Source: Gammaproteobacteria bacterium (GTDB taxonomy: Bacteria > Pseudomonadota > Gammaproteobacteria > Arenicellales > UBA868). From it: 64,000 bases of DNA. The first letter of the stretch is position 1. Each line of letters starts with the position of its first letter. The translations under genes and the position numbers were made by a program. The notes below the pieces were generated by a model. It saw nothing but the letters and a program-made list of their open reading frames with translations, searched no databases and was not told where the DNA came from. Location: contig JAKUQR010000005.1 of the NCBI GenBank assembly GCA_022450155.1, positions 1 through 64,000 of the forward strand, given 5' to 3'. Below are positions 1-64,000 of the stretch, in pieces.

Positions 1-499
1 CCCTAGAGGAACTTTTGTTAGGCCTAACAGAAGTTGATTTGAGGTCCGTTCGCCGTCCCTGACCCACTGAGTAATATCTCTTTAGGAGATGATATTTGTT
101 CAGGAGTTCTCGGTGGGTTTTGGCCCTTTGTTTGTTGTGATGAACGAGTAACTTCCCAACTTCCTGGTTCGAAACTTTGACTTTCTCGACTTCGACCGTC
201 TTGATCCCGAGTTGTTGAATAGCGACCAATCGGCGATTTCCTGAGATCACCCTGTTCTTTTCATCGATGACCAGGGGTTGGAGGAGACCTACTTCCTGAA
301 TACTTGAGGCCAGATCATCGATGTCTGACAGGATATAGACCTTCCTGTTGAGGGGATGATGATCGAGCTTAGAAACTAGTACTTTCACGGGGCGATCATA
401 CCCAGAGGAGAGGGTTCGGAAAAGGTAGCAGAAAGTGGGTCTAGAAAACCCTTGTTTTATCGCGTTTCCGAACAGTCGATCCAGCTGTTCTGGAATCAC
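1..499 (-). CDS. ParB N-terminal-domain protein, 3' end outside the window
   Basis: The reading frame is open to the window edge, so only the first ~166 residues are visible. They carry the ParB/Spo0J-type N-terminal fold: an HPLNRKVYILSDIDDLASSI segment, then GLLQPLVID, then the ISGNRRLVAIQQLGI box, then a helical region HHNKQRAKTHRELLNKYH and GQGRRTDL. Family members act in DNA partitioning or as DNA-binding or nuclease accessory proteins. The GRRTDL segment after the ParB box resembles ParB-like proteins of phages and plasmids more than chromosomal ParB, by memory of the family only. The start is uncertain. GTG at 499 is the first possible one after an in-frame TGA, and GTG at 388 just before the domain is an alternative; neither has a clear ribosome binding site. 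No ParA partner is visible. It may be a mobile-element gene. Confidence 0.7.
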   Translation of the reverse strand, partial: MIPEQLDRLFGNAIKQGFSRPTFCYLFRTLSSGYDRPVKVLVSKLDHHPLNRKVYILSDIDDLASSIQEVGLLQPLVIDEKNRVISGNRRLVAIQQLGIKTVEVEKVKVSNQEVGKLLVHHNKQRAKTHRELLNKYHLLKRYYSVGQGRRTDLKSTSVRPNKSSSR

Positions 500-505
500 T
501 TGTTT

Positions 506-661
506 TCAGAATAGCCCGTTTCCAAATAAATCTAGTTTGATGATTCGGAAGTTACCTTGAGTTTGTTCAAATCTCTTATCAAACGCACCCACCTCCCACG
601 ACATACCCACTGTCAAAAAGAGGAGGCGACCGACAACAGAGAATGATTGTTTTAGTTTCAT
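506..661 (-). CDS. possible small ORF (51 aa) in frame with the ParB-like gene
   Basis: ATG at 661 opens a 51-codon frame that begins MKLKQSFSVVGRLLFLTVGM and ends LDLFGNGLF-stop. The stop (TGA at 506-508) is followed after two codons by the GTG proposed to start the ParB-like gene, in the same frame. The N-terminus is weakly hydrophobic, with no convincing signal peptide. I do not recognise it. It could be a real small upstream protein, the 5' part of a gene interrupted by a stop, or a chance frame. A GGGG run lies about 8 bases before the ATG, but this is a poor ribosome binding site. Confidence 0.2.
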   Translation of the reverse strand: MKLKQSFSVVGRLLFLTVGMSWEVGAFDKRFEQTQGNFRIIKLDLFGNGLF

Positions 662-1012
662 GGTTGTAATACCCCAGGACTTTCATTAGTCCTATCCACA
701 CAATACTACCGGGAATTAGGGAGTTCAAGGAGTCTTGAATTGACTCCAAATGGTTACAGATTCAGTAGATTCTCTTTCCTGACATTTCAGATCACTGAGC
801 ATCCCCATCTACTCAAAGATTGTGACTTTTCACTTATGTGCAAAGAACTGTTTGTTTTTGCCGTGTTTAGTGAAGTAACCATCTGCAACAGTCAAAACCG
901 TCTTAGAAGTGTTCTCAGAGTTGTTCTCGTTACGGTATTGAGTAACCGATGATGCAGGGTCAATTCTATTTGTTTAACCGTATGAAATCGAGATCACGAC
1001 CACTGATTTCTC
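662..1012. other. non-coding or undetermined stretch
   Basis: No gene can be supported here. A 70-codon plus-strand frame starts with TTG at 740, but it has no ribosome binding site and no recognisable motif. A short inverted repeat, GGAGTC..GACTCC, lies around 729-747 with no T-run next to it. The stretch probably carries the 3' end of the acidic-protein transcript and the promoter of the ParB-like gene. Confidence 0.4.
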
Positions 1013-2008
1013 TTAACTATTTTCAACACGTTCTGTAGATATGAACTTAACGTCAATATCTTTCCAGTCCGTTCTCCAGTTATTTCTTTTCTCCCAATCT
1101 GCATTGACTTCCCCATCTGTACTAACCAATACCCACCTCTCGTTACATGCAGGAATAATCTGTTCTTCTCGTATATAACTTTTTGTTTCTATTCTAGGAA
1201 CAACGTGCATATGGTGTTTCTCAATTGTTTCTCCATGAGAAAGCAACCTATCTAGAACCGATGGAATCGAATCATCATCCCACCTCCCTGTTTTCGGGTT
1301 AACTCCAATATTGGTGAGAGACTCCTTTACAAATATCTCGACTACAGGTCCATCACCGTCATCATCTTGTAGCATTGCATCTTCGTCCTCATACTCATCT
1401 GTGTACAACTCTAAATTCAGTACAACGTCTTTGTGACCCGCATAGGACAATGCCACAGCAAGTTTAATTTTTTGATTTACACCTTCCGGATATTCATATG
1501 CCTCTACTAAATTCGGTATGCGAACTCCTTGCTTCATTTGTAGAATTCCCCCTAACCCGGTTTCGTATTTGCTTCTATCCCACATCTTGAGATGGTTGTA
1601 GTCTCCTTTCAGTTCAATCAATCTAATCTCTGATTCAGACCCATCCCCCTGGGGGAATAACTGTCGAACCTTCCTTTCTCTTATCAACTTATCTCTTGCA
1701 GGAGAGATAACAAACCCGAGCACCGCAAACTCCTCATCGGATAGAAACCACTGTTCTATTGCATGAGACCAGTGGGAGTCGTCCTCCCATAACTGACCCA
1801 GCAGTTCACTCTGTTCTTCCATCAACTCGTCAGTCTCTTCCCCTTCCGGTATACCATCTTCGACTAACTTATATTCATCAGAAAATGCACGGGTGTTCTC
1901 GGGTTCATCTAACAACTCGACATCTGTAATAACTTCTAACTCGAACACCACGTCTTCTTGATCTTCATAGGTCAAGGTAATAGTTGGACTAAATCTTTGT
2001 AGACCCAT
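1013..2008 (-). CDS. acidic orphan protein with apparent internal duplication
   Basis: This 331-residue protein has no family I recognise. It is strongly acidic, with D/E-rich stretches such as EGEETDELMEEQSELL and DEYEDEDAMLQDDDGDG. It has no signal peptide, no membrane segment and no evident catalytic motif, so a soluble cytoplasmic protein is expected. Two segments look alike. Residues ~10-35 read LTYEDQEDVVFELEVITD and residues ~186-212 read LSYAGHKDVVLNLELYTD, and both are followed by acidic residues. This suggests two copies of a beta-rich module. The start is well supported by an AAGGAGG ribosome binding site 8 bases upstream. It lies between a ParB-like gene on the same strand and the divergent housekeeping region. 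The strong translation signal argues that it is a real gene. Confidence 0.65.
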   Translation of the reverse strand: MGLQRFSPTITLTYEDQEDVVFELEVITDVELLDEPENTRAFSDEYKLVEDGIPEGEETDELMEEQSELLGQLWEDDSHWSHAIEQWFLSDEEFAVLGFVISPARDKLIRERKVRQLFPQGDGSESEIRLIELKGDYNHLKMWDRSKYETGLGGILQMKQGVRIPNLVEAYEYPEGVNQKIKLAVALSYAGHKDVVLNLELYTDEYEDEDAMLQDDDGDGPVVEIFVKESLTNIGVNPKTGRWDDDSIPSVLDRLLSHGETIEKHHMHVVPRIETKSYIREEQIIPACNERWVLVSTDGEVNADWEKRNNWRTDWKDIDVKFISTERVENS

Positions 2009-2016
2009 GTTCTATT

Positions 2017-2023
2017 CCTCCTT
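2017..2023 (-). promoter_or_regulatory. strong Shine-Dalgarno site of the acidic orphan gene
   Basis: The minus strand reads AAGGAGG 8 bases before the ATG at 2008. This is a near-perfect match to the anti-Shine-Dalgarno sequence and fixes the start of the gene. Confidence 0.7.
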
Positions 2024-2163
2024 ATCTACTCGATCCCTTCAGTAGATTGCATGACTATTATGCTGACTAGACTTTCCAAAAGCTTGATTTTTTGAGAAAG
2101 GGCCTTATCCTAATGCTTATTATAGGTTTGTGAACTAACGCCTAATTGGAGCAATAGCACGTT

Positions 2164-2838
2164 ATGTTTAACAGAGAACAGATTGTCTCTCTCCGACCAG
2201 CCTCCAGTGCTGTGGAATACAACAAGGTCCTCCGGAATACCTATGGATTGCTCTCTGCGACCCTGCTCTTCAGTGGCGCCGTCGCTGGACTGTCTATGGC
2301 CTTTAACTGGCCCCATCCAGGCCTTGTGATTACCCTGATAGGCTATTTCGGGTTACTTTATCTGACCCGTCGATTTCGAAACTCAGCTCTTGGGCTGTTA
2401 TTCGTGTTCGCTCTGACAGGCTTCATGGGATTGACCTTGGGGCCGATCATCGATTTCTATTTGACCGCTGTCCCGAACGGCCAGCAGGTGGTAATGACCG
2501 CCCTAGGCGGTACGGGTGTCATTTTCCTGGGCCTCTCAGCCTACGCCTTACGTTCCCGCAAGGATTTCAGCTTTTTGGGCGGAATGCTGTTTGCTGGCAT
2601 CCTGGTTGCATTTATCGCTGGAGTAGGCGCCATAGTTTTTGGCATTCCCGCATTGTCTTTAGCGGTATCCGCCATGTTTATCCTGCTGATGAGCGGACTC
2701 ATTCTGTTTCAGACCAGTCAGATCTTACACGGTGGTGAAACAAACTACATCATGGCGACCATCACACTTTATATCGCCATTTACAATCTGTTCCTCAGCC
2801 TGCTCCACATCTTGGGTATATTTGGCGGTGACGACTGA
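2164..2838 (+). CDS. Bax inhibitor-1 family membrane protein (YccA-like)
   Basis: The 224-residue inner-membrane protein has about seven hydrophobic segments and the family's GLTLGPI and ILHGGETNYIMATITLYIAIYNLF-like signatures. The C-terminal one begins LHGGETNYIMATITLY. It belongs to the Bax-inhibitor-1 (UPF0005) family. In E. coli the member YccA interacts with the FtsH protease and modulates its activity; the same role here is inferred from homology. The gene is monocistronic, divergent from the acidic orphan and convergent with serS. A possible promoter is TTGATT (2084-2089) and TATCCT (2106-2111) with 16-base spacing, which is weak. The N-terminal MFNREQIVSL is typical of YccA-type members. 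FtsH itself is encoded about 54 kb to the right. Confidence 0.85.
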   Translation: MFNREQIVSLRPASSAVEYNKVLRNTYGLLSATLLFSGAVAGLSMAFNWPHPGLVITLIGYFGLLYLTRRFRNSALGLLFVFALTGFMGLTLGPIIDFYLTAVPNGQQVVMTALGGTGVIFLGLSAYALRSRKDFSFLGGMLFAGILVAFIAGVGAIVFGIPALSLAVSAMFILLMSGLILFQTSQILHGGETNYIMATITLYIAIYNLFLSLLHILGIFGGDD

Positions 2839-2906
2839 GAGATAGTTTGCTCGATTAAATGACCAGCTCTGGCATCGCCGGGGCAGATCTACTAAGCGCA
2901 TCTCTT

Positions 2907-4199
<1,293 letters not shown>

Positions 4200-4213
4200 T
4201 CAAGACTTTGCTA

Positions 4214-4588
4214 TCAAAAGTTCCGACCTACACCCATTCCCAGATAGGCACCCAGTATGGATACAACAACACTTGTAACAATGTACAACAAGCCACGTAG
4301 CCACAAACCCTGTTCAAATAGAGTGATGGCGTCTACGGAAAATGCCGAAAACGTTGTAAATCCACCAAGCAACCCGATCTGTAGCCCGTTTCTTAAGAGG
4401 TCACTTAAAGGTATTCGCGTGACAAACAGCGCTAGGACCAGTCCGGCAAAAAAACACCCGGCTATATTGACGACTAACGTACCCCACGGAAAGCCGTTTC
4501 CCGCGAATTGAGTGATACGCAATCCTAATCCATAGCGCATCAGCGCTCCGACAGCACCACCGCATCCTATGACCAGTAACTGCAACAT
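4214..4588 (-). CDS. crcB: Fluc-type fluoride channel CrcB
   Basis: This small inner-membrane protein of 124 residues has four hydrophobic segments. It forms the dual-topology fluoride export channel that protects the cell against cytoplasmic fluoride. Family signatures are GCGGAVGALMRYGLG near the N-terminus, GTLVVNIAGCFFAGLV in TM2, and the invariant GGFTTFSAFSVD stretch in TM3 containing the pore phenylalanines and the TM break. It sits 5 bases downstream of lolA and just upstream of serS. The order lolA-crcB-serS (with rarA often between lolA and crcB) is common in proteobacteria; rarA is absent here. I see no fluoride riboswitch in front of it, as expected for a gene inside an operon. 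Confidence 0.95.
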   Translation of the reverse strand: MLQLLVIGCGGAVGALMRYGLGLRITQFAGNGFPWGTLVVNIAGCFFAGLVLALFVTRIPLSDLLRNGLQIGLLGGFTTFSAFSVDAITLFEQGLWLRGLLYIVTSVVVSILGAYLGMGVGRNF

Positions 4589-4593
4589 CCTAT

Positions 4594-5256
4594 CTATTCA
4601 ACATCGCCTATGACATCGACGCCAGCAGGCGGAATAAACTGAAATACGCTATCGGGGATCGGTTCATTTTCGACCACATCGGACAGTGTTACTCGCGTGA
4701 TCTGATTGAGTTCGTCCAGCAATTGTATAAGTCGAAGCGTATCACCCTCGAAACCCAATTGAATCTCTGCAAAACTTCCATCGCTTAACTTGGGGACTAG
4801 TGAGATCCAGTTAACCGCACCTTGTCTCCCCAGAACTGTTGCTTTGTAGTCTTTCCGATATTGCTGCCCACCGGAAAGCAACACCGCGGGAGTTTGTCCA
4901 ATCGCAGTCTCCTGCCCCCTGCGAGTGACCTGCTCCAGTTCAACATCGTAAACCCAGAGCACCTCACCATCAGCCACAATCGTCTGCGAGTGAACAGAGT
5001 CATAATCCCACCGAAATCGGCCTGGGCGAGCGATCCAGAGCAGTCCGCTGGACTCTTCAAGTGCCAGTAAATTTTCGTCAAGAATTACCTGGGTGAAACT
5101 GGCCTTGAGCGTACTGACCTCCTCAAAAAACCGATCAAGCTGGTCAAACCCATCTGCACCTGCGTATGCCGGTGACAGCCCGGCACCCATCGAAAAGAAA
5201 AGAAACAGCCAGCGTACAGCCTGGCGGATTGTGGCCACTTGTTCTTGTCGAGTCAT
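4594..5256 (-). CDS. lolA: periplasmic outer-membrane lipoprotein carrier LolA
   Basis: LolA collects lipoproteins released by the LolCDE transporter and carries them across the periplasm to LolB. The product has an N-terminal signal peptide: a hydrophobic WLFLFFSMGAGLSPAYA with a likely cut after AYA at about residue 32. The mature part shows the LolA hallmarks: FDQLDRFFEEVSTLKASFTQ, then GLLWIARPGRFRWDYD, then a VADGEVLWVYDVELEQVTRR strand pair. Its length of 220 aa is normal. The ATG follows the ftsK stop codon directly (TAG-ATG), so the two are translationally linked. The ftsK-lolA pairing is standard in Gammaproteobacteria. Confidence 0.95.
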   Translation of the reverse strand: MTRQEQVATIRQAVRWLFLFFSMGAGLSPAYAGADGFDQLDRFFEEVSTLKASFTQVILDENLLALEESSGLLWIARPGRFRWDYDSVHSQTIVADGEVLWVYDVELEQVTRRGQETAIGQTPAVLLSGGQQYRKDYKATVLGRQGAVNWISLVPKLSDGSFAEIQLGFEGDTLRLIQLLDELNQITRVTLSDVVENEPIPDSVFQFIPPAGVDVIGDVE

Positions 5257-7566
5257 CTATTCAACCGGGGCCGGCGCAAAGACCTCACGTTTTCCACTTT
5301 CGAGTGGCCCGACCACGCCCGAAGCCTCCATGGCTTCTATCATTCTCGCCGCGCGGTTATACCCAACCCTGAGGTGTCTCTGAACCGACGAGATTGAAGC
5401 GCGTCTTGTTTCAGCAACAAATGCAAGCGCCTGGTCGTATAGCGGATCACCTTCGCCCCCAATAGCGTCGTCTCGTCCAGAGCCGAGTTCCTGGGAGGCC
5501 TCCGAATGAATCACAGCATCTAGATATTCGGGTACACCACTCTGGCGTAAATGTTGTGTGACTCGCAGAACTTCCTGATCCGAGACAAAAGAACCATGCA
5601 CTCGGACTGGATAGCCGGTACCAGGTGGCAGAAAAAGCATATCGCCATGCCCCAGCAGTTGCTCCGCTCCCATTTGGTCGAGAACGGTACGAGAATCGGC
5701 ACGCGAACTCATCTGGAATGCTATGCGGGTTGGGAAATTTGCCTTGATCAGGCCTGTCACAACATCCACAGAAGGTCGTTGAGTCGCCAGCACCAGGTGT
5801 ATACCAGCTGCTCTTGCACGTTGTGCGATCCGGGTGATCAGCTCCTCGATTTTCTTTCCCACCACCAACACGAGATCGGCAAATTCGTCTACGATCACCA
5901 CGACGTAGGGCATTTTTGCCAGCGTCGGTGGCTGGCGGTCTCCCTCGCCACCGATTGGCTCATAGAAAGGATCCGGAAGCGGCTTTCCGGAATTTATCGC
6001 AGCGAGAACCTTACGGTTGTACCCCATAATGTTCCTGACACTGAGGGACGCCATCAGCCTGAATCGGCGATCCATTTCGCCCACGCACCAGCGAAGCGCG
6101 TTGGCGGCTTTGTTCATATCAGTGACAACCGGTGTCAGTAGGTGAGGTATTCCGTCATAACCAGACAATTCAAGCATTTTGGGATCGATCATGATCAGTC
6201 GAACGTCCTCTGGAGTCGACTTGTAAACAATGCTTAAAATCAACGCATTGATGCAGACCGATTTTCCTGATCCCGTGGTGCCTGCTACCAGTAAATGCGG
6301 CATCTTGCACAAATCATCGATTACGGGCTGCCCTGAAATGTCCTTACCCAGCACGAGCGTCAAAGGGCTTTTACTCGATTCATAGACTTCAGAAGCCAAT
6401 CCCTCAAGCAGGCACACGGGTTCCCTCAGCTCATTAGGAATCTCCAGTCCGATGTATGTTTTGCCGGCAATATTTTCAACCACCCTGACGCTGATCACCG
6501 ACAATGAACGGGCAAGATCCCGAGCCAGACTCACCACCTGGCTTGCCTTAACACCCGGTGCCGGATCGATTTCAAAACGGGTGACCACGGGCCCTGGCTG
6601 AACTGATTCCACTCGCACATCGATGTTGAAGTCCATGAGCTTTTTCTCAACCAACCGGGACATCATTTCCAAGGTTTCCTTGCTGTATCCCTGAACCTTC
6701 GCATCTGGTTTATCAAGCAGGCCTAGTGCCGGTAGTGACCCCTGCGGGACCTTATCCTCTGTAAACATAGGGATTGGCGCCTGCTTCTCCTTGTAGATAC
6801 GGGCGCTCTCCCTGGTTTCAGTGACCTTAGGCTCTATACGCGGGGGACGTTTCTTGGCACGATTCCGGTTGATTTCTGCCACTGTATCTTGTCGTTTTCG
6901 TTTGAGCCTGGATCCCCGTACCTCATCAAACCAAATCGTTACCCGTTGCCATATCCTCTCAGAACACCTGCAGGTCAATTCTCCAACCTTATCCATGATC
7001 GTGAACCAGCTGACGTCCATAGACCAGGAAATCCCAGCAATAAAGACCACCAGAAATACAACCGTTGCACCGACTATCCCAAATGAATCAGAAGCCCACG
7101 CCCCCGCCAACATGCCGATCCAGCCACCTGACTCGAACGGCATAGTGCGGGACCAGGAGAAGTAATGTAGGAATTCGATACCACACGCTGACAGAAGCAC
7201 GAATATCATACCGGCCCCATGAACCAGCTTGGAATATCCCATACCTTCACTGTCCGATCCACGCAACAGTCGCCAACACACCACACCAAACAGGATCGGT
7301 AAAAAGTAGGCGGAGTAACCTAATGCATTCAGCACCAAGTCTGAAAACCAGGCGCCGAATCTGCCGCCAAGGTTCTGGACGTCATTACTGACTCCCGTGT
7401 GCGTGTAACCAGGATCGCTGCTTGAATAACTCACCAAACAAACCAATAGATAGGCTGTGAATGCACCCAGAGCAATGACCAACACCTCCTTGCCCAAACG
7501 CAACAGTCTTGGTGACACACGGACATGAGTCCGTTCCACTTGTTTGGGCGACTTCGCCTGGGCCAC
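5257..7566 (-). CDS. ftsK: DNA translocase FtsK
   Basis: FtsK sits at the division septum and pumps DNA so that the chromosome termini are cleared and XerCD can resolve dimers at dif. The 769-residue form is short-linker: four N-terminal membrane segments (residues ~25-190), a charged linker, the RecA-like motor, and a C-terminal winged-helix gamma domain. Walker A GTTGSGKS lies near residue 430 and Walker B reads [11 protein letters not shown]. The gamma domain is seen in [21 protein letters not shown]. The frame begins with GTG (GTG-GCC-CAG) and no good ribosome binding site is visible, so the N-terminus may be off by a few residues. It is first in the run ftsK-lolA-crcB-serS and is divergent from trxB. 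Confidence 0.95.
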
Positions 7567-7723
7567 AGTGATCGATAAGCAGATTGGTAAAAAAATGAGG
7601 CGGTGTAATTATATCGAAATATGCAAGAGCAGCGCTTAATCTGGGTAATGCTCCCCTATCGGTATCGATTTAAACTCATTATGATAGCGCCTTCGGATTC
7701 GTTGATGATCTCGCATTGCTTAA

Positions 7724-8727
<1,004 letters not shown>

Positions 8728-8728
<1 letters not shown>

Positions 8729-9228
8729 TGGACGGCCTTATGATGCACGATCCCGATCGTTTATTCAGAAAGTCAGTGACGGGGGTCACGCCCCTTCGTA
8801 ATCAAGGCTCGCCGGTCGTATCAAACAAGCCACGAAGTGCCGGCGCGCCGCCTGAGGCAGGTGCGATATCCAGTTCTGGAAAGGTGGATCTTGATGGTGA
8901 TCTGTTTTACCGAAGCGGAGTCCAGAAAAAAACATTGAGGGAGCTTAAGCGAGGTCGATTGAAGATCGATGAAGTTCTTGATCTTCATGGGTACACGCAG
9001 ACCTCCACCCCCGCTGCGATCACCAGCTTCATAGGGTCCTGTAACAACCCGGACAACCAGTGCGTTATGATAATCACTGGGAAAGGGAGAAATTCTCCTG
9101 ATCGAGTCTCGGTCGTTCGAACCACCGCGCTTGAAACGCTTCGAAAACACCCTCGTGTTTTGGCTTATTGCTGTTCACAACCGGTCGATGGTGGTTATGG
9201 CGCCTTCTATATCCTGCTTCGACGTTAA
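8728..9228 (+). CDS. Smr-domain protein (SmrA/YdaL-like)
   Basis: The 166-residue protein ends in an Smr domain, a small nuclease or nucleic-acid-binding fold related to the MutS2 C-terminus. The signature is LDLHGYTQTSTPAAITSFI, followed by VMIITGKG and GGYGAFYILLRR at the extreme C-terminus. The first ~75 residues are low-complexity and polar, as in other stand-alone Smr proteins such as YdaL (SmrA). The exact substrate is not known from sequence; E. coli homologues show DNA nicking. Its ATG overlaps the trxB stop by one base, so translation is coupled. Its TAA stop shares bases with the convergent ispF stop. Confidence 0.85.
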
Positions 9229-9716
9229 CCTATAGATTGTTCAACCAGAACTACCGCGTGCGCCGCTATACCTTCAGCGCGTCCGGTGAACCCCAACCCT
9301 TCGGTAGTGGTCGCTTTTACATTGACCAGACTTCGGTCTAATTCAAGGTCAGCAGACAGGTTTGATCGCATCGCATCGATAAATGGTGCTAATTTTGGCG
9401 CCTGGGCTACGAGTGTCGCATCGACATTAACCACTCGAATTGAATGCGATTGGAGTAGCCGGCGAACCTCGACCAGAAACTCCCGGCTGTTTCTATTTAG
9501 GTTTCGATCATCAGTATCTGGAAACAAGTTCCCGATATCTCCCAGTCCTGAAGCACCCAATAACGCATCGCAAATCGCATGGATCAGAACATCAGCGTCA
9601 CTGTGCCCCTGCAAACCTTGGTGATAGGGTATCTCCACCCCCCCAAGAATCAACACCCGCCGGTCACCCAGTTGATGGGCATCGAACCCATGACCGACTC
9701 TGATCAGGTCCTTCAT
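9225..9716 (-). CDS. ispF: 2-C-methyl-D-erythritol 2,4-cyclodiphosphate synthase
   Basis: IspF performs the fifth step of the MEP isoprenoid pathway, cyclising CDP-ME 2-phosphate with release of CMP. The 163-residue cytoplasmic trimer subunit shows all active-site segments: the zinc-binding D-x-H of GFDAHQL, the flexible loop HSDADVLIHAICDALLG, DIGNLFPDTD, and KATTTEGLGFTGRAEGIAAH. It overlaps the end of ispD by four bases, so the two consecutive-pathway genes form a tight pair. The usual downstream truD and surE are missing; the gene meets the Smr gene tail to tail. Confidence 0.96.
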   Translation of the reverse strand: MKDLIRVGHGFDAHQLGDRRVLILGGVEIPYHQGLQGHSDADVLIHAICDALLGASGLGDIGNLFPDTDDRNLNRNSREFLVEVRRLLQSHSIRVVNVDATLVAQAPKLAPFIDAMRSNLSADLELDRSLVNVKATTTEGLGFTGRAEGIAAHAVVLVEQSIG

Positions 9717-10420
9717 GATTGCTCACCAAGCAAAAATTCTGCCAGTTGTAGATCCCTGCTGTTTGTGATCTTGATATTCTGCCCAGCGGATTGAACGATC
9801 AGGGGTTTTAGACCCAACCTTTCTACCGCTGCTGATTCATCCGGGATCGACTCCAGATTATGCGCTACTGCCTGTAGCGCGGCGAACAGCACAGGAAACC
9901 GGAACAATTGGGGAGTCTGGGCACGCCAGAGCATTCTTCTATCCATCGTCTGGTCCGCGGTTGAATCCTGGTTTGCAATCTTGATTGTATCGGTTACGGG
10001 TACAGCCAGTAGCCCAGCTTGGAATGACGGTACTACCTTTGAAATTAAGGTGTCAATGTCCTCGATTCGCACGCAAGGGCGTGCTGCATCATGCACAAGG
10101 ACCCAGTCATCTGCAGCCGCGCACCCCTGTAGCGCTTGAAGTCCCAACCACACGGTCTCCGCCCGACATTGACCCCCGGTATAACAAACTACCTGCGTGT
10201 CGTCCGGCAACGGTAGCCTCTGCCAGTGTTTGTCAGTTTTAGAAATTCCAACAAAAATGTCATCGATCTGTTCAACCGCAGCCAGCCTGTTCAAGCTATG
10301 GGCCAAAACACTCAACCCGGCGATTTCTAGATATTGTTTTGGAACAGCGCCACCGAGACGCTTGCCCTGACCTGCTGCAGGGACAACGGCCCAAAGTCTC
10401 TCTCCGTTCTTAAACGCCAT
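9713..10420 (-). CDS. ispD: 2-C-methyl-D-erythritol 4-phosphate cytidylyltransferase
   Basis: IspD couples MEP to CTP to give CDP-ME, the third MEP-pathway step. Its 235 residues are the normal size. The nucleotide-binding loop reads VVPAAGQGKRLGGAVPKQYL, the GGQCRAETVWLGLQAL segment follows, and DDWVLVHDAARPCV holds the catalytic aspartate region. It is transcribed away from mfd and is followed by ispF with a 4-base overlap. In many Gammaproteobacteria ftsB precedes ispD; here the upstream neighbour is the divergent mfd. Confidence 0.96.
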   Translation of the reverse strand: MAFKNGERLWAVVPAAGQGKRLGGAVPKQYLEIAGLSVLAHSLNRLAAVEQIDDIFVGISKTDKHWQRLPLPDDTQVVCYTGGQCRAETVWLGLQALQGCAAADDWVLVHDAARPCVRIEDIDTLISKVVPSFQAGLLAVPVTDTIKIANQDSTADQTMDRRMLWRAQTPQLFRFPVLFAALQAVAHNLESIPDESAAVERLGLKPLIVQSAGQNIKITNSRDLQLAEFLLGEQS

Positions 10421-10509
10421 AATGTCTTTTTTCTAACAGGATATTCAAGCACGTACGCGTCATTAGGATAGAATCCATAACCTCACCGCGGCCAAGCAAA
10501 CGCTGCCCG

Positions 10510-13500
10510 ATGCGCCCGTTACCAGACGAATTCAAGCCAAGCTCCGATTCGACCCAGGCCACCCCCTGGCCTGATCTGTATGGCAGCGCCGAGGGATTTG
10601 CGATAACGCGCTTAGCTGATCGGCTGGAAAAGCCGGTGGTTGTCATCGCCAACGATTCTCGGCGGATGAAACTCCTGCAGGAGGAAATAGCTTTCTTCAT
10701 TCAGGACCATTCTACCCCACCCCTATTGTCTCTCTCAGACTGGGAGTGCCTGCCGTATGATGTTGTTTCACCTCAGCCAGAGGTCATATCGGACCGACTG
10801 AGAACACTTGCTCAAATCCCGCATCTCGAACGGGGCATCTTGCTTTCAACCGTACCCGCACTGATGCAAAGACTCCCCCCTTCTGACTACTTCTTGGGCC
10901 ACAGCTTTTTACTCGAGACTGGTCAGACAGTGGTTCCAGAGAATCTTCGAAAACGACTTCAGGAGGCTGGATATCTATCTGTATCGCAAGTTCTTTACCA
11001 GGGAGAGTATGCAGTTCGCGGCGGAGTCGTTGATATTTTCCCCATGGGCTGTAGCGACCCATTCAGGCTCGACCTCTTTGGGGACCAATTAGAAACCATC
11101 CGCTTGTTTGACCCAGCGTCACAAAGATCGTCTGCTACCAGAAGTTCCATAGAACTCCTCCCTGCTCGGGAGTATCCCACAGACAGCGACGCGATCACTC
11201 GGTTCCGGGCCAATTTTCGGCGTCAATTTGAAGGCGATCCACAGAAGCATCTAGTGTACCGAGAAATCAGTAAAGGCAATCTACCCGCGGGTCTGGATTT
11301 CTTTTGGCCATTATTTTATGGCGAGACCAATACCCTGTTTGAACATCTGCCCTCTAACGTCACGTGGGTCCTGGACAAAGGTTTTCGAGACAGCGTCGAC
11401 AGACAATGGGCATCGATCATTGACCGTCATAAACTGGCATGTCTCGTGCCCGAAAGACTCCCCCTGCCACCCGAACAACTGTACGCTTCGCCAACCGAAA
11501 TAATCCAGCGAGTGGATACTGAGACCAGGGCCTTTCTAGACACAAAATCACATGAGCAATCGGAGGGCGTTAAACCTGGTATTTTTTGGGTCGAACCGCG
11601 AAGCAACGAACCGTACAGTGCTGTAATTCAACATCTTCAACATACGCCTTGCAGGACTCTACTCGCGTTTGAATCCCAGGGCCGACAGGACATCATTAAC
11701 GAGGTTCTTGGAAGTCGTGACATGTACCCGACTAAAGTGGATGCATGGACTGAATTTGCGGACGAGGATGGCCCCCAACTCGCGACAATAATCTGTCGGC
11801 TCGAACGCGGTGCTGTTTTTCGGGCCTTGGGGTTGGAGGTCTTGACCGAAACCCAGATATTTGGCGAGCGGATTACTCACAAACCGAGGCGTGCCGCCCG
11901 ATCACGTGATCCTGAAAGTATCATCCAGTCGCTTGCCGAACTGAAGATTGACGATCCGGTGGTCCATGAAGATCACGGTGTAGGGCGCTACAGGGGCTTG
12001 AAGGTCATGCGCATATTGGAGCACGAGAGCGAACTGATGGTTATCGATTATCAGGGTGGCGACAAACTTTACGTGCCGATCTTGAACCTGCATCTGGTAA
12101 GCCGATACCTGGGCGGCGACTCCGAGACTGCGCCACTGCATAAACTAGGGTCCGAACAATGGGCCAAAGCTAAAGTCAGAGCCGTCAAGCGCACCCGCGA
12201 CACAGCCGCCGAACTGTTGGAAATACAGGCAATCCGGACGTCTCGAACCGGCAACGCCCTCGCTATACCGACGCCGGAATACTCGGAGTTCGTATCAAAG
12301 TTCGTTCACGAAGAGACGCCTGACCAGATCACCGTGATGGAGGATGTTCTGAGTGACCTGGTATCCGATCGGCCAATGGACCGGCTGGTCTGTGGCGATG
12401 TTGGATTCGGCAAAACCGAAATTGCACTTAGAGCTGCGTTTGTAGCGGTTCACAATGGGAAACAGGTTGCATTATTGGTGCCCACAACGTTACTGGCACA
12501 ACAGCACTTTGATACTTTTCTCGATCGTTTTTCCGACCAGCCTGTGAGTATCCGATGTATTTCCCGCCTGCAGACCACCAAAGAAGTTGAAAAGACCCTG
12601 GCAAATCTTCATAACGCCTCCCTAGATATCGTAATCGGAACACACCGCCTGTTACAGCCCGATGTATCTATTAAGAATCTAGGACTGTTAATCATAGACG
12701 AGGAACACCGGTTCGGCGTACGCCAAAAAGAGCACATCAAAAAACTTCGAAAGGTCGTGGATATCTTGACACTCACCGCAACCCCGATTCCCAGGACATT
12801 GAATTTCACCATGGCTGGGGTCCGTGACATTTCACTGATTGCTACACCACCCGAACAGCGCGTCGCTATCAAGACATTCATCCGAATCAGGCACGATGGT
12901 CTTATTCGGGAGGCCTGCCTGAGAGAGATAAACCGTGGCGGACAGATTTTCTTCTTACACAACCAGGTCAGATCTATCGGACGCGTAAGAGATGCGCTTC
13001 AGGCTCTCGTCCCAGAAGCAACCATTGGAATCGCGCACGGCCAGATGCCGGAATCGGAACTTGAAGTCGTGATGAGACACTTTCAACAACAGCGATTCAA
13101 CCTGATGGTGTGTAGCACCATCATAGAAAGTGGTATCGATATTCCCAACGCCAATACCATACTGATCGATCGCGCCGATCGTCTGGGGCTTGCACAACTG
13201 CACCAGATCAGAGGGCGTGTCGGGCGGTCAAGTCGACAGGCCTTTGCCTACCTACTTATACCCGATGAAATACCGATAACTGAGAGTGCATCAAAACGTC
13301 TTGAAGCAATCGCTTCCCTAGAAGGACTCGGTGCAGGATTTGCACTGGCATCCCACGATCTCGAGATCCGAGGTGCTGGAGAACTCCTCGGAGAGGAACA
13401 AAGCGGAACAATCGATGATATTGGATTTAGCCTTTATGCTGATTACCTCAATCGTGCTGTCAGGGATCTAACGAAACTCCCAGACGACAACGAAAACGTT

Positions 13501-13956
13501 CTCTACGAATCAGTTCGAACCGAGGTCGACCTCGATCTGCCAATTCTTTTCTCGGACAGTTATCTGCCCGACGTCCATACCCGATTGTTGCTGTATAAGC
13601 GAATCGCAAATGCACGAACTGCCGAAGAACTGTATGACTTGCAGTTGGAGACACTCGACCGATTTGGCCTGCTGCCCGAGGCCGCAAAGTCGGTCTTTGC
13701 TGTCAGCGACATCAAGTTAATAGCGACCGGCCTTGGGATAGAGAAAATTCAACTGGGACACAAAGGTGGCTTTGTGAAATTTTCCGAACATACCTTGCTG
13801 AATCCAATTTGTATCGTTGACCTTCTTGAATCCAGCAACGGTGAGATCCGCATGCAAGGCACCTATACGCTAAAGATCACTACATCTGTGCCCCTGCCAC
13901 AAGATAAAATCACCTACACAAAAAAGTTGTTGGCTCTATTGGGGGATAACTCATGA
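10510..13956 (+). CDS. mfd: transcription-repair coupling factor Mfd
   Basis: Mfd removes RNA polymerase stalled at lesions and recruits UvrA to the transcribed strand. The 1148-residue protein has an N-terminal UvrB-like region (to ~residue 340), an RNA-polymerase-interacting domain starting near residue 485 (DDPVVHEDHGVGRYRGL), and a RecG-like helicase. The helicase shows Walker A GDVGFGKTEIALRA near residue 638, the DEEH box IIDEEHRFGVRQ near 730, and GIDIPNANTILIDRADRLGL. A TRG motif and a C-terminal autoinhibitory domain follow. A possible -10 (TAGAAT, 10469-10474) lies upstream without a good -35. The gene stands alone, divergent from ispD and convergent with the polysaccharide cluster. 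Confidence 0.97.
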   Translation: MRPLPDEFKPSSDSTQATPWPDLYGSAEGFAITRLADRLEKPVVVIANDSRRMKLLQEEIAFFIQDHSTPPLLSLSDWECLPYDVVSPQPEVISDRLRTLAQIPHLERGILLSTVPALMQRLPPSDYFLGHSFLLETGQTVVPENLRKRLQEAGYLSVSQVLYQGEYAVRGGVVDIFPMGCSDPFRLDLFGDQLETIRLFDPASQRSSATRSSIELLPAREYPTDSDAITRFRANFRRQFEGDPQKHLVYREISKGNLPAGLDFFWPLFYGETNTLFEHLPSNVTWVLDKGFRDSVDRQWASIIDRHKLACLVPERLPLPPEQLYASPTEIIQRVDTETRAFLDTKSHEQSEGVKPGIFWVEPRSNEPYSAVIQHLQHTPCRTLLAFESQGRQDIINEVLGSRDMYPTKVDAWTEFADEDGPQLATIICRLERGAVFRALGLEVLTETQIFGERITHKPRRAARSRDPESIIQSLAELKIDDPVVHEDHGVGRYRGLKVMRILEHESELMVIDYQGGDKLYVPILNLHLVSRYLGGDSETAPLHKLGSEQWAKAKVRAVKRTRDTAAELLEIQAIRTSRTGNALAIPTPEYSEFVSKFVHEETPDQITVMEDVLSDLVSDRPMDRLVCGDVGFGKTEIALRAAFVAVHNGKQVALLVPTTLLAQQHFDTFLDRFSDQPVSIRCISRLQTTKEVEKTLANLHNASLDIVIGTHRLLQPDVSIKNLGLLIIDEEHRFGVRQKEHIKKLRKVVDILTLTATPIPRTLNFTMAGVRDISLIATPPEQRVAIKTFIRIRHDGLIREACLREINRGGQIFFLHNQVRSIGRVRDALQALVPEATIGIAHGQMPESELEVVMRHFQQQRFNLMVCSTIIESGIDIPNANTILIDRADRLGLAQLHQIRGRVGRSSRQAFAYLLIPDEIPITESASKRLEAIASLEGLGAGFALASHDLEIRGAGELLGEEQSGTIDDIGFSLYADYLNRAVRDLTKLPDDNENVLYESVRTEVDLDLPILFSDSYLPDVHTRLLLYKRIANARTAEELYDLQLETLDRFGLLPEAAKSVFAVSDIKLIATGLGIEKIQLGHKGGFVKFSEHTLLNPICIVDLLESSNGEIRMQGTYTLKITTSVPLPQDKITYTKKLLALLGDNS

Positions 13957-14054
13957 ATCAGAGCTAGTGCCTGTTTTAGCGGCTAACCCAGACCTATGGT
14001 TTGAATCAGACTCTGCCAGGTTCACGGCTATACCGTTGTACCAGAGGTGAACTA

Positions 14055-15962
14055 TCAACGCGAGAAACTGATCACTTGGGCAGAGTCAGTCTCCTCCACT
14101 AGTTTTCTCTGCATGTATTCCGGCACTAATTCCTTCATGATCTGCTCGATTGCATCAGTGTCGGATTGCTGACATTTAGAAGTCAGCAACCTAACAGCAT
14201 TCACAACTGAATCGCTGTTTAGGACCCTACTTTCAGCTAGATTGATCTGCTGGTGCAGTGTTTTCCCAAGTATCTCCTCGTGATGAAACAGTTCCTCCAC
14301 CAGTTTTTCGCCTGGTCGAAGGCCGGTATAAACAATTTCAATCTCTCGGCCGGGTATCAGGCCGGCCATACGAATGAGTTGTTTTGCGAGATAGGAAATC
14401 TTGATCGGTTCCCCCATGTCAAGCACAAATATTTCACTGCCCTGTCCCTGAACACACGCCTGCATGATCAATTGACACGCTTCCGATATTGTCATAAAGA
14501 ATCGCGTCACATCGGGATGGGTGACGGTGACTGGTCCGCCCTCTTCGATCTGTTTCTCAAATAGCGGTACCACACTGCCCGCAGACCCCAGTACGTTACC
14601 GAAACGTACGGTTATAAAAGCGACCCCGGACTGTGTGTTTCGAGCCTGAACCAGGACCTCAGCCATGCGTTTGGTTGCACCCATGATACTCGTCGGGTTG
14701 ACCGCTTTATCGGTCGAAATCAGAACAAATTTTTCGCAACCAGTTTCACAACTCACTCGCGCCATTACATCTGTCCCAACCACATTATTTCGGACAGCTT
14801 CCCGGACTTGCTCTTGCAGCGAAGGGACGTGTTTGTAGGCTGCCGCATGAAACACGATATCCGGCATATACTGGTTGAATACTGCTCTGACCCCGGGTTC
14901 ATCACATACATCTCCCAGCCGCGCATGTAATGCTATATCCGGGTGCTTGTTCTCTATTTCGTGACCGATCCTATACAAGTTGAATTCACTCTGGTCCAGC
15001 AATATCAGCGATGCCGGGTTCAATCGAACCACTTGGCGACATAACTCACTGCCAATGGACCCTCCCGCACCCGTTATGAGCACGTTCTTACCGGTCAGGC
15101 CGCTTGAAATTAGGTCGATATCGAGCGACACCGGATCTCGACCCAATAGATCATCCAACGCGACTGGTCTCAGATCCCGACTGCGAGCAGTTCCATCCAG
15201 TATGTCCTGCACCTTAGGCAAGGTACGGTAGGAGACCTGCGCCTGCTCACAGTAATCTACGATACGCCGCATGTCCTGTGTCACGGCACTGGGTATCGCA
15301 AGCAATACCAGTTCGATGCGTAACTCTTTGGCCACTCTGGGTAACGCTGAACACGCGTCAACCACCCGAACTCCCTGAATATGGCGTCCTTTCTTATCCG
15401 GATCGTCGTCTAGATAGGCTATCGGCTCGTACAGTACCGGTGTTGAGTTCCTGAGATCCCTGACCAACATATCGCCAGCCACACCAGCACCAATTACTAA
15501 AACCCGCTTACCGGACCCACTCGGTCCAGCGCGTGTGTGATAAGCGCGATAAATCAACCGGTTGGCTACCAGCAATCCGATAAGCAGCACACTATGTAGT
15601 GGAAAGACAGACCTCGGCACAGCCTCAAGCCGGGTTGCAAGAAAAATCGCAACCGCGATCAAGGCTGTTCCAAAGAATACCGACTTAACGATGGCAGAGA
15701 CGTCCGGCGCAGATGTAAATCGCCATGCACCTCTAGGAACCGCAAATGCAAGCGACATCGCCACATGGAGCAGGACCACCAAGGGCAGCATTGCGATTGC
15801 CTGGTCTAGAAAAGGCTGCGGGATAGTATCGAGATTAAAACGAAACCAGTAGGCCACTAACCAGGCGATGATGACCATCAACGCGTCATGCAGGATCACT
15901 GGCCAGCGACCGGCGTAGTACCTCAACTCCTCGACTGCGTTTTCGCTGTTACTGCTCTTCAT
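14055..15962 (-). CDS. CapD/WbpM-type nucleotide-sugar 4,6-dehydratase
   Basis: The 635-residue membrane-bound enzyme belongs to the WbpM/PglF/CapD family, which converts UDP-GlcNAc to its 4-keto-6-deoxy form as a precursor of N-acetylated deoxy sugars. Four hydrophobic N-terminal segments (residues ~25-130) are followed by a first Rossmann fold (VLVIGAGVAGDMLVRDL) and then the catalytic SDR domain. The latter carries VLITGAGGSIGSELCRQV, HAAAYKHVPSLQ, and STDKAVNPTSIMGATKRMAE, where Met-Lys replace the usual Tyr-Lys pair. UDP-GlcNAc as substrate is the family norm and is not proven here. It overlaps the upstream transferase gene by 14 bases and is the last gene of the polysaccharide cluster. 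Confidence 0.9.
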   Translation of the reverse strand: MKSSNSENAVEELRYYAGRWPVILHDALMVIIAWLVAYWFRFNLDTIPQPFLDQAIAMLPLVVLLHVAMSLAFAVPRGAWRFTSAPDVSAIVKSVFFGTALIAVAIFLATRLEAVPRSVFPLHSVLLIGLLVANRLIYRAYHTRAGPSGSGKRVLVIGAGVAGDMLVRDLRNSTPVLYEPIAYLDDDPDKKGRHIQGVRVVDACSALPRVAKELRIELVLLAIPSAVTQDMRRIVDYCEQAQVSYRTLPKVQDILDGTARSRDLRPVALDDLLGRDPVSLDIDLISSGLTGKNVLITGAGGSIGSELCRQVVRLNPASLILLDQSEFNLYRIGHEIENKHPDIALHARLGDVCDEPGVRAVFNQYMPDIVFHAAAYKHVPSLQEQVREAVRNNVVGTDVMARVSCETGCEKFVLISTDKAVNPTSIMGATKRMAEVLVQARNTQSGVAFITVRFGNVLGSAGSVVPLFEKQIEEGGPVTVTHPDVTRFFMTISEACQLIMQACVQGQGSEIFVLDMGEPIKISYLAKQLIRMAGLIPGREIEIVYTGLRPGEKLVEELFHHEEILGKTLHQQINLAESRVLNSDSVVNAVRLLTSKCQQSDTDAIEQIMKELVPEYMQRKLVEETDSAQVISFSR

Positions 15963-16989
15963 TTTGACTAAGGCGCGCCCGTTCTTTTCGTCGCACTGCC
16001 AGTCCGCAGCCCGCCAGTGTCACAAGGCCCAGCATGATCCAGAACCATTGTGGACCGAACCCGTGGATCAGAAACGTAGCGTAAATCGACAAGCATAGCG
16101 TAATCACCACAGCCAACAATGTCACTTGTGCGTGATTATAGCCAAGACGAACCAGTCGCTGGTAGAAATGACTCGAATGCGCTTCCCACCAGCGTTCACG
16201 CCTTAGAATGCGGGCAGAAAGTGTTAGAGTCGCATCACAGAACACCACACCGTAGAGAAGCACAAACGCTTCGACCGGCAAGCGATATGAAGTCCAGCCG
16301 ATGATCCCCATTACTGCAAAATACATTCCCAATGTAAGACTTCCAATATCACCGAGAAAAACACGCGCAGGTCGCCAATTAAGGATAGAAAAACCGATCA
16401 AAGCACCCGCAAGCGTCAGGTTCAACAACACAAGGTTGGGGGCACCTGCCTGGTGGAACCAGAACGCCAAGACGATTGTCGCAATCGTCGACTGCGTCGC
16501 GATCAATCCATCAATACCGTCCATAAAATTGAACAGATTAGTCATCCACACGACCCAGACCACGAGTTCAATAAACAGCAGCCAGTAGGGCTGCTCCAGA
16601 CGATAACCGGCAATATGAATACCCTGTGAGCGCGCAAGTAGATATACCATGATGCAGGCGATCACAACCTGTATGAAAATTCTCGACCGGATCGTCAAAT
16701 TACGCCGATCGTCAAACCATCCCAGTACTGCGATGCACCCGAGTAACAGTGCGATCAATACATCCAACACAGTGATCGATTCGAGGATCAACTGATAAAT
16801 TGCGATCAGTGATACTGTCGCAACAATAATCACTATCCCACCACCCCTGGGAACAACTTGACTGTGCAGACTGCGGGTATTAGGTCGATCTGGAACCAGA
16901 ATACTCGAGTTGTGCTGTAAAAGGTAAGACAGCAGGCTATAAGTGGCGAGGCTACTCAGTAGCAGCAACAGCGCGGAGACAGGCGTCAT
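15949..16989 (-). CDS. WecA/WbpL-type undecaprenyl-phosphate glycosyl-1-phosphate transferase
   Basis: This multi-pass membrane protein (346 aa, about ten hydrophobic segments) belongs to the MraY/WecA superfamily. It starts a polysaccharide chain by moving a sugar 1-phosphate from a UDP-sugar onto undecaprenyl phosphate. Diagnostic cytoplasmic-loop motifs are SLHSQVVPRGGG, the FNFMDGIDGLIATQS metal-binding loop, and NWRPARVFLGDIGSLTLGM. The genomic pairing with a WbpM-like dehydratase resembles wbpL-wbpM of Pseudomonas O-antigen loci, so FucNAc- or QuiNAc-1-phosphate is a likely donor by inference. The ATG is clear and the 3' end overlaps the dehydratase gene. Confidence 0.9.
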   Translation of the reverse strand: MTPVSALLLLLSSLATYSLLSYLLQHNSSILVPDRPNTRSLHSQVVPRGGGIVIIVATVSLIAIYQLILESITVLDVLIALLLGCIAVLGWFDDRRNLTIRSRIFIQVVIACIMVYLLARSQGIHIAGYRLEQPYWLLFIELVVWVVWMTNLFNFMDGIDGLIATQSTIATIVLAFWFHQAGAPNLVLLNLTLAGALIGFSILNWRPARVFLGDIGSLTLGMYFAVMGIIGWTSYRLPVEAFVLLYGVVFCDATLTLSARILRRERWWEAHSSHFYQRLVRLGYNHAQVTLLAVVITLCLSIYATFLIHGFGPQWFWIMLGLVTLAGCGLAVRRKERARLSQNEEQ

Positions 16990-17035
16990 AAGGTTATGTC
17001 GGTTTTAGGTCGTGACAAACAACAACAGCCATCTT

Positions 17036-18601
17036 TCAATTGTACAGAGGTCGGATACGTCGACTGAACCGCCCCAAACAGTCCTTCAGGATATGGTGGG
17101 TGCTTGCTTCTGCCACCTGCTCATTGATGCCGACGAGGGCATCAAGACACAGTTCTGAAATATCATCAACATGGACTCGTTGGTGACCATCAATCAGAAA
17201 CTGATGTTGACTGTTCGAATCAGAAATAGAATCTAACATGTTGTTATTATGCAGATTAGTATAGTTTTTATGGCTGACATGATTAAGCCACGACTGCAAG
17301 ACGAATGGCCCTCGTTCGAGCCAGCCAGCTGTTGTTTCGGACACTGGTGGTTTCTCGTCAGTGCTGTTTTGTTCAACTGCCTTGGCTTCAACTCTGGTCT
17401 CCAGCAGCAGCTGTAAGCTGAAGGCTCGATGTGCAAATCGCTGTTGATAGGTCGTCAGTCGATCAGCGGATCCTAAACATATGATGCAGCTAAACTCAGG
17501 CCAGTCTCTGTCAGGCACCTTTGCAGTGTATTCTGACGTAATCCAGGTAACCCGAGGTATTCGGGGTGCTGTTTGAGGGTCGGTTGTTTCTACAAATACG
17601 ACGTAACCCCGGGCTGCCAGTCGCATCACAACCGAACGCACTAATCGGGACTGCGCTCCGATGACGAGCACACCGTTACCGTTTGTCTCAGGCCAGGAGC
17701 CTTCGAACTGACCTGGATCTTTACCGCAACTCGCCTCGGGTTTAGCAAGATCGGCCAAACTTTTTACCTTTAAATGTGACTGCGACATCAACGATATCGC
17801 ATAAGCGGCGAAGGAATGCCGGTTTGAATGTTTCCTAAAGTAAGTCATCAGCGAGTGATGCTTATGGCGGGCAATTTCAACCGAATTAACGCCGCTTGAT
17901 ACAGCCCCCACATGTACAGCCGATACGCCTGGATTGAACACAACTTTAGACCCCGCTTCCCTGACCCGCCGACAGAGATCCAGATCTTCGAAATGAAGAA
18001 AATAGTCTTCATCCATCCCGCCCAACTCGTTGTAGAGTGACTTCCTGATGGCAAAAAAAGAACCTGACACCGCATCCACATCAATGCTATCTTGTGGCAT
18101 TGGTTCGTTTGTCATATCTATTGTTGGCATATTCCTGAGTGGGAATAATTTGCCCAACATCTTGCCAATAGTTCGGATCAGCGTCACATCGTGGCGTCTA
18201 CAACCTGCCTGCTCGCGCCCGTGAATTCCAAATACCAATCCACCCACTAAACCGACTTCTTGCTGATCCTTTAACAATCTGCACAGTCGATCAATGGTGT
18301 GTGGCCACACCAAGCAATCTGGATTGATGACGACCAAAATATCCCCTGATGCGACCGACGCGCCAATATTGACGGCCGCAGAGAATCCCAGATTTCGATC
18401 GTTTTGGATGTATTTTTCATTTTGCCTCCCGTTACATCCCAGTGCCCAAATTTTGCTGATATCCCTTGAGTGATTATCGACCACGATCAACTCCACTGCT
18501 GGGGTCGATTTTCTGATTCGCTCAATGCATAGCCCAAGGAACGCACCCGCATTGTAATTAACCACGATGGCAGAAACAGCCGGACAGGTGTATGGGTTCA
18601 T
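17036..18601 (-). CDS. GT2 glycosyltransferase fused to a degenerate Rossmann/epimerase-like domain
   Basis: Residues 1 to ~285 are a rhamnosyltransferase-like GT-A enzyme (family GT2). The evidence is AIVVNYNAGAFLGLCIERI, ELIVVDNHS, NLGFSAAVNIGA, the DxD-like INPDCLVW, and the acceptor loop FLHFEDLDLCRRVREAG. After a linker, residues ~306-521 read GNGVLVIGAQSRLVRSVVMRL, a dinucleotide-binding-like glycine turn. Near residue 475 comes VHVDDISELCLDALVG, typical of extended SDR sugar epimerases. The YxxxK catalytic motif is not visible, so the second domain may be non-catalytic. The product is predicted cytoplasmic and adds a sugar to the growing O-polysaccharide; donor and acceptor are unknown. 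It lies between wzt and the WecA-like gene. Confidence 0.8.
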   Translation of the reverse strand: MNPYTCPAVSAIVVNYNAGAFLGLCIERIRKSTPAVELIVVDNHSRDISKIWALGCNGRQNEKYIQNDRNLGFSAAVNIGASVASGDILVVINPDCLVWPHTIDRLCRLLKDQQEVGLVGGLVFGIHGREQAGCRRHDVTLIRTIGKMLGKLFPLRNMPTIDMTNEPMPQDSIDVDAVSGSFFAIRKSLYNELGGMDEDYFLHFEDLDLCRRVREAGSKVVFNPGVSAVHVGAVSSGVNSVEIARHKHHSLMTYFRKHSNRHSFAAYAISLMSQSHLKVKSLADLAKPEASCGKDPGQFEGSWPETNGNGVLVIGAQSRLVRSVVMRLAARGYVVFVETTDPQTAPRIPRVTWITSEYTAKVPDRDWPEFSCIICLGSADRLTTYQQRFAHRAFSLQLLLETRVEAKAVEQNSTDEKPPVSETTAGWLERGPFVLQSWLNHVSHKNYTNLHNNNMLDSISDSNSQHQFLIDGHQRVHVDDISELCLDALVGINEQVAEASTHHILKDCLGRFSRRIRPLYN

Positions 18602-18796
18602 ATCAACGCGATTTCGACAGTTTCAAAACCGCCCCCTGATCGATCGCCTATCTTGGTAAAGGCCAACAATCTCTGCCGGGAATAGTCGTAAACCGCGCGG
18701 ATTGCTTGAATTCTGTAACATCACCACTGCTCGACCTGAAATACGTTTTGCTCTGTGATCCTCTCCTGTGGTCCGAAACAACCCGTGGGCCGCCCA

Positions 18797-20131
18797 TCAA
18801 ACTTCACTAATGGACATGTTCATTTGAGCAAGTCCAAATCCGCCATAGTCACCTCTGACAGTAAGATGTATCAGGTCGTATCGACGGTCTATCGCGATGT
18901 TGTCACGCTCTCCGTCATCCAGCGCGACACCAAGTGATATGAAATATTCACCTGGCACCAGGTTTAGATCGAACTGAAAACGGACGACGACGGTCATTCC
19001 AGCCTTACCATGGCTGACATCTATAGCGCGTTCCCTAGTGTTAGTCCCATAGACCGTCTGGCCGTCGACAGTTTTAACAGTGCAGCCATAGATCAGGTCA
19101 GTTAATTCCTGGAAAAAGCGAACATGGACCATCAATTCTAGGTTTTCTCCGGACTCGAATACCACCTGGTCGTCGCCAGAGTTAGACTTAAGCTGGTAGT
19201 CCATTATGGCTGCTCGCCGGTCTCCCCAGCGATATTCGTTAGGGTTGTATGATCGCCGCTGCTTACAGTGGTCCTGAGCTAAATCGGATGACGCTGGCGC
19301 AGCCCAGGCTGGGCTGGTGTCAGCATCCGTCTGATCGCCTTCAGTAGCTTCCTCACTGGGGCCAACCTTCCTCGGTTGCTGAACCTCACTTCCGAACAGG
19401 TGTTCCAGATAGGCCTGGATCACGGCCTTGGGCTCTCCAATAGCTTCTATGTTGCCTGCATTCAAAAAAACAGCCCTTGAACAGTGATTTTGGATCAGTT
19501 CGACCGAATGTGAGACGAACAGTATTGTTTTCCCAGATGCCTGCATCTCCTGGAACCGCCTATAACATTTACGCTGGAACCGGATATCACCTACGGCCAG
19601 CGCTTCGTCAACGATCAGAATATCTGGATCTGAACTGATAGCTGTTGCAAATGCCAGCCTCACGTACATCCCACTGGAATAGGTGCTGACGGGGTGATCA
19701 ATAAATGCTCCGATATCAGCAAATTGGAGAAGCTCGTTCAACTTAGCCTCCAGGCTATGCTTTGGAATACCCAATATTGAAGCATTGAGATAGACGTTTT
19801 CACGGCCTGTGAATCTGGGATTGAACCCTGCACCCAGTTCCAACAGAGCAGACACTGTGCCCTGTCGTACGACCTCACCATGCGTGGGAGACAAGGTACC
19901 CGAGATAATCTCAAGCAGGGTCGATTTTCCAGACCCATTGGGTCCGATAATTCCGATTGTCTCACCTTGAAACACCTCAAACGAAATATTATCCAACGCC
20001 GTAAACTCATGGTGATATTTTCGACCGCGTATCGAATACAGCTCCCTTATTCTGTCCATCGGTCGGTTATAGATCCTATAGACCTTCCCCAACTCAGTCA
20101 CTGTCAACGCCGATACAGTGTCAGAGCACAT
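18797..20131 (-). CDS. wzt: O-polysaccharide ABC exporter ATPase Wzt
   Basis: This ATPase powers export of undecaprenyl-linked polysaccharide through Wzm. The nucleotide-binding domain occupies residues ~1-250: Walker A GPNGSGKST, a signature STYSSGMYVRLAFA, Walker B ILIVDEALAVGD, and switch histidine FVSHS. The C-terminal ~150 residues are a beta-rich Wzt-type carbohydrate-binding domain (from YRWGDRRAAIMDYQL on). This domain is known in the family to recognise the modified chain terminus and so set chain length. I chose the ATG at 20131, preceded by AAAGGA and overlapping the end of wzm by 11 bases, over a longer frame starting 63 bases earlier, because the extra residues look unlike the family. 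No terminal-capping enzyme (WbdD-like) is seen nearby. Confidence 0.92.
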   Translation of the reverse strand: MCSDTVSALTVTELGKVYRIYNRPMDRIRELYSIRGRKYHHEFTALDNISFEVFQGETIGIIGPNGSGKSTLLEIISGTLSPTHGEVVRQGTVSALLELGAGFNPRFTGRENVYLNASILGIPKHSLEAKLNELLQFADIGAFIDHPVSTYSSGMYVRLAFATAISSDPDILIVDEALAVGDIRFQRKCYRRFQEMQASGKTILFVSHSVELIQNHCSRAVFLNAGNIEAIGEPKAVIQAYLEHLFGSEVQQPRKVGPSEEATEGDQTDADTSPAWAAPASSDLAQDHCKQRRSYNPNEYRWGDRRAAIMDYQLKSNSGDDQVVFESGENLELMVHVRFFQELTDLIYGCTVKTVDGQTVYGTNTRERAIDVSHGKAGMTVVVRFQFDLNLVPGEYFISLGVALDDGERDNIAIDRRYDLIHLTVRGDYGGFGLAQMNMSISEV

Positions 20132-20930
20132 CTGCAAATCCTTTGCGCACTCTTTCAAACCACAAGAATCCCAGATAGGCGAACACCAGCGCAACGACTG
20201 TGTAAATACCGATTCCCAATATATCCGGTGCGGCGTTCTTCAATAAAAAGTTTCGTAACTGCTCTATCGGAAAGGTTATTGGATTTAGATAGAGAAGGGG
20301 CTGAATGCTCTCGGGCAACGCACTCTTGGGATACAGGATTGGTGCCATAAAAAACAGTACTGTACTAATCACGCCCATCAACTGGCCAATATCCCTAAAG
20401 TAAACCGCTGCCGCAGACACAAACCAACCGATTCCTAAGCACACAATTGAGATCATTACAAATGGCAGCGGTATAAAAACTACAGACCAGCCAAATGAAT
20501 GGTCGTTTTCCAACAAAAGTAAGCCGAGCAAGTACAGGATTAATACAAAGAGGCTAATACCAGCCTGGAATAAAGCGGACAAAACCGTCACCCAGGGGAG
20601 CGCCTCCAGTGGAAAAACTACTTTCTTAACGTATTGTGGATTATCTGCGATGACGGTGGTCGACTGAATAAGACAATCCGACAGTAAGGAATGTATGATC
20701 ATTCCTGAAAACAATATTGCTGGAAATCGCGCTAAGCCACCCTCTTGGGCAGGCCAGCGAATTTCTAGGACCAGGCCGAATACAAACGTATAGATCGCCA
20801 ACATAAGCATTGGCGTAAGGAGTGACCAGATAAGTCCCAACGCTGTACCCCGGTAGCGCGTGAGAACAGCGCGGCGGGTGAGCTGATGGATGACAAAACG
20901 GTTCGACCGGTAACTACCGAACAAAGCCAA
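20121..20930 (-). CDS. wzm: O-polysaccharide ABC exporter permease Wzm
   Basis: This 269-residue ABC-2 type inner-membrane permease has about six membrane segments and forms the channel for Wzt-driven polysaccharide export. The N-terminal amphipathic part reads RAVLTRYRGTALGLIWSLLT, the classic start of the polysaccharide-exporter subfamily, where R-Y-[RK]-x-[TS]-x-L-G-x-x-W is recurrent. Further markers are FPAILFSGMIIHSLL and LFFMAPILYPKSALPE. It precedes wzt with an 11-base overlap and follows rfbA after a 73-base gap, so it may have a separate promoter or be read from the rfb genes. Its presence indicates that the polysaccharide uses the ABC route instead of Wzx/Wzy. Confidence 0.92.
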   Translation of the reverse strand: MALFGSYRSNRFVIHQLTRRAVLTRYRGTALGLIWSLLTPMLMLAIYTFVFGLVLEIRWPAQEGGLARFPAILFSGMIIHSLLSDCLIQSTTVIADNPQYVKKVVFPLEALPWVTVLSALFQAGISLFVLILYLLGLLLLENDHSFGWSVVFIPLPFVMISIVCLGIGWFVSAAAVYFRDIGQLMGVISTVLFFMAPILYPKSALPESIQPLLYLNPITFPIEQLRNFLLKNAAPDILGIGIYTVVALVFAYLGFLWFERVRKGFADVL

Positions 20931-21003
20931 AAGACACCTTCAATTGTGTGTAATCAATTCGGAAAACGGTTTGTGGCATGGTTACTGTTTCCAGGCAAAC
21001 AGG

Positions 21004-21882
21004 CTAGTTGTCGTATTCGTCGCTGACGACCTGTTGGAGATACTGGCCGTAACTGCTCTTTATCAACGTAGCGGCCAACCCTTCGAGTTGCTCGATAGTA
21101 ATGTACCCCATTCGATAGGCGACTTCTTCTGGGCAACAGATCTTCAGTCCCTGTCTTGACTCTATGGTTTCAATAAATACCGCCGCTTGTAATAGAGACA
21201 GGTGGGTACCGGTATCCAACCATGCGATTCCACGCCCCAGATTCTCGACGTTCAGCTGTCCGCTTGCCAGGTACATACGGTTGAGGTCTGTTATTTCCAG
21301 TTCACCTCGTGCCGAAGGCTTAAGAGAACGTGCAAAATCAACAACCTGCGTGTCATAGAAATACAACCCTGTCACAGCGTACTTAGACACTGGCTGTTCT
21401 GGTTTTTCTTCCAGGCTTATCGCCACACCCTCTTTGTTGAAGGTGACTACCCCATAACGTTCTGGATCTTGGACGGGATAAGCAAAAACCGTAGCACCAC
21501 AAGGCTGTTCAGCTGCCCGTTGCACAATATCGCTTAGATTATGGCCGTAGAAGATGTTATCGCCCAGGATCAGGGCGCAGTCGGAATCCGCAATAAACTC
21601 TGCGCCGAGAAGAAAAGCCTGAGCAAGCCCATCTGGCGACGGCTGAATCGCGTAAGAGAGATTCAGCCCCCAGGAACTGCCATCGCCCAGCAGCTTTTCA
21701 AATCGAGGCACGTCCTCGGGTGTCGAGATAACGAGAATATCCGTTATACCCGCGAGCATTAATACCGACATTGGATAGTAGATCATCGGCTTGTCGTAAA
21801 CTGGCAGTAACTGCTTCGACAAAACATTTGTGGCAGGTGCCAGTCGAGTACCCGCGCCACCGGCTAGAATAAGGCCTTTCAT
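21004..21882 (-). CDS. rfbA: glucose-1-phosphate thymidylyltransferase
   Basis: RfbA makes dTDP-glucose from dTTP and glucose 1-phosphate. At 292 residues the protein is the usual tetramer-subunit size. It has the nucleotidyltransferase loop [33 protein letters not shown], the metal-site stretch [10 protein letters not shown], and the sugar-binding [21 protein letters not shown] run (only its central part VSLEEKP-like need be matched). The C-terminal helical extension of the short RmlA type is present. It follows rfbB with a 1-base gap, so the product passes directly to the next enzyme. The gene is complete. Confidence 0.95.
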
Positions 21883-21883
21883 C

Positions 21884-22972
21884 TTAGACTCCCAGCCCTC
21901 GTCGCTCGCTGCGGCAAGAATCTGTGCGAACTATTTGGACCCAGTCCAGCCCGCGCGTCGACAGATACCACTCAACGGTCTTGCGAAGTCCGGTGACAAA
22001 AGTTTCTCGAATTGACCACCCCAGTTCCTCCTGCAGACGACGACTATCTATCGCATATCGAAAATCATGACCAGGGCGGTCTTCAACAAACTGAATGAGG
22101 CTCTCCCGGTTGGGCAGTGTTTCTAGCGGTTTAAGTTCATCCAGGATACTACATATCGCTTTGACCACATCAATGTTGCTTTTCTCACAGTTGCCACCAA
22201 TGTTATAGCGTCTTCCGGTCCTTCCTTCGAACAGAATTTTCTTTAGTGCTCGCGCGTGATCATCGACGTATAACCAGTCTCGGATATTCTCCCCTGCGCC
22301 GTAAACAGGAATGGGTTGAAAAGCCATAGCTTTCTCAATCACAACCGGAATAAGTTTTTCGGGGAATTGATACGGCCCATAGTTATTCGAACAGTTTGAT
22401 ATCGACACGTTCAGGCCGTAGGTTTCGCCCCACGCCCTGACCAGATGATCGGCGCTGGCTTTGCTCGCAGAATACGGTGAATTCGGCTCATAGGGAGATA
22501 GTTCGGAAAAAATGCCGTCTGCACCTAAAGATCCGAAAACTTCATCTGTTGAAACATGCAGGAAGCGACAGCCAGATCCATCGGGTTTTCCTTGTTTAAG
22601 CTGATGGGTCCTGACGGCTTCCAGCAGTGTATAGGTGCCTATTATATTTGTTTGAACAAAATCGCCCGCAGAATCGATCGATCGATCAACATGGGATTCT
22701 GCGGCAAGATGTATAACCCCAGTTGGGTTGTGCTTGTGGAAAAGTCGCCGCACTGAATCCGCATCGCATATATTCGCCTGTTCAAAAACGTAACGTTTGG
22801 ACCCAGCAATATCATCGAGAGTCTCCAGGTTCCCGGCATAGGTCAAACAGTCGACGTTGACCACCCGACACTCTGTACTGGCCAGCAGTTCTCGAACGAC
22901 TGCTGAGCCTATAAAGCCGGCTCCACCGGTCACAATGATCGTACCTGATTCGGGTCCAAGCGTAGTGCTCAT
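21884..22972 (-). CDS. rfbB: dTDP-glucose 4,6-dehydratase
   Basis: RfbB converts dTDP-glucose to dTDP-4-keto-6-deoxyglucose, the branch point for rhamnose, fucosamine and related deoxy sugars. The extended-SDR features are [43 protein letters not shown], the catalytic STDEVFG segment with its D-E pair, and the YSASK motif. It has 362 residues, normal for the family. Its start overlaps the hldD stop by one base. The partners rfbC and rfbD for rhamnose are not in this window, so the end product cannot be named. Confidence 0.95.
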
Positions 22973-24003
22973 CAGTTTGGTTCTGGCCGTTTGGACTTCG
23001 GAGAATTGGATTGCATGTGCTGCATAAGCCAGTCAACATAACGGCGTACACCTGACTCTAGCGTTGTAAATTCCCTGTCATAACCCGCCGAGCGCAACCT
23101 GCCGACATCTGCCTGGGTATAGTCTTGGTACTTGCCTGCCAGGGTGGCGGGCATATCAAAGTAGCCAATAATCTTCTGAATCTGGGATTCTCCCAACGAC
23201 AGAGGCTTGTTTTCCGATAGCGCCCGACAGCTATTAACAACTGCCAGAGCCATATCGTTAAAGCTGCGACTGACACCAGTTCCCAGGTTAAAAATACCGC
23301 TGAAATCAGGATAGTCCAAGCAAAACAGGTTGGCTCGAACAACGTCTTCAACTGACACAAAATCTCTGCGCTGCTCACCATCGCCGTACCCACCCGATGC
23401 CGCAAACAATCGCACCTGGCCGGTCGTCTGATATTGATGGAACAATTGAAACGCAACAGACGCCATATGAGCTTTATGCTGTTCTCTCGCACCATACACA
23501 TTAAAATAGCGCAGGCCCACAACCTGGCTAGTGCGAGACTCTTCTCGGACTCGAACATAGCGGTCAAAGATTAACTTAGAGAGCGCATAGACGTTCAATG
23601 GTTTTTCATAGTCGCTGACTTCCTCAAACACCCTGGATTCTCCATATACCGAAGCTGAGGAAGCATAGACAAAGGGCACAGAGTTACTGCGACAAGCTTC
23701 GTACAAGTGCTTTGAATAAGAGAAATTGTTTTCCATCATGAAATGGCCGTCCGTTACCATCGTATCCGAACACGCGCCTTGGTGAAAAACAATGCGGGTC
23801 TGTTGAGGCAGCCCATTATTGATCAGGTCTTTAAGAAACTGTGTTTTGTCCAGGTAATCAACAAACTCGAGGTCAACAATATTCGAAACCTTGGCAGAAT
23901 CTTCAAGATCATCCACGACAATAATGTTGTTTAGGCCTCTGTCATTGAGGCCAGCAACAATATTCGCCCCGATAAATCCTGCACCGCCTGTAACGATGTA
24001 CAT
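22972..24003 (-). CDS. hldD: ADP-L-glycero-D-manno-heptose 6-epimerase
   Basis: HldD inverts C6 of ADP-D-glycero-D-manno-heptose to the L,D form used for the LPS inner core. The SDR fold begins [20 protein letters not shown] and continues with NIIVVDDL, HQGACSDT and ASSASVYG; the catalytic tyrosine and lysine appear in NVYALSKLIFD. GLRYFNVYGAREQHKAHMAS is the HldD-specific signature. Its 343 residues are slightly longer than the E. coli protein (310). It overlaps the heptose-kinase gene by one base (TAATG) and rfbB by one base (TGATG), giving tight translational coupling. Confidence 0.94.
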   Translation of the reverse strand: MYIVTGGAGFIGANIVAGLNDRGLNNIIVVDDLEDSAKVSNIVDLEFVDYLDKTQFLKDLINNGLPQQTRIVFHQGACSDTMVTDGHFMMENNFSYSKHLYEACRSNSVPFVYASSASVYGESRVFEEVSDYEKPLNVYALSKLIFDRYVRVREESRTSQVVGLRYFNVYGAREQHKAHMASVAFQLFHQYQTTGQVRLFAASGGYGDGEQRRDFVSVEDVVRANLFCLDYPDFSGIFNLGTGVSRSFNDMALAVVNSCRALSENKPLSLGESQIQKIIGYFDMPATLAGKYQDYTQADVGRLRSAGYDREFTTLESGVRRYVDWLMQHMQSNSPKSKRPEPN

Positions 24004-24959
24004 TACATCGTTTCTCTTTCCAACTGAGAAAGAATTTCGGGCAGCGTCACCGTAGCAGTACCGAATTTACCGACTGCAATACCCGCAGCAGTATCCGCAT
24101 ATTTCAAAATTTCGTTCCAGCTCATACCGCAGGCCAGGAATACTGCAATAGCGGCCACTACCGTATCGCCCGCGCCACTGACATCGTAGACTTGTCTAAC
24201 ATTAGAAGACTGGTGGATACATTCCCCATCTTCAGTAAACAGCGTCATGCCCTCTGATCCACGGGTGACGAGAAGTCCTTGAAGTGAGAGCTTTTCGACC
24301 AGCGAATAAGCTTTTTTGTTGAATTCCTCGGTCGTCTGGCAGTCTCCGACGCACCGAACAAATTCCATTGTATTCGGCGTGACAATGGAGGCGTCACAAT
24401 AGTCCGAAAAATCAGCCCCTTTGGGGTCAACCACAACAGGAATTTCATGTCTACGTGCGAGACTTACGATCTGAGGAACATTTGAAAGGCCTCCCTTCCC
24501 ATAGTCTGAAACAACCACAACAGACACACCTGCCAGTAACCTCTCGTAATCATCCAAAACACACTCAGTGAGACTCACACTAGGCGCTCCCTCAAAATCA
24601 ACTCGGATCAACTGCTGATTTTGCGATACAACTCTAAGTTTTTCGGTAGTCCGATTTTCGGTGTCAATGTGCAAGTGCCTGTCGACGCCTGACTCTGCCA
24701 GTAGACTGTTCAGCAATCTGCCACTCGCATCGTCACCGACTATCGAGAGTAGGCAGCACTGAGCGCCTATACTCCTGATGTTGGCAGCGACGTTACCCGC
24801 CCCACCGACGCACTCAGTCACTGAATCAACCGAGACGACCGGCACGGGTGCTTCAGGAGATATTCTTGTGACGGACCCAGACCAGTAACGGTCCAGCATG
24901 ATGTCCCCAACAACGAGAATACGGTGTGAGTCTATCAGTGTTGTCAACGATTCATTCAT
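24003..24959 (-). CDS. hldE: D-glycero-beta-D-manno-heptose-7-phosphate kinase (HldE kinase domain only)
   Basis: The protein is a PfkB/ribokinase-family kinase that phosphorylates heptose 7-phosphate at C1. The start ILVVGDIMLDRYWSGSVTRI, SPEAPVPVV, ECVGGAGNVAANI, and the anion-hole motif DVSGAGDTVVAAIAVFLA with its catalytic aspartate are all present. It is about 318 residues, so it lacks the C-terminal nucleotidyltransferase domain that makes E. coli HldE bifunctional. That step must come from a separate gene not seen here. I chose ATG at 24959 over a TTG six codons upstream. It lies 27 bases after ugd. Confidence 0.92.
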   Translation of the reverse strand: MNESLTTLIDSHRILVVGDIMLDRYWSGSVTRISPEAPVPVVSVDSVTECVGGAGNVAANIRSIGAQCCLLSIVGDDASGRLLNSLLAESGVDRHLHIDTENRTTEKLRVVSQNQQLIRVDFEGAPSVSLTECVLDDYERLLAGVSVVVVSDYGKGGLSNVPQIVSLARRHEIPVVVDPKGADFSDYCDASIVTPNTMEFVRCVGDCQTTEEFNKKAYSLVEKLSLQGLLVTRGSEGMTLFTEDGECIHQSSNVRQVYDVSGAGDTVVAAIAVFLACGMSWNEILKYADTAAGIAVGKFGTATVTLPEILSQLERETM

Positions 24960-24986
24960 GCACTCAGGATCGATCAATTAGTGGCT

Positions 24987-26318
24987 TTATATGCGATCAC
25001 CGCGGCCAATCCCACAGTAGGTGAGCCCAGTTTCATTTAGCACCTTCGGATCATAAATATTTCGACCATCAAATATAACAGCGCCCTTCATTCGGTTCTT
25101 GACTTCGGTGAAGTCCACACTCCTAAATTCTTTCCATTCGGTCACTATGATCAGTCCATCTGCATCGTTCAGTGCGCTGTAAGGGTCAGCGGAAAAGGTG
25201 ACTGTTGGGTTGTCTCGGAAAATCTCTTGGGCACGGGCAATGCATATTGGATCATAGGCGCAAACCGTAGATCCATTTGACTGAAGTTGTTCAATGACCG
25301 ATTGACTTGGTGCCTCCCGCATATCGTTTGTATCCGGCTTAAATGCAAGACCCCACAATGCGAAATGCAGTCCTTGGATATCATCCCCATAGAAGCGTAA
25401 TATTTTCTCAACCAGAACTCGTTTTTGGGCGGTGTTGACTTCATCAACTGCCCTGAGCAGGCGACTGTCGTATTGGTGAGCCTTACCAATCTGGTAAAGT
25501 GCACGCACATCTTTGGGGAAACAAGAGCCCCCGTATCCACATCCAGGATAGATGAAGTCATAACCAATTCTCGGGTCCGAGCCTATGCCCTGCCTTACCG
25601 ACTCGATATCTGCGCCAACCCGATCAGACAAGTTCGCTATTTCATTTATGAATGATATTTTTGTAGCCAGCATCGCGTTGGCAGCATACTTGGTTAATTC
25701 GGCAGAGCGGACATCCATAAACAGCATACGATTATTACTGCGATTGAACGGCGAATACAGGCGGTCCATCTTCTCTTTGGCCCTGAGACTGTCTGAGCCA
25801 ATAATGATTCGATCTGGTTTGAGAAAATCTGAAACCGCAGCCCCTTCTTTAAGAAATTCAGGATTCGAGACTACATCGAACTCCACCGAACAGTTGCGTT
25901 GCGCGAGTACGCCGTCTATTTCGTCACGCACTGCATCACATGAACCCACCGGCACAGTCGACTTCACAACCACCACCGAGTAATCCTCGAGCCATTGAGC
26001 GATCGACCGGGCGGCAGTAAGTACGTGGCCAAGATCTGCAGACCCGTCCTCCATTTGAGGCGTGCCTACGGCAATGAAAATTACCTCTGCCCCACGGATG
26101 CCGCGCTCAACGCTACTGGTAAAACCCAGTCTCTTTACAAGTAGGTTGGTAGCAACGACTTGCTCCAGACCGGCTTCATGAATAGGAAGCTTTCCATCTG
26201 ATAAATCCTTGATTTTGTTTTCATCGATATCTACACATGTGACGTGATTACCGACATCGGCCAGACAAGCGCCACTGACGAGACCGACATACCCCACCCC
26301 TATAACTGACACCTTCAT
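24987..26318 (-). CDS. ugd: UDP-glucose 6-dehydrogenase
   Basis: Ugd oxidises UDP-glucose twice with NAD+ to UDP-glucuronate, a precursor for acidic polysaccharides and for 4-amino-arabinose. The N-terminal Rossmann domain starts MKVSVIGVGYVGLVSGACLA; the catalytic cysteine is in YGGSCFPKDVRAL (around residue 260), and the C-terminal UDP-binding domain contains LWGLAFKPDTNDMREAPS. It has 443 residues, typical of the class. A GGAG box lies 6 bases upstream of the ATG. It is the first gene of the minus-strand polysaccharide run, starting ~32 bases after a strong terminator-like hairpin. Confidence 0.96.
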   Translation of the reverse strand: MKVSVIGVGYVGLVSGACLADVGNHVTCVDIDENKIKDLSDGKLPIHEAGLEQVVATNLLVKRLGFTSSVERGIRGAEVIFIAVGTPQMEDGSADLGHVLTAARSIAQWLEDYSVVVVKSTVPVGSCDAVRDEIDGVLAQRNCSVEFDVVSNPEFLKEGAAVSDFLKPDRIIIGSDSLRAKEKMDRLYSPFNRSNNRMLFMDVRSAELTKYAANAMLATKISFINEIANLSDRVGADIESVRQGIGSDPRIGYDFIYPGCGYGGSCFPKDVRALYQIGKAHQYDSRLLRAVDEVNTAQKRVLVEKILRFYGDDIQGLHFALWGLAFKPDTNDMREAPSQSVIEQLQSNGSTVCAYDPICIARAQEIFRDNPTVTFSADPYSALNDADGLIIVTEWKEFRSVDFTEVKNRMKGAVIFDGRNIYDPKVLNETGLTYCGIGRGDRI

Positions 26319-26344
26319 TGCGTGCTCCAGGCATTGTGGTTAAC

Positions 26345-26374
26345 TAAAAGAAAGGGTGCCTGCAGGCACCCTTT
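26345..26374 (-). terminator. palindromic intrinsic terminator between comEA and ugd
   Basis: A perfect 24-base palindrome spans 26351-26374. The arms are AAAGGGTGCC and GGCACCCTTT around a TGCA loop. Reading the minus strand, the second arm runs into CTTTCTTTTAG, a U-rich tail. Its position just after the comEA stop fits termination of that transcript. Only about 32 bases separate it from the ugd ATG. Confidence 0.8.
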
Positions 26375-26393
26375 CCACCGCGGCGCTATTTTA

Positions 26394-26696
26394 TCAGTCA
26401 GATGAATCATCGACCTGTGTTTGCAGCGGCACATCCTTAACGACAATCACGCCTTGGTTAGCGTTAATGATCGCTATGCCGATTCCACTAACGCCCATGA
26501 GGTCGTCGATTGAATCGAAATCGCCGTATTGGCTCCGATAATTCACGATCGCCTGGGCAAGCCTGGGCCCGATTCCGTGAATGCTGTCGACGAGCTCAGC
26601 GACATCAGCCGAATTAATGTTGACTGTACCGGCCATAGCACCCGTCGACCACAGCATACCCACTAACATGATAAAGAAATAGTTTTTTAGTTTCAT
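26394..26696 (-). CDS. comEA: ComEA-like helix-hairpin-helix protein
   Basis: This small protein of 100 residues has a signal peptide (hydrophobic FFIMLVGMLWSTGAMA, cut near residue 23) and then a tandem helix-hairpin-helix DNA-binding module. The module reads VNINSADVAELV, IHGIGPRLAQAIVNYR and LMGVSGIGIAII. Such stand-alone ComEA proteins bind double-stranded DNA in the periplasm and help pull it in during transformation. Many bacteria not known to be competent carry them, so competence is only a hint. An AAGGAG box precedes the ATG; a GTG one codon earlier is an alternative start. The gene appears monocistronic, with its own promoter-like boxes and terminator. Confidence 0.85.
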   Translation of the reverse strand: MKLKNYFFIMLVGMLWSTGAMAGTVNINSADVAELVDSIHGIGPRLAQAIVNYRSQYGDFDSIDDLMGVSGIGIAIINANQGVIVVKDVPLQTQVDDSSD

Positions 26697-26755
26697 CACC
26701 TACGCTCCTTGTAGAATTGTACGAAAGATTTCACTGCATCCTTGCAGCGGTTACG

Positions 26756-26785
26756 AGTATCGCCAAGCACTCAATTGACGTTCAA
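26756..26785 (-). promoter_or_regulatory. possible sigma70 promoter of comEA
   Basis: On the minus strand TTGAAC (26780-26785) and GATACT (26756-26761) are separated by 18 bases, about 60 bases upstream of the comEA start. A short CTGCA-AGGA-TGCAG hairpin lies between the promoter and the ribosome binding site. The match to consensus is moderate. Confidence 0.4.
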
Positions 26786-26810
26786 TGGGCATACGTCACT
26801 TGCAACTAAT

Positions 26811-27989
26811 TTATCTTTCCTGTAGGTGTGGTGTTATCTTCGCGGGTCCAGTGCTGTTCCATTTTCTGCATCCCGGGCACTGCCAGTGCATCGATTTTCC
26901 TTTGAAGCCACAATTACGGCATTCATAGCTTCTCGCTGTTCCAAAAAGGACTGAAACCAGATCGATCAAAAAATCCAGACTGCGATCTGAACGAAGTCCA
27001 CGATTGCCAGAGTCGGCCGACTCGATGAGGTCAGTTAATGAGTTTAAAGAGTGAGTGTTACGCATCCAGTTCAGCAAACGACTACGGGCCTGCTCAGGCT
27101 GTCCGGATTCTACAAGAAAATCGACTAATGTCATCACCAATCGAAAGTCATTGTTATGCTCGAGGCATCGTTCCAGAAAATTGCGGTAGTCAGCCAGGCG
27201 TCCTAGACTCTGGTAACTCTGTCGTACCAAGCCGATAACATCAGTCAGCATTTCAGGATGCCGGTTAACTATCCTCGTCCACTCTCGGATTGCAGTTACG
27301 TGCTCATTCTTGATCGCCCTGAGCCTCCCGGACTGCATCAACGCTCGCGTACACTCTTGTTCTAAAGTCAGCGCCTGATGGATAAACCCCGCACATTCTT
27401 GATAGAACCCTGCAGTCATTCGCTCCTCTGCAAGCTCGCAGTTATATTGCGCAAGTAGGCCATCTAAGTCTTCGCCACTGGCCAAGGAGAGCCTCCTCGC
27501 GGCATCTATGGCGTTTTCCCATTCCTTCTCCTGCTCATAGAGTTGCAATAACAGACGGTAGGCTGATTCCGAATATTGAGCAGCCTCTGCCACCTCAAGC
27601 AGCAAACTTTCTGCTCTGTCGAACAGTCCTGCCTTGTAATAATCCTGACCTAGTTCATACAGAGCATGAAGACGCTGTTCAGGATCTAGGCCGCTTCTCG
27701 CAATCAGATTCTGGTGAAGTTGGGTCGCCCTTTCTATCTCTCCTCGACGTCTAAACAGGTTTCCGAGCGCAAGCTGGATCTCAACTGTTTCCTCGTGCGT
27801 CTCCAGAGCGCTTATCAACACATCCAGAGCCTTGTCCTGTTGTTCATTCAAGAGCAAGTTAAGGCTTTTAAAATACGCCTGAGGTATGTCCGCGCCTACG
27901 CTGCGTGTGGAGCGACGTCCTCTCGAGGCAGCATACCAGCCAGAAGCGGCCGCCAATGGCAAAAGCAGAAGGAGCCAGACTGGATCCAT
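26811..27989 (-). CDS. lapB: LPS assembly protein LapB (YciM)
   Basis: LapB is a membrane-anchored TPR protein that in E. coli directs FtsH to degrade LpxC and so balances LPS with phospholipid synthesis. The sequence shows an N-terminal membrane anchor (WLLLLLPLAAASGWYAA), a stretch of TPR-like helices over residues ~35-340, and a C-terminal rubredoxin-type metal knuckle. The knuckle has two C-x2-C pairs: YECRNCGFKG and WQCPGCRKW. All four cysteines are present. It is 392 residues, the usual size, and begins 4 bases after lapA. The FtsH partner is encoded at 56566-58521. Confidence 0.95.
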   Translation of the reverse strand: MDPVWLLLLLPLAAASGWYAASRGRRSTRSVGADIPQAYFKSLNLLLNEQQDKALDVLISALETHEETVEIQLALGNLFRRRGEIERATQLHQNLIARSGLDPEQRLHALYELGQDYYKAGLFDRAESLLLEVAEAAQYSESAYRLLLQLYEQEKEWENAIDAARRLSLASGEDLDGLLAQYNCELAEERMTAGFYQECAGFIHQALTLEQECTRALMQSGRLRAIKNEHVTAIREWTRIVNRHPEMLTDVIGLVRQSYQSLGRLADYRNFLERCLEHNNDFRLVMTLVDFLVESGQPEQARSRLLNWMRNTHSLNSLTDLIESADSGNRGLRSDRSLDFLIDLVSVLFGTARSYECRNCGFKGKSMHWQCPGCRKWNSTGPAKITPHLQER

Positions 27990-27993
27990 TTTA

Positions 27994-28290
27994 CTAACTA
28001 CTCATCCTTGTTAATTTTTCTTGTGCCGCTAGAGCGTTTGACTGCAAAGCCCGCAGCTTTCTCGCTGTTCTTACGAGACGTATTTTCAGACTTAGAAGAA
28101 TCAAGCTGCTCGTGAATACACCAAACAGGATACCCATACCAAGAGTAAGCAGTAAAAGTATTGCGACGGGCCCGTTCCAGACCATTCCAAAATAGTAGTG
28201 AACTTGAATATCATGCGAATTCTGTGCCATGAAAGTAAATACAAAGAGAAACAGCACAATCGAAGTCAACGCATAGAATACGACCTTCAT
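27994..28290 (-). CDS. lapA: LapA (DUF1049) membrane protein
   Basis: This 98-residue inner-membrane protein has two hydrophobic segments (VFYALTSIVLFLFVFTFM and PVAILLLLTLGMGILFGVF) and a basic, coiled C-terminal tail. The pattern and the AQNSHDIQVHYYFG loop match LapA (YciS). LapA works with LapB and in E. coli also contacts the LpxC-regulating PbgA/YejM system. The gene lies 4 bases upstream of lapB and 75 bases downstream of ihfB. The lapA-lapB pair is a conserved marker of Gammaproteobacteria. Confidence 0.88.
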   Translation of the reverse strand: MKVVFYALTSIVLFLFVFTFMAQNSHDIQVHYYFGMVWNGPVAILLLLTLGMGILFGVFTSSLILLSLKIRLVRTARKLRALQSNALAAQEKLTRMSS

Positions 28291-28365
28291 TTCGCTCTGC
28301 GACTGCTGGGTCCGCCACCTAACGCGTTACCGGCTTTACCTGTAGCTGATCCGCATACGCTCTGA

Positions 28366-28674
28366 TCACCTGGTAGAAGTTTCGACATCTGTCTTGGTTT
28401 TGTTGACCCGCTCTCTTAACAATCGACCGGGCTTGAAGTGTGGAACATACTTTCCCGGTACTGATACTGATTCCCCAGTCTTTGGATTCCGACCGATGCG
28501 AGGCGCCCTATATCTTAGTCCGATGCTCCCGAATCCCCGTATTTCAATACGATCTCCATCGACCAAGGAGTTGCTCATGTGCTCAAGTACGGCGTTGACA
28601 GAAGTTTCTATATCGCGCGCTGGCAAATGAAGCTGCCCCGCCATAAGTCGTTCAATAAAGTCAGATTTAGTCAT
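28366..28674 (-). CDS. ihfB: integration host factor subunit beta
   Basis: IHF-beta forms a heterodimer with IHF-alpha that bends DNA sharply and assists recombination, replication and transcription. From the chosen ATG the product begins [10 protein letters not shown] and shows [40 protein letters not shown], the beta-arm and DNA-intercalating region. The longer frame starting 42 bases upstream adds residues unlike the family, so I rejected it. The predicted 102 residues exceed E. coli IHF-beta by a short polar tail ([12 protein letters not shown]). It sits 55 bases after rpsA, as in most Gammaproteobacteria. Confidence 0.94.
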
Positions 28675-28729
28675 CGACACAACCCAGTCAACCGCATCGT
28701 TTCGGTTCCTAGTCAATATTGATCAAAGT

Positions 28730-30403
28730 TCAGCTTTCCCTCTTAGACAACTCTTCTATCAGCTTATCCCCTAGCGAGATTGTAGTTGAAGGTCTGGCCG
28801 AGTACTCCTCTATTGCCTTCCCTTCTATCTCCATCTCCAGCGCTTTTACAGACAGTGTAATACGTCGACTCTTTCGTTCAATGCTGGTAATTCGTGCTTC
28901 GACTTCGGCACCCTGCTGCAATGCGTTACGCGCATCCCCAACAAAATCCCGCGACAATTCAGCTGCCCGAAGATAACCTTCAACGCCATCTTCCAAGTGT
29001 ATTACCGCACCTTTTTCGTCGATGGTGCCAACGACGCCTTTCACTACCGACCCTTTGGGATTGGCCGAAACATAAGCACTAAACGGATCGTCTTCAGCCT
29101 GCTTAATGCCAAGGGATATGCGTTCCCGATCAGGGTCTACTGACAGAACAACTGCAGTTACCTCGTCGCCCTTTTTAAATTCCCTGGCGATGTCTTCACC
29201 AGACCGGTCCCACGACAGATCACTAAGGTGAATCAGGCCGTCTATGCCACCAGCTAGACCTATGAACACGCCAAAGTCAGTAATAGATCTGATCTGACCC
29301 GTTATGCGGTCATTTCTATTGTGAGTGGCCGCAAACTCTTCCCATGGATTGGACGTACACTGTTTAATTCCCAACGATATCCGCCGCCGTTCAGAGTCGA
29401 TCTCGAGCACCATGACTTCAACTTCATCCCCCAAGTGACATACTTTGCTGGGATGAACGTTTTTGTTCGTCCAGTCCATTTCAGACACATGAACCAAGCC
29501 CTCGACACCTTCTTCCAATTCAACAAAAACACCGTAGTCCGTAAGATTTGTAATCTTCCCGAAAATTCGGGTATTTGCAGGATAACGCCGCGCTATATCC
29601 GACCAGGGATCTTCGCCGAGTTGCTTCAGTCCCAACGAAACCCGGTTCCTCTCCCGATCGAATTTCAGCACCCGGACATCCAATTCTTGCCCCACCTCCA
29701 AGACATCTGATGGGTGTTTGACCCGCTTCCAGGCAATATCGGTGATGTGCAAAAGTCCATCTAACCCGCCCAAATTAACAAACGCACCATAATCCGTCAG
29801 ATTCTTCACCATGCCTTTGACTACCTGACCTTCTTCAAGGTTCTGGAGCAGTTCAGCACGTTCGACCTCCATCTCTTTTTCCACGACTGCCCGGCGCGAA
29901 ACAACTACGTTGTTCCTGACCCGATCCAGTTTTATCACCTTAAACTCAAGTTGTTTGTTCTCTAGGAACAAGGTATCTGTCACTGGTCTGACATCCACCA
30001 GTGAACCAGGCAAGAAAGCCCTTACTTCGTCGATAGAGACCGTAAACCCGCCCTTGACTTTTCCAGTCAAAATCCCCGTTACGATTGATTGCTCGGCGAA
30101 AGCACTCTCCAAAACTTCCCACGATTTCGCTCTTCGTGCACGCTCTCGAGACAAGCGCGTATTTCCATAGCCATCCTCGACTGTTTCGATAGCGACTTCA
30201 ACCCGATCACCGATGTTGACTTGGACTGCACCTTCAGAATCCCTAAACTGAGACACAGGGATTTCAGACTCCGACTTGAGGCCTGCATTAACAATGACGT
30301 AATCACCGTTGATATCGACAACTTCAGCCTCAATTACTGCACCAGGCTTCATTTCAGAGCTGTTTAAGCTCTCTTCCAATAGTTCTGCAAAGGTTTCTGA
30401 CAT
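28730..30403 (-). CDS. rpsA: 30S ribosomal protein S1
   Basis: S1 binds mRNA on the 30S subunit and is needed to initiate on structured or leaderless-like messages. The 557-residue protein has six S1 OB-fold repeats. The start [13 protein letters not shown] and repeats such as [40 protein letters not shown] and [20 protein letters not shown] are diagnostic. In E. coli S1 represses its own translation through a structured leader. The 200-base spacer upstream could hold a similar leader and promoter, but no strong consensus or canonical ribosome binding site is visible. It lies in the conserved cmk-rpsA-ihfB order. Confidence 0.97.
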
Positions 30404-30603
30404 AGTGTGTGAATTCCAGGCTTTCGCCCAATCTTTCCGACGAGTTAATGGTTAGTATTTAACTGGAGCCCCGGTCATTGCGAGGGTGCACCAGATCTGC
30501 GATTCGACCGTACGTTTCAATTCGAATAAACATTCATGATCTATTAGAGTGTTACTGATCTAACTACAAAACGTAGCCACTAAATTTCCGCGGCACAAGT
30601 GTT

Positions 30604-31296
30604 TTATCCATTACCACCCTGGACGAGTCTGGCTGTAAGTAGATCATCAACTTTTTTAACGACTTGATCAATTCCAATTTCGGTTGTATCGAGAACGACA
30701 GCATCGTTCGCGGGTACCAAAGGCGAAACTGCTCGCGTGCTGTCCTTCTGGTCGCGAGCTGAAACTTCATTTTCAACGCCGGCTAGGGTAGCACTAAAAC
30801 CCTTTTCCAACAACTGTTTATAGCGCCTTTGTGCCCTGATTTTGAGTGTCGCTGTCAGAAACACTTTGAGTGTCGCATCTGGAAACACCACGGTCCCCAT
30901 ATCCCTGCCATCTGCGACCAAACCTGGGGCCTGTCGTTCAAACCGCTGTCTGGATATCAAACATTCTCGAACCATCTGCTGTGACGCGTAAGTGGAGGCC
31001 AGCAAGCCGGCATCGGGCCCTCGTACAACTGTTGTGACATCTTTCCCATTGACAAAGATACCGACCTCTCCGGTCTCTTCAACGACAAAATCAAAATCAT
31101 TTTCCGCAAGAACCCGCTGGATGCCCGGCAGATCATCGGGCGACACTTCCAACTGATGGGCGCTGAAAGCGAACGCTCGATAAAGTGCGCCGCTATCGAG
31201 GATCCGCCAGTTTCGAAGAATAGCAATCCGGCTGGCAACTGTCCCTTTACCACTTCCCCCTGGCCCATCCAGAGCCAAGACTGGTACCTCAACCAC
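30604..31296 (-). CDS. cmk: cytidylate kinase
   Basis: Cmk phosphorylates CMP and dCMP with ATP, salvaging nucleotides released by lipid and RNA turnover. The P-loop LALDGPGGSGKGTVASRIA is at the N-terminus, followed by DSGALYRAFAFSAH (substrate contact), DGRDMGTVVFPDA and a LID-like ARDQKDSTRAVSPL segment. It has 230 residues, the normal length. The start is GTG (GTG-GTT-GAG), overlapping the aroA stop by 8 bases, so expression depends on coupled translation. It is followed by rpsA after 200 bases. Confidence 0.95.
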   Translation of the reverse strand: MVEVPVLALDGPGGSGKGTVASRIAILRNWRILDSGALYRAFAFSAHQLEVSPDDLPGIQRVLAENDFDFVVEETGEVGIFVNGKDVTTVVRGPDAGLLASTYASQQMVRECLISRQRFERQAPGLVADGRDMGTVVFPDATLKVFLTATLKIRAQRRYKQLLEKGFSATLAGVENEVSARDQKDSTRAVSPLVPANDAVVLDTTEIGIDQVVKKVDDLLTARLVQGGNG

Positions 31297-32608
31297 GATC
31301 AGGCCCGCTTTGTTCTTGTATAAGCATCCCTATCGATGACGCCAGTTCGACGAATCCTGGAAATGACGTTCCTACATTTTCAGTGTCTTTGACACAGATC
31401 GAACCGGATACAACCAACCCAGCAATCGCGAATGCCATTGCGATACGATGATCCGACCGGCTATCTACTTCGCCCGGCAATATCTGCCCTCCTGTTACTG
31501 AGTAACCATCGGCTTTCTCTTCTGCCGAGACCCCCAGTTCGCTTAATCCAGTAACTATCGATCGAATCCGATCACTTTCTTTAACCCTGAGTTCTTCTGC
31601 TCCATGCAGTGTTGTTTTTCCATGGGCACAAGCAGCAGCAATCGATAAGATAGGAAACTCGTCAATCGCCCGGGCTACCTGATGCGTTCCAATCCCAACA
31701 CCTCTTAGCGGTGTGGAACGAACCATCAGGTCCGCTGTAGGTTCACCACATACCGTCTTTCTGTTGAGACAATCGATACTGGCCCCCATTTGTTGAAGAA
31801 TTTCAATCACGCCTGTTCGCGTCGGGTTAACACCTACATTCCTTAGAATAATCTCAGATCCAGTTGCGATTGCCGCACCGACTATAAAAAATGCAGCAGA
31901 TGACAAATCCCCTGGTACCACCAGCTTCGTTCCTGCCAACTCCTTTCCACCAATCACTCTAAGCCAGTCACCCTGTTGGGAAATAGTATGCCCAAAACCT
32001 GTTAACATCCGCTCCGTATGGTCTCGTGTTTGTTCCGGTTCTTTTATCTGGCTGGTTCCATCAGCACATAGAGCCGCCAGAAGGAACGCCGACTTTACCT
32101 GCGCGCTGGCGACTGGCATTACATAATTAACACCCTCGAGTTGTTCAACCGGTTGTATTTGAATCGGCGGATAGCCATTGCTCTGGGTAGTAATATCGGC
32201 ACCCAGGGCACGCAGCGGTTCAACAACTCGAGCCATGGGTCGCTGACTGAGAGAGTCATCTCCAATCAACGTCACTGGGAAAGATTGTCCAGCCAAAACA
32301 CCCGCCATCAGACGCATCGCGGTACCAGAGTTCCCCATATTCAACGGCTGCCCCGGATCCCTCAGTCCGTATAGGCCGACGCCGTCGATGACCATTCCAC
32401 CCCCTTCCCGCTGATCGATCTTGACTCCCATGTGACGAAACGCGTTGACAGTCGCAGAAACATCCTCGCTTTCTAACAGTCCCTTAATCGTCGTGCGTCC
32501 TTGAGCAATCGCACCGAGGATTACTGCTCGGTGACTGATCGATTTATCACCCGGCACAAAGAATGACCCTCTCAATACACCTTGACCGTTGATGATGAAC
32601 GACTTCAT
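31289..32608 (-). CDS. aroA: 3-phosphoshikimate 1-carboxyvinyltransferase (EPSP synthase)
   Basis: AroA condenses shikimate 3-phosphate with phosphoenolpyruvate, the penultimate step to chorismate. Visible sites are FVPGDKSISHRAVILGAIA, LNMGNSGTAMRLMAGVLAG, QRPMARVVEPLRALGA and the C-terminal KESDRIRSIVTGL and DHRIAMAFAIAG. The GNSGTAMRLMAG form, with Ala in the position that is Gly in classical class I enzymes, is seen in glyphosate-tolerant class II enzymes; sensitivity cannot be stated from this alone. The ATG is preceded by an in-frame GTG three codons earlier. It lies 20 bases after tyrA and overlaps cmk. Confidence 0.95.
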   Translation of the reverse strand: MKSFIINGQGVLRGSFFVPGDKSISHRAVILGAIAQGRTTIKGLLESEDVSATVNAFRHMGVKIDQREGGGMVIDGVGLYGLRDPGQPLNMGNSGTAMRLMAGVLAGQSFPVTLIGDDSLSQRPMARVVEPLRALGADITTQSNGYPPIQIQPVEQLEGVNYVMPVASAQVKSAFLLAALCADGTSQIKEPEQTRDHTERMLTGFGHTISQQGDWLRVIGGKELAGTKLVVPGDLSSAAFFIVGAAIATGSEIILRNVGVNPTRTGVIEILQQMGASIDCLNRKTVCGEPTADLMVRSTPLRGVGIGTHQVARAIDEFPILSIAAACAHGKTTLHGAEELRVKESDRIRSIVTGLSELGVSAEEKADGYSVTGGQILPGEVDSRSDHRIAMAFAIAGLVVSGSICVKDTENVGTSFPGFVELASSIGMLIQEQSGPDRG

Positions 32609-32628
32609 GTTCAGCACTCAGGAAGCGG

Positions 32629-33495
32629 CTACGAGCGCCTATCCTTGATCTGTCTGCGTACCTCATTTGAGTGCTTAAACATTTGCTCTAGCCCATGTGA
32701 GTCACAGTCGTTTATCAACTCGGCCAAATTGGCTATAGCAGTCGAAAATTCTGTCAGCCGCTGCAATACCGCTTGTTGATTGCTTAAAAATATGTCCCGC
32801 CACATCACAGGGTCGCCCGATGCGATTCGAGTAATATCGTAGAATCCACCTGCAGATAGATCGAAACTATCTTCCGGATTTGTTTGCCTGGACAACAGGT
32901 CTACTAAAATAAATGCCAAAGCGTGTGGAAGATGGCTGGTCAACGCCAACAGCTCATCGTGGACGGAAGGCTCCATAAAAACAACCTCAGCGCCGATTGT
33001 CTCCCACATATCTTTTACCGTCGATATAGCCTCTGTACCCGTGTTAGCTATCGGTGTAAGTATGGTTCGATGGCCCTTAAACAGGGTCGCTGAGGCTGCA
33101 TCTACTCCGCTTTGTTCTTTGCCCGCAATCGGATGGCCGGGTACAAAATTAACGATCTTGTCGCCAAGCCCACTCACTGCCGCATCAACAATAGGCCCTT
33201 TTACGCTACCGGCGTCGGTAACAATCGCATTGTCTCCCAGACACGACTTGAGTTTTTGGAAAGTCGATGAAATCGCATTTACGGGTGAAGCAATAACGAC
33301 CACTTCTGCCTGTTCAACTGCCGTACCTAAATCCAGTGACCAACTGTCTACGACCCCGAGCGCCTGTGCTCGTTGAAGGGAGCTCTCTGTACGGCCGAAC
33401 CCCGTAATATGTCCCACGGCATTTTCAAAACGGAGCGCCTTGGCTAAAGATCCGCCGATCAAGCCGACACCGATAATGGTAAGATGATGGATCAA
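32629..33495 (-). CDS. tyrA: prephenate dehydrogenase
   Basis: TyrA oxidatively decarboxylates prephenate to 4-hydroxyphenylpyruvate in tyrosine synthesis. The NAD-binding start reads LTIIGVGLIGGSLAKALR; then VIASPVNAI, DAGSVKGPIVDA and FVPGHPIAGKEQSG carry the catalytic histidine, followed by HDELLALTSHLPHALAF. At 288 residues it is a monofunctional enzyme with neither a chorismate-mutase nor an ACT domain. The start codon is TTG (TTG-ATC-CAT-CAT); an in-frame TAG directly precedes it, so no longer form is possible. It sits between hisC and aroA. Confidence 0.94.
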   Translation of the reverse strand: MIHHLTIIGVGLIGGSLAKALRFENAVGHITGFGRTESSLQRAQALGVVDSWSLDLGTAVEQAEVVVIASPVNAISSTFQKLKSCLGDNAIVTDAGSVKGPIVDAAVSGLGDKIVNFVPGHPIAGKEQSGVDAASATLFKGHRTILTPIANTGTEAISTVKDMWETIGAEVVFMEPSVHDELLALTSHLPHALAFILVDLLSRQTNPEDSFDLSAGGFYDITRIASGDPVMWRDIFLSNQQAVLQRLTEFSTAIANLAELINDCDSHGLEQMFKHSNEVRRQIKDRRS

Positions 33496-33538
33496 CTACA
33501 TGCTCAATCAGGACAGTAAATACACTGGTCGTGCGGGT

Positions 33539-34642
33539 CTACGACGTCAGCGCGACCGATATCGCACTGATCATCGTTTCATTTTCGTCTGGCAGTCCGA
33601 CCGTTACTCTCAGATGGTTCGGTAGGCCATAGTTTGCAACGGGGCGCACGATCACACCTTGCTTTAACATCGTTTCATAGACCGAAATAGCCGGACGCGC
33701 TACGTTGACACAAATAAAGTTGCCTGCGGAGGGAATATACTCAAGGCCAAGCTCGGAAAAGCCGGCATAGATCCTGGCTCTACCTTGTGTATTGAGACGT
33801 CGACTCTCAGCAAGAAACACAGCATCATCCAGCGCAAGTCGCGCCGCCGCAAGACCAAAACTGTTGACGTTGAACGGTTGTCGCACCCGATTTAGCAGGT
33901 CGGCTATGGCAGTCGATGATACGCTATAACCAACCCGCATTCCGGCCAGTCCATAAATCTTAGAAAATGTCCTGGTCGAAACCAGAAACGGGTACTCTTC
34001 CAAAAAGTCTATTGCATTAGGGAACTCAGGACCCTCGCAATATTCATAATAGGCCTCGTCAACCACTACTATGGTTGTTTCCGGGACACGATCGAGAAAA
34101 GAAAGCAGGGCTTCAGATTCGACCCAGGTGCCCGTTGGATTATTGGGATTTGCGATAAAGACCACTCGCGTATTTCGATCAACTAGAGATAGCATTGCCT
34201 CCAGATCATGGCCCCACGATCTCGCTGGGGCAATTTTTAAATCAGCCCCAACCGCGGATGCAGCCAGGCTGTAAACAGCAAACGAATGTTCAGACACAAC
34301 AACTCCCTGGCCTGGACCGACGAACGCGCGCACCAGGAGTTCGAGGACATCGTTGGATCCATTACCGAGTGTCAGTTGGTCTGTAGATACCCCGAGTAAC
34401 TCGGAAAGCCTGGTTTTAAGTACCCAACCAGAACCATCAGGGTACCGGCTGGTATCTGACTCTTGTTGTGCCAGTGCCTTCGCAATGACGTCACTCGAAG
34501 TTCTTGGATTTTCGTTGGATGCGAGTTTGACTATGTTGGACAAACCAAGCTCACGTTCTAGTTCTTTAACCGACTTGCCGGGCTGGTAGGGTTGGAGTGC
34601 CCGTACCCCGTCGACGGACAGATCCTCGGCATTGAACACCAT
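33539..34642 (-). CDS. hisC: histidinol-phosphate aminotransferase
   Basis: This PLP enzyme of fold type I (HisC family, 367 aa) transaminates histidinol phosphate. In this aromatic-gene context it may also handle phenylpyruvate and 4-hydroxyphenylpyruvate, a family trait. The PLP lysine is in STRTFSKIYGLAGMRVGY; NPNNPTGTWV and DEAYYEYC give the cofactor-binding residues; the C-terminal SAGNFICVNV and NHLRVTVGLPDEN are HisC marks. It follows pheA by 5 bases and precedes tyrA by 43, so a combined role in Phe/Tyr synthesis is a reasonable inference. There is no his operon around it. Confidence 0.93.
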   Translation of the reverse strand: MVFNAEDLSVDGVRALQPYQPGKSVKELERELGLSNIVKLASNENPRTSSDVIAKALAQQESDTSRYPDGSGWVLKTRLSELLGVSTDQLTLGNGSNDVLELLVRAFVGPGQGVVVSEHSFAVYSLAASAVGADLKIAPARSWGHDLEAMLSLVDRNTRVVFIANPNNPTGTWVESEALLSFLDRVPETTIVVVDEAYYEYCEGPEFPNAIDFLEEYPFLVSTRTFSKIYGLAGMRVGYSVSSTAIADLLNRVRQPFNVNSFGLAAARLALDDAVFLAESRRLNTQGRARIYAGFSELGLEYIPSAGNFICVNVARPAISVYETMLKQGVIVRPVANYGLPNHLRVTVGLPDENETMISAISVALTS

Positions 34643-34647
34643 CCTGT

Positions 34648-35724
34648 TCAGACGCTCCTCGGATAGGAACCCAAGATCTTAAACATCGCCGCATTCCTTT
34701 TTATCTGTGACAATGCGCTATCGACGTTGGCATCCTGTACATGACCCTCTAGATCGATGAAAAACATGTATTCCCACAGTCCTGTTCTGGAGGGTCGGGA
34801 TTCTACGCGGGTCATATTGATATTGTGCTCTGAAAGTGGAGCGAGCAGCGTGTGAAGTGCGCCTGGCCTTTCCTGAGCGCTCATCACCAAACTGGTTTTG
34901 TCTTGTCCTGAAGCTTGGACTGTATGACGACCGAGCACAAGGAACCTGGTTGTGTTCCCTGGTTGGTCTTCGATATCCGCGTGTAATACCTGCAACCCAT
35001 AAGCCTCTGCGGCCTCCTCAGAGGCTATCGCTACGCTGGTCGGATCGTCGAGGATCTGACGAACCGCATCTGAATTGCTCGCACAAGCGACCCGCTCTAT
35101 CGACGGGAGATTAACGTCTAGCCATTGGCGACACTGCGCCAGGGCCTGCTGATGGGCCAGCACCCTGATTGGAGAAGCACTCTCAGCAGAACCGATGAGG
35201 CAGTGCTTTATTCTTAGATCAATCTCGCCACAGATCTTAAGAGAGGTCGTCAACAGCCTGTCCAGCGTCAGATGTATACCGCCTTCTGCTGAGTTCTCAA
35301 CGGGGACGACGCCAATGTCACAGTGCTCGGCTTCGACCAGGCGAAATACCTCTTCAATGCTCGATGTCAGCTCCAGATTGATTTCAGCGCCGAATTGCTT
35401 CCGGGTTGCGAGTTCCGAAAATGTGCCATCCGGACCAAGTGTCGCGATCGAAGGCTTTGCCTCAATAGCGCGACAGGCTGAAATAATCTCCCGAAACAGG
35501 CGTTCGACCACTACCGACTCCAACGGCCCGCTATTAGCCTGCTGAAGGCGTTGAAGAATCTGCGCTTCCCGCTCTGGTCGATAAACGATATCGGCTTTCT
35601 GACCAGGCTTTTTGTTGCCTACCTTCATGGCTTTGCGAGCGCGTTCATTAATCAGCGCCAGTAAACTGTCATCGATCTGATCAATCTTGCCACGCAGGTC
35701 TACGATTTCTTTGTCGTCAGTCAT
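34648..35724 (-). CDS. pheA: bifunctional chorismate mutase/prephenate dehydratase
   Basis: PheA converts chorismate to prephenate and then to phenylpyruvate. Domains in order: AroQ chorismate mutase (residues ~5-90, LRGKIDQIDDSLLALINERA, RPEREAQILQRL), prephenate dehydratase (ATLGPDGTFSELA, VPVENSAEGGIHLTLDRL, SNSDAVRQILDDPTSVAIAS), and a C-terminal ACT domain (MSAQERPGALHTLLAPLSEH, VESRPSRTGLWEYMFFIDL). The ACT domain contains the ESRP motif that binds phenylalanine for feedback inhibition. It has 358 residues. It follows gyrA after about 95 bases; the serC gene that commonly lies between them is missing. Confidence 0.96.
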   Translation of the reverse strand: MTDDKEIVDLRGKIDQIDDSLLALINERARKAMKVGNKKPGQKADIVYRPEREAQILQRLQQANSGPLESVVVERLFREIISACRAIEAKPSIATLGPDGTFSELATRKQFGAEINLELTSSIEEVFRLVEAEHCDIGVVPVENSAEGGIHLTLDRLLTTSLKICGEIDLRIKHCLIGSAESASPIRVLAHQQALAQCRQWLDVNLPSIERVACASNSDAVRQILDDPTSVAIASEEAAEAYGLQVLHADIEDQPGNTTRFLVLGRHTVQASGQDKTSLVMSAQERPGALHTLLAPLSEHNINMTRVESRPSRTGLWEYMFFIDLEGHVQDANVDSALSQIKRNAAMFKILGSYPRSV

Positions 35725-35819
35725 AGATCAATGAGTATCAGGTTGAAAGCTGGTTTATCCAGATTGTTCATTTACATCCGATACTGCCTGCGAAAACTGA
35801 AATGCTCTCTGCTCCTCAG

Positions 35820-38384
35820 CTAGATTTCCGCGTCTGGCTCATCATCTGTTGAGTCCACGACTAAACTTAAGCTAATCAGATCTTCACCGTCGGCCAGCGT
35901 AATCAGTCGAACCCCTTGGGTATTGCGTCCCAGCTCTGAAATGCCTTCAACGCTGGTACGGACCAGTCGCCCACCATCAGTCAATAACATCAGCTCATCT
36001 GCTGGACAGGTCAAAACAGCGCCGATCAACGATCCGTTCCTGCTACCGTTCTGAATAGCTATCACACCTTGCCCGCCTCTGCGTTTACGCGGAAATGAAG
36101 TTACGGCAGTACGCTTCCCATACCCGCGGGCTGTTGCCGTTAGCACACATTTGTCGAGCTCATTTTGGCCAACAACCAGCATTGAGATCAAGCGTTGACC
36201 GGGTTTTAGGGATATCCCTTTTACCCCCCGAGCCGACCGCCCCATTACCCTGACATCACTCTCCGCGAAGCGCATTGACTTCCCCGAGCAGCTGAACAAA
36301 AGCAAATCGGAGTTTCCTTGAGTCATACCGGCGCTCACTAACTCATCACCCTCGGACAATGTGAGCACTCGCAAACCCGACGGCCTGGGTCTTGAAAAGG
36401 CGTCGAGGTCACATTTCTTTACAATACCATCCGCTGTCGCCATAAATACAAATAGCCCTTGCTGATTGTTGTCCAGAGGCAAAAAAGCCGTTATGCGTTC
36501 TTGCGTGCCCAGAGGTAGAAGATTGACAAGAGGGCGCCCTCGTGCCTGCCGCCCTGCCTGAGGCAGTTGATAGACACGCAACCAGTAGACTTTCCCATAG
36601 TTTGAAAAACAAAGAATCGTATCGTGCGAATTTGCAACGAACATCGACTTTACAAAGTCATCCTGTTTGGTGCGTGTCGCAACCTTACCTTTGCCGCCTC
36701 TACGTTGGGCCTGATAATCGGACAACGGTTGCGCCTTTGCATACCCCTCCCCAGATAGTGTCACTACCATCTCTTCGCGGGCGATAAGGTCTTCGTCATT
36801 CAGATCGAGATGAGTCGCCAAGATTTCAGTACGCCGACTGTCGCCATAGCTGTCTTGAATTTCCTTTAACTCGCTTTCAACAACAGCCACCAAACGATCG
36901 GGATGTTCAAGAATATCCAGCAGTTCTCGAATTACTAATAAATTTTTCTCGTATTCGGTTTTTATCTTTTCTTTTTCGAGCCCTGTTAAACGATGCAGTC
37001 TGAGGTCTAGAATTGATTGCGCCTGCGCCTCGGTCAAGCGGTAACCGTCTTTCCTCAATCCTTTTTCAGGATCCATATCATCTGGACTAGAGATCGTCGA
37101 ATCACCCAGACTGGTCAGTTCGCTCACAAGCGTAGCATTCCACAACGTAGAAATGAGTTGGTTCCGCGCAACTGTTGGGTCGGATGCGGCTTTTACTATT
37201 TCTATGACCTGATCAATATTCGCCAAAGCTACCGCCAATCCCTCAAGAACGTGGGTTCTTGCTCTTGTTTTCCTTAGGTCGAATATGGTTCGGCGGGTAA
37301 TGACCTCGCGACGATGTCGCAAAAAACTGTTTAACAGTTCCTTTAAACTGAATAGTTTTGGTTGGTTGTTACTCAGCCCGACAAGATTAATGCCGAAAAC
37401 CGTCTGCAATTGTGTGTGCTGATACAGGTTATTCAAAACAATTGCCGGCACCTCGCCGCGCTTGAGTTCTATAACCATTCGCATTCCAGATTTGTCGGAC
37501 TCGTCCCTAAGTCCGCTGATGCCACTGAGCTTGCCTTCCTTCACCAGTTCGGCGATCTTTTCAAGCAGCCTCGCCTTGTTGACCTGATAGGGTAACTCTG
37601 TCACCACAAGACTTGAACGTTGACCGTCTTTCTGGTCCTCAACACCGACTCTGGCGCGTATATGAATCCTGCCTCTTCCGGACTCATAAGCCTGTCTAAT
37701 GCCACCACGCCCGTTGATAATGGCTGCTGTGGGAAAATCCGGCCCCGGTAATATCTCCATTAGTTGGTCGACCGAGGCGTCAGGTTCGCGAATAAGCAAC
37801 AGGCACGCTTCTATGGTTTCTGTAAGGTTATGCGGTGGTATGTTAGTCGCCATGCCGACCGCAATCCCAGAAGAACCGTTTACCAGGAGATTGGGGAGAC
37901 GTGCCGGAAGTAGCACGGGTTGTGTCTCGGTTTCATCATAGTTTGGATGGAAGTCGACGGTTTCTTTGTCGATATCATCAAGTAACTCGTGTGCAAGTCG
38001 GGACAGGCGTATCTCTGTGTAGCGCATCGCGGCAGGAGAGTCACCATCTACTGAACCAAAATTTCCCTGACCATCTACAAGGGGATAGCGCAGTGAGAAT
38101 GGCTGAGCCATACGAACAATCGTGTCGTAAACCGCAGTATCGCCGTGCGGATGATACTTACCAATAACATCACCTACGATGCGTGCTGACTTTTTGTAAC
38201 CTTTGTTCCAGTCGTTACCCAGTTCTGACATCGCATACAAAACTCGCCGGTGAACGGGCTTGAGGCCATCGCGAACATCCGGTAGGGCACGGCCTACGAT
38301 GACACTCATTGCGTAGTCTAAATACGACTGACGCATCTCCTGTTCGAGATTCGTAGTTATAGTTTCTTTGGCAATATCATTCAT
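35820..38384 (-). CDS. gyrA: DNA gyrase subunit A
   Basis: GyrA cuts and rejoins DNA in the A2B2 gyrase that introduces negative supercoils. The catalytic tyrosine is Tyr122 ([10 protein letters not shown]), and the quinolone-determining stretch reads [11 protein letters not shown] with Thr at 83 and Asp at 87. E. coli has Ser83; Thr83 is native in some other Gammaproteobacteria. The GyrA box QRRGGKG precedes the C-terminal pinwheel, whose six blades contain SARGVKG- and [10 protein letters not shown]-like repeats. The 854 residues are normal. It follows nuoN after a 230-base spacer rich in hairpins and heads the aromatic superoperon. Confidence 0.97.
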
Positions 38385-38428
38385 CTGTACTATTGGGTTT
38401 GAGCTTCAAGCGACAGCATCATGAATAC

Positions 38429-38442
38429 CGGCCTAAAGGCCG
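38429..38442. repeat. CGGCCT-AA-AGGCCG hairpin in the gyrA leader
   Basis: A 6-base perfect inverted repeat with a 2-base loop lies 44-58 bases upstream of the gyrA ATG. No T-run follows it on the gyrA sense strand, so it does not look like a terminator. If transcribed it would form a tight stem in the gyrA 5' leader. Confidence 0.4.
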
Positions 38443-38510
38443 AAAACGATTGAATTTACGAAAGAATTCGGGCCCTAATCGAACCCGAAATCAAAGGCTG
38501 ATTTTATCAC

Positions 38511-38529
38511 AAAACACGGCTTTACCGTG
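38511..38529 (-). terminator. probable intrinsic terminator downstream of nuoN
   Basis: The minus strand reads CACGG-TAAAG-CCGTG followed by TTTTGTG, about 90 bases after the nuoN stop. A second hairpin (GTGCC..GGCAC, 38527-38544) overlaps it and could form as an alternative. The stem is only five base pairs, so termination may be partial. Confidence 0.5.
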
Positions 38530-38618
38530 CCTTAAACAGGGCACTTAACCCAATAAACAAATTTCAGTCTACGGGCTTTTAGCTGCGGCCAAAACCACAG
38601 TCAGCGCCTGAAATGTCA

Positions 38619-40070
38619 TCAAAAAAGCACCCCAATTGCCGCCTCGCACAAGGTGGTGAGACCGCCGATCCATGGCATCAGCACAACAACTGCAAGGCCA
38701 TTTATCGTCAGCAGAATTCGAGCATCTGGCTTCGGACTGAACTGCAACCTCAATTGCTCCGTTCTGGGTTCGTCAAAATACATCACTTTGACGATCCGAA
38801 GATAATAAAACGCGCCTACCACTGAAAAAACAACAGCAATAACTGCGGCCCAGGTCAACTCAGCATTGACTACCGCCTGTAATACAGACAGTTTGGCATA
38901 AAACCCGACGGTAGGCGGTATCCCCGCAAGGGAGAGCATCAGCAGTAGCATAATGAACGCAGCCCACGGATGGGATCGACTCAGCCCCGAATAGTCTTCG
39001 ATCAGATCAGCTTCCACCTCCTCGCTCGACAATACCAGTATCACGCCAAATGCGCCCAAGGTAACCACTGCGTAGATCAATATATAGGCCATAGCAGACG
39101 CATAGCCGGAGCCCTCGCCTGTCAGGATACCCAGTAGAAAGAAGCCCACATGGGCAATTGCCGAATAGGCCAGCATGCGTTTGATATTCGTTTGCGCAAT
39201 TGCAATGACATTGCCTAGAGCTAAAGACAAAATGGAGACTACGAGCAGCATCCCCTGCCATTCTGTGGCGAGCGATTCAAGTCCGTCTGCCAGAAGTCTG
39301 AGTATCATCGCAAAGCCCGCAAGTTTTGGTGCTGTAGCCAGATAAACCGTTGTCGAGGTTGGGGAGCCCTCGTAAACATCGGGTACCCACATATGAAAAG
39401 GCACTGCACCTATCTTGAACAAAAGACCAACCAGAACCAGTATCAGTGCCATGGTTCTCGGCAACGTACTTCCGGCGTAATGCCCCATCGATTCCGACAG
39501 TTCGTTTAGGTACAGCGTCCCGGTGAGCCCATACAGCAGCGACATGCCATACAGCAGTATCCCGGATGCCAGTGCGCCCAGTACAAAGTATTTCATGGCC
39601 GCTTCCGAAGCAGTCGTTGAGGTAGTCCGCAATGCCACCATCGCATACAGGCACAGCGCGAGCAATTCCAGGCCTACGTAGAGAGACAGCAGATGATTTG
39701 AAGCCGTCATCACCATCATTCCAACAACTCCAAATAGCGCCAGCGTAAAAAACTCCCCTTGCCACAGTCCTCTGGCAGTTGCATAACTGCGGCTGTAGAC
39801 CAACGCACACCCCGTCAGAATGCAGATGCCTGCTTTCAAAATAGCTGACACACCGTCCATTAACACCAGGCCGTTGAGTCCATAGACCGGAGCTGACTCA
39901 GAATAAACCAGACTCAGGGTGGCTCCTACCGCTAGCGTGACCAACGACAAGCCATATCCAAACTTCTGCTTTTGGGTTGCGGGTAAATACAGATCCAAGA
40001 CGAGAATAAAGCAAGCCATGAGCGATACGACGATCTCAGGCAAAACTATTAGAAATTCTTGCTTAGTCAT
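38619..40070 (-). CDS. nuoN: NADH:quinone oxidoreductase subunit N
   Basis: NuoN is one of the three antiporter-like proton-pumping subunits in the membrane arm of respiratory complex I. The 483-residue protein has about fourteen hydrophobic segments. The key charged elements are visible: GAVPFHMWVPDVYEGSPTST, with the conserved lysine and glutamate environment, and IKRMLAYSAIAHVGF. It ends the nuo operon, two bases after nuoM. Confidence 0.95.
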   Translation of the reverse strand: MTKQEFLIVLPEIVVSLMACFILVLDLYLPATQKQKFGYGLSLVTLAVGATLSLVYSESAPVYGLNGLVLMDGVSAILKAGICILTGCALVYSRSYATARGLWQGEFFTLALFGVVGMMVMTASNHLLSLYVGLELLALCLYAMVALRTTSTTASEAAMKYFVLGALASGILLYGMSLLYGLTGTLYLNELSESMGHYAGSTLPRTMALILVLVGLLFKIGAVPFHMWVPDVYEGSPTSTTVYLATAPKLAGFAMILRLLADGLESLATEWQGMLLVVSILSLALGNVIAIAQTNIKRMLAYSAIAHVGFFLLGILTGEGSGYASAMAYILIYAVVTLGAFGVILVLSSEEVEADLIEDYSGLSRSHPWAAFIMLLLMLSLAGIPPTVGFYAKLSVLQAVVNAELTWAAVIAVVFSVVGAFYYLRIVKVMYFDEPRTEQLRLQFSPKPDARILLTINGLAVVVLMPWIGGLTTLCEAAIGVLF

Positions 40071-40072
40071 GG

Positions 40073-41563
40073 TCAGTCGAGTTTTGAGATCGCAGCATGT
40101 TGCAATAGGTTTTCGACGGTCGAATGCATCACCTCAAGAAGTGGCATTGGATAAACACCCAGCCCAAGCACACATACCGCCAATACGCCTAACACAGCTT
40201 TCTCTCGCCGATTGACATCAACCAGTGCTTTTACTTTGTCGCTGGTCATCTCACCATAGACAACTCTTTTGATCATCCACAGCGTATAGGCCGCACCTAG
40301 AACAAGCGTAAGACCTGCCACAGCTGCGTACCAGCCGTTAACCCTGAAACTACCTAGGATAACCAGAAATTCACCCACGAATCCCGACGTACCCGGCAAT
40401 CCGACATTCGCCATCGCAAAAAACACCAGAAAAAACGCAAACACGGGCATGGTATTGACCACACCACCGTAGCTGTCGATTTCCCTGGAATGCATCTGAT
40501 CATAGAGAACACCGACACACAGAAACAGAGCAGCCGAAACAAAGCCGTGAGAGATCATCTGTACGATGGCACCCTCCATACCTTGCGTATCGAATATAAA
40601 GAGCCCCAGCGTCACAAACCCCATATGAGAAATCGACGAATACGCAATCAATTTCTTCATATCCCGTTGCACCAGAGCCACCAGCGCGATGTAGACCACT
40701 GCAATCAATGACAGCCCTATAACCCATATAGCAAGCTCTGAAGAAGCATCCGGCGTAATTGGAATACTGAACCGGAGAAACCCGTAAGCACCCATTTTCA
40801 GGGTAATGGCTGCCAGTATTACAGACCCGCCAGTGGGCGCCTCCACGTGAGCATCGGGCAACCAGGTATGTACCGGAAACATTGGCACCTTTACGGCAAA
40901 AGCCGCGAAGAATGCCAAAAAGATCAGCACCTGGGTTCCATAGGTCAGCGGTGCTGAATGAAACGACTCTATGCTAAAGGTGTGGCCTGATGAGAAATAC
41001 AAATAGACAATTGCCACGAGCATCAATAGAGATCCTAGTAACGTGTACAGAAAAAACTTTATTGCCGCATATACCCGATTGGAGCCACCCCAGATCCCAA
41101 TAATCAGGAACATCGGTATCAGCATAGCCTCCCAGAAGAGATAGAAAAGAATAGCATCCATCGAACTAAACACTCCTATCATCAGCCCTTCCATAATCAT
41201 GAAGGACGCCATGTATTGAGCCACTCTTTTGGTAATCACCTCCCAGCCAGCTATGACAACAATGACCGTCAGAAAGGCAGTCAAAACAATCAGCGGCACA
41301 GAAATACCATCAACACCAAGAAAGTATTGAATGTGAAATGCGTCAATCCATTCGTAGCGTTCGACAAACTGCATACTCGATGTGGTGACGTCGAAATCAA
41401 GATATATCGATAAAGACAACAAAAATGTACCCACGGAAAACCCAAGCGCCATCTTTCTAGCTAACTGAGCATTGCGATCTCCGCCGGTCGACAAAATGAG
41501 TATCCCGCCCACAACAGGCAGCCAGATCAAAACACTGAGAATATTGGGAGTCACGCTGTCCAT
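40073..41563 (-). CDS. nuoM: NADH:quinone oxidoreductase subunit M
   Basis: NuoM is an antiporter-like membrane subunit of complex I. I chose the start MDSVTPNILSVLIWLP, since the longer frame begins inside nuoL and adds 18 polar residues unlike the family. The 496-residue product is highly hydrophobic (about fourteen segments). It carries VPMFPVHTWLPDAHVEAPTG with the conserved Lys/His channel residues, and MKKLIAYSSISHMGFVTLG. It starts 16 bases after nuoL and ends two bases before nuoN. Confidence 0.95.
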   Translation of the reverse strand: MDSVTPNILSVLIWLPVVGGILILSTGGDRNAQLARKMALGFSVGTFLLSLSIYLDFDVTTSSMQFVERYEWIDAFHIQYFLGVDGISVPLIVLTAFLTVIVVIAGWEVITKRVAQYMASFMIMEGLMIGVFSSMDAILFYLFWEAMLIPMFLIIGIWGGSNRVYAAIKFFLYTLLGSLLMLVAIVYLYFSSGHTFSIESFHSAPLTYGTQVLIFLAFFAAFAVKVPMFPVHTWLPDAHVEAPTGGSVILAAITLKMGAYGFLRFSIPITPDASSELAIWVIGLSLIAVVYIALVALVQRDMKKLIAYSSISHMGFVTLGLFIFDTQGMEGAIVQMISHGFVSAALFLCVGVLYDQMHSREIDSYGGVVNTMPVFAFFLVFFAMANVGLPGTSGFVGEFLVILGSFRVNGWYAAVAGLTLVLGAAYTLWMIKRVVYGEMTSDKVKALVDVNRREKAVLGVLAVCVLGLGVYPMPLLEVMHSTVENLLQHAAISKLD

Positions 41564-41579
41564 TGATCTTCTGCTGATC

Positions 41580-43511
41580 TCACGACCATAGGTTCCAGGA
41601 TAAAAATACGACCACACCGATGATCATGACGAATGCATAGTGATAAACGTAACCGGTCTGCAGTCGCTTCAAGATGCGTGAAAACCACCCGATCATGTTT
41701 GCAGTGCCGTTTACGGCTAACCCGTCTATCAGCGCGACATCCGCCCGTTGCCACAGCCACTCTCCCAGGCGGATGCCGCCGGATGCGAATAGCCACTGAT
41801 AAAATTCATCAAAACCGTACTTCTTCTCCAGTATTTTGTAGACAAACTTCAGTCTTTGGGCAAATTTGTCCGGTAGCGACGGTGCTTTTACATAGAAAAC
41901 CCACGCCAGAACAATACCCGCCAGAGCCAACCAGAATGGAGCCGTAAAGACTCCATGCGCAATCAATCCCATAGCAGTGAGAGGATCACTGGAATTTGTT
42001 GACCGAGTAGGGGCTACAGCGTCTCCCAAAAAGCGCCCGTCCAACACACCTTCAACTAAAAAACCGCCAAACACAAGAGAAGGAATTGCCAACAGGATCA
42101 GCGGCACTGTAACCACCCACGGACTTTCTTTCAGCTGTGAGCGTGCCTGGATACCCATACGTGGCTCCCCATGAAACACCATAAATATCAGCCGAAATGA
42201 ATAGAACGCTGTCACAACAACACCCCCAAGGACCGCAGCATAGGCCAACCCAGCACCGGGTATGTTGGAGTGATGCACCGCTTCGATGATCGCGTCCTTT
42301 GAGAAAAAACCGGCAAACGGCGGTATCCCCGCCAGCGCAAGACTACCTATGACTGACGTGATGTAGGTAATGGGCATGTAGCGGCGAAGCCCGCCCATCC
42401 GCCGCATATCCTGCTCATGGTGCAACGCAATGATGACAGACCCTGCGGCCAGGAAAAGAAGCGCCTTAAAAAAAGCATGGGTCGCGAGGTGAAAGATTGC
42501 GACCGAGTAGGCTGATGCCCCCAGTGCAACCGTCATGTAACCCAGTTGCGACAGCGTTGAATAGGCGACTACGCGTTTAATATCGTTCTGAACGAGTCCA
42601 ACCAGGGCCATCAAAAAGGCGGTCAATGCACCGATAATCAGGATCACAGATAACGCTGTTGTCGAAAGTTCGAACAACGGAGACATTCGTGCAACCAGAA
42701 AAATTCCGGCGGTCACCATCGTGGCCGCGTGAATCAGAGCCGAAATCGGTGTTGGACCCTCCATAGAATCAGGTAGCCAGACGTGCAGTGGCACCTGTGC
42801 GGATTTGCCCATTGCCCCAACAAAAAGCAAGAGACAGATCAGTGTTATCCAGTGCCATTCATAACCGAACGCGCCGATTACCACTGCATTCTGTTTGCCG
42901 GACGCCGCAGAAAATACCGCGCTATAGTCCAGGGTACCGAACAAGTACATTACTGCAGCGATACCCAGGATAAATCCTAGATCACCCACCCGGTTGACCA
43001 GGAACGCTTTGAGGTTTGCTGCAACAGCGGATTCGCGTTTGAACCAAAATCCAATAAGCAGGTAAGACACCAAGCCCACCGCTTCCCAGCCAAAAAAGAG
43101 TTGTAGAAAATTGTTCGCCATAACCAGCATGAGCATGGCAAAAGTAAACAATGCGATATAACAGAAAAACCTGGTGTATCCCGGGTCATCCCGCATGTAG
43201 CCTATCGTATAGATATGAACCATCAGCGAGACGAAGGTAACGACTGCCATCATGACGGCTGACAGATGGTCAATCAGGAATCCGATTTCAAAAGATACGC
43301 CCCCGCTTGTTCCCCAGATGTAAACAGGACCGTCAAATGAGTGTCCATCCAGCACATCGAACAGCACGACAGCTGAGAGCACAAACGAAAGAGCAACACC
43401 AGTTATCGTGATACGGTGTGTTGCGCTGTTACCAATTATATTTCCCCAAAACCCGGCAATAACGGCAGCGGCGAGACAGGCCAACGGGACCAGCAAATAG
43501 ATTAACTTCAT
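41580..43511 (-). CDS. nuoL: NADH:quinone oxidoreductase subunit L
   Basis: NuoL is the distal proton-pumping subunit, with a long lateral helix that couples the membrane arm. The 643-residue protein has the antiporter core: FFGWEAVGLVSYLLIGFWF, SAQVPLHVWLPDSMEGPTP with the conserved lysine, and IKRVVAYSTLSQLGYMTVA. The C-terminal part holds the amphipathic lateral helix region and a final membrane anchor (FVMIIGVVVFLSW). It follows nuoK after 10 bases. Confidence 0.95.
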   Translation of the reverse strand: MKLIYLLVPLACLAAAVIAGFWGNIIGNSATHRITITGVALSFVLSAVVLFDVLDGHSFDGPVYIWGTSGGVSFEIGFLIDHLSAVMMAVVTFVSLMVHIYTIGYMRDDPGYTRFFCYIALFTFAMLMLVMANNFLQLFFGWEAVGLVSYLLIGFWFKRESAVAANLKAFLVNRVGDLGFILGIAAVMYLFGTLDYSAVFSAASGKQNAVVIGAFGYEWHWITLICLLLFVGAMGKSAQVPLHVWLPDSMEGPTPISALIHAATMVTAGIFLVARMSPLFELSTTALSVILIIGALTAFLMALVGLVQNDIKRVVAYSTLSQLGYMTVALGASAYSVAIFHLATHAFFKALLFLAAGSVIIALHHEQDMRRMGGLRRYMPITYITSVIGSLALAGIPPFAGFFSKDAIIEAVHHSNIPGAGLAYAAVLGGVVVTAFYSFRLIFMVFHGEPRMGIQARSQLKESPWVVTVPLILLAIPSLVFGGFLVEGVLDGRFLGDAVAPTRSTNSSDPLTAMGLIAHGVFTAPFWLALAGIVLAWVFYVKAPSLPDKFAQRLKFVYKILEKKYGFDEFYQWLFASGGIRLGEWLWQRADVALIDGLAVNGTANMIGWFSRILKRLQTGYVYHYAFVMIIGVVVFLSWNLWS

Positions 43512-43521
43512 TAATTAGCTG

Positions 43522-43827
43522 TCATCCGCGTAACTGATCCAGATCTTGAACATTTATAGACCGGCGGTTACGAAATAAAACAATCAGTATCGCCAGCCCG
43601 ATTGCCGATTCCGCCGCAGCCACCGTCAAAATGAAGAAAACGAAAACCTGACCGGCCAGATCATCCAAATAATGAGAAAATGCGATGAAATTCGTATTGA
43701 CTGCCAATAAAAGCAACTCTATGGCCATAAGAATGATCACCAAATTTTTCCGATTCAGAAATATCCCAACGACACTAAGGGCAAAAAGAATAGCCCCAAG
43801 AACGAGGTAATGTGATAGCGAAATCAT
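43522..43827 (-). CDS. nuoK: NADH:quinone oxidoreductase subunit K
   Basis: This 101-residue subunit has three membrane helices and carries the conserved glutamates of the proton path. The sequence reads [19 protein letters not shown], with the helix-2 glutamate in MAIELL and a second in the [13 protein letters not shown] helix. It overlaps the nuoJ stop by 4 bases, as in most nuo operons. The length matches E. coli NuoK (100 aa). Confidence 0.94.
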
Positions 43828-44441
43828 TTGTTCATCTCCGACCGTTTTTCTGTCGGCATACTGACAATTCGAAGTCGTTCTGACTTGCTGACTTTGACCT
43901 GCTTGGAGGGAGACTGGTAGCGTGTACCTTGGCGTCGGCGCAGCGTCAGCGCTATCGCAGATACGATTGCTACGAGAAGAATGAGACCAGCAACTTCAAA
44001 GACAAAAACATAATCGGTGTATAAAACCAGACCTAATTCTCGTGTGTTGCTGTAATCGGGCCCATGCCCAGCTGGTCGTGGTAACGATTGGGAGCTGAAT
44101 CGATCTGACATCATCACCAAAACAAACTCGACAACCATGACGCCGGCAACCACGGCACCGACGGGTAAATATCGTGTGAAACCTTCCCGCATACTTGCGA
44201 TATCGATGTCCAGCATCATGACTACAAACAGGAACAAAACCATAACCGCACCGACGTAAACGAGTACTAAAGCAATGGACAAAAACTCAGCTTCCAGAGT
44301 CATCCAGATACAGGCCGCGCTGAAAAACGACAAAACGAGAAACAATGCGGCTTTTACTGGGTTTCTAATTGTTACCACCATTGCCGCAGAGACGACCAGC
44401 ACGGTTGCGAATAAATAGAACAGTATGGAAAGCAACGTCAT
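43824..44441 (-). CDS. nuoJ: NADH:quinone oxidoreductase subunit J
   Basis: NuoJ is a five-helix membrane subunit next to the quinone site. The 205-residue protein has the family-typical [19 protein letters not shown] and the [17 protein letters not shown] helix, which contains the pi-bulge that transmits conformational change. The C-terminal ~30 residues are basic and variable. It follows nuoI by 23 bases and overlaps nuoK by 4. Confidence 0.94.
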
Positions 44442-44464
44442 AGGGCGAGTCAGTCTTACACGGT

Positions 44465-44953
44465 CTATCTATATGCTGAATCTTGCTGACGAGCCGATGC
44501 AATCTGCGCTTCGCACCGATCACCGAGATTCAAGAGATCAGTTTTTGAGACCACGCCGGACTCACCCGACTCGAAGTGATACTCATCGATATTCGTAAGA
44601 ACTATCGAATCAACGGGACAAGACTCCTCACAAAATCCACAGTAAATACATTTAAAAAGGTCGATGTCGAATCGAGTTGTCCTGCGTGTTCCGTCCTCTC
44701 TTTCTTCCGATTCGATGGTGATAGCAAGCGCCGGACATACTGCTTCACAGAGTTTGCAACCGATACAGCGCTCTTCGCCGTTTGGATAGCGTCGAAGTGC
44801 AAGCAATCCTCGGAAGCGTGGTGATTTTGGTGTTTTTTCTTCTGGATACTGGATCGTGAACTTCTTTTTGAAGAAATAACGACCCGTGAGACCGAGGCCT
44901 CGTACAAGCTCGGACAGCGCCCAAGTATTTATTAAACGCTTTATTAAAGACAT
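44465..44953 (-). CDS. nuoI: NADH:quinone oxidoreductase subunit I
   Basis: NuoI holds two [4Fe-4S] clusters (N6a and N6b) that pass electrons towards N2. Both C-x2-C-x2-C-x3-CP motifs are intact: [12 protein letters not shown] and [12 protein letters not shown]. The N-terminal helix and [18 protein letters not shown] are typical. The 162-residue length is normal for the bacterial subunit. It lies 9 bases after nuoH. Confidence 0.96.
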
Positions 44954-44962
44954 TTTTTCTAA

Positions 44963-45994
44963 CTATGTAAAAATGACGCCGAAGGGAGTAAAAAACTTGA
45001 CCGCACCGATAACCGCTATCCAGATAAGGGTCACCGGAATAAACACCTTCCAGCCAAGACGCATGATCTGGTCATACCGATATCTTGGAAATGTCGCCCT
45101 AAACCACAAGAACAAGAACGCCACTATCGACAGTTTGGCTAAAAACCAGAACAAGCCCGGCAGCCAGGTAAACGGAGGGAATTCAAACGGGGGGTTCCAC
45201 CCTCCCAGAAATAAAACTACCGTTAATGCTGAGATCATCAGCATGTTTGCGTATTCAGCGAGGAAAAAAGCTGCGAATCCCATTCCTGAGTACTCCACAT
45301 GAAACCCCGCAACAATCTCGGATTCGCCTTCCGCGACGTCAAACGGCGCCCGGTTGGTCTCTGCCACTCCTGAAATGAAAAACACCAGGAAGAGTGGCAA
45401 TAGAGGCAGGAAGAACCACTGATGCAGACCACCCGATTGTGCCTGAACGATTGTATTGAGATTCAAACTGCCCGCCACCATGAGTACTCCAACCAATGCG
45501 AAACCCATTGCAATTTCGTAAGCAACAATCTGTGCTGCCGAGCGCATTGCACCTAAAAACGCATACTTTGAATTCGAGGCCCAACCAGCAATGATGACGC
45601 CATAAACACCCATCGACGTCAGCGCCAACACATAAAGCAATCCGGCATCGATATCAGCCAGTACCAGAGTTTTGGAATACGGTATCACCGCCCACACGGC
45701 GAAAGCGGGAGTCACAGCAAGCACCGGGGCAATAAGAAAGAGGTACCGATCGGACTTACTGGGAATGATCATTTCCTTAAACATCAGCTTTATAATATCT
45801 GCTATCGGCTGCAGCAAACCTTTAGGGCCCACCCGATTCGGGCCGACCCTGACGTGCATATAAGCAATCACTTTCCTTTCTGCCAGTGTGTAGTACGCGA
45901 CCGCAATGATGAGAGGTCCAACGATAAAACCGATCTTAAAGCCGAGTTGTAAGATCAACGGCAAAGAGGCCCAAGTTGTCGCAATCCAGCTCAT
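44963..45994 (-). CDS. nuoH: NADH:quinone oxidoreductase subunit H
   Basis: NuoH forms the quinone chamber at the joint of the two arms. It has 343 residues and about eight membrane segments. Markers are [20 protein letters not shown] near the N-terminus, the acidic loop [20 protein letters not shown] that lies at the quinone cavity, and [20 protein letters not shown]. It begins 3 bases after nuoG. Confidence 0.96.
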
Positions 45995-45997
45995 CTG

Positions 45998-48397
45998 TTA
46001 CTCCACAGCTTGAACCACAACCACAGGAAAAGAACCGAGAACCGACGTTTCAGAAAGCCCCGTTGGCACGTATACAGCGCCACGAGGCACGCGATCATCG
46101 GGTTGGACCGGAAGCATAACTTCGCCTGTCTCTGAGCGTACCGCTAAACGATCCCCTTGTTTAAGTCCCAGTTGGTCCAGTTCTTCCCTACAAGCGAGCA
46201 ATGCCACAGGTTCTGCATCCTTGGTCGATTGCAGCGCTGTGGCACGACGTACTGTGGGATCTACGCTATACACTGGCACATCGACAATTCGATCCAGTTG
46301 TTTGCCTTTCTTTAGTTCAGCGGATTGAGTAGAAACATGATTAATTGCTTGTAGATCAGATTTGTAGCGAACGCTTATTGGCTCTGATAAATCATAGACC
46401 TCTTCAAGCTCAGCAATGACGTCATCCGAACTAACGTAGTCAAAACCGTCCAATTTTAAGAAATTTCCAAGCACCCGTAGGATTTTCCACCCCGGTCTCG
46501 ACTGACCCATCGGCTTTACAGCGGCACTGGCGAACTGGGCGACGCCTTCGCAATTGATATAACCACCATCGATTTCCGTAAAAGCCGCAAGAGGCAACAC
46601 AACATCCGCTTGCATAGGGACCGCAGAACGAAAAGTCGAAAAGCTCACAACGAACTCTGCTTCGCACAATGCGGTTTCCAACGCCACTGGGTCAGCATAA
46701 TCGTTGCGAACCTCCACACCATACAAAACATAAGCCTTAAGACGCTTATCGATCATTGTTTTGCTATTTAACCCCCCCGAATCAATCGAACGTCCTCCAG
46801 GAAGACGATGCGGCACACACCCAGCGACCCACCCCGCAGCGCCATTAGCGTCTGGCAGCAAGGCAATCCGAATACCACAGTTCTCTCCCAGCCAAGATGC
46901 AATCTGCCGAAGCGCACTAGCATCCGGATGGTTCATTCCGATCTGACCTAAGAGAATAAGAGCACCTGCATCGACTGCAATTAGGACGTTGGCGATAGCT
47001 CTAACATCTATTACAGATTCATGTCGTCTGGCGAGCTCAACAAGATTTACAGGCAACAGGTCCGCCTTCCCTGCAGCGAGCGCGACATTTTGGGCGATCC
47101 TCGCAAAAATGCCAGCCATCATCGAAGGCTTTATAATTACTTCTTGCGTCGTCACAAAATTATGATTGAACGACATTGGGTTAAGAACAGCTATCTCACC
47201 ACCCTCTTGAACTAAACGACGGAGCCTCAGTGATATCAACGGCAATTCTTTTCGGATATTCGAACCCACGATTAAAACGCTGCCGAGTTTCTGCAGCTTT
47301 GATATAGAAGTGTCGATACCTGGATAAATCGGTGCTGCCAAATCATCTCGAAAATCTTGTTGTCGCAATCTGTGATCAACGTTAGATGACCCTAGCGCAC
47401 GCAATAATTTCTGTAGAAGAAAGAATTCTTCTAACGACGCAGTTGGAGACGCAATTGCCCCGATTTGCTCACCGGACCAAGTCTGTTTGATGCGCAACAA
47501 ACTCGACGAAACAAGTTCTAACGCCTCAGTCCACTCGACTTCCTGGTAACTGTCGCCCCGTCGAACGAGCGGCATCGTTAACCGATCGTTAGAATTAACA
47601 CTCTCATAACTGTATCGATCTCGATCCGAAAGCCAACATTCATTAACCGCCTCGTTGTCTCGCGGCAATACTCGCTTGACCACACCCCCAATTTCCTGAA
47701 TTTCAAGATTTGAACCCAAACAGTCGTGGGGGCTAATGCCTTTGTGTCCGTTCAATTCCCAGGTTCGCGCCGTAAACCGATACGGTTTGGAGGTCAGTGC
47801 CCCCACCGGACACAAATCAATCACATTTCCGGAGACCTCACTATCCATCGATGTACCAAGGAAGGTCGTGATCTTCATATCTTCACCACGCCCGATCGCA
47901 CCCAGTTCCATGACTCCAGCCACCTCTTGTCCAAACCTTACACAGCGAGTGCAGTGAATACAGCGTGTCATTTCAGTCGCTATCAGAGGCCCAAGATCCA
48001 CATTGTCGACAGATCTTTTAACCTCATCGAATACTGAACTACTCCCGCCAAATCCCATCGCCTGATCTTGAAGAGGACACTCCCCTCCTTGATCACAAAT
48101 CGGGCAATCCAAAGGGTGATTGATCAGTAGAAACTCCATCGTGTCCTTTTGTGCCTGTTTCGCGATCTCCGACGTGGTCTGTACAACCATACCGTCGGTT
48201 ACTGGAGTGGCACAGGCAGGGAGAGGCTTCGGTGCTTTTTCAACCTCAACGAGGCACATGCGGCAATTTGCGGCAACAGAGAGCTTTTCGTGATAACAGA
48301 ATCGCGGAATATAGATCCCGGCATTGTCAGCCACTTCAATAATGGTCGAGCCCTGCTCTGCTTCGAACTGCTGCCCGTTGATCTCAACTTTGAGCAT
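45998..48397 (-). CDS. nuoG: NADH:quinone oxidoreductase subunit G
   Basis: NuoG is the largest peripheral subunit and carries the N1b, N4 and N5 iron-sulfur clusters. The [2Fe-2S] site reads FCYHEKLSVAANCRMCLVEV, with a fourth cysteine in PACATPV. The histidine-ligated N5 site is HPLDCPICDQGGECPLQDQA, and N4 is CIHCTRCVRFGQEV. A molybdopterin-oxidoreductase-like domain fills the rest. It has 799 residues, shorter than E. coli NuoG (~908). The CxxC pair for the extra N7 cluster is not visible: the expected position near residue 225 reads HDCLGSNLEI. It starts 18 bases after nuoF. Confidence 0.95.
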   Translation of the reverse strand: MLKVEINGQQFEAEQGSTIIEVADNAGIYIPRFCYHEKLSVAANCRMCLVEVEKAPKPLPACATPVTDGMVVQTTSEIAKQAQKDTMEFLLINHPLDCPICDQGGECPLQDQAMGFGGSSSVFDEVKRSVDNVDLGPLIATEMTRCIHCTRCVRFGQEVAGVMELGAIGRGEDMKITTFLGTSMDSEVSGNVIDLCPVGALTSKPYRFTARTWELNGHKGISPHDCLGSNLEIQEIGGVVKRVLPRDNEAVNECWLSDRDRYSYESVNSNDRLTMPLVRRGDSYQEVEWTEALELVSSSLLRIKQTWSGEQIGAIASPTASLEEFFLLQKLLRALGSSNVDHRLRQQDFRDDLAAPIYPGIDTSISKLQKLGSVLIVGSNIRKELPLISLRLRRLVQEGGEIAVLNPMSFNHNFVTTQEVIIKPSMMAGIFARIAQNVALAAGKADLLPVNLVELARRHESVIDVRAIANVLIAVDAGALILLGQIGMNHPDASALRQIASWLGENCGIRIALLPDANGAAGWVAGCVPHRLPGGRSIDSGGLNSKTMIDKRLKAYVLYGVEVRNDYADPVALETALCEAEFVVSFSTFRSAVPMQADVVLPLAAFTEIDGGYINCEGVAQFASAAVKPMGQSRPGWKILRVLGNFLKLDGFDYVSSDDVIAELEEVYDLSEPISVRYKSDLQAINHVSTQSAELKKGKQLDRIVDVPVYSVDPTVRRATALQSTKDAEPVALLACREELDQLGLKQGDRLAVRSETGEVMLPVQPDDRVPRGAVYVPTGLSETSVLGSFPVVVVQAVE

Positions 48398-48415
48398 GAT
48401 GTTCAGGACCTATTG

Positions 48416-49684
48416 TCAAGCTGCAACTCGAGACGAGATTTTTGCCTCGAACTCTTCACGAAAATGTTTGAGAAAACTTTGGACAGGCCAGGCAGCCGCA
48501 TCTCCCAAAGCACAAATAGTTCGGCCCTCAATCTTGTCAGCAACATTGACCAACTTATCCAAATCTTCGGGTTTACCGGCACCGATTCGTATACGATGAA
48601 TCAATCGATGTAACCAGCCTGTCCCTTCTCGACACGGCGTACACTGTCCACAGGATTCTCGAAAGTAAAAAAGCGCAATACGCTCCAATACCTCGACCAT
48701 ACAGGTTGTGTTATCCATCACAATCACCCCGCCGGAACCGATCATCGATCCTGCCTGCTGAAGCTGATCGTAGCCCATCTCACAGGACACGATAGCCTCT
48801 GCAGGCATTACTGGCATGGAGGATCCTCCGGGGATAACAGCCTTTAAAGAACGCCCTTCGAGCAACCCACCGGCGAGACTCAGTAATTCGCTAAACGGGG
48901 TCCCTAATGTGACTTCGTAATTGCCTGGACGCTGTACATGACCGGACACTGAAAATATCTTGCTGCCGCCACTACCCTCTTGGCCCAAATTATTGAACCA
49001 GGCCGGGCCTTTGCGAATAATGGGCGGTAGCGAGGCCAGTGTTTCTGTATTGTTGACCGTGGTCGGCTTACCGAATGCACCCACTTGCGCGGGAAACGGC
49101 GGCTTAAACCGCGGCATTCCCTTTTTGCCTTCTAATGATTCAAGTAATCCTGTTTCTTCCCCGCAGATGTAAGCCCCTGCGCCTCGCTGGCTATAGAGAT
49201 CGAATACCACCCCTGACCCCCGGATATCTTGCCCCAAGTAACCTGCCTGGTAGGCCTCCTTAAGCGCATTCTCAAATCGGACCCACGGCTGGTGATATTC
49301 CCCTCTAATATAGTTGTATGCGACAGTGGAACCAGTCGCGTAACTGGCGATGGCCATACCTTCGATCAACTGATGTGGGTTGAGGTATAGAATTTCCCGA
49401 TCTTTAAATGATCCAGGCTCACTCTCATCGGAATTACACACAATATACTTCTGACCATGAACATCGCGAGGCATAAAACTGAGTTTGAGTCCCGACGGAA
49501 ATCCAGCACCGCCCCGTCCTCTTAGACCGGACGCCTTAATCATCTCGATCACGTTGGCCGGGGGTATTGATTCATCAACGATTTTCGACCAGGATTGATA
49601 GCCCCCTAACTCTTTGCAGTAGTTTTCTAACAGCCACGGCGACTGGACTTCTGGCGCGGGCAAACAGACATGGCATTGTCCCAT
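48416..49684 (-). CDS. nuoF: NADH:quinone oxidoreductase subunit F
   Basis: NuoF binds NADH and FMN and holds cluster N3; it is the entry point of electrons. Visible sites are the nucleotide-binding GRGGAGFPSGLKL, AYICGEETGLLESLEGK, and the N3 ligands ESCGQCTPCREG plus the later cysteine in CALGDAA. The ATG at 49684 gives a 422-residue protein 5 bases after the nuoE stop. A TTG three codons earlier is a possible alternative. Confidence 0.95.
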   Translation of the reverse strand: MGQCHVCLPAPEVQSPWLLENYCKELGGYQSWSKIVDESIPPANVIEMIKASGLRGRGGAGFPSGLKLSFMPRDVHGQKYIVCNSDESEPGSFKDREILYLNPHQLIEGMAIASYATGSTVAYNYIRGEYHQPWVRFENALKEAYQAGYLGQDIRGSGVVFDLYSQRGAGAYICGEETGLLESLEGKKGMPRFKPPFPAQVGAFGKPTTVNNTETLASLPPIIRKGPAWFNNLGQEGSGGSKIFSVSGHVQRPGNYEVTLGTPFSELLSLAGGLLEGRSLKAVIPGGSSMPVMPAEAIVSCEMGYDQLQQAGSMIGSGGVIVMDNTTCMVEVLERIALFYFRESCGQCTPCREGTGWLHRLIHRIRIGAGKPEDLDKLVNVADKIEGRTICALGDAAAWPVQSFLKHFREEFEAKISSRVAA

Positions 49685-49689
49685 GGCGA

Positions 49690-50169
49690 TCAATCCAGTT
49701 CAGACAGCAGCCGATCAATATCTGCTGGCGTCAGGTTTTCTACGTAACGATCATCGACGATGAGCATCGGCGCCCCACTGCAAGCGCCTAGACATTCAGC
49801 CTCAAATAGCGTGACCTTGCCGTCCGGTGTGCTCTCGCCAACATCCACGCCTAGTTTCTCTTTGAGTCGGTCAAGAACAGATTCGCTCCCGCGAAGCATG
49901 CAAGAAACATTCGTGCATACCCTGATCTTATGACGACCGACAGGCTTGGTGTAAAACATGTCGTAGAAAGTCGCCACTTCGTAAACTTCAATTGGCTGAA
50001 GAGACAAGAATGCAGCCACAGAATTTACGACACCTTCGGATACCCAGCCGTGTTCTTGTTGCGCATAGCGCAATGCGGACTTTAGTGCTGCCCTACGACT
50101 CGGATATTTTTTGGCCTCGGCCTCTATTTTTTCCCTGACATCGTCAGATAGCTGATAGTCGTTTGTCAT
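49690..50169 (-). CDS. nuoE: NADH:quinone oxidoreductase subunit E
   Basis: NuoE carries the [2Fe-2S] cluster N1a, next to FMN. The thioredoxin-like domain shows the four ligands in CTNVSC and ECLGACSGAP, and the helical N-terminal part reads ALRYAQQEHGWVSEGVVNSV. I chose the ATG that begins MTNDYQLSDD (159 aa), since the longer frame starts inside nuoD. It lies 4 bases after nuoD and 5 before nuoF. Confidence 0.95.
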   Translation of the reverse strand: MTNDYQLSDDVREKIEAEAKKYPSRRAALKSALRYAQQEHGWVSEGVVNSVAAFLSLQPIEVYEVATFYDMFYTKPVGRHKIRVCTNVSCMLRGSESVLDRLKEKLGVDVGESTPDGKVTLFEAECLGACSGAPMLIVDDRYVENLTPADIDRLLSELD

Positions 50170-50173
50170 AACG

Positions 50174-51427
50174 TCAGCGGTCAATTTCACCAAACACTAT
50201 GTCCTGCGTGCCGATGATCGCCACCATGTCGGCCAACATATGGCCGCGCGACATTTCGTCGAGGGCTGCGAGGTGAGGAAATCCAGGTGCTCGGATCTTT
50301 ACTCGGTAGGGCTTGTTGGCGCCATCTGATACCAGAAATATCCCGAATTCCCCTTTGGGGGCTTCTATAGCGCTGTACACTTGCCCAGGAGGCACATTGT
50401 AACCCTCAGTAAACAGCTTAAAGTGGTGGATCAAAGACTCCATGTCTTCTTTCATTTCCTCCCGCGGCGGTGGACTCAACTTATAGTCGTCCAGCATAAC
50501 TGGACCCGGATTCTTCCTTAACCAGTCCACACACTGAGAGACGATTCGATTTGATTGTCGCAACTCCTCCATACGCACAAGGTATCTATCGTAGGTATCC
50601 CCCGTAACTCCAACTGGTATGTCAAAGCTAACTTGGTCATATACTTCGTAGGGCTGTTTCTTTCGTAAATCCCATTCAACACCGGATCCCCTGAGCATTG
50701 GGCCTGTAAAACCGAGTTGCAGTGCCTGCTCAGGCGTAACAATTCCTATATCGACGGTTCTTTGTTTCCAGATTCGATTATCGGTAAGTAAGGTCTCGTA
50801 CTCATCAACGCACGCTGAAAACCGTCCCGTAAATGCATCTATGAAGTCAAGTAAGGAGCCAGACCGATTCTTGTTCCGACTGGCGATATCCTTTTCGTCC
50901 TCCCGGCTATTATTTTGATACAGTGGCATCTTATCGGGCAAATCCCGGTAGACCCCACCTGGCCGATAATAGGTCGCATGCATACGTGCACCGGACACTG
51001 CTTCATAACAGTCCATTAAATCTTCTCGCTCCCGAAATGCATACAAAAATACAGCCATCGCCCCAATATCGAGAGCATGCGCACCAAGCCACATCAGGTG
51101 ATTTCCAATTCGGGTAATCTCATCAAACATAACCCTTATATACTGAGCACGAATTGGCGGCACGACACCCAACAACGACTCTATCGCTAAAACATACGCA
51201 TGCTCATTACACATCATGGAAACATAATCTAGACGATCCATGTAACCAATACTGTGGTTGTAAGGTTTACTTTCTGCCAGCTTTTCGGTTGCTCGGTGCA
51301 GCAACCCAATGTGCGGGTCTAGTCTTTCGATAACCTCCCCGTCCATCTCCATAACCACCCTCAATACACCATGTGCTGCGGGGTGCTGCGGCCCGAAGTT
51401 CATGGTGTAGTTGCGGATCTCAGTCAT
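50174..51427 (-). CDS. nuoD: NADH:quinone oxidoreductase subunit D
   Basis: NuoD (49 kDa homologue) forms most of the quinone-binding pocket near cluster N2. The start [20 protein letters not shown] is diagnostic, with the conserved histidine and the ETEKLAE-like [21 protein letters not shown] segment that contacts quinone. At 417 residues it is a separate subunit, unlike the fused NuoCD of E. coli. The ATG overlaps the nuoC stop by 8 bases. Confidence 0.96.
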
Positions 51428-52016
51428 CAGACCATTCATCCCGGATAACCCGAGGCACCGTCACTCTCGGTTCAATCGACACAGGTTCGTAAACCACTCT
51501 ACCTTTCCCTTCGTCGTACCTCATTTCCACATGACCTGACAACGGGAAATCTTTACGGAACGGGTGGCCAATGAACCCGTAATCAGTCAATAGCCGCCGG
51601 AGATCCGGATGACCAGGGAATCGGATCCCGAAAAGATCGAAAGCTTCTCGTTCGTACCAGTTCGCGCAACGCCACACCTCGATGACCGAATCAATAGTTA
51701 AATCATCTTCAGGAACGGGCACTATTACACGTAGACGGTGATTCAAACTGATCGAAAGCAAATGGTAAACCACAGCAAACCTTTCGTTATCCCAACTCCG
51801 TTGCGCCTCTTGGCCATAGGTCTGGTAGTCGACAGCGCATAGGTCAACCAGTTGTTCGAATGCTGTATTTTGGTGGTCTCGAAGTTTTCTCAACAGTTCA
51901 AGCGATGATGATCGACTGACCGTTACCGTGAAACCCAATGAATCCCCAGTGATCGATGCATCAAATCCACTGCATATGATTTTGACCTGACTGTGCAGGT
52001 CTTGTGTGGCGCTCAT
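51420..52016 (-). CDS. nuoC: NADH:quinone oxidoreductase subunit C
   Basis: NuoC (30 kDa homologue) helps seat NuoD and NuoB in the quinone module. It has the typical [20 protein letters not shown] block and [20 protein letters not shown] near the C-terminus. The 198-residue protein is unfused, with its own gene, and is preceded by nuoB at 14 bases. Confidence 0.95.
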
Positions 52017-52030
52017 GTGGCTATCGGACT

Positions 52031-52507
52031 CTAGCGCGCTATCGTATCTGTGCGCTTAATCTTTTTTTGAAGCTGGATGACACCGTACAATAACGCCTGT
52101 GGCGTAGGGGGACATCCCGGCACATACACATCGACCGGGACGATCCGATCACATCCGCGAACCACTGAATACGAATAATGGTAATAACCGCCGCCATTAG
52201 CACAAGATCCCATCGAAATTACCCAGCGCGGTTCGGGCATCTGGTCATAGACCTTACGCAACGCAGGCGCCATCTTATTAGTCAGCGTACCGGCTACGAT
52301 CATTACATCCGACTGACGCGGGCTTGGACGGAAAATAACGCCGAAACGATCTAGGTCATAACGTGATGCGCCCGCATGCATCATTTCTACGGCACAACAC
52401 GCCAGCCCAAATGTCATTGGCCACATCGACCCCGTACGGGCCCAATTTATAAGGTCATCCAGCCTGGTAGTCGCCCAACCCTGTTCTAAAACGCCCTCTA
52501 ATGCCAT
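52031..52507 (-). CDS. nuoB: NADH:quinone oxidoreductase subunit B
   Basis: NuoB (PSST homologue) ligates cluster N2, the final electron donor to quinone. The tandem cysteines [13 protein letters not shown] and the later cysteines in [10 protein letters not shown] and [13 protein letters not shown] are all present. The 158-residue length is normal. It begins 7 bases after nuoA. Confidence 0.96.
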
Positions 52508-52514
52508 CCGAACA

Positions 52515-52871
52515 CTACTCCCATTCCAAAGCGCCCTTCATCCATTCATATACAAAACCGACTACCAGCACTAACAGAAAAATTATCATTGCCAAAAAAC
52601 CGAAGATGCCAATTTCGTCCAAGGCGACTGCCCATGGAAATAGAAAAGCAATCTCCAAATCAAAAATAATAAACAAAATCGCGACGAGATAATAACGAAT
52701 ATCAAACTTCATGCGGTTGTCTTCGAAGGCTTCGAATCCGCATTCGTATGGAGAGAGCTTTCGTTGATTTGGTCGGTGTGGGCTTAGCAACTTACCAGCC
52801 ACAAGGAGGACTACCCCAAGCCCTGAAGCAACAATCAAGAACAGCAACACTGGCAAGTAGTTGGCTAGCAT
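52515..52871 (-). CDS. nuoA: NADH:quinone oxidoreductase subunit A
   Basis: NuoA is a small three-helix membrane subunit at the junction of complex I. The loop [20 protein letters not shown] with its conserved cysteine, and the [20 protein letters not shown] helix with the conserved acid residues, identify it. Its 118 residues are normal. It is first in the nuo operon; a good sigma70-like promoter lies about 50 bases upstream. Confidence 0.95.
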
Positions 52872-52917
52872 GCAGCTGTCGCTTCAGATGGATGACTCAA
52901 GGCTATCGATGCCCTAA

Positions 52918-52947
52918 ATTCTAGTGACTGACCCCCCATACGGTCAA
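52918..52947 (-). promoter_or_regulatory. sigma70-like promoter of the nuo operon
   Basis: The minus strand shows TTGACC (52942-52947) and TAGAAT (52918-52923), with an 18-base spacer containing GGGGGG. It lies ~47 bases before the nuoA ATG and just after the T-run that closes the tRNA-Leu transcript. The match is 5/6 at -35 and 5/6 at -10. Confidence 0.65.
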
Positions 52948-52970
52948 CAAACTTGCCGCCAACGCCAACC

Positions 52971-53000
52971 AAAAAAAGACACTAACAACTCACTCGTGCC
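52971..53000 (-). terminator. probable terminator after tRNA-Leu
   Basis: On the minus strand, eight bases past the CCA end, GGCAC pairs with GTGTC across a 13-base loop, and seven Ts follow directly. The stem is short and has one G-T pair. The uninterrupted T7 and the position between the tRNA and the nuo promoter support termination. Confidence 0.5.
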
Positions 53001-53007
53001 AGATGTT

Positions 53008-53092
53008 TGGTGCCGAAGGCCGGACTCGAACCGGCACGGCTTACGCCACCGCCCCCTCAAGACGGCGTGTCTACCAGTTCCACCACTTCGGC
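53008..53092 (-). tRNA. tRNA-Leu (anticodon GAG)
   Basis: The 85-base gene folds as a class II tRNA. The acceptor arms GCCGAAG and CTTCGGC pair fully and the CCA end is encoded. The anticodon arm is CCGTC-TTGAGGG-GGCGG, giving GAG in the loop, which reads CUC and CUU. A long variable arm follows, and the T arm contains GGTTCGAGTCC. The 5' GCCGAAGTGGTGGAACTGG is typical of tRNA-Leu. The position between secG and the nuo operon is conserved in many beta- and gammaproteobacteria. Confidence 0.95.
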
Positions 53093-53111
53093 ATATTTCT
53101 AGGTCTATCAC

Positions 53112-53132
53112 TTAAAGTGTAGTCTACTTTAA
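53112..53132. repeat. AT-rich inverted repeat between secG and tRNA-Leu
   Basis: TTAAAGT and ACTTTAA form a perfect 7-base stem around a 7-base loop, 7 bases past the secG stop. No T-run follows on the transcribed strand. It may stabilise the secG 3' end or guide processing of a secG-tRNA transcript; this is inference. Confidence 0.4.
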
Positions 53133-53139
53133 TACAGCC

Positions 53140-53487
53140 TCAATCCTGCGACCCAGGGACAGCCGGTAGGTCAGTCGAGTCTTTTACTCGTTGGATTTCT
53201 GCGGCTGGTGCCGGGGAAGTGGTGGTTTCAATGACACTTCTTGGCCCAGCACTCTGCTGGGTGTACAGATAAGCGAGACTGAGGCCAGATATAAAAAATA
53301 CGGCCACCAAACTTGCAGTAATACGACTCAGAAAGGTCGCTGACCCTTGACTGCCGAATACCGACTGGGAAGAGCCGCCGCCGAATGCGGCGCCCATATC
53401 GGCGCCTTTACCCCGCTGCAAAAGTACCAGGAGCACTATCGACACAGCCACTACGAGGTGAACCACTGTGATAATACTGATAATCAT
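53140..53487 (-). CDS. secG: SecG protein-export subunit
   Basis: SecG is the small accessory subunit of the SecYEG translocon. The sequence has two membrane helices ([20 protein letters not shown] and [20 protein letters not shown]) flanking the family signature [20 protein letters not shown], and a low-complexity polar C-terminus. The ATG at 53487, 4 bases after tpiA, gives 115 residues; the longer frame enters tpiA and is not needed. Confidence 0.93.
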
Positions 53488-53491
53488 TTCA

Positions 53492-54247
53492 TCACTCCAT
53501 TGCCTCACAGATCGCCAGGAAATCGGTTGCCACCAGCGCGGCACCTCCAATCAGCCCACCGTCGATATCTGGAGAGGAAAAAAGCCCTTGTGCATTGTCA
53601 GGTTTTACACTGCCGCCGTAAAGCAATCGAGTGTGATCTGCAGCAACCGGGTTAAGTTCTGCTATCGTTTCACGAATCAAAGCATGCACGTCCTGCGCCT
53701 GATCCGGACTTGCAGTACGACCAGTACCAATCGCCCAAACTGGCTCATAGGCTACGATCGCAAACGGGAATATATCGACTCCGTTTAAATCAAGTACGCT
53801 CATGAGTTGTTCCCGAATCACCCGGTCAGTATCTCCGCGTTCCCGCTCCTCCAGTGTCTCACCCACACAAATGATGGGCTTAAGCTCCGCAGCTACAGCG
53901 ACCCTGGCTTTTTCCGCCACCAGATCACTTGACTCACCATAAAGGGCGCGCCGCTCCGAATGTCCGACAATCACATAACCACAGTGCTGTTCTTTCAGCA
54001 TCTCAGCAGCGATCTCGCCCGTATATGCCCCGGGCCCGTGTATATCTAGATTCTGCGCACCCACTGTTATCGTGGAACCAGCTAACGTCTGAACTGCCAG
54101 GGGTATATAAAGAAACGGTGGACAGACCACAACATCCAGGTCCGGCACAGATCGGACAAGACCTTCTTTCAGCCCAATCAACAGAGCATCCGTCATCGCG
54201 GTTGATCCATTCATCTTCCAGTTTCCGGCAACTAATGGACGACGCAT
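53492..54247 (-). CDS. tpiA: triosephosphate isomerase
   Basis: TpiA interconverts dihydroxyacetone phosphate and glyceraldehyde 3-phosphate. All catalytic residues are visible: the lysine in AGNWKMNG, the histidine in VIVGHSERR, and the glutamate in [11 protein letters not shown]; the phosphate loop is [13 protein letters not shown] chose the ATG at 54247 because GGAG lies 5 bases upstream and the product starts [10 protein letters not shown] as expected (251 aa). A second ATG directly before it and a longer frame also exist. It lies between glmM and secG. Confidence 0.96.
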
Positions 54248-54359
54248 CATTTCTCCTGCTGCTGAAGATCCGTAAATTTGTAAATCGGCCAACGCGGGGC
54301 GGCGATGTTACCGAGGCGAGGCGCTAGACGCAACCACTTCGATGGTAGCGTAAGATGGA

Positions 54360-55724
54360 CTAATGCTTCGCACTCGAGCTCACGACAGCCATAGTCAGTT
54401 GCTCGACTAACGTCTCTACCTGCTCGGCATCGACCCCCTCAACCATGACTCGAATAACAGGTTCGGTCCCGGAAGGTCTCAGGACAACTCTGCCATTGCA
54501 ATCCAGCACGGATTCAACCTCACGAACTGCGTTGATGACCGTTTCATCGCCCAGCACTATGGCCGCAGAAACAGAACCGTTTATCGGCACATTGATCATG
54601 GACTGCGGATAAATCTGCATACTCGACACGAGTTCGGCCAGCGTCCGGCCAGTCGAGTGCATCACTTCAAGGACGCTGATCGCTGTCAGTAGTCCATCGC
54701 CGGTTGTACTCTTATCAAGCTGGATAATATGCCCGGAGGCTTCACCCCCTAGGGTCCAACTGTTGGCGTACATCTTTTCCAGTACATGCCTATCGCCAAC
54801 ACTGGAGCGCTCGAAAGCAATTCCACGTTCTTGACATGCAAGCTCCAGGCCAAGATTGCTCATAACAGTCCCGACTATTCCGTCCGCTACCCGTAGATTC
54901 CTTTGCCCATAGACCCCCAGCACATAAAGTATCCCATCACCATCGACAATTTTCCCAGAAGCATCCGCAAGCACGACTCGATCCGCATCTCCGTCAAGTG
55001 CTATGCCCAGGTCAGCATTGTGTTTCTTTACTAACTCGCTGATATGCTGAGGGTGGACCGATCCGCATTCATCGTTGATGTTTTTACCGTCGGGCAGAGC
55101 GCCAGCCAAGACGACTTCTGCACCTAGTTTGTTCAGCAGTTTGGGGCCGACTTCATAGGCCGCGCCATGGGCGCAATCAAGGACGATTGTAAAATCTTTC
55201 AGATCAAGATCAGCACCAACTTGTTCCAGACAATAATCCACATAGTCATCAGCGGCCCGAGTATGGCGTCTTGCCTTCCCCAACGCCCCTGACTCAACGG
55301 TTTGATTCTCATCAGCAAGTAACGTCTCGATTTTAAATTCGAGTTCATCACTAAGTTTCTGGCCATCACTCGAGAAAAATTTGACTCCATTGTCATGGTA
55401 GGGATTGTGGGATGCACTGATCATAATACCTGCCGCCGCATCTGAGGTTCTGGTCAGAAAAGCGACTGCTGGTGTTGGCAAGGGACCCGTTAAAACCACG
55501 CCCATACCAGCTGCCGACAGTCCTGACTCAAGTGCAGATTCCATCATGTACCCGGACTCGCGGGTATCTTTCCCGATCAGAACCTCACCACCTGGGTGCA
55601 GCGCCAATGCCTTTCCCGTTGCCCATCCAAGATGGAGCATATCTTCTGGAGTGATTGGCTTTTCACCGACTCTGCCGCGAATACCATCCGTCCCAAAGTA
55701 GCGTTTATTGACCGTGCTATTCAT
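54360..55724 (-). CDS. glmM: phosphoglucosamine mutase
   Basis: GlmM converts glucosamine 6-phosphate to glucosamine 1-phosphate for peptidoglycan and LPS. The active-site serine loop is MISASHNPYHDNG, the metal loop ALDGDADRVV, the sugar loop GGEASGHI, and the phosphate-binding end VLRPSGTEPVIRVMVEG. It has 454 residues. It starts 11 bases after folP, the classical folP-glmM pair. Confidence 0.96.
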   Translation of the reverse strand: MNSTVNKRYFGTDGIRGRVGEKPITPEDMLHLGWATGKALALHPGGEVLIGKDTRESGYMMESALESGLSAAGMGVVLTGPLPTPAVAFLTRTSDAAAGIMISASHNPYHDNGVKFFSSDGQKLSDELEFKIETLLADENQTVESGALGKARRHTRAADDYVDYCLEQVGADLDLKDFTIVLDCAHGAAYEVGPKLLNKLGAEVVLAGALPDGKNINDECGSVHPQHISELVKKHNADLGIALDGDADRVVLADASGKIVDGDGILYVLGVYGQRNLRVADGIVGTVMSNLGLELACQERGIAFERSSVGDRHVLEKMYANSWTLGGEASGHIIQLDKSTTGDGLLTAISVLEVMHSTGRTLAELVSSMQIYPQSMINVPINGSVSAAIVLGDETVINAVREVESVLDCNGRVVLRPSGTEPVIRVMVEGVDAEQVETLVEQLTMAVVSSSAKH

Positions 55725-55735
55725 TAAATGAGACG

Positions 55736-56542
55736 CTATACGGCCATTCGGGTTTCTTTAAGAAACTGCGCGGTCATGCCGACATTGTGCACACGAATAA
55801 GCGAGGCTCCGTTTACGACCGCCTGCGCTGCGTACTGCGCGCTCAACCGGTCACGATCCGGTCCGGTCACTTTGCTCGGTAGAAACGATTTTCTGGATAT
55901 GCCTACGAGAACCGGCTGACCGAGCTCCTGAAGTTCTCCAATCTCATCAATCAATCTTCGGTTGTGCTCCGGTCGCTTACCAAAGCCAATACCTGGATCT
56001 ACGACGATCTTCTCCGACGAGATTCCAGCTGCAAGACATCGGTCGACCCGCTGTTGCAAGAATGTTTTCACCTCGTGCACTACATCGATATAGTCCGGTG
56101 CCTGCTGCATAGTGGCTGGTATCCCTTTCATATGCATCAAGCAGACCGGGACATCCAGAGCACGAGCCTGCTCCAAGGCGCCAGGCCTCCTTAAAGCCCA
56201 AATGTCATTGATCATTGCAGCACCAGCTTCAACAGCCGCCTTCATAACTTCAGGCTTACTGGTATCAACCGAAATAGGAACGGAGACTTCCCTGGACAGT
56301 TGGCGAATCAACGGAATGATCCTTTTTAATTCTACTTCAACGGTCACCGACTCCGAACCCGGTCGAGTCGATTCTCCGCCAACATCGATCAGATCAGCAC
56401 CTTCATCCACCATTAGGTGCGCTTGTCTTACTGCATCCTCGATCCACAGATACCGACCACCATCAGAAAATGAATCAGGTGTGACGTTCAAGATTCCCAT
56501 CAACGCCGCACCGGCCGGCAGCGACAAGCAGTCTATGCTCAA
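55736..56542 (-). CDS. folP: dihydropteroate synthase
   Basis: FolP joins 4-aminobenzoate to dihydropterin pyrophosphate in folate synthesis and is the sulfonamide target. The motifs are MGILNVTPDSFSDGGRYLW, DVGGESTRPGSESV, ISVDTSKPEVMKAA, MINDIWALRRPGAL, VVDPGIGFGK and GISRKSFLPSK. The only start giving a normal N-terminal strand before MGILNV is TTG at 56542, 23 bases after ftsH; the internal ATG at MGILNV would remove it. It has 268 residues. Confidence 0.95.
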   Translation of the reverse strand: MSIDCLSLPAGAALMGILNVTPDSFSDGGRYLWIEDAVRQAHLMVDEGADLIDVGGESTRPGSESVTVEVELKRIIPLIRQLSREVSVPISVDTSKPEVMKAAVEAGAAMINDIWALRRPGALEQARALDVPVCLMHMKGIPATMQQAPDYIDVVHEVKTFLQQRVDRCLAAGISSEKIVVDPGIGFGKRPEHNRRLIDEIGELQELGQPVLVGISRKSFLPSKVTGPDRDRLSAQYAAQAVVNGASLIRVHNVGMTAQFLKETRMAV

Positions 56543-56565
56543 TAACAGAACAGGATTCTCGGAGG

Positions 56566-58521
56566 TCAGGCAGAATCGCTTGCCGGCGAATCCATCTTAG
56601 GCTTCACCTTCGGCTGATCAGATGATGGAGCATCCCCGTCCAGCGGAGTTTGATCCGCAACATCCTCCTGCGTATCGTTAGCATCACCACCTGAACTATT
56701 GTCATCGACTGATGGTGGACCTAGCCGTTCACCGCGCATAATCTGATCAATCTGCTCGGCTTCCAGTGTTTCCCAATCCAGTAAGGCCTCTGCCATCGTT
56801 ATAATCTTTTCCCGATTCGCCTCGACGATCTCACGTGCTCGGACATACTGATCTTCGATGATCTTTGTAATCTCCTTATCGACGAGTTCTGCGGCCGAGT
56901 TACTTAGGTTTTTATGGGTGATCACGTCCCTGCCCAAGAACACCTCCGCATCATTGTCACCATAGACACGCGGGCCGAGCGAGTCACTCATACCCCAACG
57001 CTGGACCATCTTTTGAGCAAGATCGGTGGCCTGTTCGAAATCGTTGGCCGCCCCAGTAGTCATCTGCCCCATAAAAATTTCTTCGGCTATCCGGCCGCCC
57101 ATCAACACAGCAATTCTGGCAAGAAGATACTCCCGATTGTGGCTGTACCGATCTTCTTCAGGTAATTGCATCGTAACCCCTAAGGCTCGACCACGAGGAA
57201 TGATAGTGACCTTGTGGACCGGGTCTGTGTGCGGCCTAAGCGACCGGGCAACGATCGTGTGACCGGATTCATGGTAGGCGGTGTTCTTCCGCTCCAGCTC
57301 CGGCATCACCAACGAACGGCGCTCAGCCCCCATAATAATCTTGTCCTTGGCCAGCTCAAATTCTTCCATCGCAACCAGCTTTTTACTCCCCCGAGCTGCA
57401 AACAGTGCAGCTTCATTAATCAAATTAGCGAGATCAGCACCGGACATTCCAGGTGTCCCTCGCGCGATGATGCTCAGCTTAACGTCTTCTGCGAGGGGCA
57501 CTTTACGCATGTGTACTTTCAATATTGCTTCTCGGCCACGGATATCCGGTAACGACACATGCACCTGCCGGTCAAATCGGCCAGGCCTTAACAACGCGGG
57601 ATCCAACACATCGGGCCTGTTTGTAGCTGCAACAACGATGACACCCTCATTGCCTTCAAAACCGTCCATCTCAACCAACAATTGATTAAGGGTTTGCTCC
57701 CGTTCATCATGTCCGCCACCGAGACCTGCACCGCGCTGCCGCCCAACTGCGTCGATTTCATCTATGAATATGATGCAAGGGGCGTTCTTCTTGCCCTGTT
57801 CAAACATATCTCTGACGCGGGACGCACCAACCCCGACGAACATCTCAACAAAATCAGAACCAGAAATCGTAAAAAACGGAACCTTTGCTTCACCCGCAAT
57901 AGCCTTAGCGAGCAATGTTTTACCCGTGCCTGGACTGCCTGTCATCAACACCCCACTAGGAATTCGACCGCCCAGTTTTTGAAATCGAGAAGGATCACTC
58001 AAAAATTCAACCAGCTCCTGAACTTCTTCTTTAGCTTCGTCGACACCTGCAACATCGGCAAAGGTGATATTGTTTTTGTCTTCGGTCAGCATTTTGGCCT
58101 TACTTCGCCCAAACGACAGCGCGCCGCGCCCGCCCCCACCCTGCATCTGACGCATAAAGAATATCCACACACCAATCAGCAGTAGCAACGGAAACCAACT
58201 GATGAAAATCTGCATCAACAAGGAGGTGCTTTCTTCTTTTTGGGCCTTAATGGTGACATTGGCCTCGAGCAAATCGTTAACCAGTCCGGGGTCACCGGGT
58301 GAGTAGGTGACAAAACGCTGGCCAGCTCGAGTCCGGCCTTGGATCGAACTGCCGTTTATTGTTACCTGCTCGACACGACCTTGTTTTACATCGTGCAAAA
58401 ACTCAGAATAATCCAGTTCCGCACTGGTACGACTGTCCCGGGGCGTGAAATTGTTGAACACCGCCATGAGTACCATTGCGATAACCAGCCAAAGTATAAG
58501 ATTTTTTGTCAGATTGCCCAT
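56566..58521 (-). CDS. ftsH: ATP-dependent zinc metalloprotease FtsH
   Basis: FtsH is a hexameric inner-membrane AAA+ protease that degrades unassembled membrane proteins and, in E. coli, LpxC and sigma32. The product starts [20 protein letters not shown] (first membrane helix); a second helix lies near residue 105. Walker A is GSPGTGKT, Walker [12 protein letters not shown], and the zinc site HESGH (HExxH). The C-terminal tail is acidic and low-complexity, as usual for the family. It has 651 residues. It follows rlmE after ~165 bases and precedes folP. Confidence 0.97.
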
Positions 58522-58685
58522 GAAAGGTTCACGTTATCCTTAGAAAAGAACGACTCAAAGCGAATAAAGCCCGCGTCGATCATTACGCTTTTCTGCCTGA
58601 AGTCGAATTTTGAGGGTTTTCACCCGTTTCTACAACTGTTTAGGCCACCATATCCAAACTTCTAGTGTCCTGATTTCTGCTCATC

Positions 58686-59330
58686 TCAACACTTTTCCGT
58701 GGGCCTTGAAGCCAGCAGGTAATATTCAGCGCTGTCAAGACGTGATGCCTGCGGTTTTCGCACAACCACTTTTCCAAATGAAGATGCTAACTCGCGACGG
58801 AAATCAGCCGTGCCTTCGCCTTCAAACACCTTGACCACAAACCTTCCGTTGGGCCCCAACGATTTCAGCGCGACCGACAATGCCAGTCGCGCCAAAACCA
58901 GGCTGTTTGCCTGATCGGCCGTTTTTATACCAGTCAAATTGGGGGCCATATCAGATAATACAAGCCCTACAGGTTGGTTTTTTAACCGTAATTCAAGTTC
59001 ACAGTACAACGCATCGTCACCGATATCCCCCTGAATAAAAACCACACCATCTATGGGCACTATTGGCAGCAAATCTACCGCAAAGACTTTGCCCTCAACA
59101 CCTACCTTTTTCGTTGCATACTGCGACCATCCTCCAGGCGCTGCGCCAAGGTCGAGAACAGTGTCACCGGACACGATCAGTCGATCCTTCTGATCGATTT
59201 CTGACAGTTTATACGCCGCCCGGGAACGGTAGCCTTCCTTTTGGGATTCCCTCACAAATGGATCACGCTGCTGCCGGTCTAGCCAATGTCTGCTTTTCAA
59301 TTTCCGTCTGGCCACAAAGCAAGTCTTCAC
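58686..59330 (-). CDS. rlmE: 23S rRNA (uridine-2'-O) methyltransferase RlmE
   Basis: RlmE (FtsJ/RrmJ) methylates U2552 of 23S rRNA late in 50S assembly. The SAM-binding motif VLDLGAAPGGWSQY, the catalytic aspartate in VLSDMAPNLTG, the lysine in RFVVKVFEGEG, and the N-terminal GYRSRAAYKLSEID lysine are all present. It has 214 residues. The start is GTG; another GTG five codons later is possible. It heads the rlmE-ftsH run and is divergent from yhbY, the usual arrangement. Confidence 0.95.
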   Translation of the reverse strand: MKTCFVARRKLKSRHWLDRQQRDPFVRESQKEGYRSRAAYKLSEIDQKDRLIVSGDTVLDLGAAPGGWSQYATKKVGVEGKVFAVDLLPIVPIDGVVFIQGDIGDDALYCELELRLKNQPVGLVLSDMAPNLTGIKTADQANSLVLARLALSVALKSLGPNGRFVVKVFEGEGTADFRRELASSFGKVVVRKPQASRLDSAEYYLLASRPTEKC

Positions 59331-59373
59331 TGAGGTAGTCGAAACTCGGTCAAGCCTATACCATAACCCAGTA

Positions 59374-59688
59374 ATGAAACTGACTGGAAACCAAATCAGA
59401 CATTTAAGAGGCCTGGCTCACCACAAGCGGACGATCGTCACGGTTGGACTTTCAGGTCTTACCGAGAGCGTCATCGGAGAACTAGAGTCGGCCCTGAAGG
59501 CGCATGAACTCGTAAAAATACGATTGCCGACAGGCAATCGTCTAGAAAAACAAGCTGTGCTTCAGCAGTTGTGTACCAGTACTGCTGCGACATCGATACA
59601 ACTCATCGGTCGAATCGGCATTATCTACCGATCCGGGGAACCTCCGGTCATATTGTTACCGGGGCGTAACCCCACCATCGCAAGCTGA
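59374..59688 (+). CDS. yhbY: YhbY-type CRS1-YhbY RNA-binding protein
   Basis: This 104-residue protein is a single CRS1-YhbY (CRM) domain that associates with pre-50S particles. It begins MKLTGNQIRHLRGLAHHKR and has the GxxGLTES-like VTVGLSGLTESVIGELESAL and HELVKIRLPTG segments, with the conserved IGRIGIIYRSGE near the C-terminus. It is divergent from rlmE with 43 bases between starts, and is 6 bases before the next gene. Confidence 0.93.
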   Translation: MKLTGNQIRHLRGLAHHKRTIVTVGLSGLTESVIGELESALKAHELVKIRLPTGNRLEKQAVLQQLCTSTAATSIQLIGRIGIIYRSGEPPVILLPGRNPTIAS

Positions 59689-59694
59689 CAGTCA

Positions 59695-60465
59695 ATGTGC
59701 CTGATCCTGGTCGCAAAAGGTGCTCACCCAAGCTATCCGCTGATTATCATTGCGAATAGGGAGGAGTATCACTCCCGGCCTACGCAAAGCTTATCTTTCT
59801 GGCACGACCATCCCACAATCGCTGCGGGGAGGGATCTCACGGCAGGTGGAACCTGGTTTGGCCTTAATCGCCAGGGCCTGTTCGCAGCGGTTACGAATTT
59901 TCACGAACCAACTGTTGCCGTGAAATCCGACTATTCACGTGGCATGCTGGTGCTCGACTGGCTTCGACAAAAGCCCGAATCAGCAGATTGTCGCCTTCAG
60001 AATCCTGGTCAACTTCAACGCTACCAGGGCGTCAACGTTATTTTCGGTAACATTGCTACCTTGTGGTGGGATTCAAACCGGGTCAGTGACCCTCGTCAGA
60101 TTCCAGCTGGAATCACAGGGCTCAGTAATCATCTTTTAGATGAACCGTGGCATAAAATCACCTATGGCAAACAGGTCTTCAAAAATATCTTGAGCCGCAG
60201 TTTCAGATTGGATACGTTTTTTGAACTCCTGTCAGACCGCACACCGGCTAGAGGAACTGCTACCAGGGGCTCTGGCTTTTTACCCGATCTAACAGCAGCA
60301 CAGTCCCCAATTTTTGTCAAAGGGCCACTTTACGGAACCCGCAGTTCAACGGTACTTCTGCTGAACCAACAGAACCAGGTTGAACTCGTTGAGCGGTCTT
60401 ATGGCCCAGATGCGGAAATCCTGTGCGAAAATCGTCTCAATTTCCAGTTACAGCCCATCTCGTGA
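59695..60465 (+). CDS. TANGO2/NRDE-family protein
   Basis: The 256-residue protein starts MCLILVAKGAHPSYPLIIIA and carries the NRDE-type ANREEYHSRP motif, followed by AAGRDLTAGGTWFGLNRQGL and AAVTNFHEP. The N-terminal cysteine right after the initiator Met is the pattern of an N-terminal nucleophile hydrolase. The family includes eukaryotic TANGO2, linked to heme or lipid handling, but its bacterial role is not established. It is 6 bases after yhbY, so the two are likely co-transcribed, and convergent with the DUF192 gene. Confidence 0.85.
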   Translation: MCLILVAKGAHPSYPLIIIANREEYHSRPTQSLSFWHDHPTIAAGRDLTAGGTWFGLNRQGLFAAVTNFHEPTVAVKSDYSRGMLVLDWLRQKPESADCRLQNPGQLQRYQGVNVIFGNIATLWWDSNRVSDPRQIPAGITGLSNHLLDEPWHKITYGKQVFKNILSRSFRLDTFFELLSDRTPARGTATRGSGFLPDLTAAQSPIFVKGPLYGTRSSTVLLLNQQNQVELVERSYGPDAEILCENRLNFQLQPIS

Positions 60466-60496
60466 ATACGCTGTTGTCCACCATAATCGGTGGTTG

Positions 60497-61033
60497 TCAC
60501 TGATTTCTGTTCGATACCCGCATACGCCATAGACGTGGGTTTCGCCTGAGCTGGTCCAGGCGCCCCGCCGCTGTCTCAAGTGCGAATTGAAAAACTGTGT
60601 CGGAACGATAATATGTCGTCGACCGGTCAGATTCTTGGAGCGCCATACGTTGAATATTGATCACCTGCCTAAACACGTCTATAAACACAATATCCAACGG
60701 CAGTGCTACGCCACTCATGTGAAAGTTCGCCTTAACCGGCGCTGGAAAAACAAAAAGGAGAGACCGCTCAGTAACAAGGCCAGGACAGACCCCTTGGAAT
60801 CCACGTCCTCTTTGCTCTGGAGTTTTTGCCACCCACGCCGCAAAGACTAACGGCTTCTCCTCTTCGGCAGAAAATTCCACCCAAACCTGCTTCATTGGCG
60901 TCCAAAACGAGGCGTCGTCAGAGCAGCCTGCGCCGATCGTTTGCCCAGCAACACCGCTAACCACTACGACATACAGCCCTATAATTGCTCTGCGCCTAAA
61001 CAAGCGAATGAAGCGATCGCTCGATCTTTTCAC
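60497..61033 (-). CDS. DUF192 family secreted protein
   Basis: This 178-residue protein has an N-terminal signal-like stretch (RRRAIIGLYVVVVSGVAGQT) followed by a DUF192 domain. The domain is seen in VFAAWVAKTPEQRGRGFQG, LLFVFPAPVKANFHMSGVAL, PLDIVFIDVFRQVINIQ and FALETAAGRLDQL. The family is widespread, mostly secreted or periplasmic, with no firm enzymatic assignment. The GTG start overlaps the upstream Gfo/Idh gene by 38 bases; a TTG ten codons later (61003) would reduce the overlap to 8 and keep the signal segment. It is convergent with the TANGO2-family gene. Confidence 0.75.
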   Translation of the reverse strand: MKRSSDRFIRLFRRRAIIGLYVVVVSGVAGQTIGAGCSDDASFWTPMKQVWVEFSAEEEKPLVFAAWVAKTPEQRGRGFQGVCPGLVTERSLLFVFPAPVKANFHMSGVALPLDIVFIDVFRQVINIQRMALQESDRSTTYYRSDTVFQFALETAAGRLDQLRRNPRLWRMRVSNRNQ

Positions 61034-61952
61034 GTACGTCGTAGGCGACCTTTAGAGCTCGTAATCCGTCACTGCCCGACACCAGCGGTTGCGCACCTTC
61101 TCTAACACAATCTATGAAGTGGGCCAACTCAGCATCCAGTGGCGGAGTCGGTTCAACCTGAATAGAAGAGTTAATAATCGGCGCGAACCCTCCGTCTGGT
61201 GGTTGTTCCCCAGGACGAGATATCTCGATCTGTTGATCCTCAAAATTCAAAGCAAGATAACAAGCATCAGCGAATACCCGAATCCGTCTGAATCTTTTTG
61301 CTGAGACCCTACTTGCAGTGACGTTCGCGATAGCACCATCCTCGAATTCAAGGCGCGCGTTCGCGATATCAACATGATTTGTCACAATCCTGGCACCAAC
61401 TGCAGAAACGTACTTCAATTCTGATTGAACCAGTGAGAGCACGATGTCAATATCATGGATCATGAGATCAGTTACCACGTCAACATCTGTGGCTCTCTCC
61501 ACAAATTCGCTCAACCTATGCACTTCTATAAAACGTGGGCGATCCAGTTCCTGATGGAGTCGGGTAACCCCGGCATTGAATCGTTCGAGGTGCCCTATCT
61601 GAAGTATCGTGCCAGTCTGCTGGGCTTCATTCACAATTGATCGGGCATCACTCAGGGTGTGCGCGACCGGCTTCTCCAACAATACGGGTATTCCTCTTGA
61701 CAAGAAAGGCAGCGAGACCTCCCGATGACAGGTGGTTGGCACGACTACGCTGACAGCATCTATGGAATCGGCCAGCTGATCTACGTTGCTATAAAAGCTA
61801 CAGCCGCATTCAGCTGAGACCTGCTTTCCCGCATCTGAGTCCACGTCGTTGACACCAATCAGGGCCGCACCGGGCAACCGGGCGTAGATCCGAGCATGTA
61901 TAGAGCCAAGATATCCAACCCCGACTACTCCGATCTTTACCGGTTCAATCAT
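60996..61952 (-). CDS. Gfo/Idh/MocA family oxidoreductase
   Basis: The N-terminal NAD(P)-binding domain begins IGVVGVGYLGSIHARIYARL, and the EKPVAHTLSDARSIV motif contains the conserved catalytic lysine. The C-terminal domain has DLMIHDIDIVLSLV, where a histidine probably assists catalysis. The exact sugar or cyclitol substrate cannot be read from sequence. Such genes sometimes belong to nucleotide-sugar pathways (e.g. GlcNAc3N for lipid A); here no partner aminotransferase is adjacent. It has 318 residues from ATG at 61952 (a TTG one codon earlier is an alternative). Confidence 0.8.
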   Translation of the reverse strand: MIEPVKIGVVGVGYLGSIHARIYARLPGAALIGVNDVDSDAGKQVSAECGCSFYSNVDQLADSIDAVSVVVPTTCHREVSLPFLSRGIPVLLEKPVAHTLSDARSIVNEAQQTGTILQIGHLERFNAGVTRLHQELDRPRFIEVHRLSEFVERATDVDVVTDLMIHDIDIVLSLVQSELKYVSAVGARIVTNHVDIANARLEFEDGAIANVTASRVSAKRFRRIRVFADACYLALNFEDQQIEISRPGEQPPDGGFAPIINSSIQVEPTPPLDAELAHFIDCVREGAQPLVSGSDGLRALKVAYDVREKIERSLHSLV

Positions 61953-62034
61953 CAATATTTCCAGGGATCAAGAAATCACGTACACACCGCGAAATCAACT
62001 GGTTTGGCCTTTAACCGTATCCCGCACAATACAG

Positions 62035-62400
<366 letters not shown>

Positions 62401-62421
62401 TTAAAACAACTCTAGACTTTC

Positions 62422-62904
62422 CTACAACAGCGCCAAAATGCTTTTTGCATCGCTGACTTCGAACTTTCTGGGTTCCTCAACTTGCAGGTGTGTAACAACG
62501 CCGTCGTTCACGACCATCGCATACCGCAATGAGCGAACACCAAAGCCCGCACCGGACATATCGGAGTCCAGGCCGATAGCCCTGGTAAATTCTCCATTAC
62601 CATCCGCCAGCATCATCACTTCCTCACCTGCCCCGTGAACATCTCCCCAGGCGGCCATCACCCATGCATCATTCACTGAAAGGCAGATAATGAGTTCCAC
62701 ACCGTTGGCACGAATTTGGTCGGATAACTCAATATATCCTGGCAGATGAAGCTTCGAACATGTAGGCGTAAATGCACCGGGTAGCGCAAACAACACCACC
62801 CGCTTATCCTGAAAGAGCTCACCAGTACGAACCGACTCCGGCCGTTCTTCACCCATAACCTTAAGTTCTACATCTGGAACTGGTGCACCAATCTGTATTG
62901 CCAT
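62422..62904 (-). CDS. Prx5-type peroxiredoxin
   Basis: This peroxiredoxin reduces hydrogen and alkyl peroxides via the peroxidatic cysteine in LPGAFTPTCSKLHLPGY, the exact Prx5/PrxII signature. A further cysteine in IICLSVNDAWVMAAW sits at a position frequently seen in the family. The C-terminal EVSDAKSILALL is normal. The ATG at 62904 is preceded by AAAGGGGGG; the longer frame adds residues unlike the family. It has 160 residues and is divergent from the threonine-aldolase gene. Confidence 0.9.
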   Translation of the reverse strand: MAIQIGAPVPDVELKVMGEERPESVRTGELFQDKRVVLFALPGAFTPTCSKLHLPGYIELSDQIRANGVELIICLSVNDAWVMAAWGDVHGAGEEVMMLADGNGEFTRAIGLDSDMSGAGFGVRSLRYAMVVNDGVVTHLQVEEPRKFEVSDAKSILALL

Positions 62905-62908
62905 TAAG

Positions 62909-62917
62909 CCCCCCTTT
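62909..62917 (-). promoter_or_regulatory. ribosome binding site of the peroxiredoxin gene
   Basis: AAAGGGGGG on the minus strand lies 4 bases before the chosen ATG. It is a G-rich, strong purine box that decides the start codon in favour of 62904. Confidence 0.55.
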
Positions 62918-63007
62918 CTGTAAAAAATCCTATTAGCGCATAGTATCCACAATTGCCACCCCGCCTGCCAACAGACATCTTAATTGGATCTATGGATTCC
63001 GAACCCC

Positions 63008-64000
63008 ATGCGATGGCACCACCGCTATGATAAATTACCTTTCGAAATCAGTTTGTTTACCGCCTCCAAAACTAAATTATGGTGTTTCGAATTGGATTCT
63101 GTAGTTGACCTGAGAAGCGATACTGTCACTAAGCCTAGTATTGGCATGCGTCAAGCTATGCTTAATGCTGATGTTGGCGATGACGTTTATGGGGAAGATC
63201 CGACGGCCGCCGCTCTAGAAGAGAAAGCAGCCGAACTATTGAAAACGGAATCTGCACTTTTTGTGACAAGCGGTACCCAGAGCAACCTCCTGGCTCTGCT
63301 GAGCCATTGCCAGCGTGGGGACGAATACATTGCGGGTAGCCAGGCACACAGTTACCTCGAAGAAGGTGGGGGTGGAGCCGTTTTGGCCAGTATCCAACCA
63401 CAGCCAATTGAAAACAGTCACGACGGTACCATCGATTTGAACAAGGTCGAAGCTGCGATCAAACCAGATGACTTTCACTACGCAACGACCCGACTGTTCT
63501 GCCTGGAAAACACTTTTTATGGCCAACCTCTACCCATTACCTATCTGGAAGAGGCGGCCACTCTGGCCCGGCACCATGGATTGTCGTTGCATCTAGATGG
63601 TGCCCGCTTATTCAATGCGGCTATCAAACAAAATACGCCAGCACATGAAATTTCCCAACACTTCGATTCTATATCAGCCTGTCTTTCGAAAGGCCTGGGT
63701 GCCCCCATGGGATCAGTCCTCTGCGGAACCAGAAAATTCATTCAAGATGCCAGGCGCTGGAGAAAGATGCTGGGGGGCGGGTGGCGGCAAGCCGGAATCG
63801 TGGCATCGGCTGGACTCTACGCACTCGAGCACAATATTGAACGACTGGTCGACGACCACGAAAATGCGCTTCTCCTCTCAAGACTGCTCGAGGAAATCGA
63901 TGGCTTGGCTATCGACAAGCCCAAAGAACGGACAAATATGGTCTTTGTAACCGTGCCCGAAGTGATTGTACCCGAGCTAACACCCCGACTTCGCCAGGCC
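63008..64000 (+). CDS. ltaE: low-specificity threonine aldolase, 3' end outside the window
   Basis: This PLP enzyme splits threonine and allo-threonine to glycine and acetaldehyde. The visible part contains VVDLRSDTVTKPSIGMRQAM, VGDDVYGEDPTAAALEE, FVTSGTQSNLLALLSHC, HLDGARLFNA and the PLP lysine in CLSKGLGAPMGS. The frame is open to the right edge; ~331 codons from ATG at 63008 are seen. Family members usually start right before the DLRSDT stretch, so TTG at 63092 is an alternative start and the first ~28 residues may be untranslated. It is divergent from the peroxiredoxin gene. Confidence 0.9.
   Translation, partial: MRWHHRYDKLPFEISLFTASKTKLWCFELDSVVDLRSDTVTKPSIGMRQAMLNADVGDDVYGEDPTAAALEEKAAELLKTESALFVTSGTQSNLLALLSHCQRGDEYIAGSQAHSYLEEGGGGAVLASIQPQPIENSHDGTIDLNKVEAAIKPDDFHYATTRLFCLENTFYGQPLPITYLEEAATLARHHGLSLHLDGARLFNAAIKQNTPAHEISQHFDSISACLSKGLGAPMGSVLCGTRKFIQDARRWRKMLGGGWRQAGIVASAGLYALEHNIERLVDDHENALLLSRLLEEIDGLAIDKPKERTNMVFVTVPEVIVPELTPRLRQA

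Follow-up and report, generated by a model that had tools for sequence, protein, structure and literature searches.

The window analysed here is a stretch of 64,000 nucleotides from a gammaproteobacterial contig (JAKUQR010000005.1, assembly GCA_022450155.1), and its open reading frame at 17036-18601 on the minus strand opens with ATG, has zero internal stops and encodes 521 amino acids, made up of a family 2 glycosyltransferase (GT2) and a vestigial SDR tail. A reading of the sequence alone had described a GT-A domain followed by about 215 residues (about 210 by the present count) with a Rossmann-like start (GVLVIGAQSRL, residues 310-320) and a late motif of the extended-SDR kind, VHVDDISELCLDAL at residues 476-489 (containing VHVDD), and had seen no YxxxK in the tail; all of this was recovered, YxxxK being absent from the whole protein. 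The question that the locus raises is what such a tail is and what, if anything, it still contributes to the transferase.

Reality of the 521-residue form

The same protein exists in another species of the window's genus (MAG REDSEA-S15_B12, genome G003), where the copy L003 likewise has 521 residues and aligns without gaps at 66% identity; this is the sole other complete copy of the 521-aa form that was found. A third member of the genus, G005, is represented by two pieces: the first 207 residues, 88% identical, where one contig breaks off, and the last 53, with the same RPLYN-stop, on a second contig, so that the RPLYN C-terminal end is common to three members of the genus. The gapless copy and these fragments indicate a 521-aa form shared throughout the genus, not an artefact of assembly. 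A join, through frameshift or misassembly, of the transferase with random sequence or a broken gene would account for the lack of a Pfam match above cut-off in the tail, yet it is hardly credible when architecture, length and frame are identical in an independent MAG of a second species, when sister genera carry intact fusions and when likeness to A1, the profile built from eleven relatives' SDR domains, is confined to the coding frame. The frameshift between two genes that the earlier reading had allowed for was thus ruled out, together with a chimera, by the gapless alignment with L003 and the match of the coding frame only.

The transferase domain

Residues 1-262 (17816..18601, minus strand) constitute a GT2 domain of the GT-A type with intact active-site motifs, over residues 7-230 of which Pfam places GT2 families (PF13641, E 2.5e-20; PF00535, E 4e-18). 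Membership of GT2 is borne out by the profile as well as by the motifs N93-P94-D95 and E205-D206. The former, NPD (residues 93-95; 18317..18325, minus strand), is the DxD-like metal/nucleotide site of GT2 and is invariant in alignments A2/A3, and the latter is held within HFEDLD (residues 203-208; 17978..17995, minus strand) as the ED motif of the presumed catalytic base, H203, E205, D206 and D208 being invariant in the family alignment.

A shrunken SDR in the tail

Pfam scanning of the tail returned nothing significant. The A1 profile matched it at 318-422 and 481-496 (E 6.7e-12; this numbering starts at the preceding stop codon, so that 7 must be subtracted to obtain ATG-based residue numbers), and the tail was the only A1 match in the window's genome (E 1.1e-9). 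Close matches in the bacterial family are mostly of 585-637 aa and carry the GT2 followed by a complete SDR of about 290 aa; those relatives' SDR domains that were tested match Pfam Epimerase at E 1e-8 to 3e-15 (L005: 3e-15). An AlphaFold model of the intact fusion L005 reached a mean pLDDT of 82 and a pTM of 0.81, and its best PDB matches were complex I NDUFA9 subunits and UDP-sugar 4-epimerases. In the model of the window protein, beta-alpha elements appear over residues 310-401, with moderate confidence (about 56-77 as block means across 310-400), but pLDDT falls below 50 at 403-475, after which a helix covers the VHVDDISELCLDAL stretch. Foldseek matches of this model were dominated by the GT domain and were uninformative for the tail. 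The A1 match, the complete SDR domains of the relatives and the modelled elements together show that the tail is a shrunken SDR, descended from a GT2-associated atypical SDR domain which we name SDR*.

Read from the transferase onwards (all on the minus strand), the protein continues with a modelled helix (264-286) and a linker of low confidence at 288-308, together forming a weakly constrained segment at residues 263-308 (17678..17815). Residues 309-402 (17396..17677) are what is left of the Rossmann half of SDR*, from beta1 to beta5, and include the degenerate NAD loop GAQSRLV (residues 315-321; 17639..17659), in which the third Gly, held by 56 of 60 SDR*, is replaced by Val. The low-confidence stretch at residues 403-475 (17177..17395) corresponds to the old active-site region and the RPTxxYG of the relatives, and VHVDDISELCLDAL (17135..17176), the second A1 match, aligns as a P-x-H-x-D-D remnant of SDR*.

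Compared with a canonical extended SDR, the tail has GAQSRLV where a Gly-rich NAD loop (GxxGxxG or GxxxxxG) would stand, is devoid of YxxxK and the upstream catalytic Ser, and lacks the complete Rossmann fold with a C-terminal substrate domain, its C-terminal third being missing. Compared with SDR*, it retains the profile match by descent (the A1 value above, at a syntenic position) and has lost the signature GAxSxVG, SSTSxxxK, RPTxxYG and PxHxxD. The tail can be regarded, as far as its motifs tell, as an SDR* descendant and not a working member.

SDR* and its association with one transferase

At E 1e-20 or better with A1, SDR* was detected in 62 of the order's 109 genomes and in 32 of 369 genomes sampled across the class, scoring far above other SDRs, for which the next-best matches lie at about 1e-4. 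Intact SDR* loci numbered 60. In 28 of them SDR* forms one protein with a GT2 of the same clade, and in 22 its gene follows such a GT2 gene immediately; in the other 10 the flank examined contains no GT2, some of these flanks being cut short by a contig end. In the order, GT2 fused to a complete SDR of about 290 aa is the normal form; across the class, SDR* mostly has a gene of its own that immediately follows GT2. The search for other proteins of this architecture, advised by the sequence-only reading, was productive, 28 of the 60 loci being such fusions, and the same result overturns its view that linkage of a transferase to an epimerase-like module is unusual, as fusion or an adjacent GT2-SDR pair is the rule in the order. 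GT2 homologues without SDR* occur in Alphaproteobacteria and Thiomargarita. The fused or split state switches at least 4 times in the GT2 tree, where the order-level fusion forms one clade (100/98 support). Pseudomonas plasmids, too, carry both genes of the GT2-SDR* pair. On one of them, a conjugative plasmid (L144, 6094-7891; NZ_CP097494.1), the pair closes a polysaccharide cluster, and the annotated SDR start at 7205 omits the Rossmann loop, the tblastn match beginning at 7001.

Three proteins of 978-982 aa (L097, 496-3441; L098, 484-3429; L100, 409-3342) consist of GT2, an SDR* without YxxxK and a canonical SDR with (Y/F)AKSK, and this canonical domain, aligned to the profile, anchored the YxxxK columns. 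In the lineage examined, L132, WbpL- and WbpM-type genes follow the three-part protein. At the Tyr column none of the 60 SDR* has Tyr, mostly Ile, Leu or Val standing there, and at the Lys column Leu is found in 57/60 and Lys in 0/60. The missing YxxxK is thus no peculiarity of the window protein, being common to the whole SDR* group. Conserved instead are Gly11 (59/60), Gly17 (56/60), Arg36 (56/60), Lys105 (58/60) and Glu124 (60/60), along with the segments SSTS (98-101), RPTxxYG (142-148) and GxRxPxHxxD (176-185). SSTSxxxK is conserved in this group that lacks YxxxK, and a catalytic role for it is speculation; intact SDR* may be an enzyme with an unusual active site or a cofactor-bound subunit. 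Tentatively, SDR* could be an unrecognised, class-wide and near-obligate partner of one GT2 clade, with SSTSxxxK for YxxxK and either another catalytic mechanism or a cofactor-holding role as a subunit, which was fused several times, turned in the window's genus from a binder of cofactor into a stub with a purely structural part, and was relocated in its sister genus.

Cluster surroundings

The gene belongs to an O-polysaccharide cluster, with Wzt- and Wzm-type O-polysaccharide ABC exporter genes upstream (18797..20930, minus strand; Wzt_C PF14524, ABC_tran; conserved in G001). Downstream, also on the minus strand, lie a WbpL/WecA-type undecaprenyl-phosphate sugar-1-phosphate transferase (15949..16989; PF00953, TIGR02380 below cut-off) and a WbpM-type nucleotide-sugar 4,6-dehydratase (14055..15962; PF02719), both in the same position in relatives, and then Mfd. 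Further genes of the upstream cluster we take to be Ugd, HldE, HldD, RmlB and RmlA, judging by their protein sequences rather than by a family scan. The order GT2-SDR*-WbpL-WbpM-Mfd recurs with the pair fused in G008 and G010 and split in G033, and the intact fusions of 585-637 aa hold this very place in sister genera. RmlC and RmlD homologues are both present at another locus of the window's genome (G000:C8); dTDP-L-rhamnose can therefore be made without SDR*, and SDR* as the RmlD completing dTDP-rhamnose was discarded.

As a side observation, the polysaccharide cluster adjoins mfd in several families of the order, most of which have a short gene (about 190-240 aa) for a secreted-like protein in between; in the window, the gap at 13957-14055 that separates Mfd (10510-13956) from the WbpM-type gene lacks it.

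Decay in the window's genus and its sister

Approximately 7 of the 31 columns conserved in 85% or more of SDR* survive in the window (G, A, L, T, K, H and D). Conservation of the NAD-pocket residues, which the sequence-only reading had proposed to check, was not observed: Val (Leu in L003) stands for the third Gly and Thr/Asn for Arg36. The SSTS position reads LETR, and RPTxxYG and everything beyond the HxxDD helix are missing in the window's genus. Of the HxxD motif, H and D are still present, and so is the Lys of SSTSxxxK, which is not kept in L003. What sets the window protein apart in the alignments is the loss of the third Gly, the SSTS serines, RPTxxYG and the C-terminal third.

The missing part of SDR* was not found in other reading frames of the window locus. 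Rescue by a second SDR* copy was also rejected, none being present at E 1e-20 in four draft genomes of the genus (G000, G003, G004 and G005; genomes 81-95.5% complete); below that value the best matches were the remnant itself and a weak match of 55 positions in G004. Another candidate, the SDR on contig C26 of the window's genome (L126, 7546-8409), proved not to be SDR*.

In the sister genus (G001, G002) the fused copy is shorter still, with frames of 491-492 aa, and each genome has, at another locus, a free SDR* whose neighbours in the tree are the fused SDR* domains of the family, as would be expected of a relocated copy. Its persistence there as a free protein suggests that SDR* can act in trans. 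Both free genes (L127, 7571-8464; L129, 6242-7258) lie away from any polysaccharide cluster and near what look by eye like a gamma-glutamyltransferase-like and a trimethylamine methyltransferase-like gene. Parsimony favours two decays, a single shared decay not being rejected (p-AU 0.084). The stem of the window's genus (L001/L003) in the GT2 tree is long, at 0.95 changes per column, and on this account the transferase itself may have changed as its SDR* half decayed.

Selection on the remnant

Nei-Gojobori dN/dS values with 1000 bootstraps, obtained for one species pair (window and L003) and averaged over sites, were 0.12 (0.07-0.18) for the GT domain, 0.70 (0.25-1.64) for the linker, 0.24 (0.11-0.44) for the Rossmann half at 309-402, 0.71 (0.34-1.34) for the middle at 403-475 and 0.32 (0.13-0.70) for the VHVDD end at 476-521, with zero indels across the 521 codons. 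On these regional values constraint persists in the Rossmann half and at the end of the remnant, and the lost active-site region drifts. A slow-decay relic on one side of the species pair would likewise yield dN/dS below 1.

Proposed explanation and its rivals

We assign a probability of roughly 60% to the following reading: the GT2 of this O-polysaccharide (LPS) cluster would descend from a GT2-SDR* fusion whose SDR* half decayed, in the window's genus, to a half-Rossmann stub and one helix with a structural part to play, the transferase remaining active. Fusion ancestry, decay, motif loss and continued purifying selection on the stub emerge from the comparison of sequences. Since the cofactor loop has gone, together with the serines of SSTS and most residues on the substrate side, the tail would neither bind NAD(P) or a nucleotide sugar nor catalyse. 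The transferase half presumably still adds one sugar to the growing O-chain, dTDP-rhamnose as donor being a guess from the cluster only. Purifying selection on the Rossmann half (dN/dS 0.24) makes the remnant probably a structural stub and not a sensor or an enzyme, and we infer that packing against the transferase or its neighbours in the complex, or stabilising them, is what has preserved it.

Among the rivals, a pure relic, in which the tail is decaying without present function and the transferase domain alone matters, is unlikely without being negligible: the near-neutral middle and linker and the even shorter tail of the sister genus speak for it, against which stand the values for 309-402 and 476-521, whose upper limits lie below 1, and the indel-free alignment of the whole gene with L003. 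Somewhat less probable still is an inactive module that regulates the transferase and goes on holding NAD(P)H or a nucleotide sugar, as NDUFA9 holds NADPH structurally in complex I. Selection on the Rossmann half, the retained first Gly, His and Asp of conserved motifs and the best fold match of the intact relative, an NADPH binder without known catalysis (PMC8762328), would suit it; the Val/Leu in place of the third Gly of the loop, the Thr/Asn in place of an Arg36 held by 56/60 SDR*, the loss of SSTS and RPTxxYG and the lack of confident predicted structure at 403-475 count against it. A tail still working as an unconventional reductase or epimerase on the transferase's sugar is very improbable, since the cofactor loop and most conserved residues are gone and the Lys of SSTSxxxK, which the window retains, is missing from the sister species L003, even though SDR-fold enzymes without the catalytic Tyr exist, for instance SimC7 (PMC5039031).

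The structural reading thus appears to fit the selection data better than nucleotide-sugar binding or regulation. The core of the earlier description, a GT-A transferase carrying a degenerate, YxxxK-less module of the SDR type, stands; its suggestion of an unusual linkage does not, and that of a tail binding a nucleotide sugar or regulating the transferase has no residue support with the pockets gone, although the tail may make some ligand contact through the surviving H and D of HxxD.

Significance and comparison with known systems

Polysaccharide clusters contain many genes annotated 'NAD-dependent epimerase/dehydratase' from fold alone. SDR* lacks the SDR active site class-wide and yet keeps to one transferase across fusions, carriage on a plasmid and wide divergence, and its staying with that transferase is a testable sign that it serves it. 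The window's genus amounts to a natural deletion, revealing which part of the partner is dispensable and which is still kept; the stepwise loss of a partner protein becomes visible and points to an unstudied enzyme pair, GT2-SDR*, this conserved pair being the most interesting outcome of the analysis. Fold and families are known, and the window protein is a degraded variant. The GT2-SDR* pairing and the loss of YxxxK were not found described among the open-licence papers searched, which had nothing relevant on GT-SDR fusions or on YxxxK-less SDRs in O-antigen clusters.

UDP-4-keto-HexNAc reductases of the WbpV/WbpK type are encoded by an SDR gene beside WbpL and WbpM, and they are canonical SDRs with YxxxK. 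SDR* differs in lacking this canonical active site and in occurring also without WbpL/WbpM nearby (L131, L137, L005, L006), and in one lineage, that of the 982-aa fusions, a canonical SDR lies alongside it in the same polypeptide; for these reasons the reading of SDR* as a WbpV/WbpK 4-ketoreductase serving WbpM is weakened. NDUFA9, the 39-kDa subunit of complex I and the closest PDB fold to the intact relative L005, has the SDR fold and binds NADPH with no catalytic activity shown, indicating that SDRs can be structural (PMC8762328); it keeps its NADPH site and belongs to complex I, whereas the window stub has lost the site. The ketoreductase SimC7, a weak sequence match to the A1 profile, is an SDR superfamily enzyme without the catalytic triad that works without Tyr (PMC5039031); unlike the window tail, it has a polyketide substrate, a complete fold and proven activity. 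The nearest counterparts are the GT2-SDR* fusions and pairs of Gammaproteobacteria, whose annotations say no more than 'glycosyltransferase family 2 protein' and 'NAD-dependent epimerase/dehydratase family protein', for example on Pseudomonas plasmid pBYT5-5. They share with the window the same transferase, SDR partner and gene order, and within the window's taxonomic order the same WbpL-WbpM neighbours; in them SDR* is complete, whereas in the window it is a stub.
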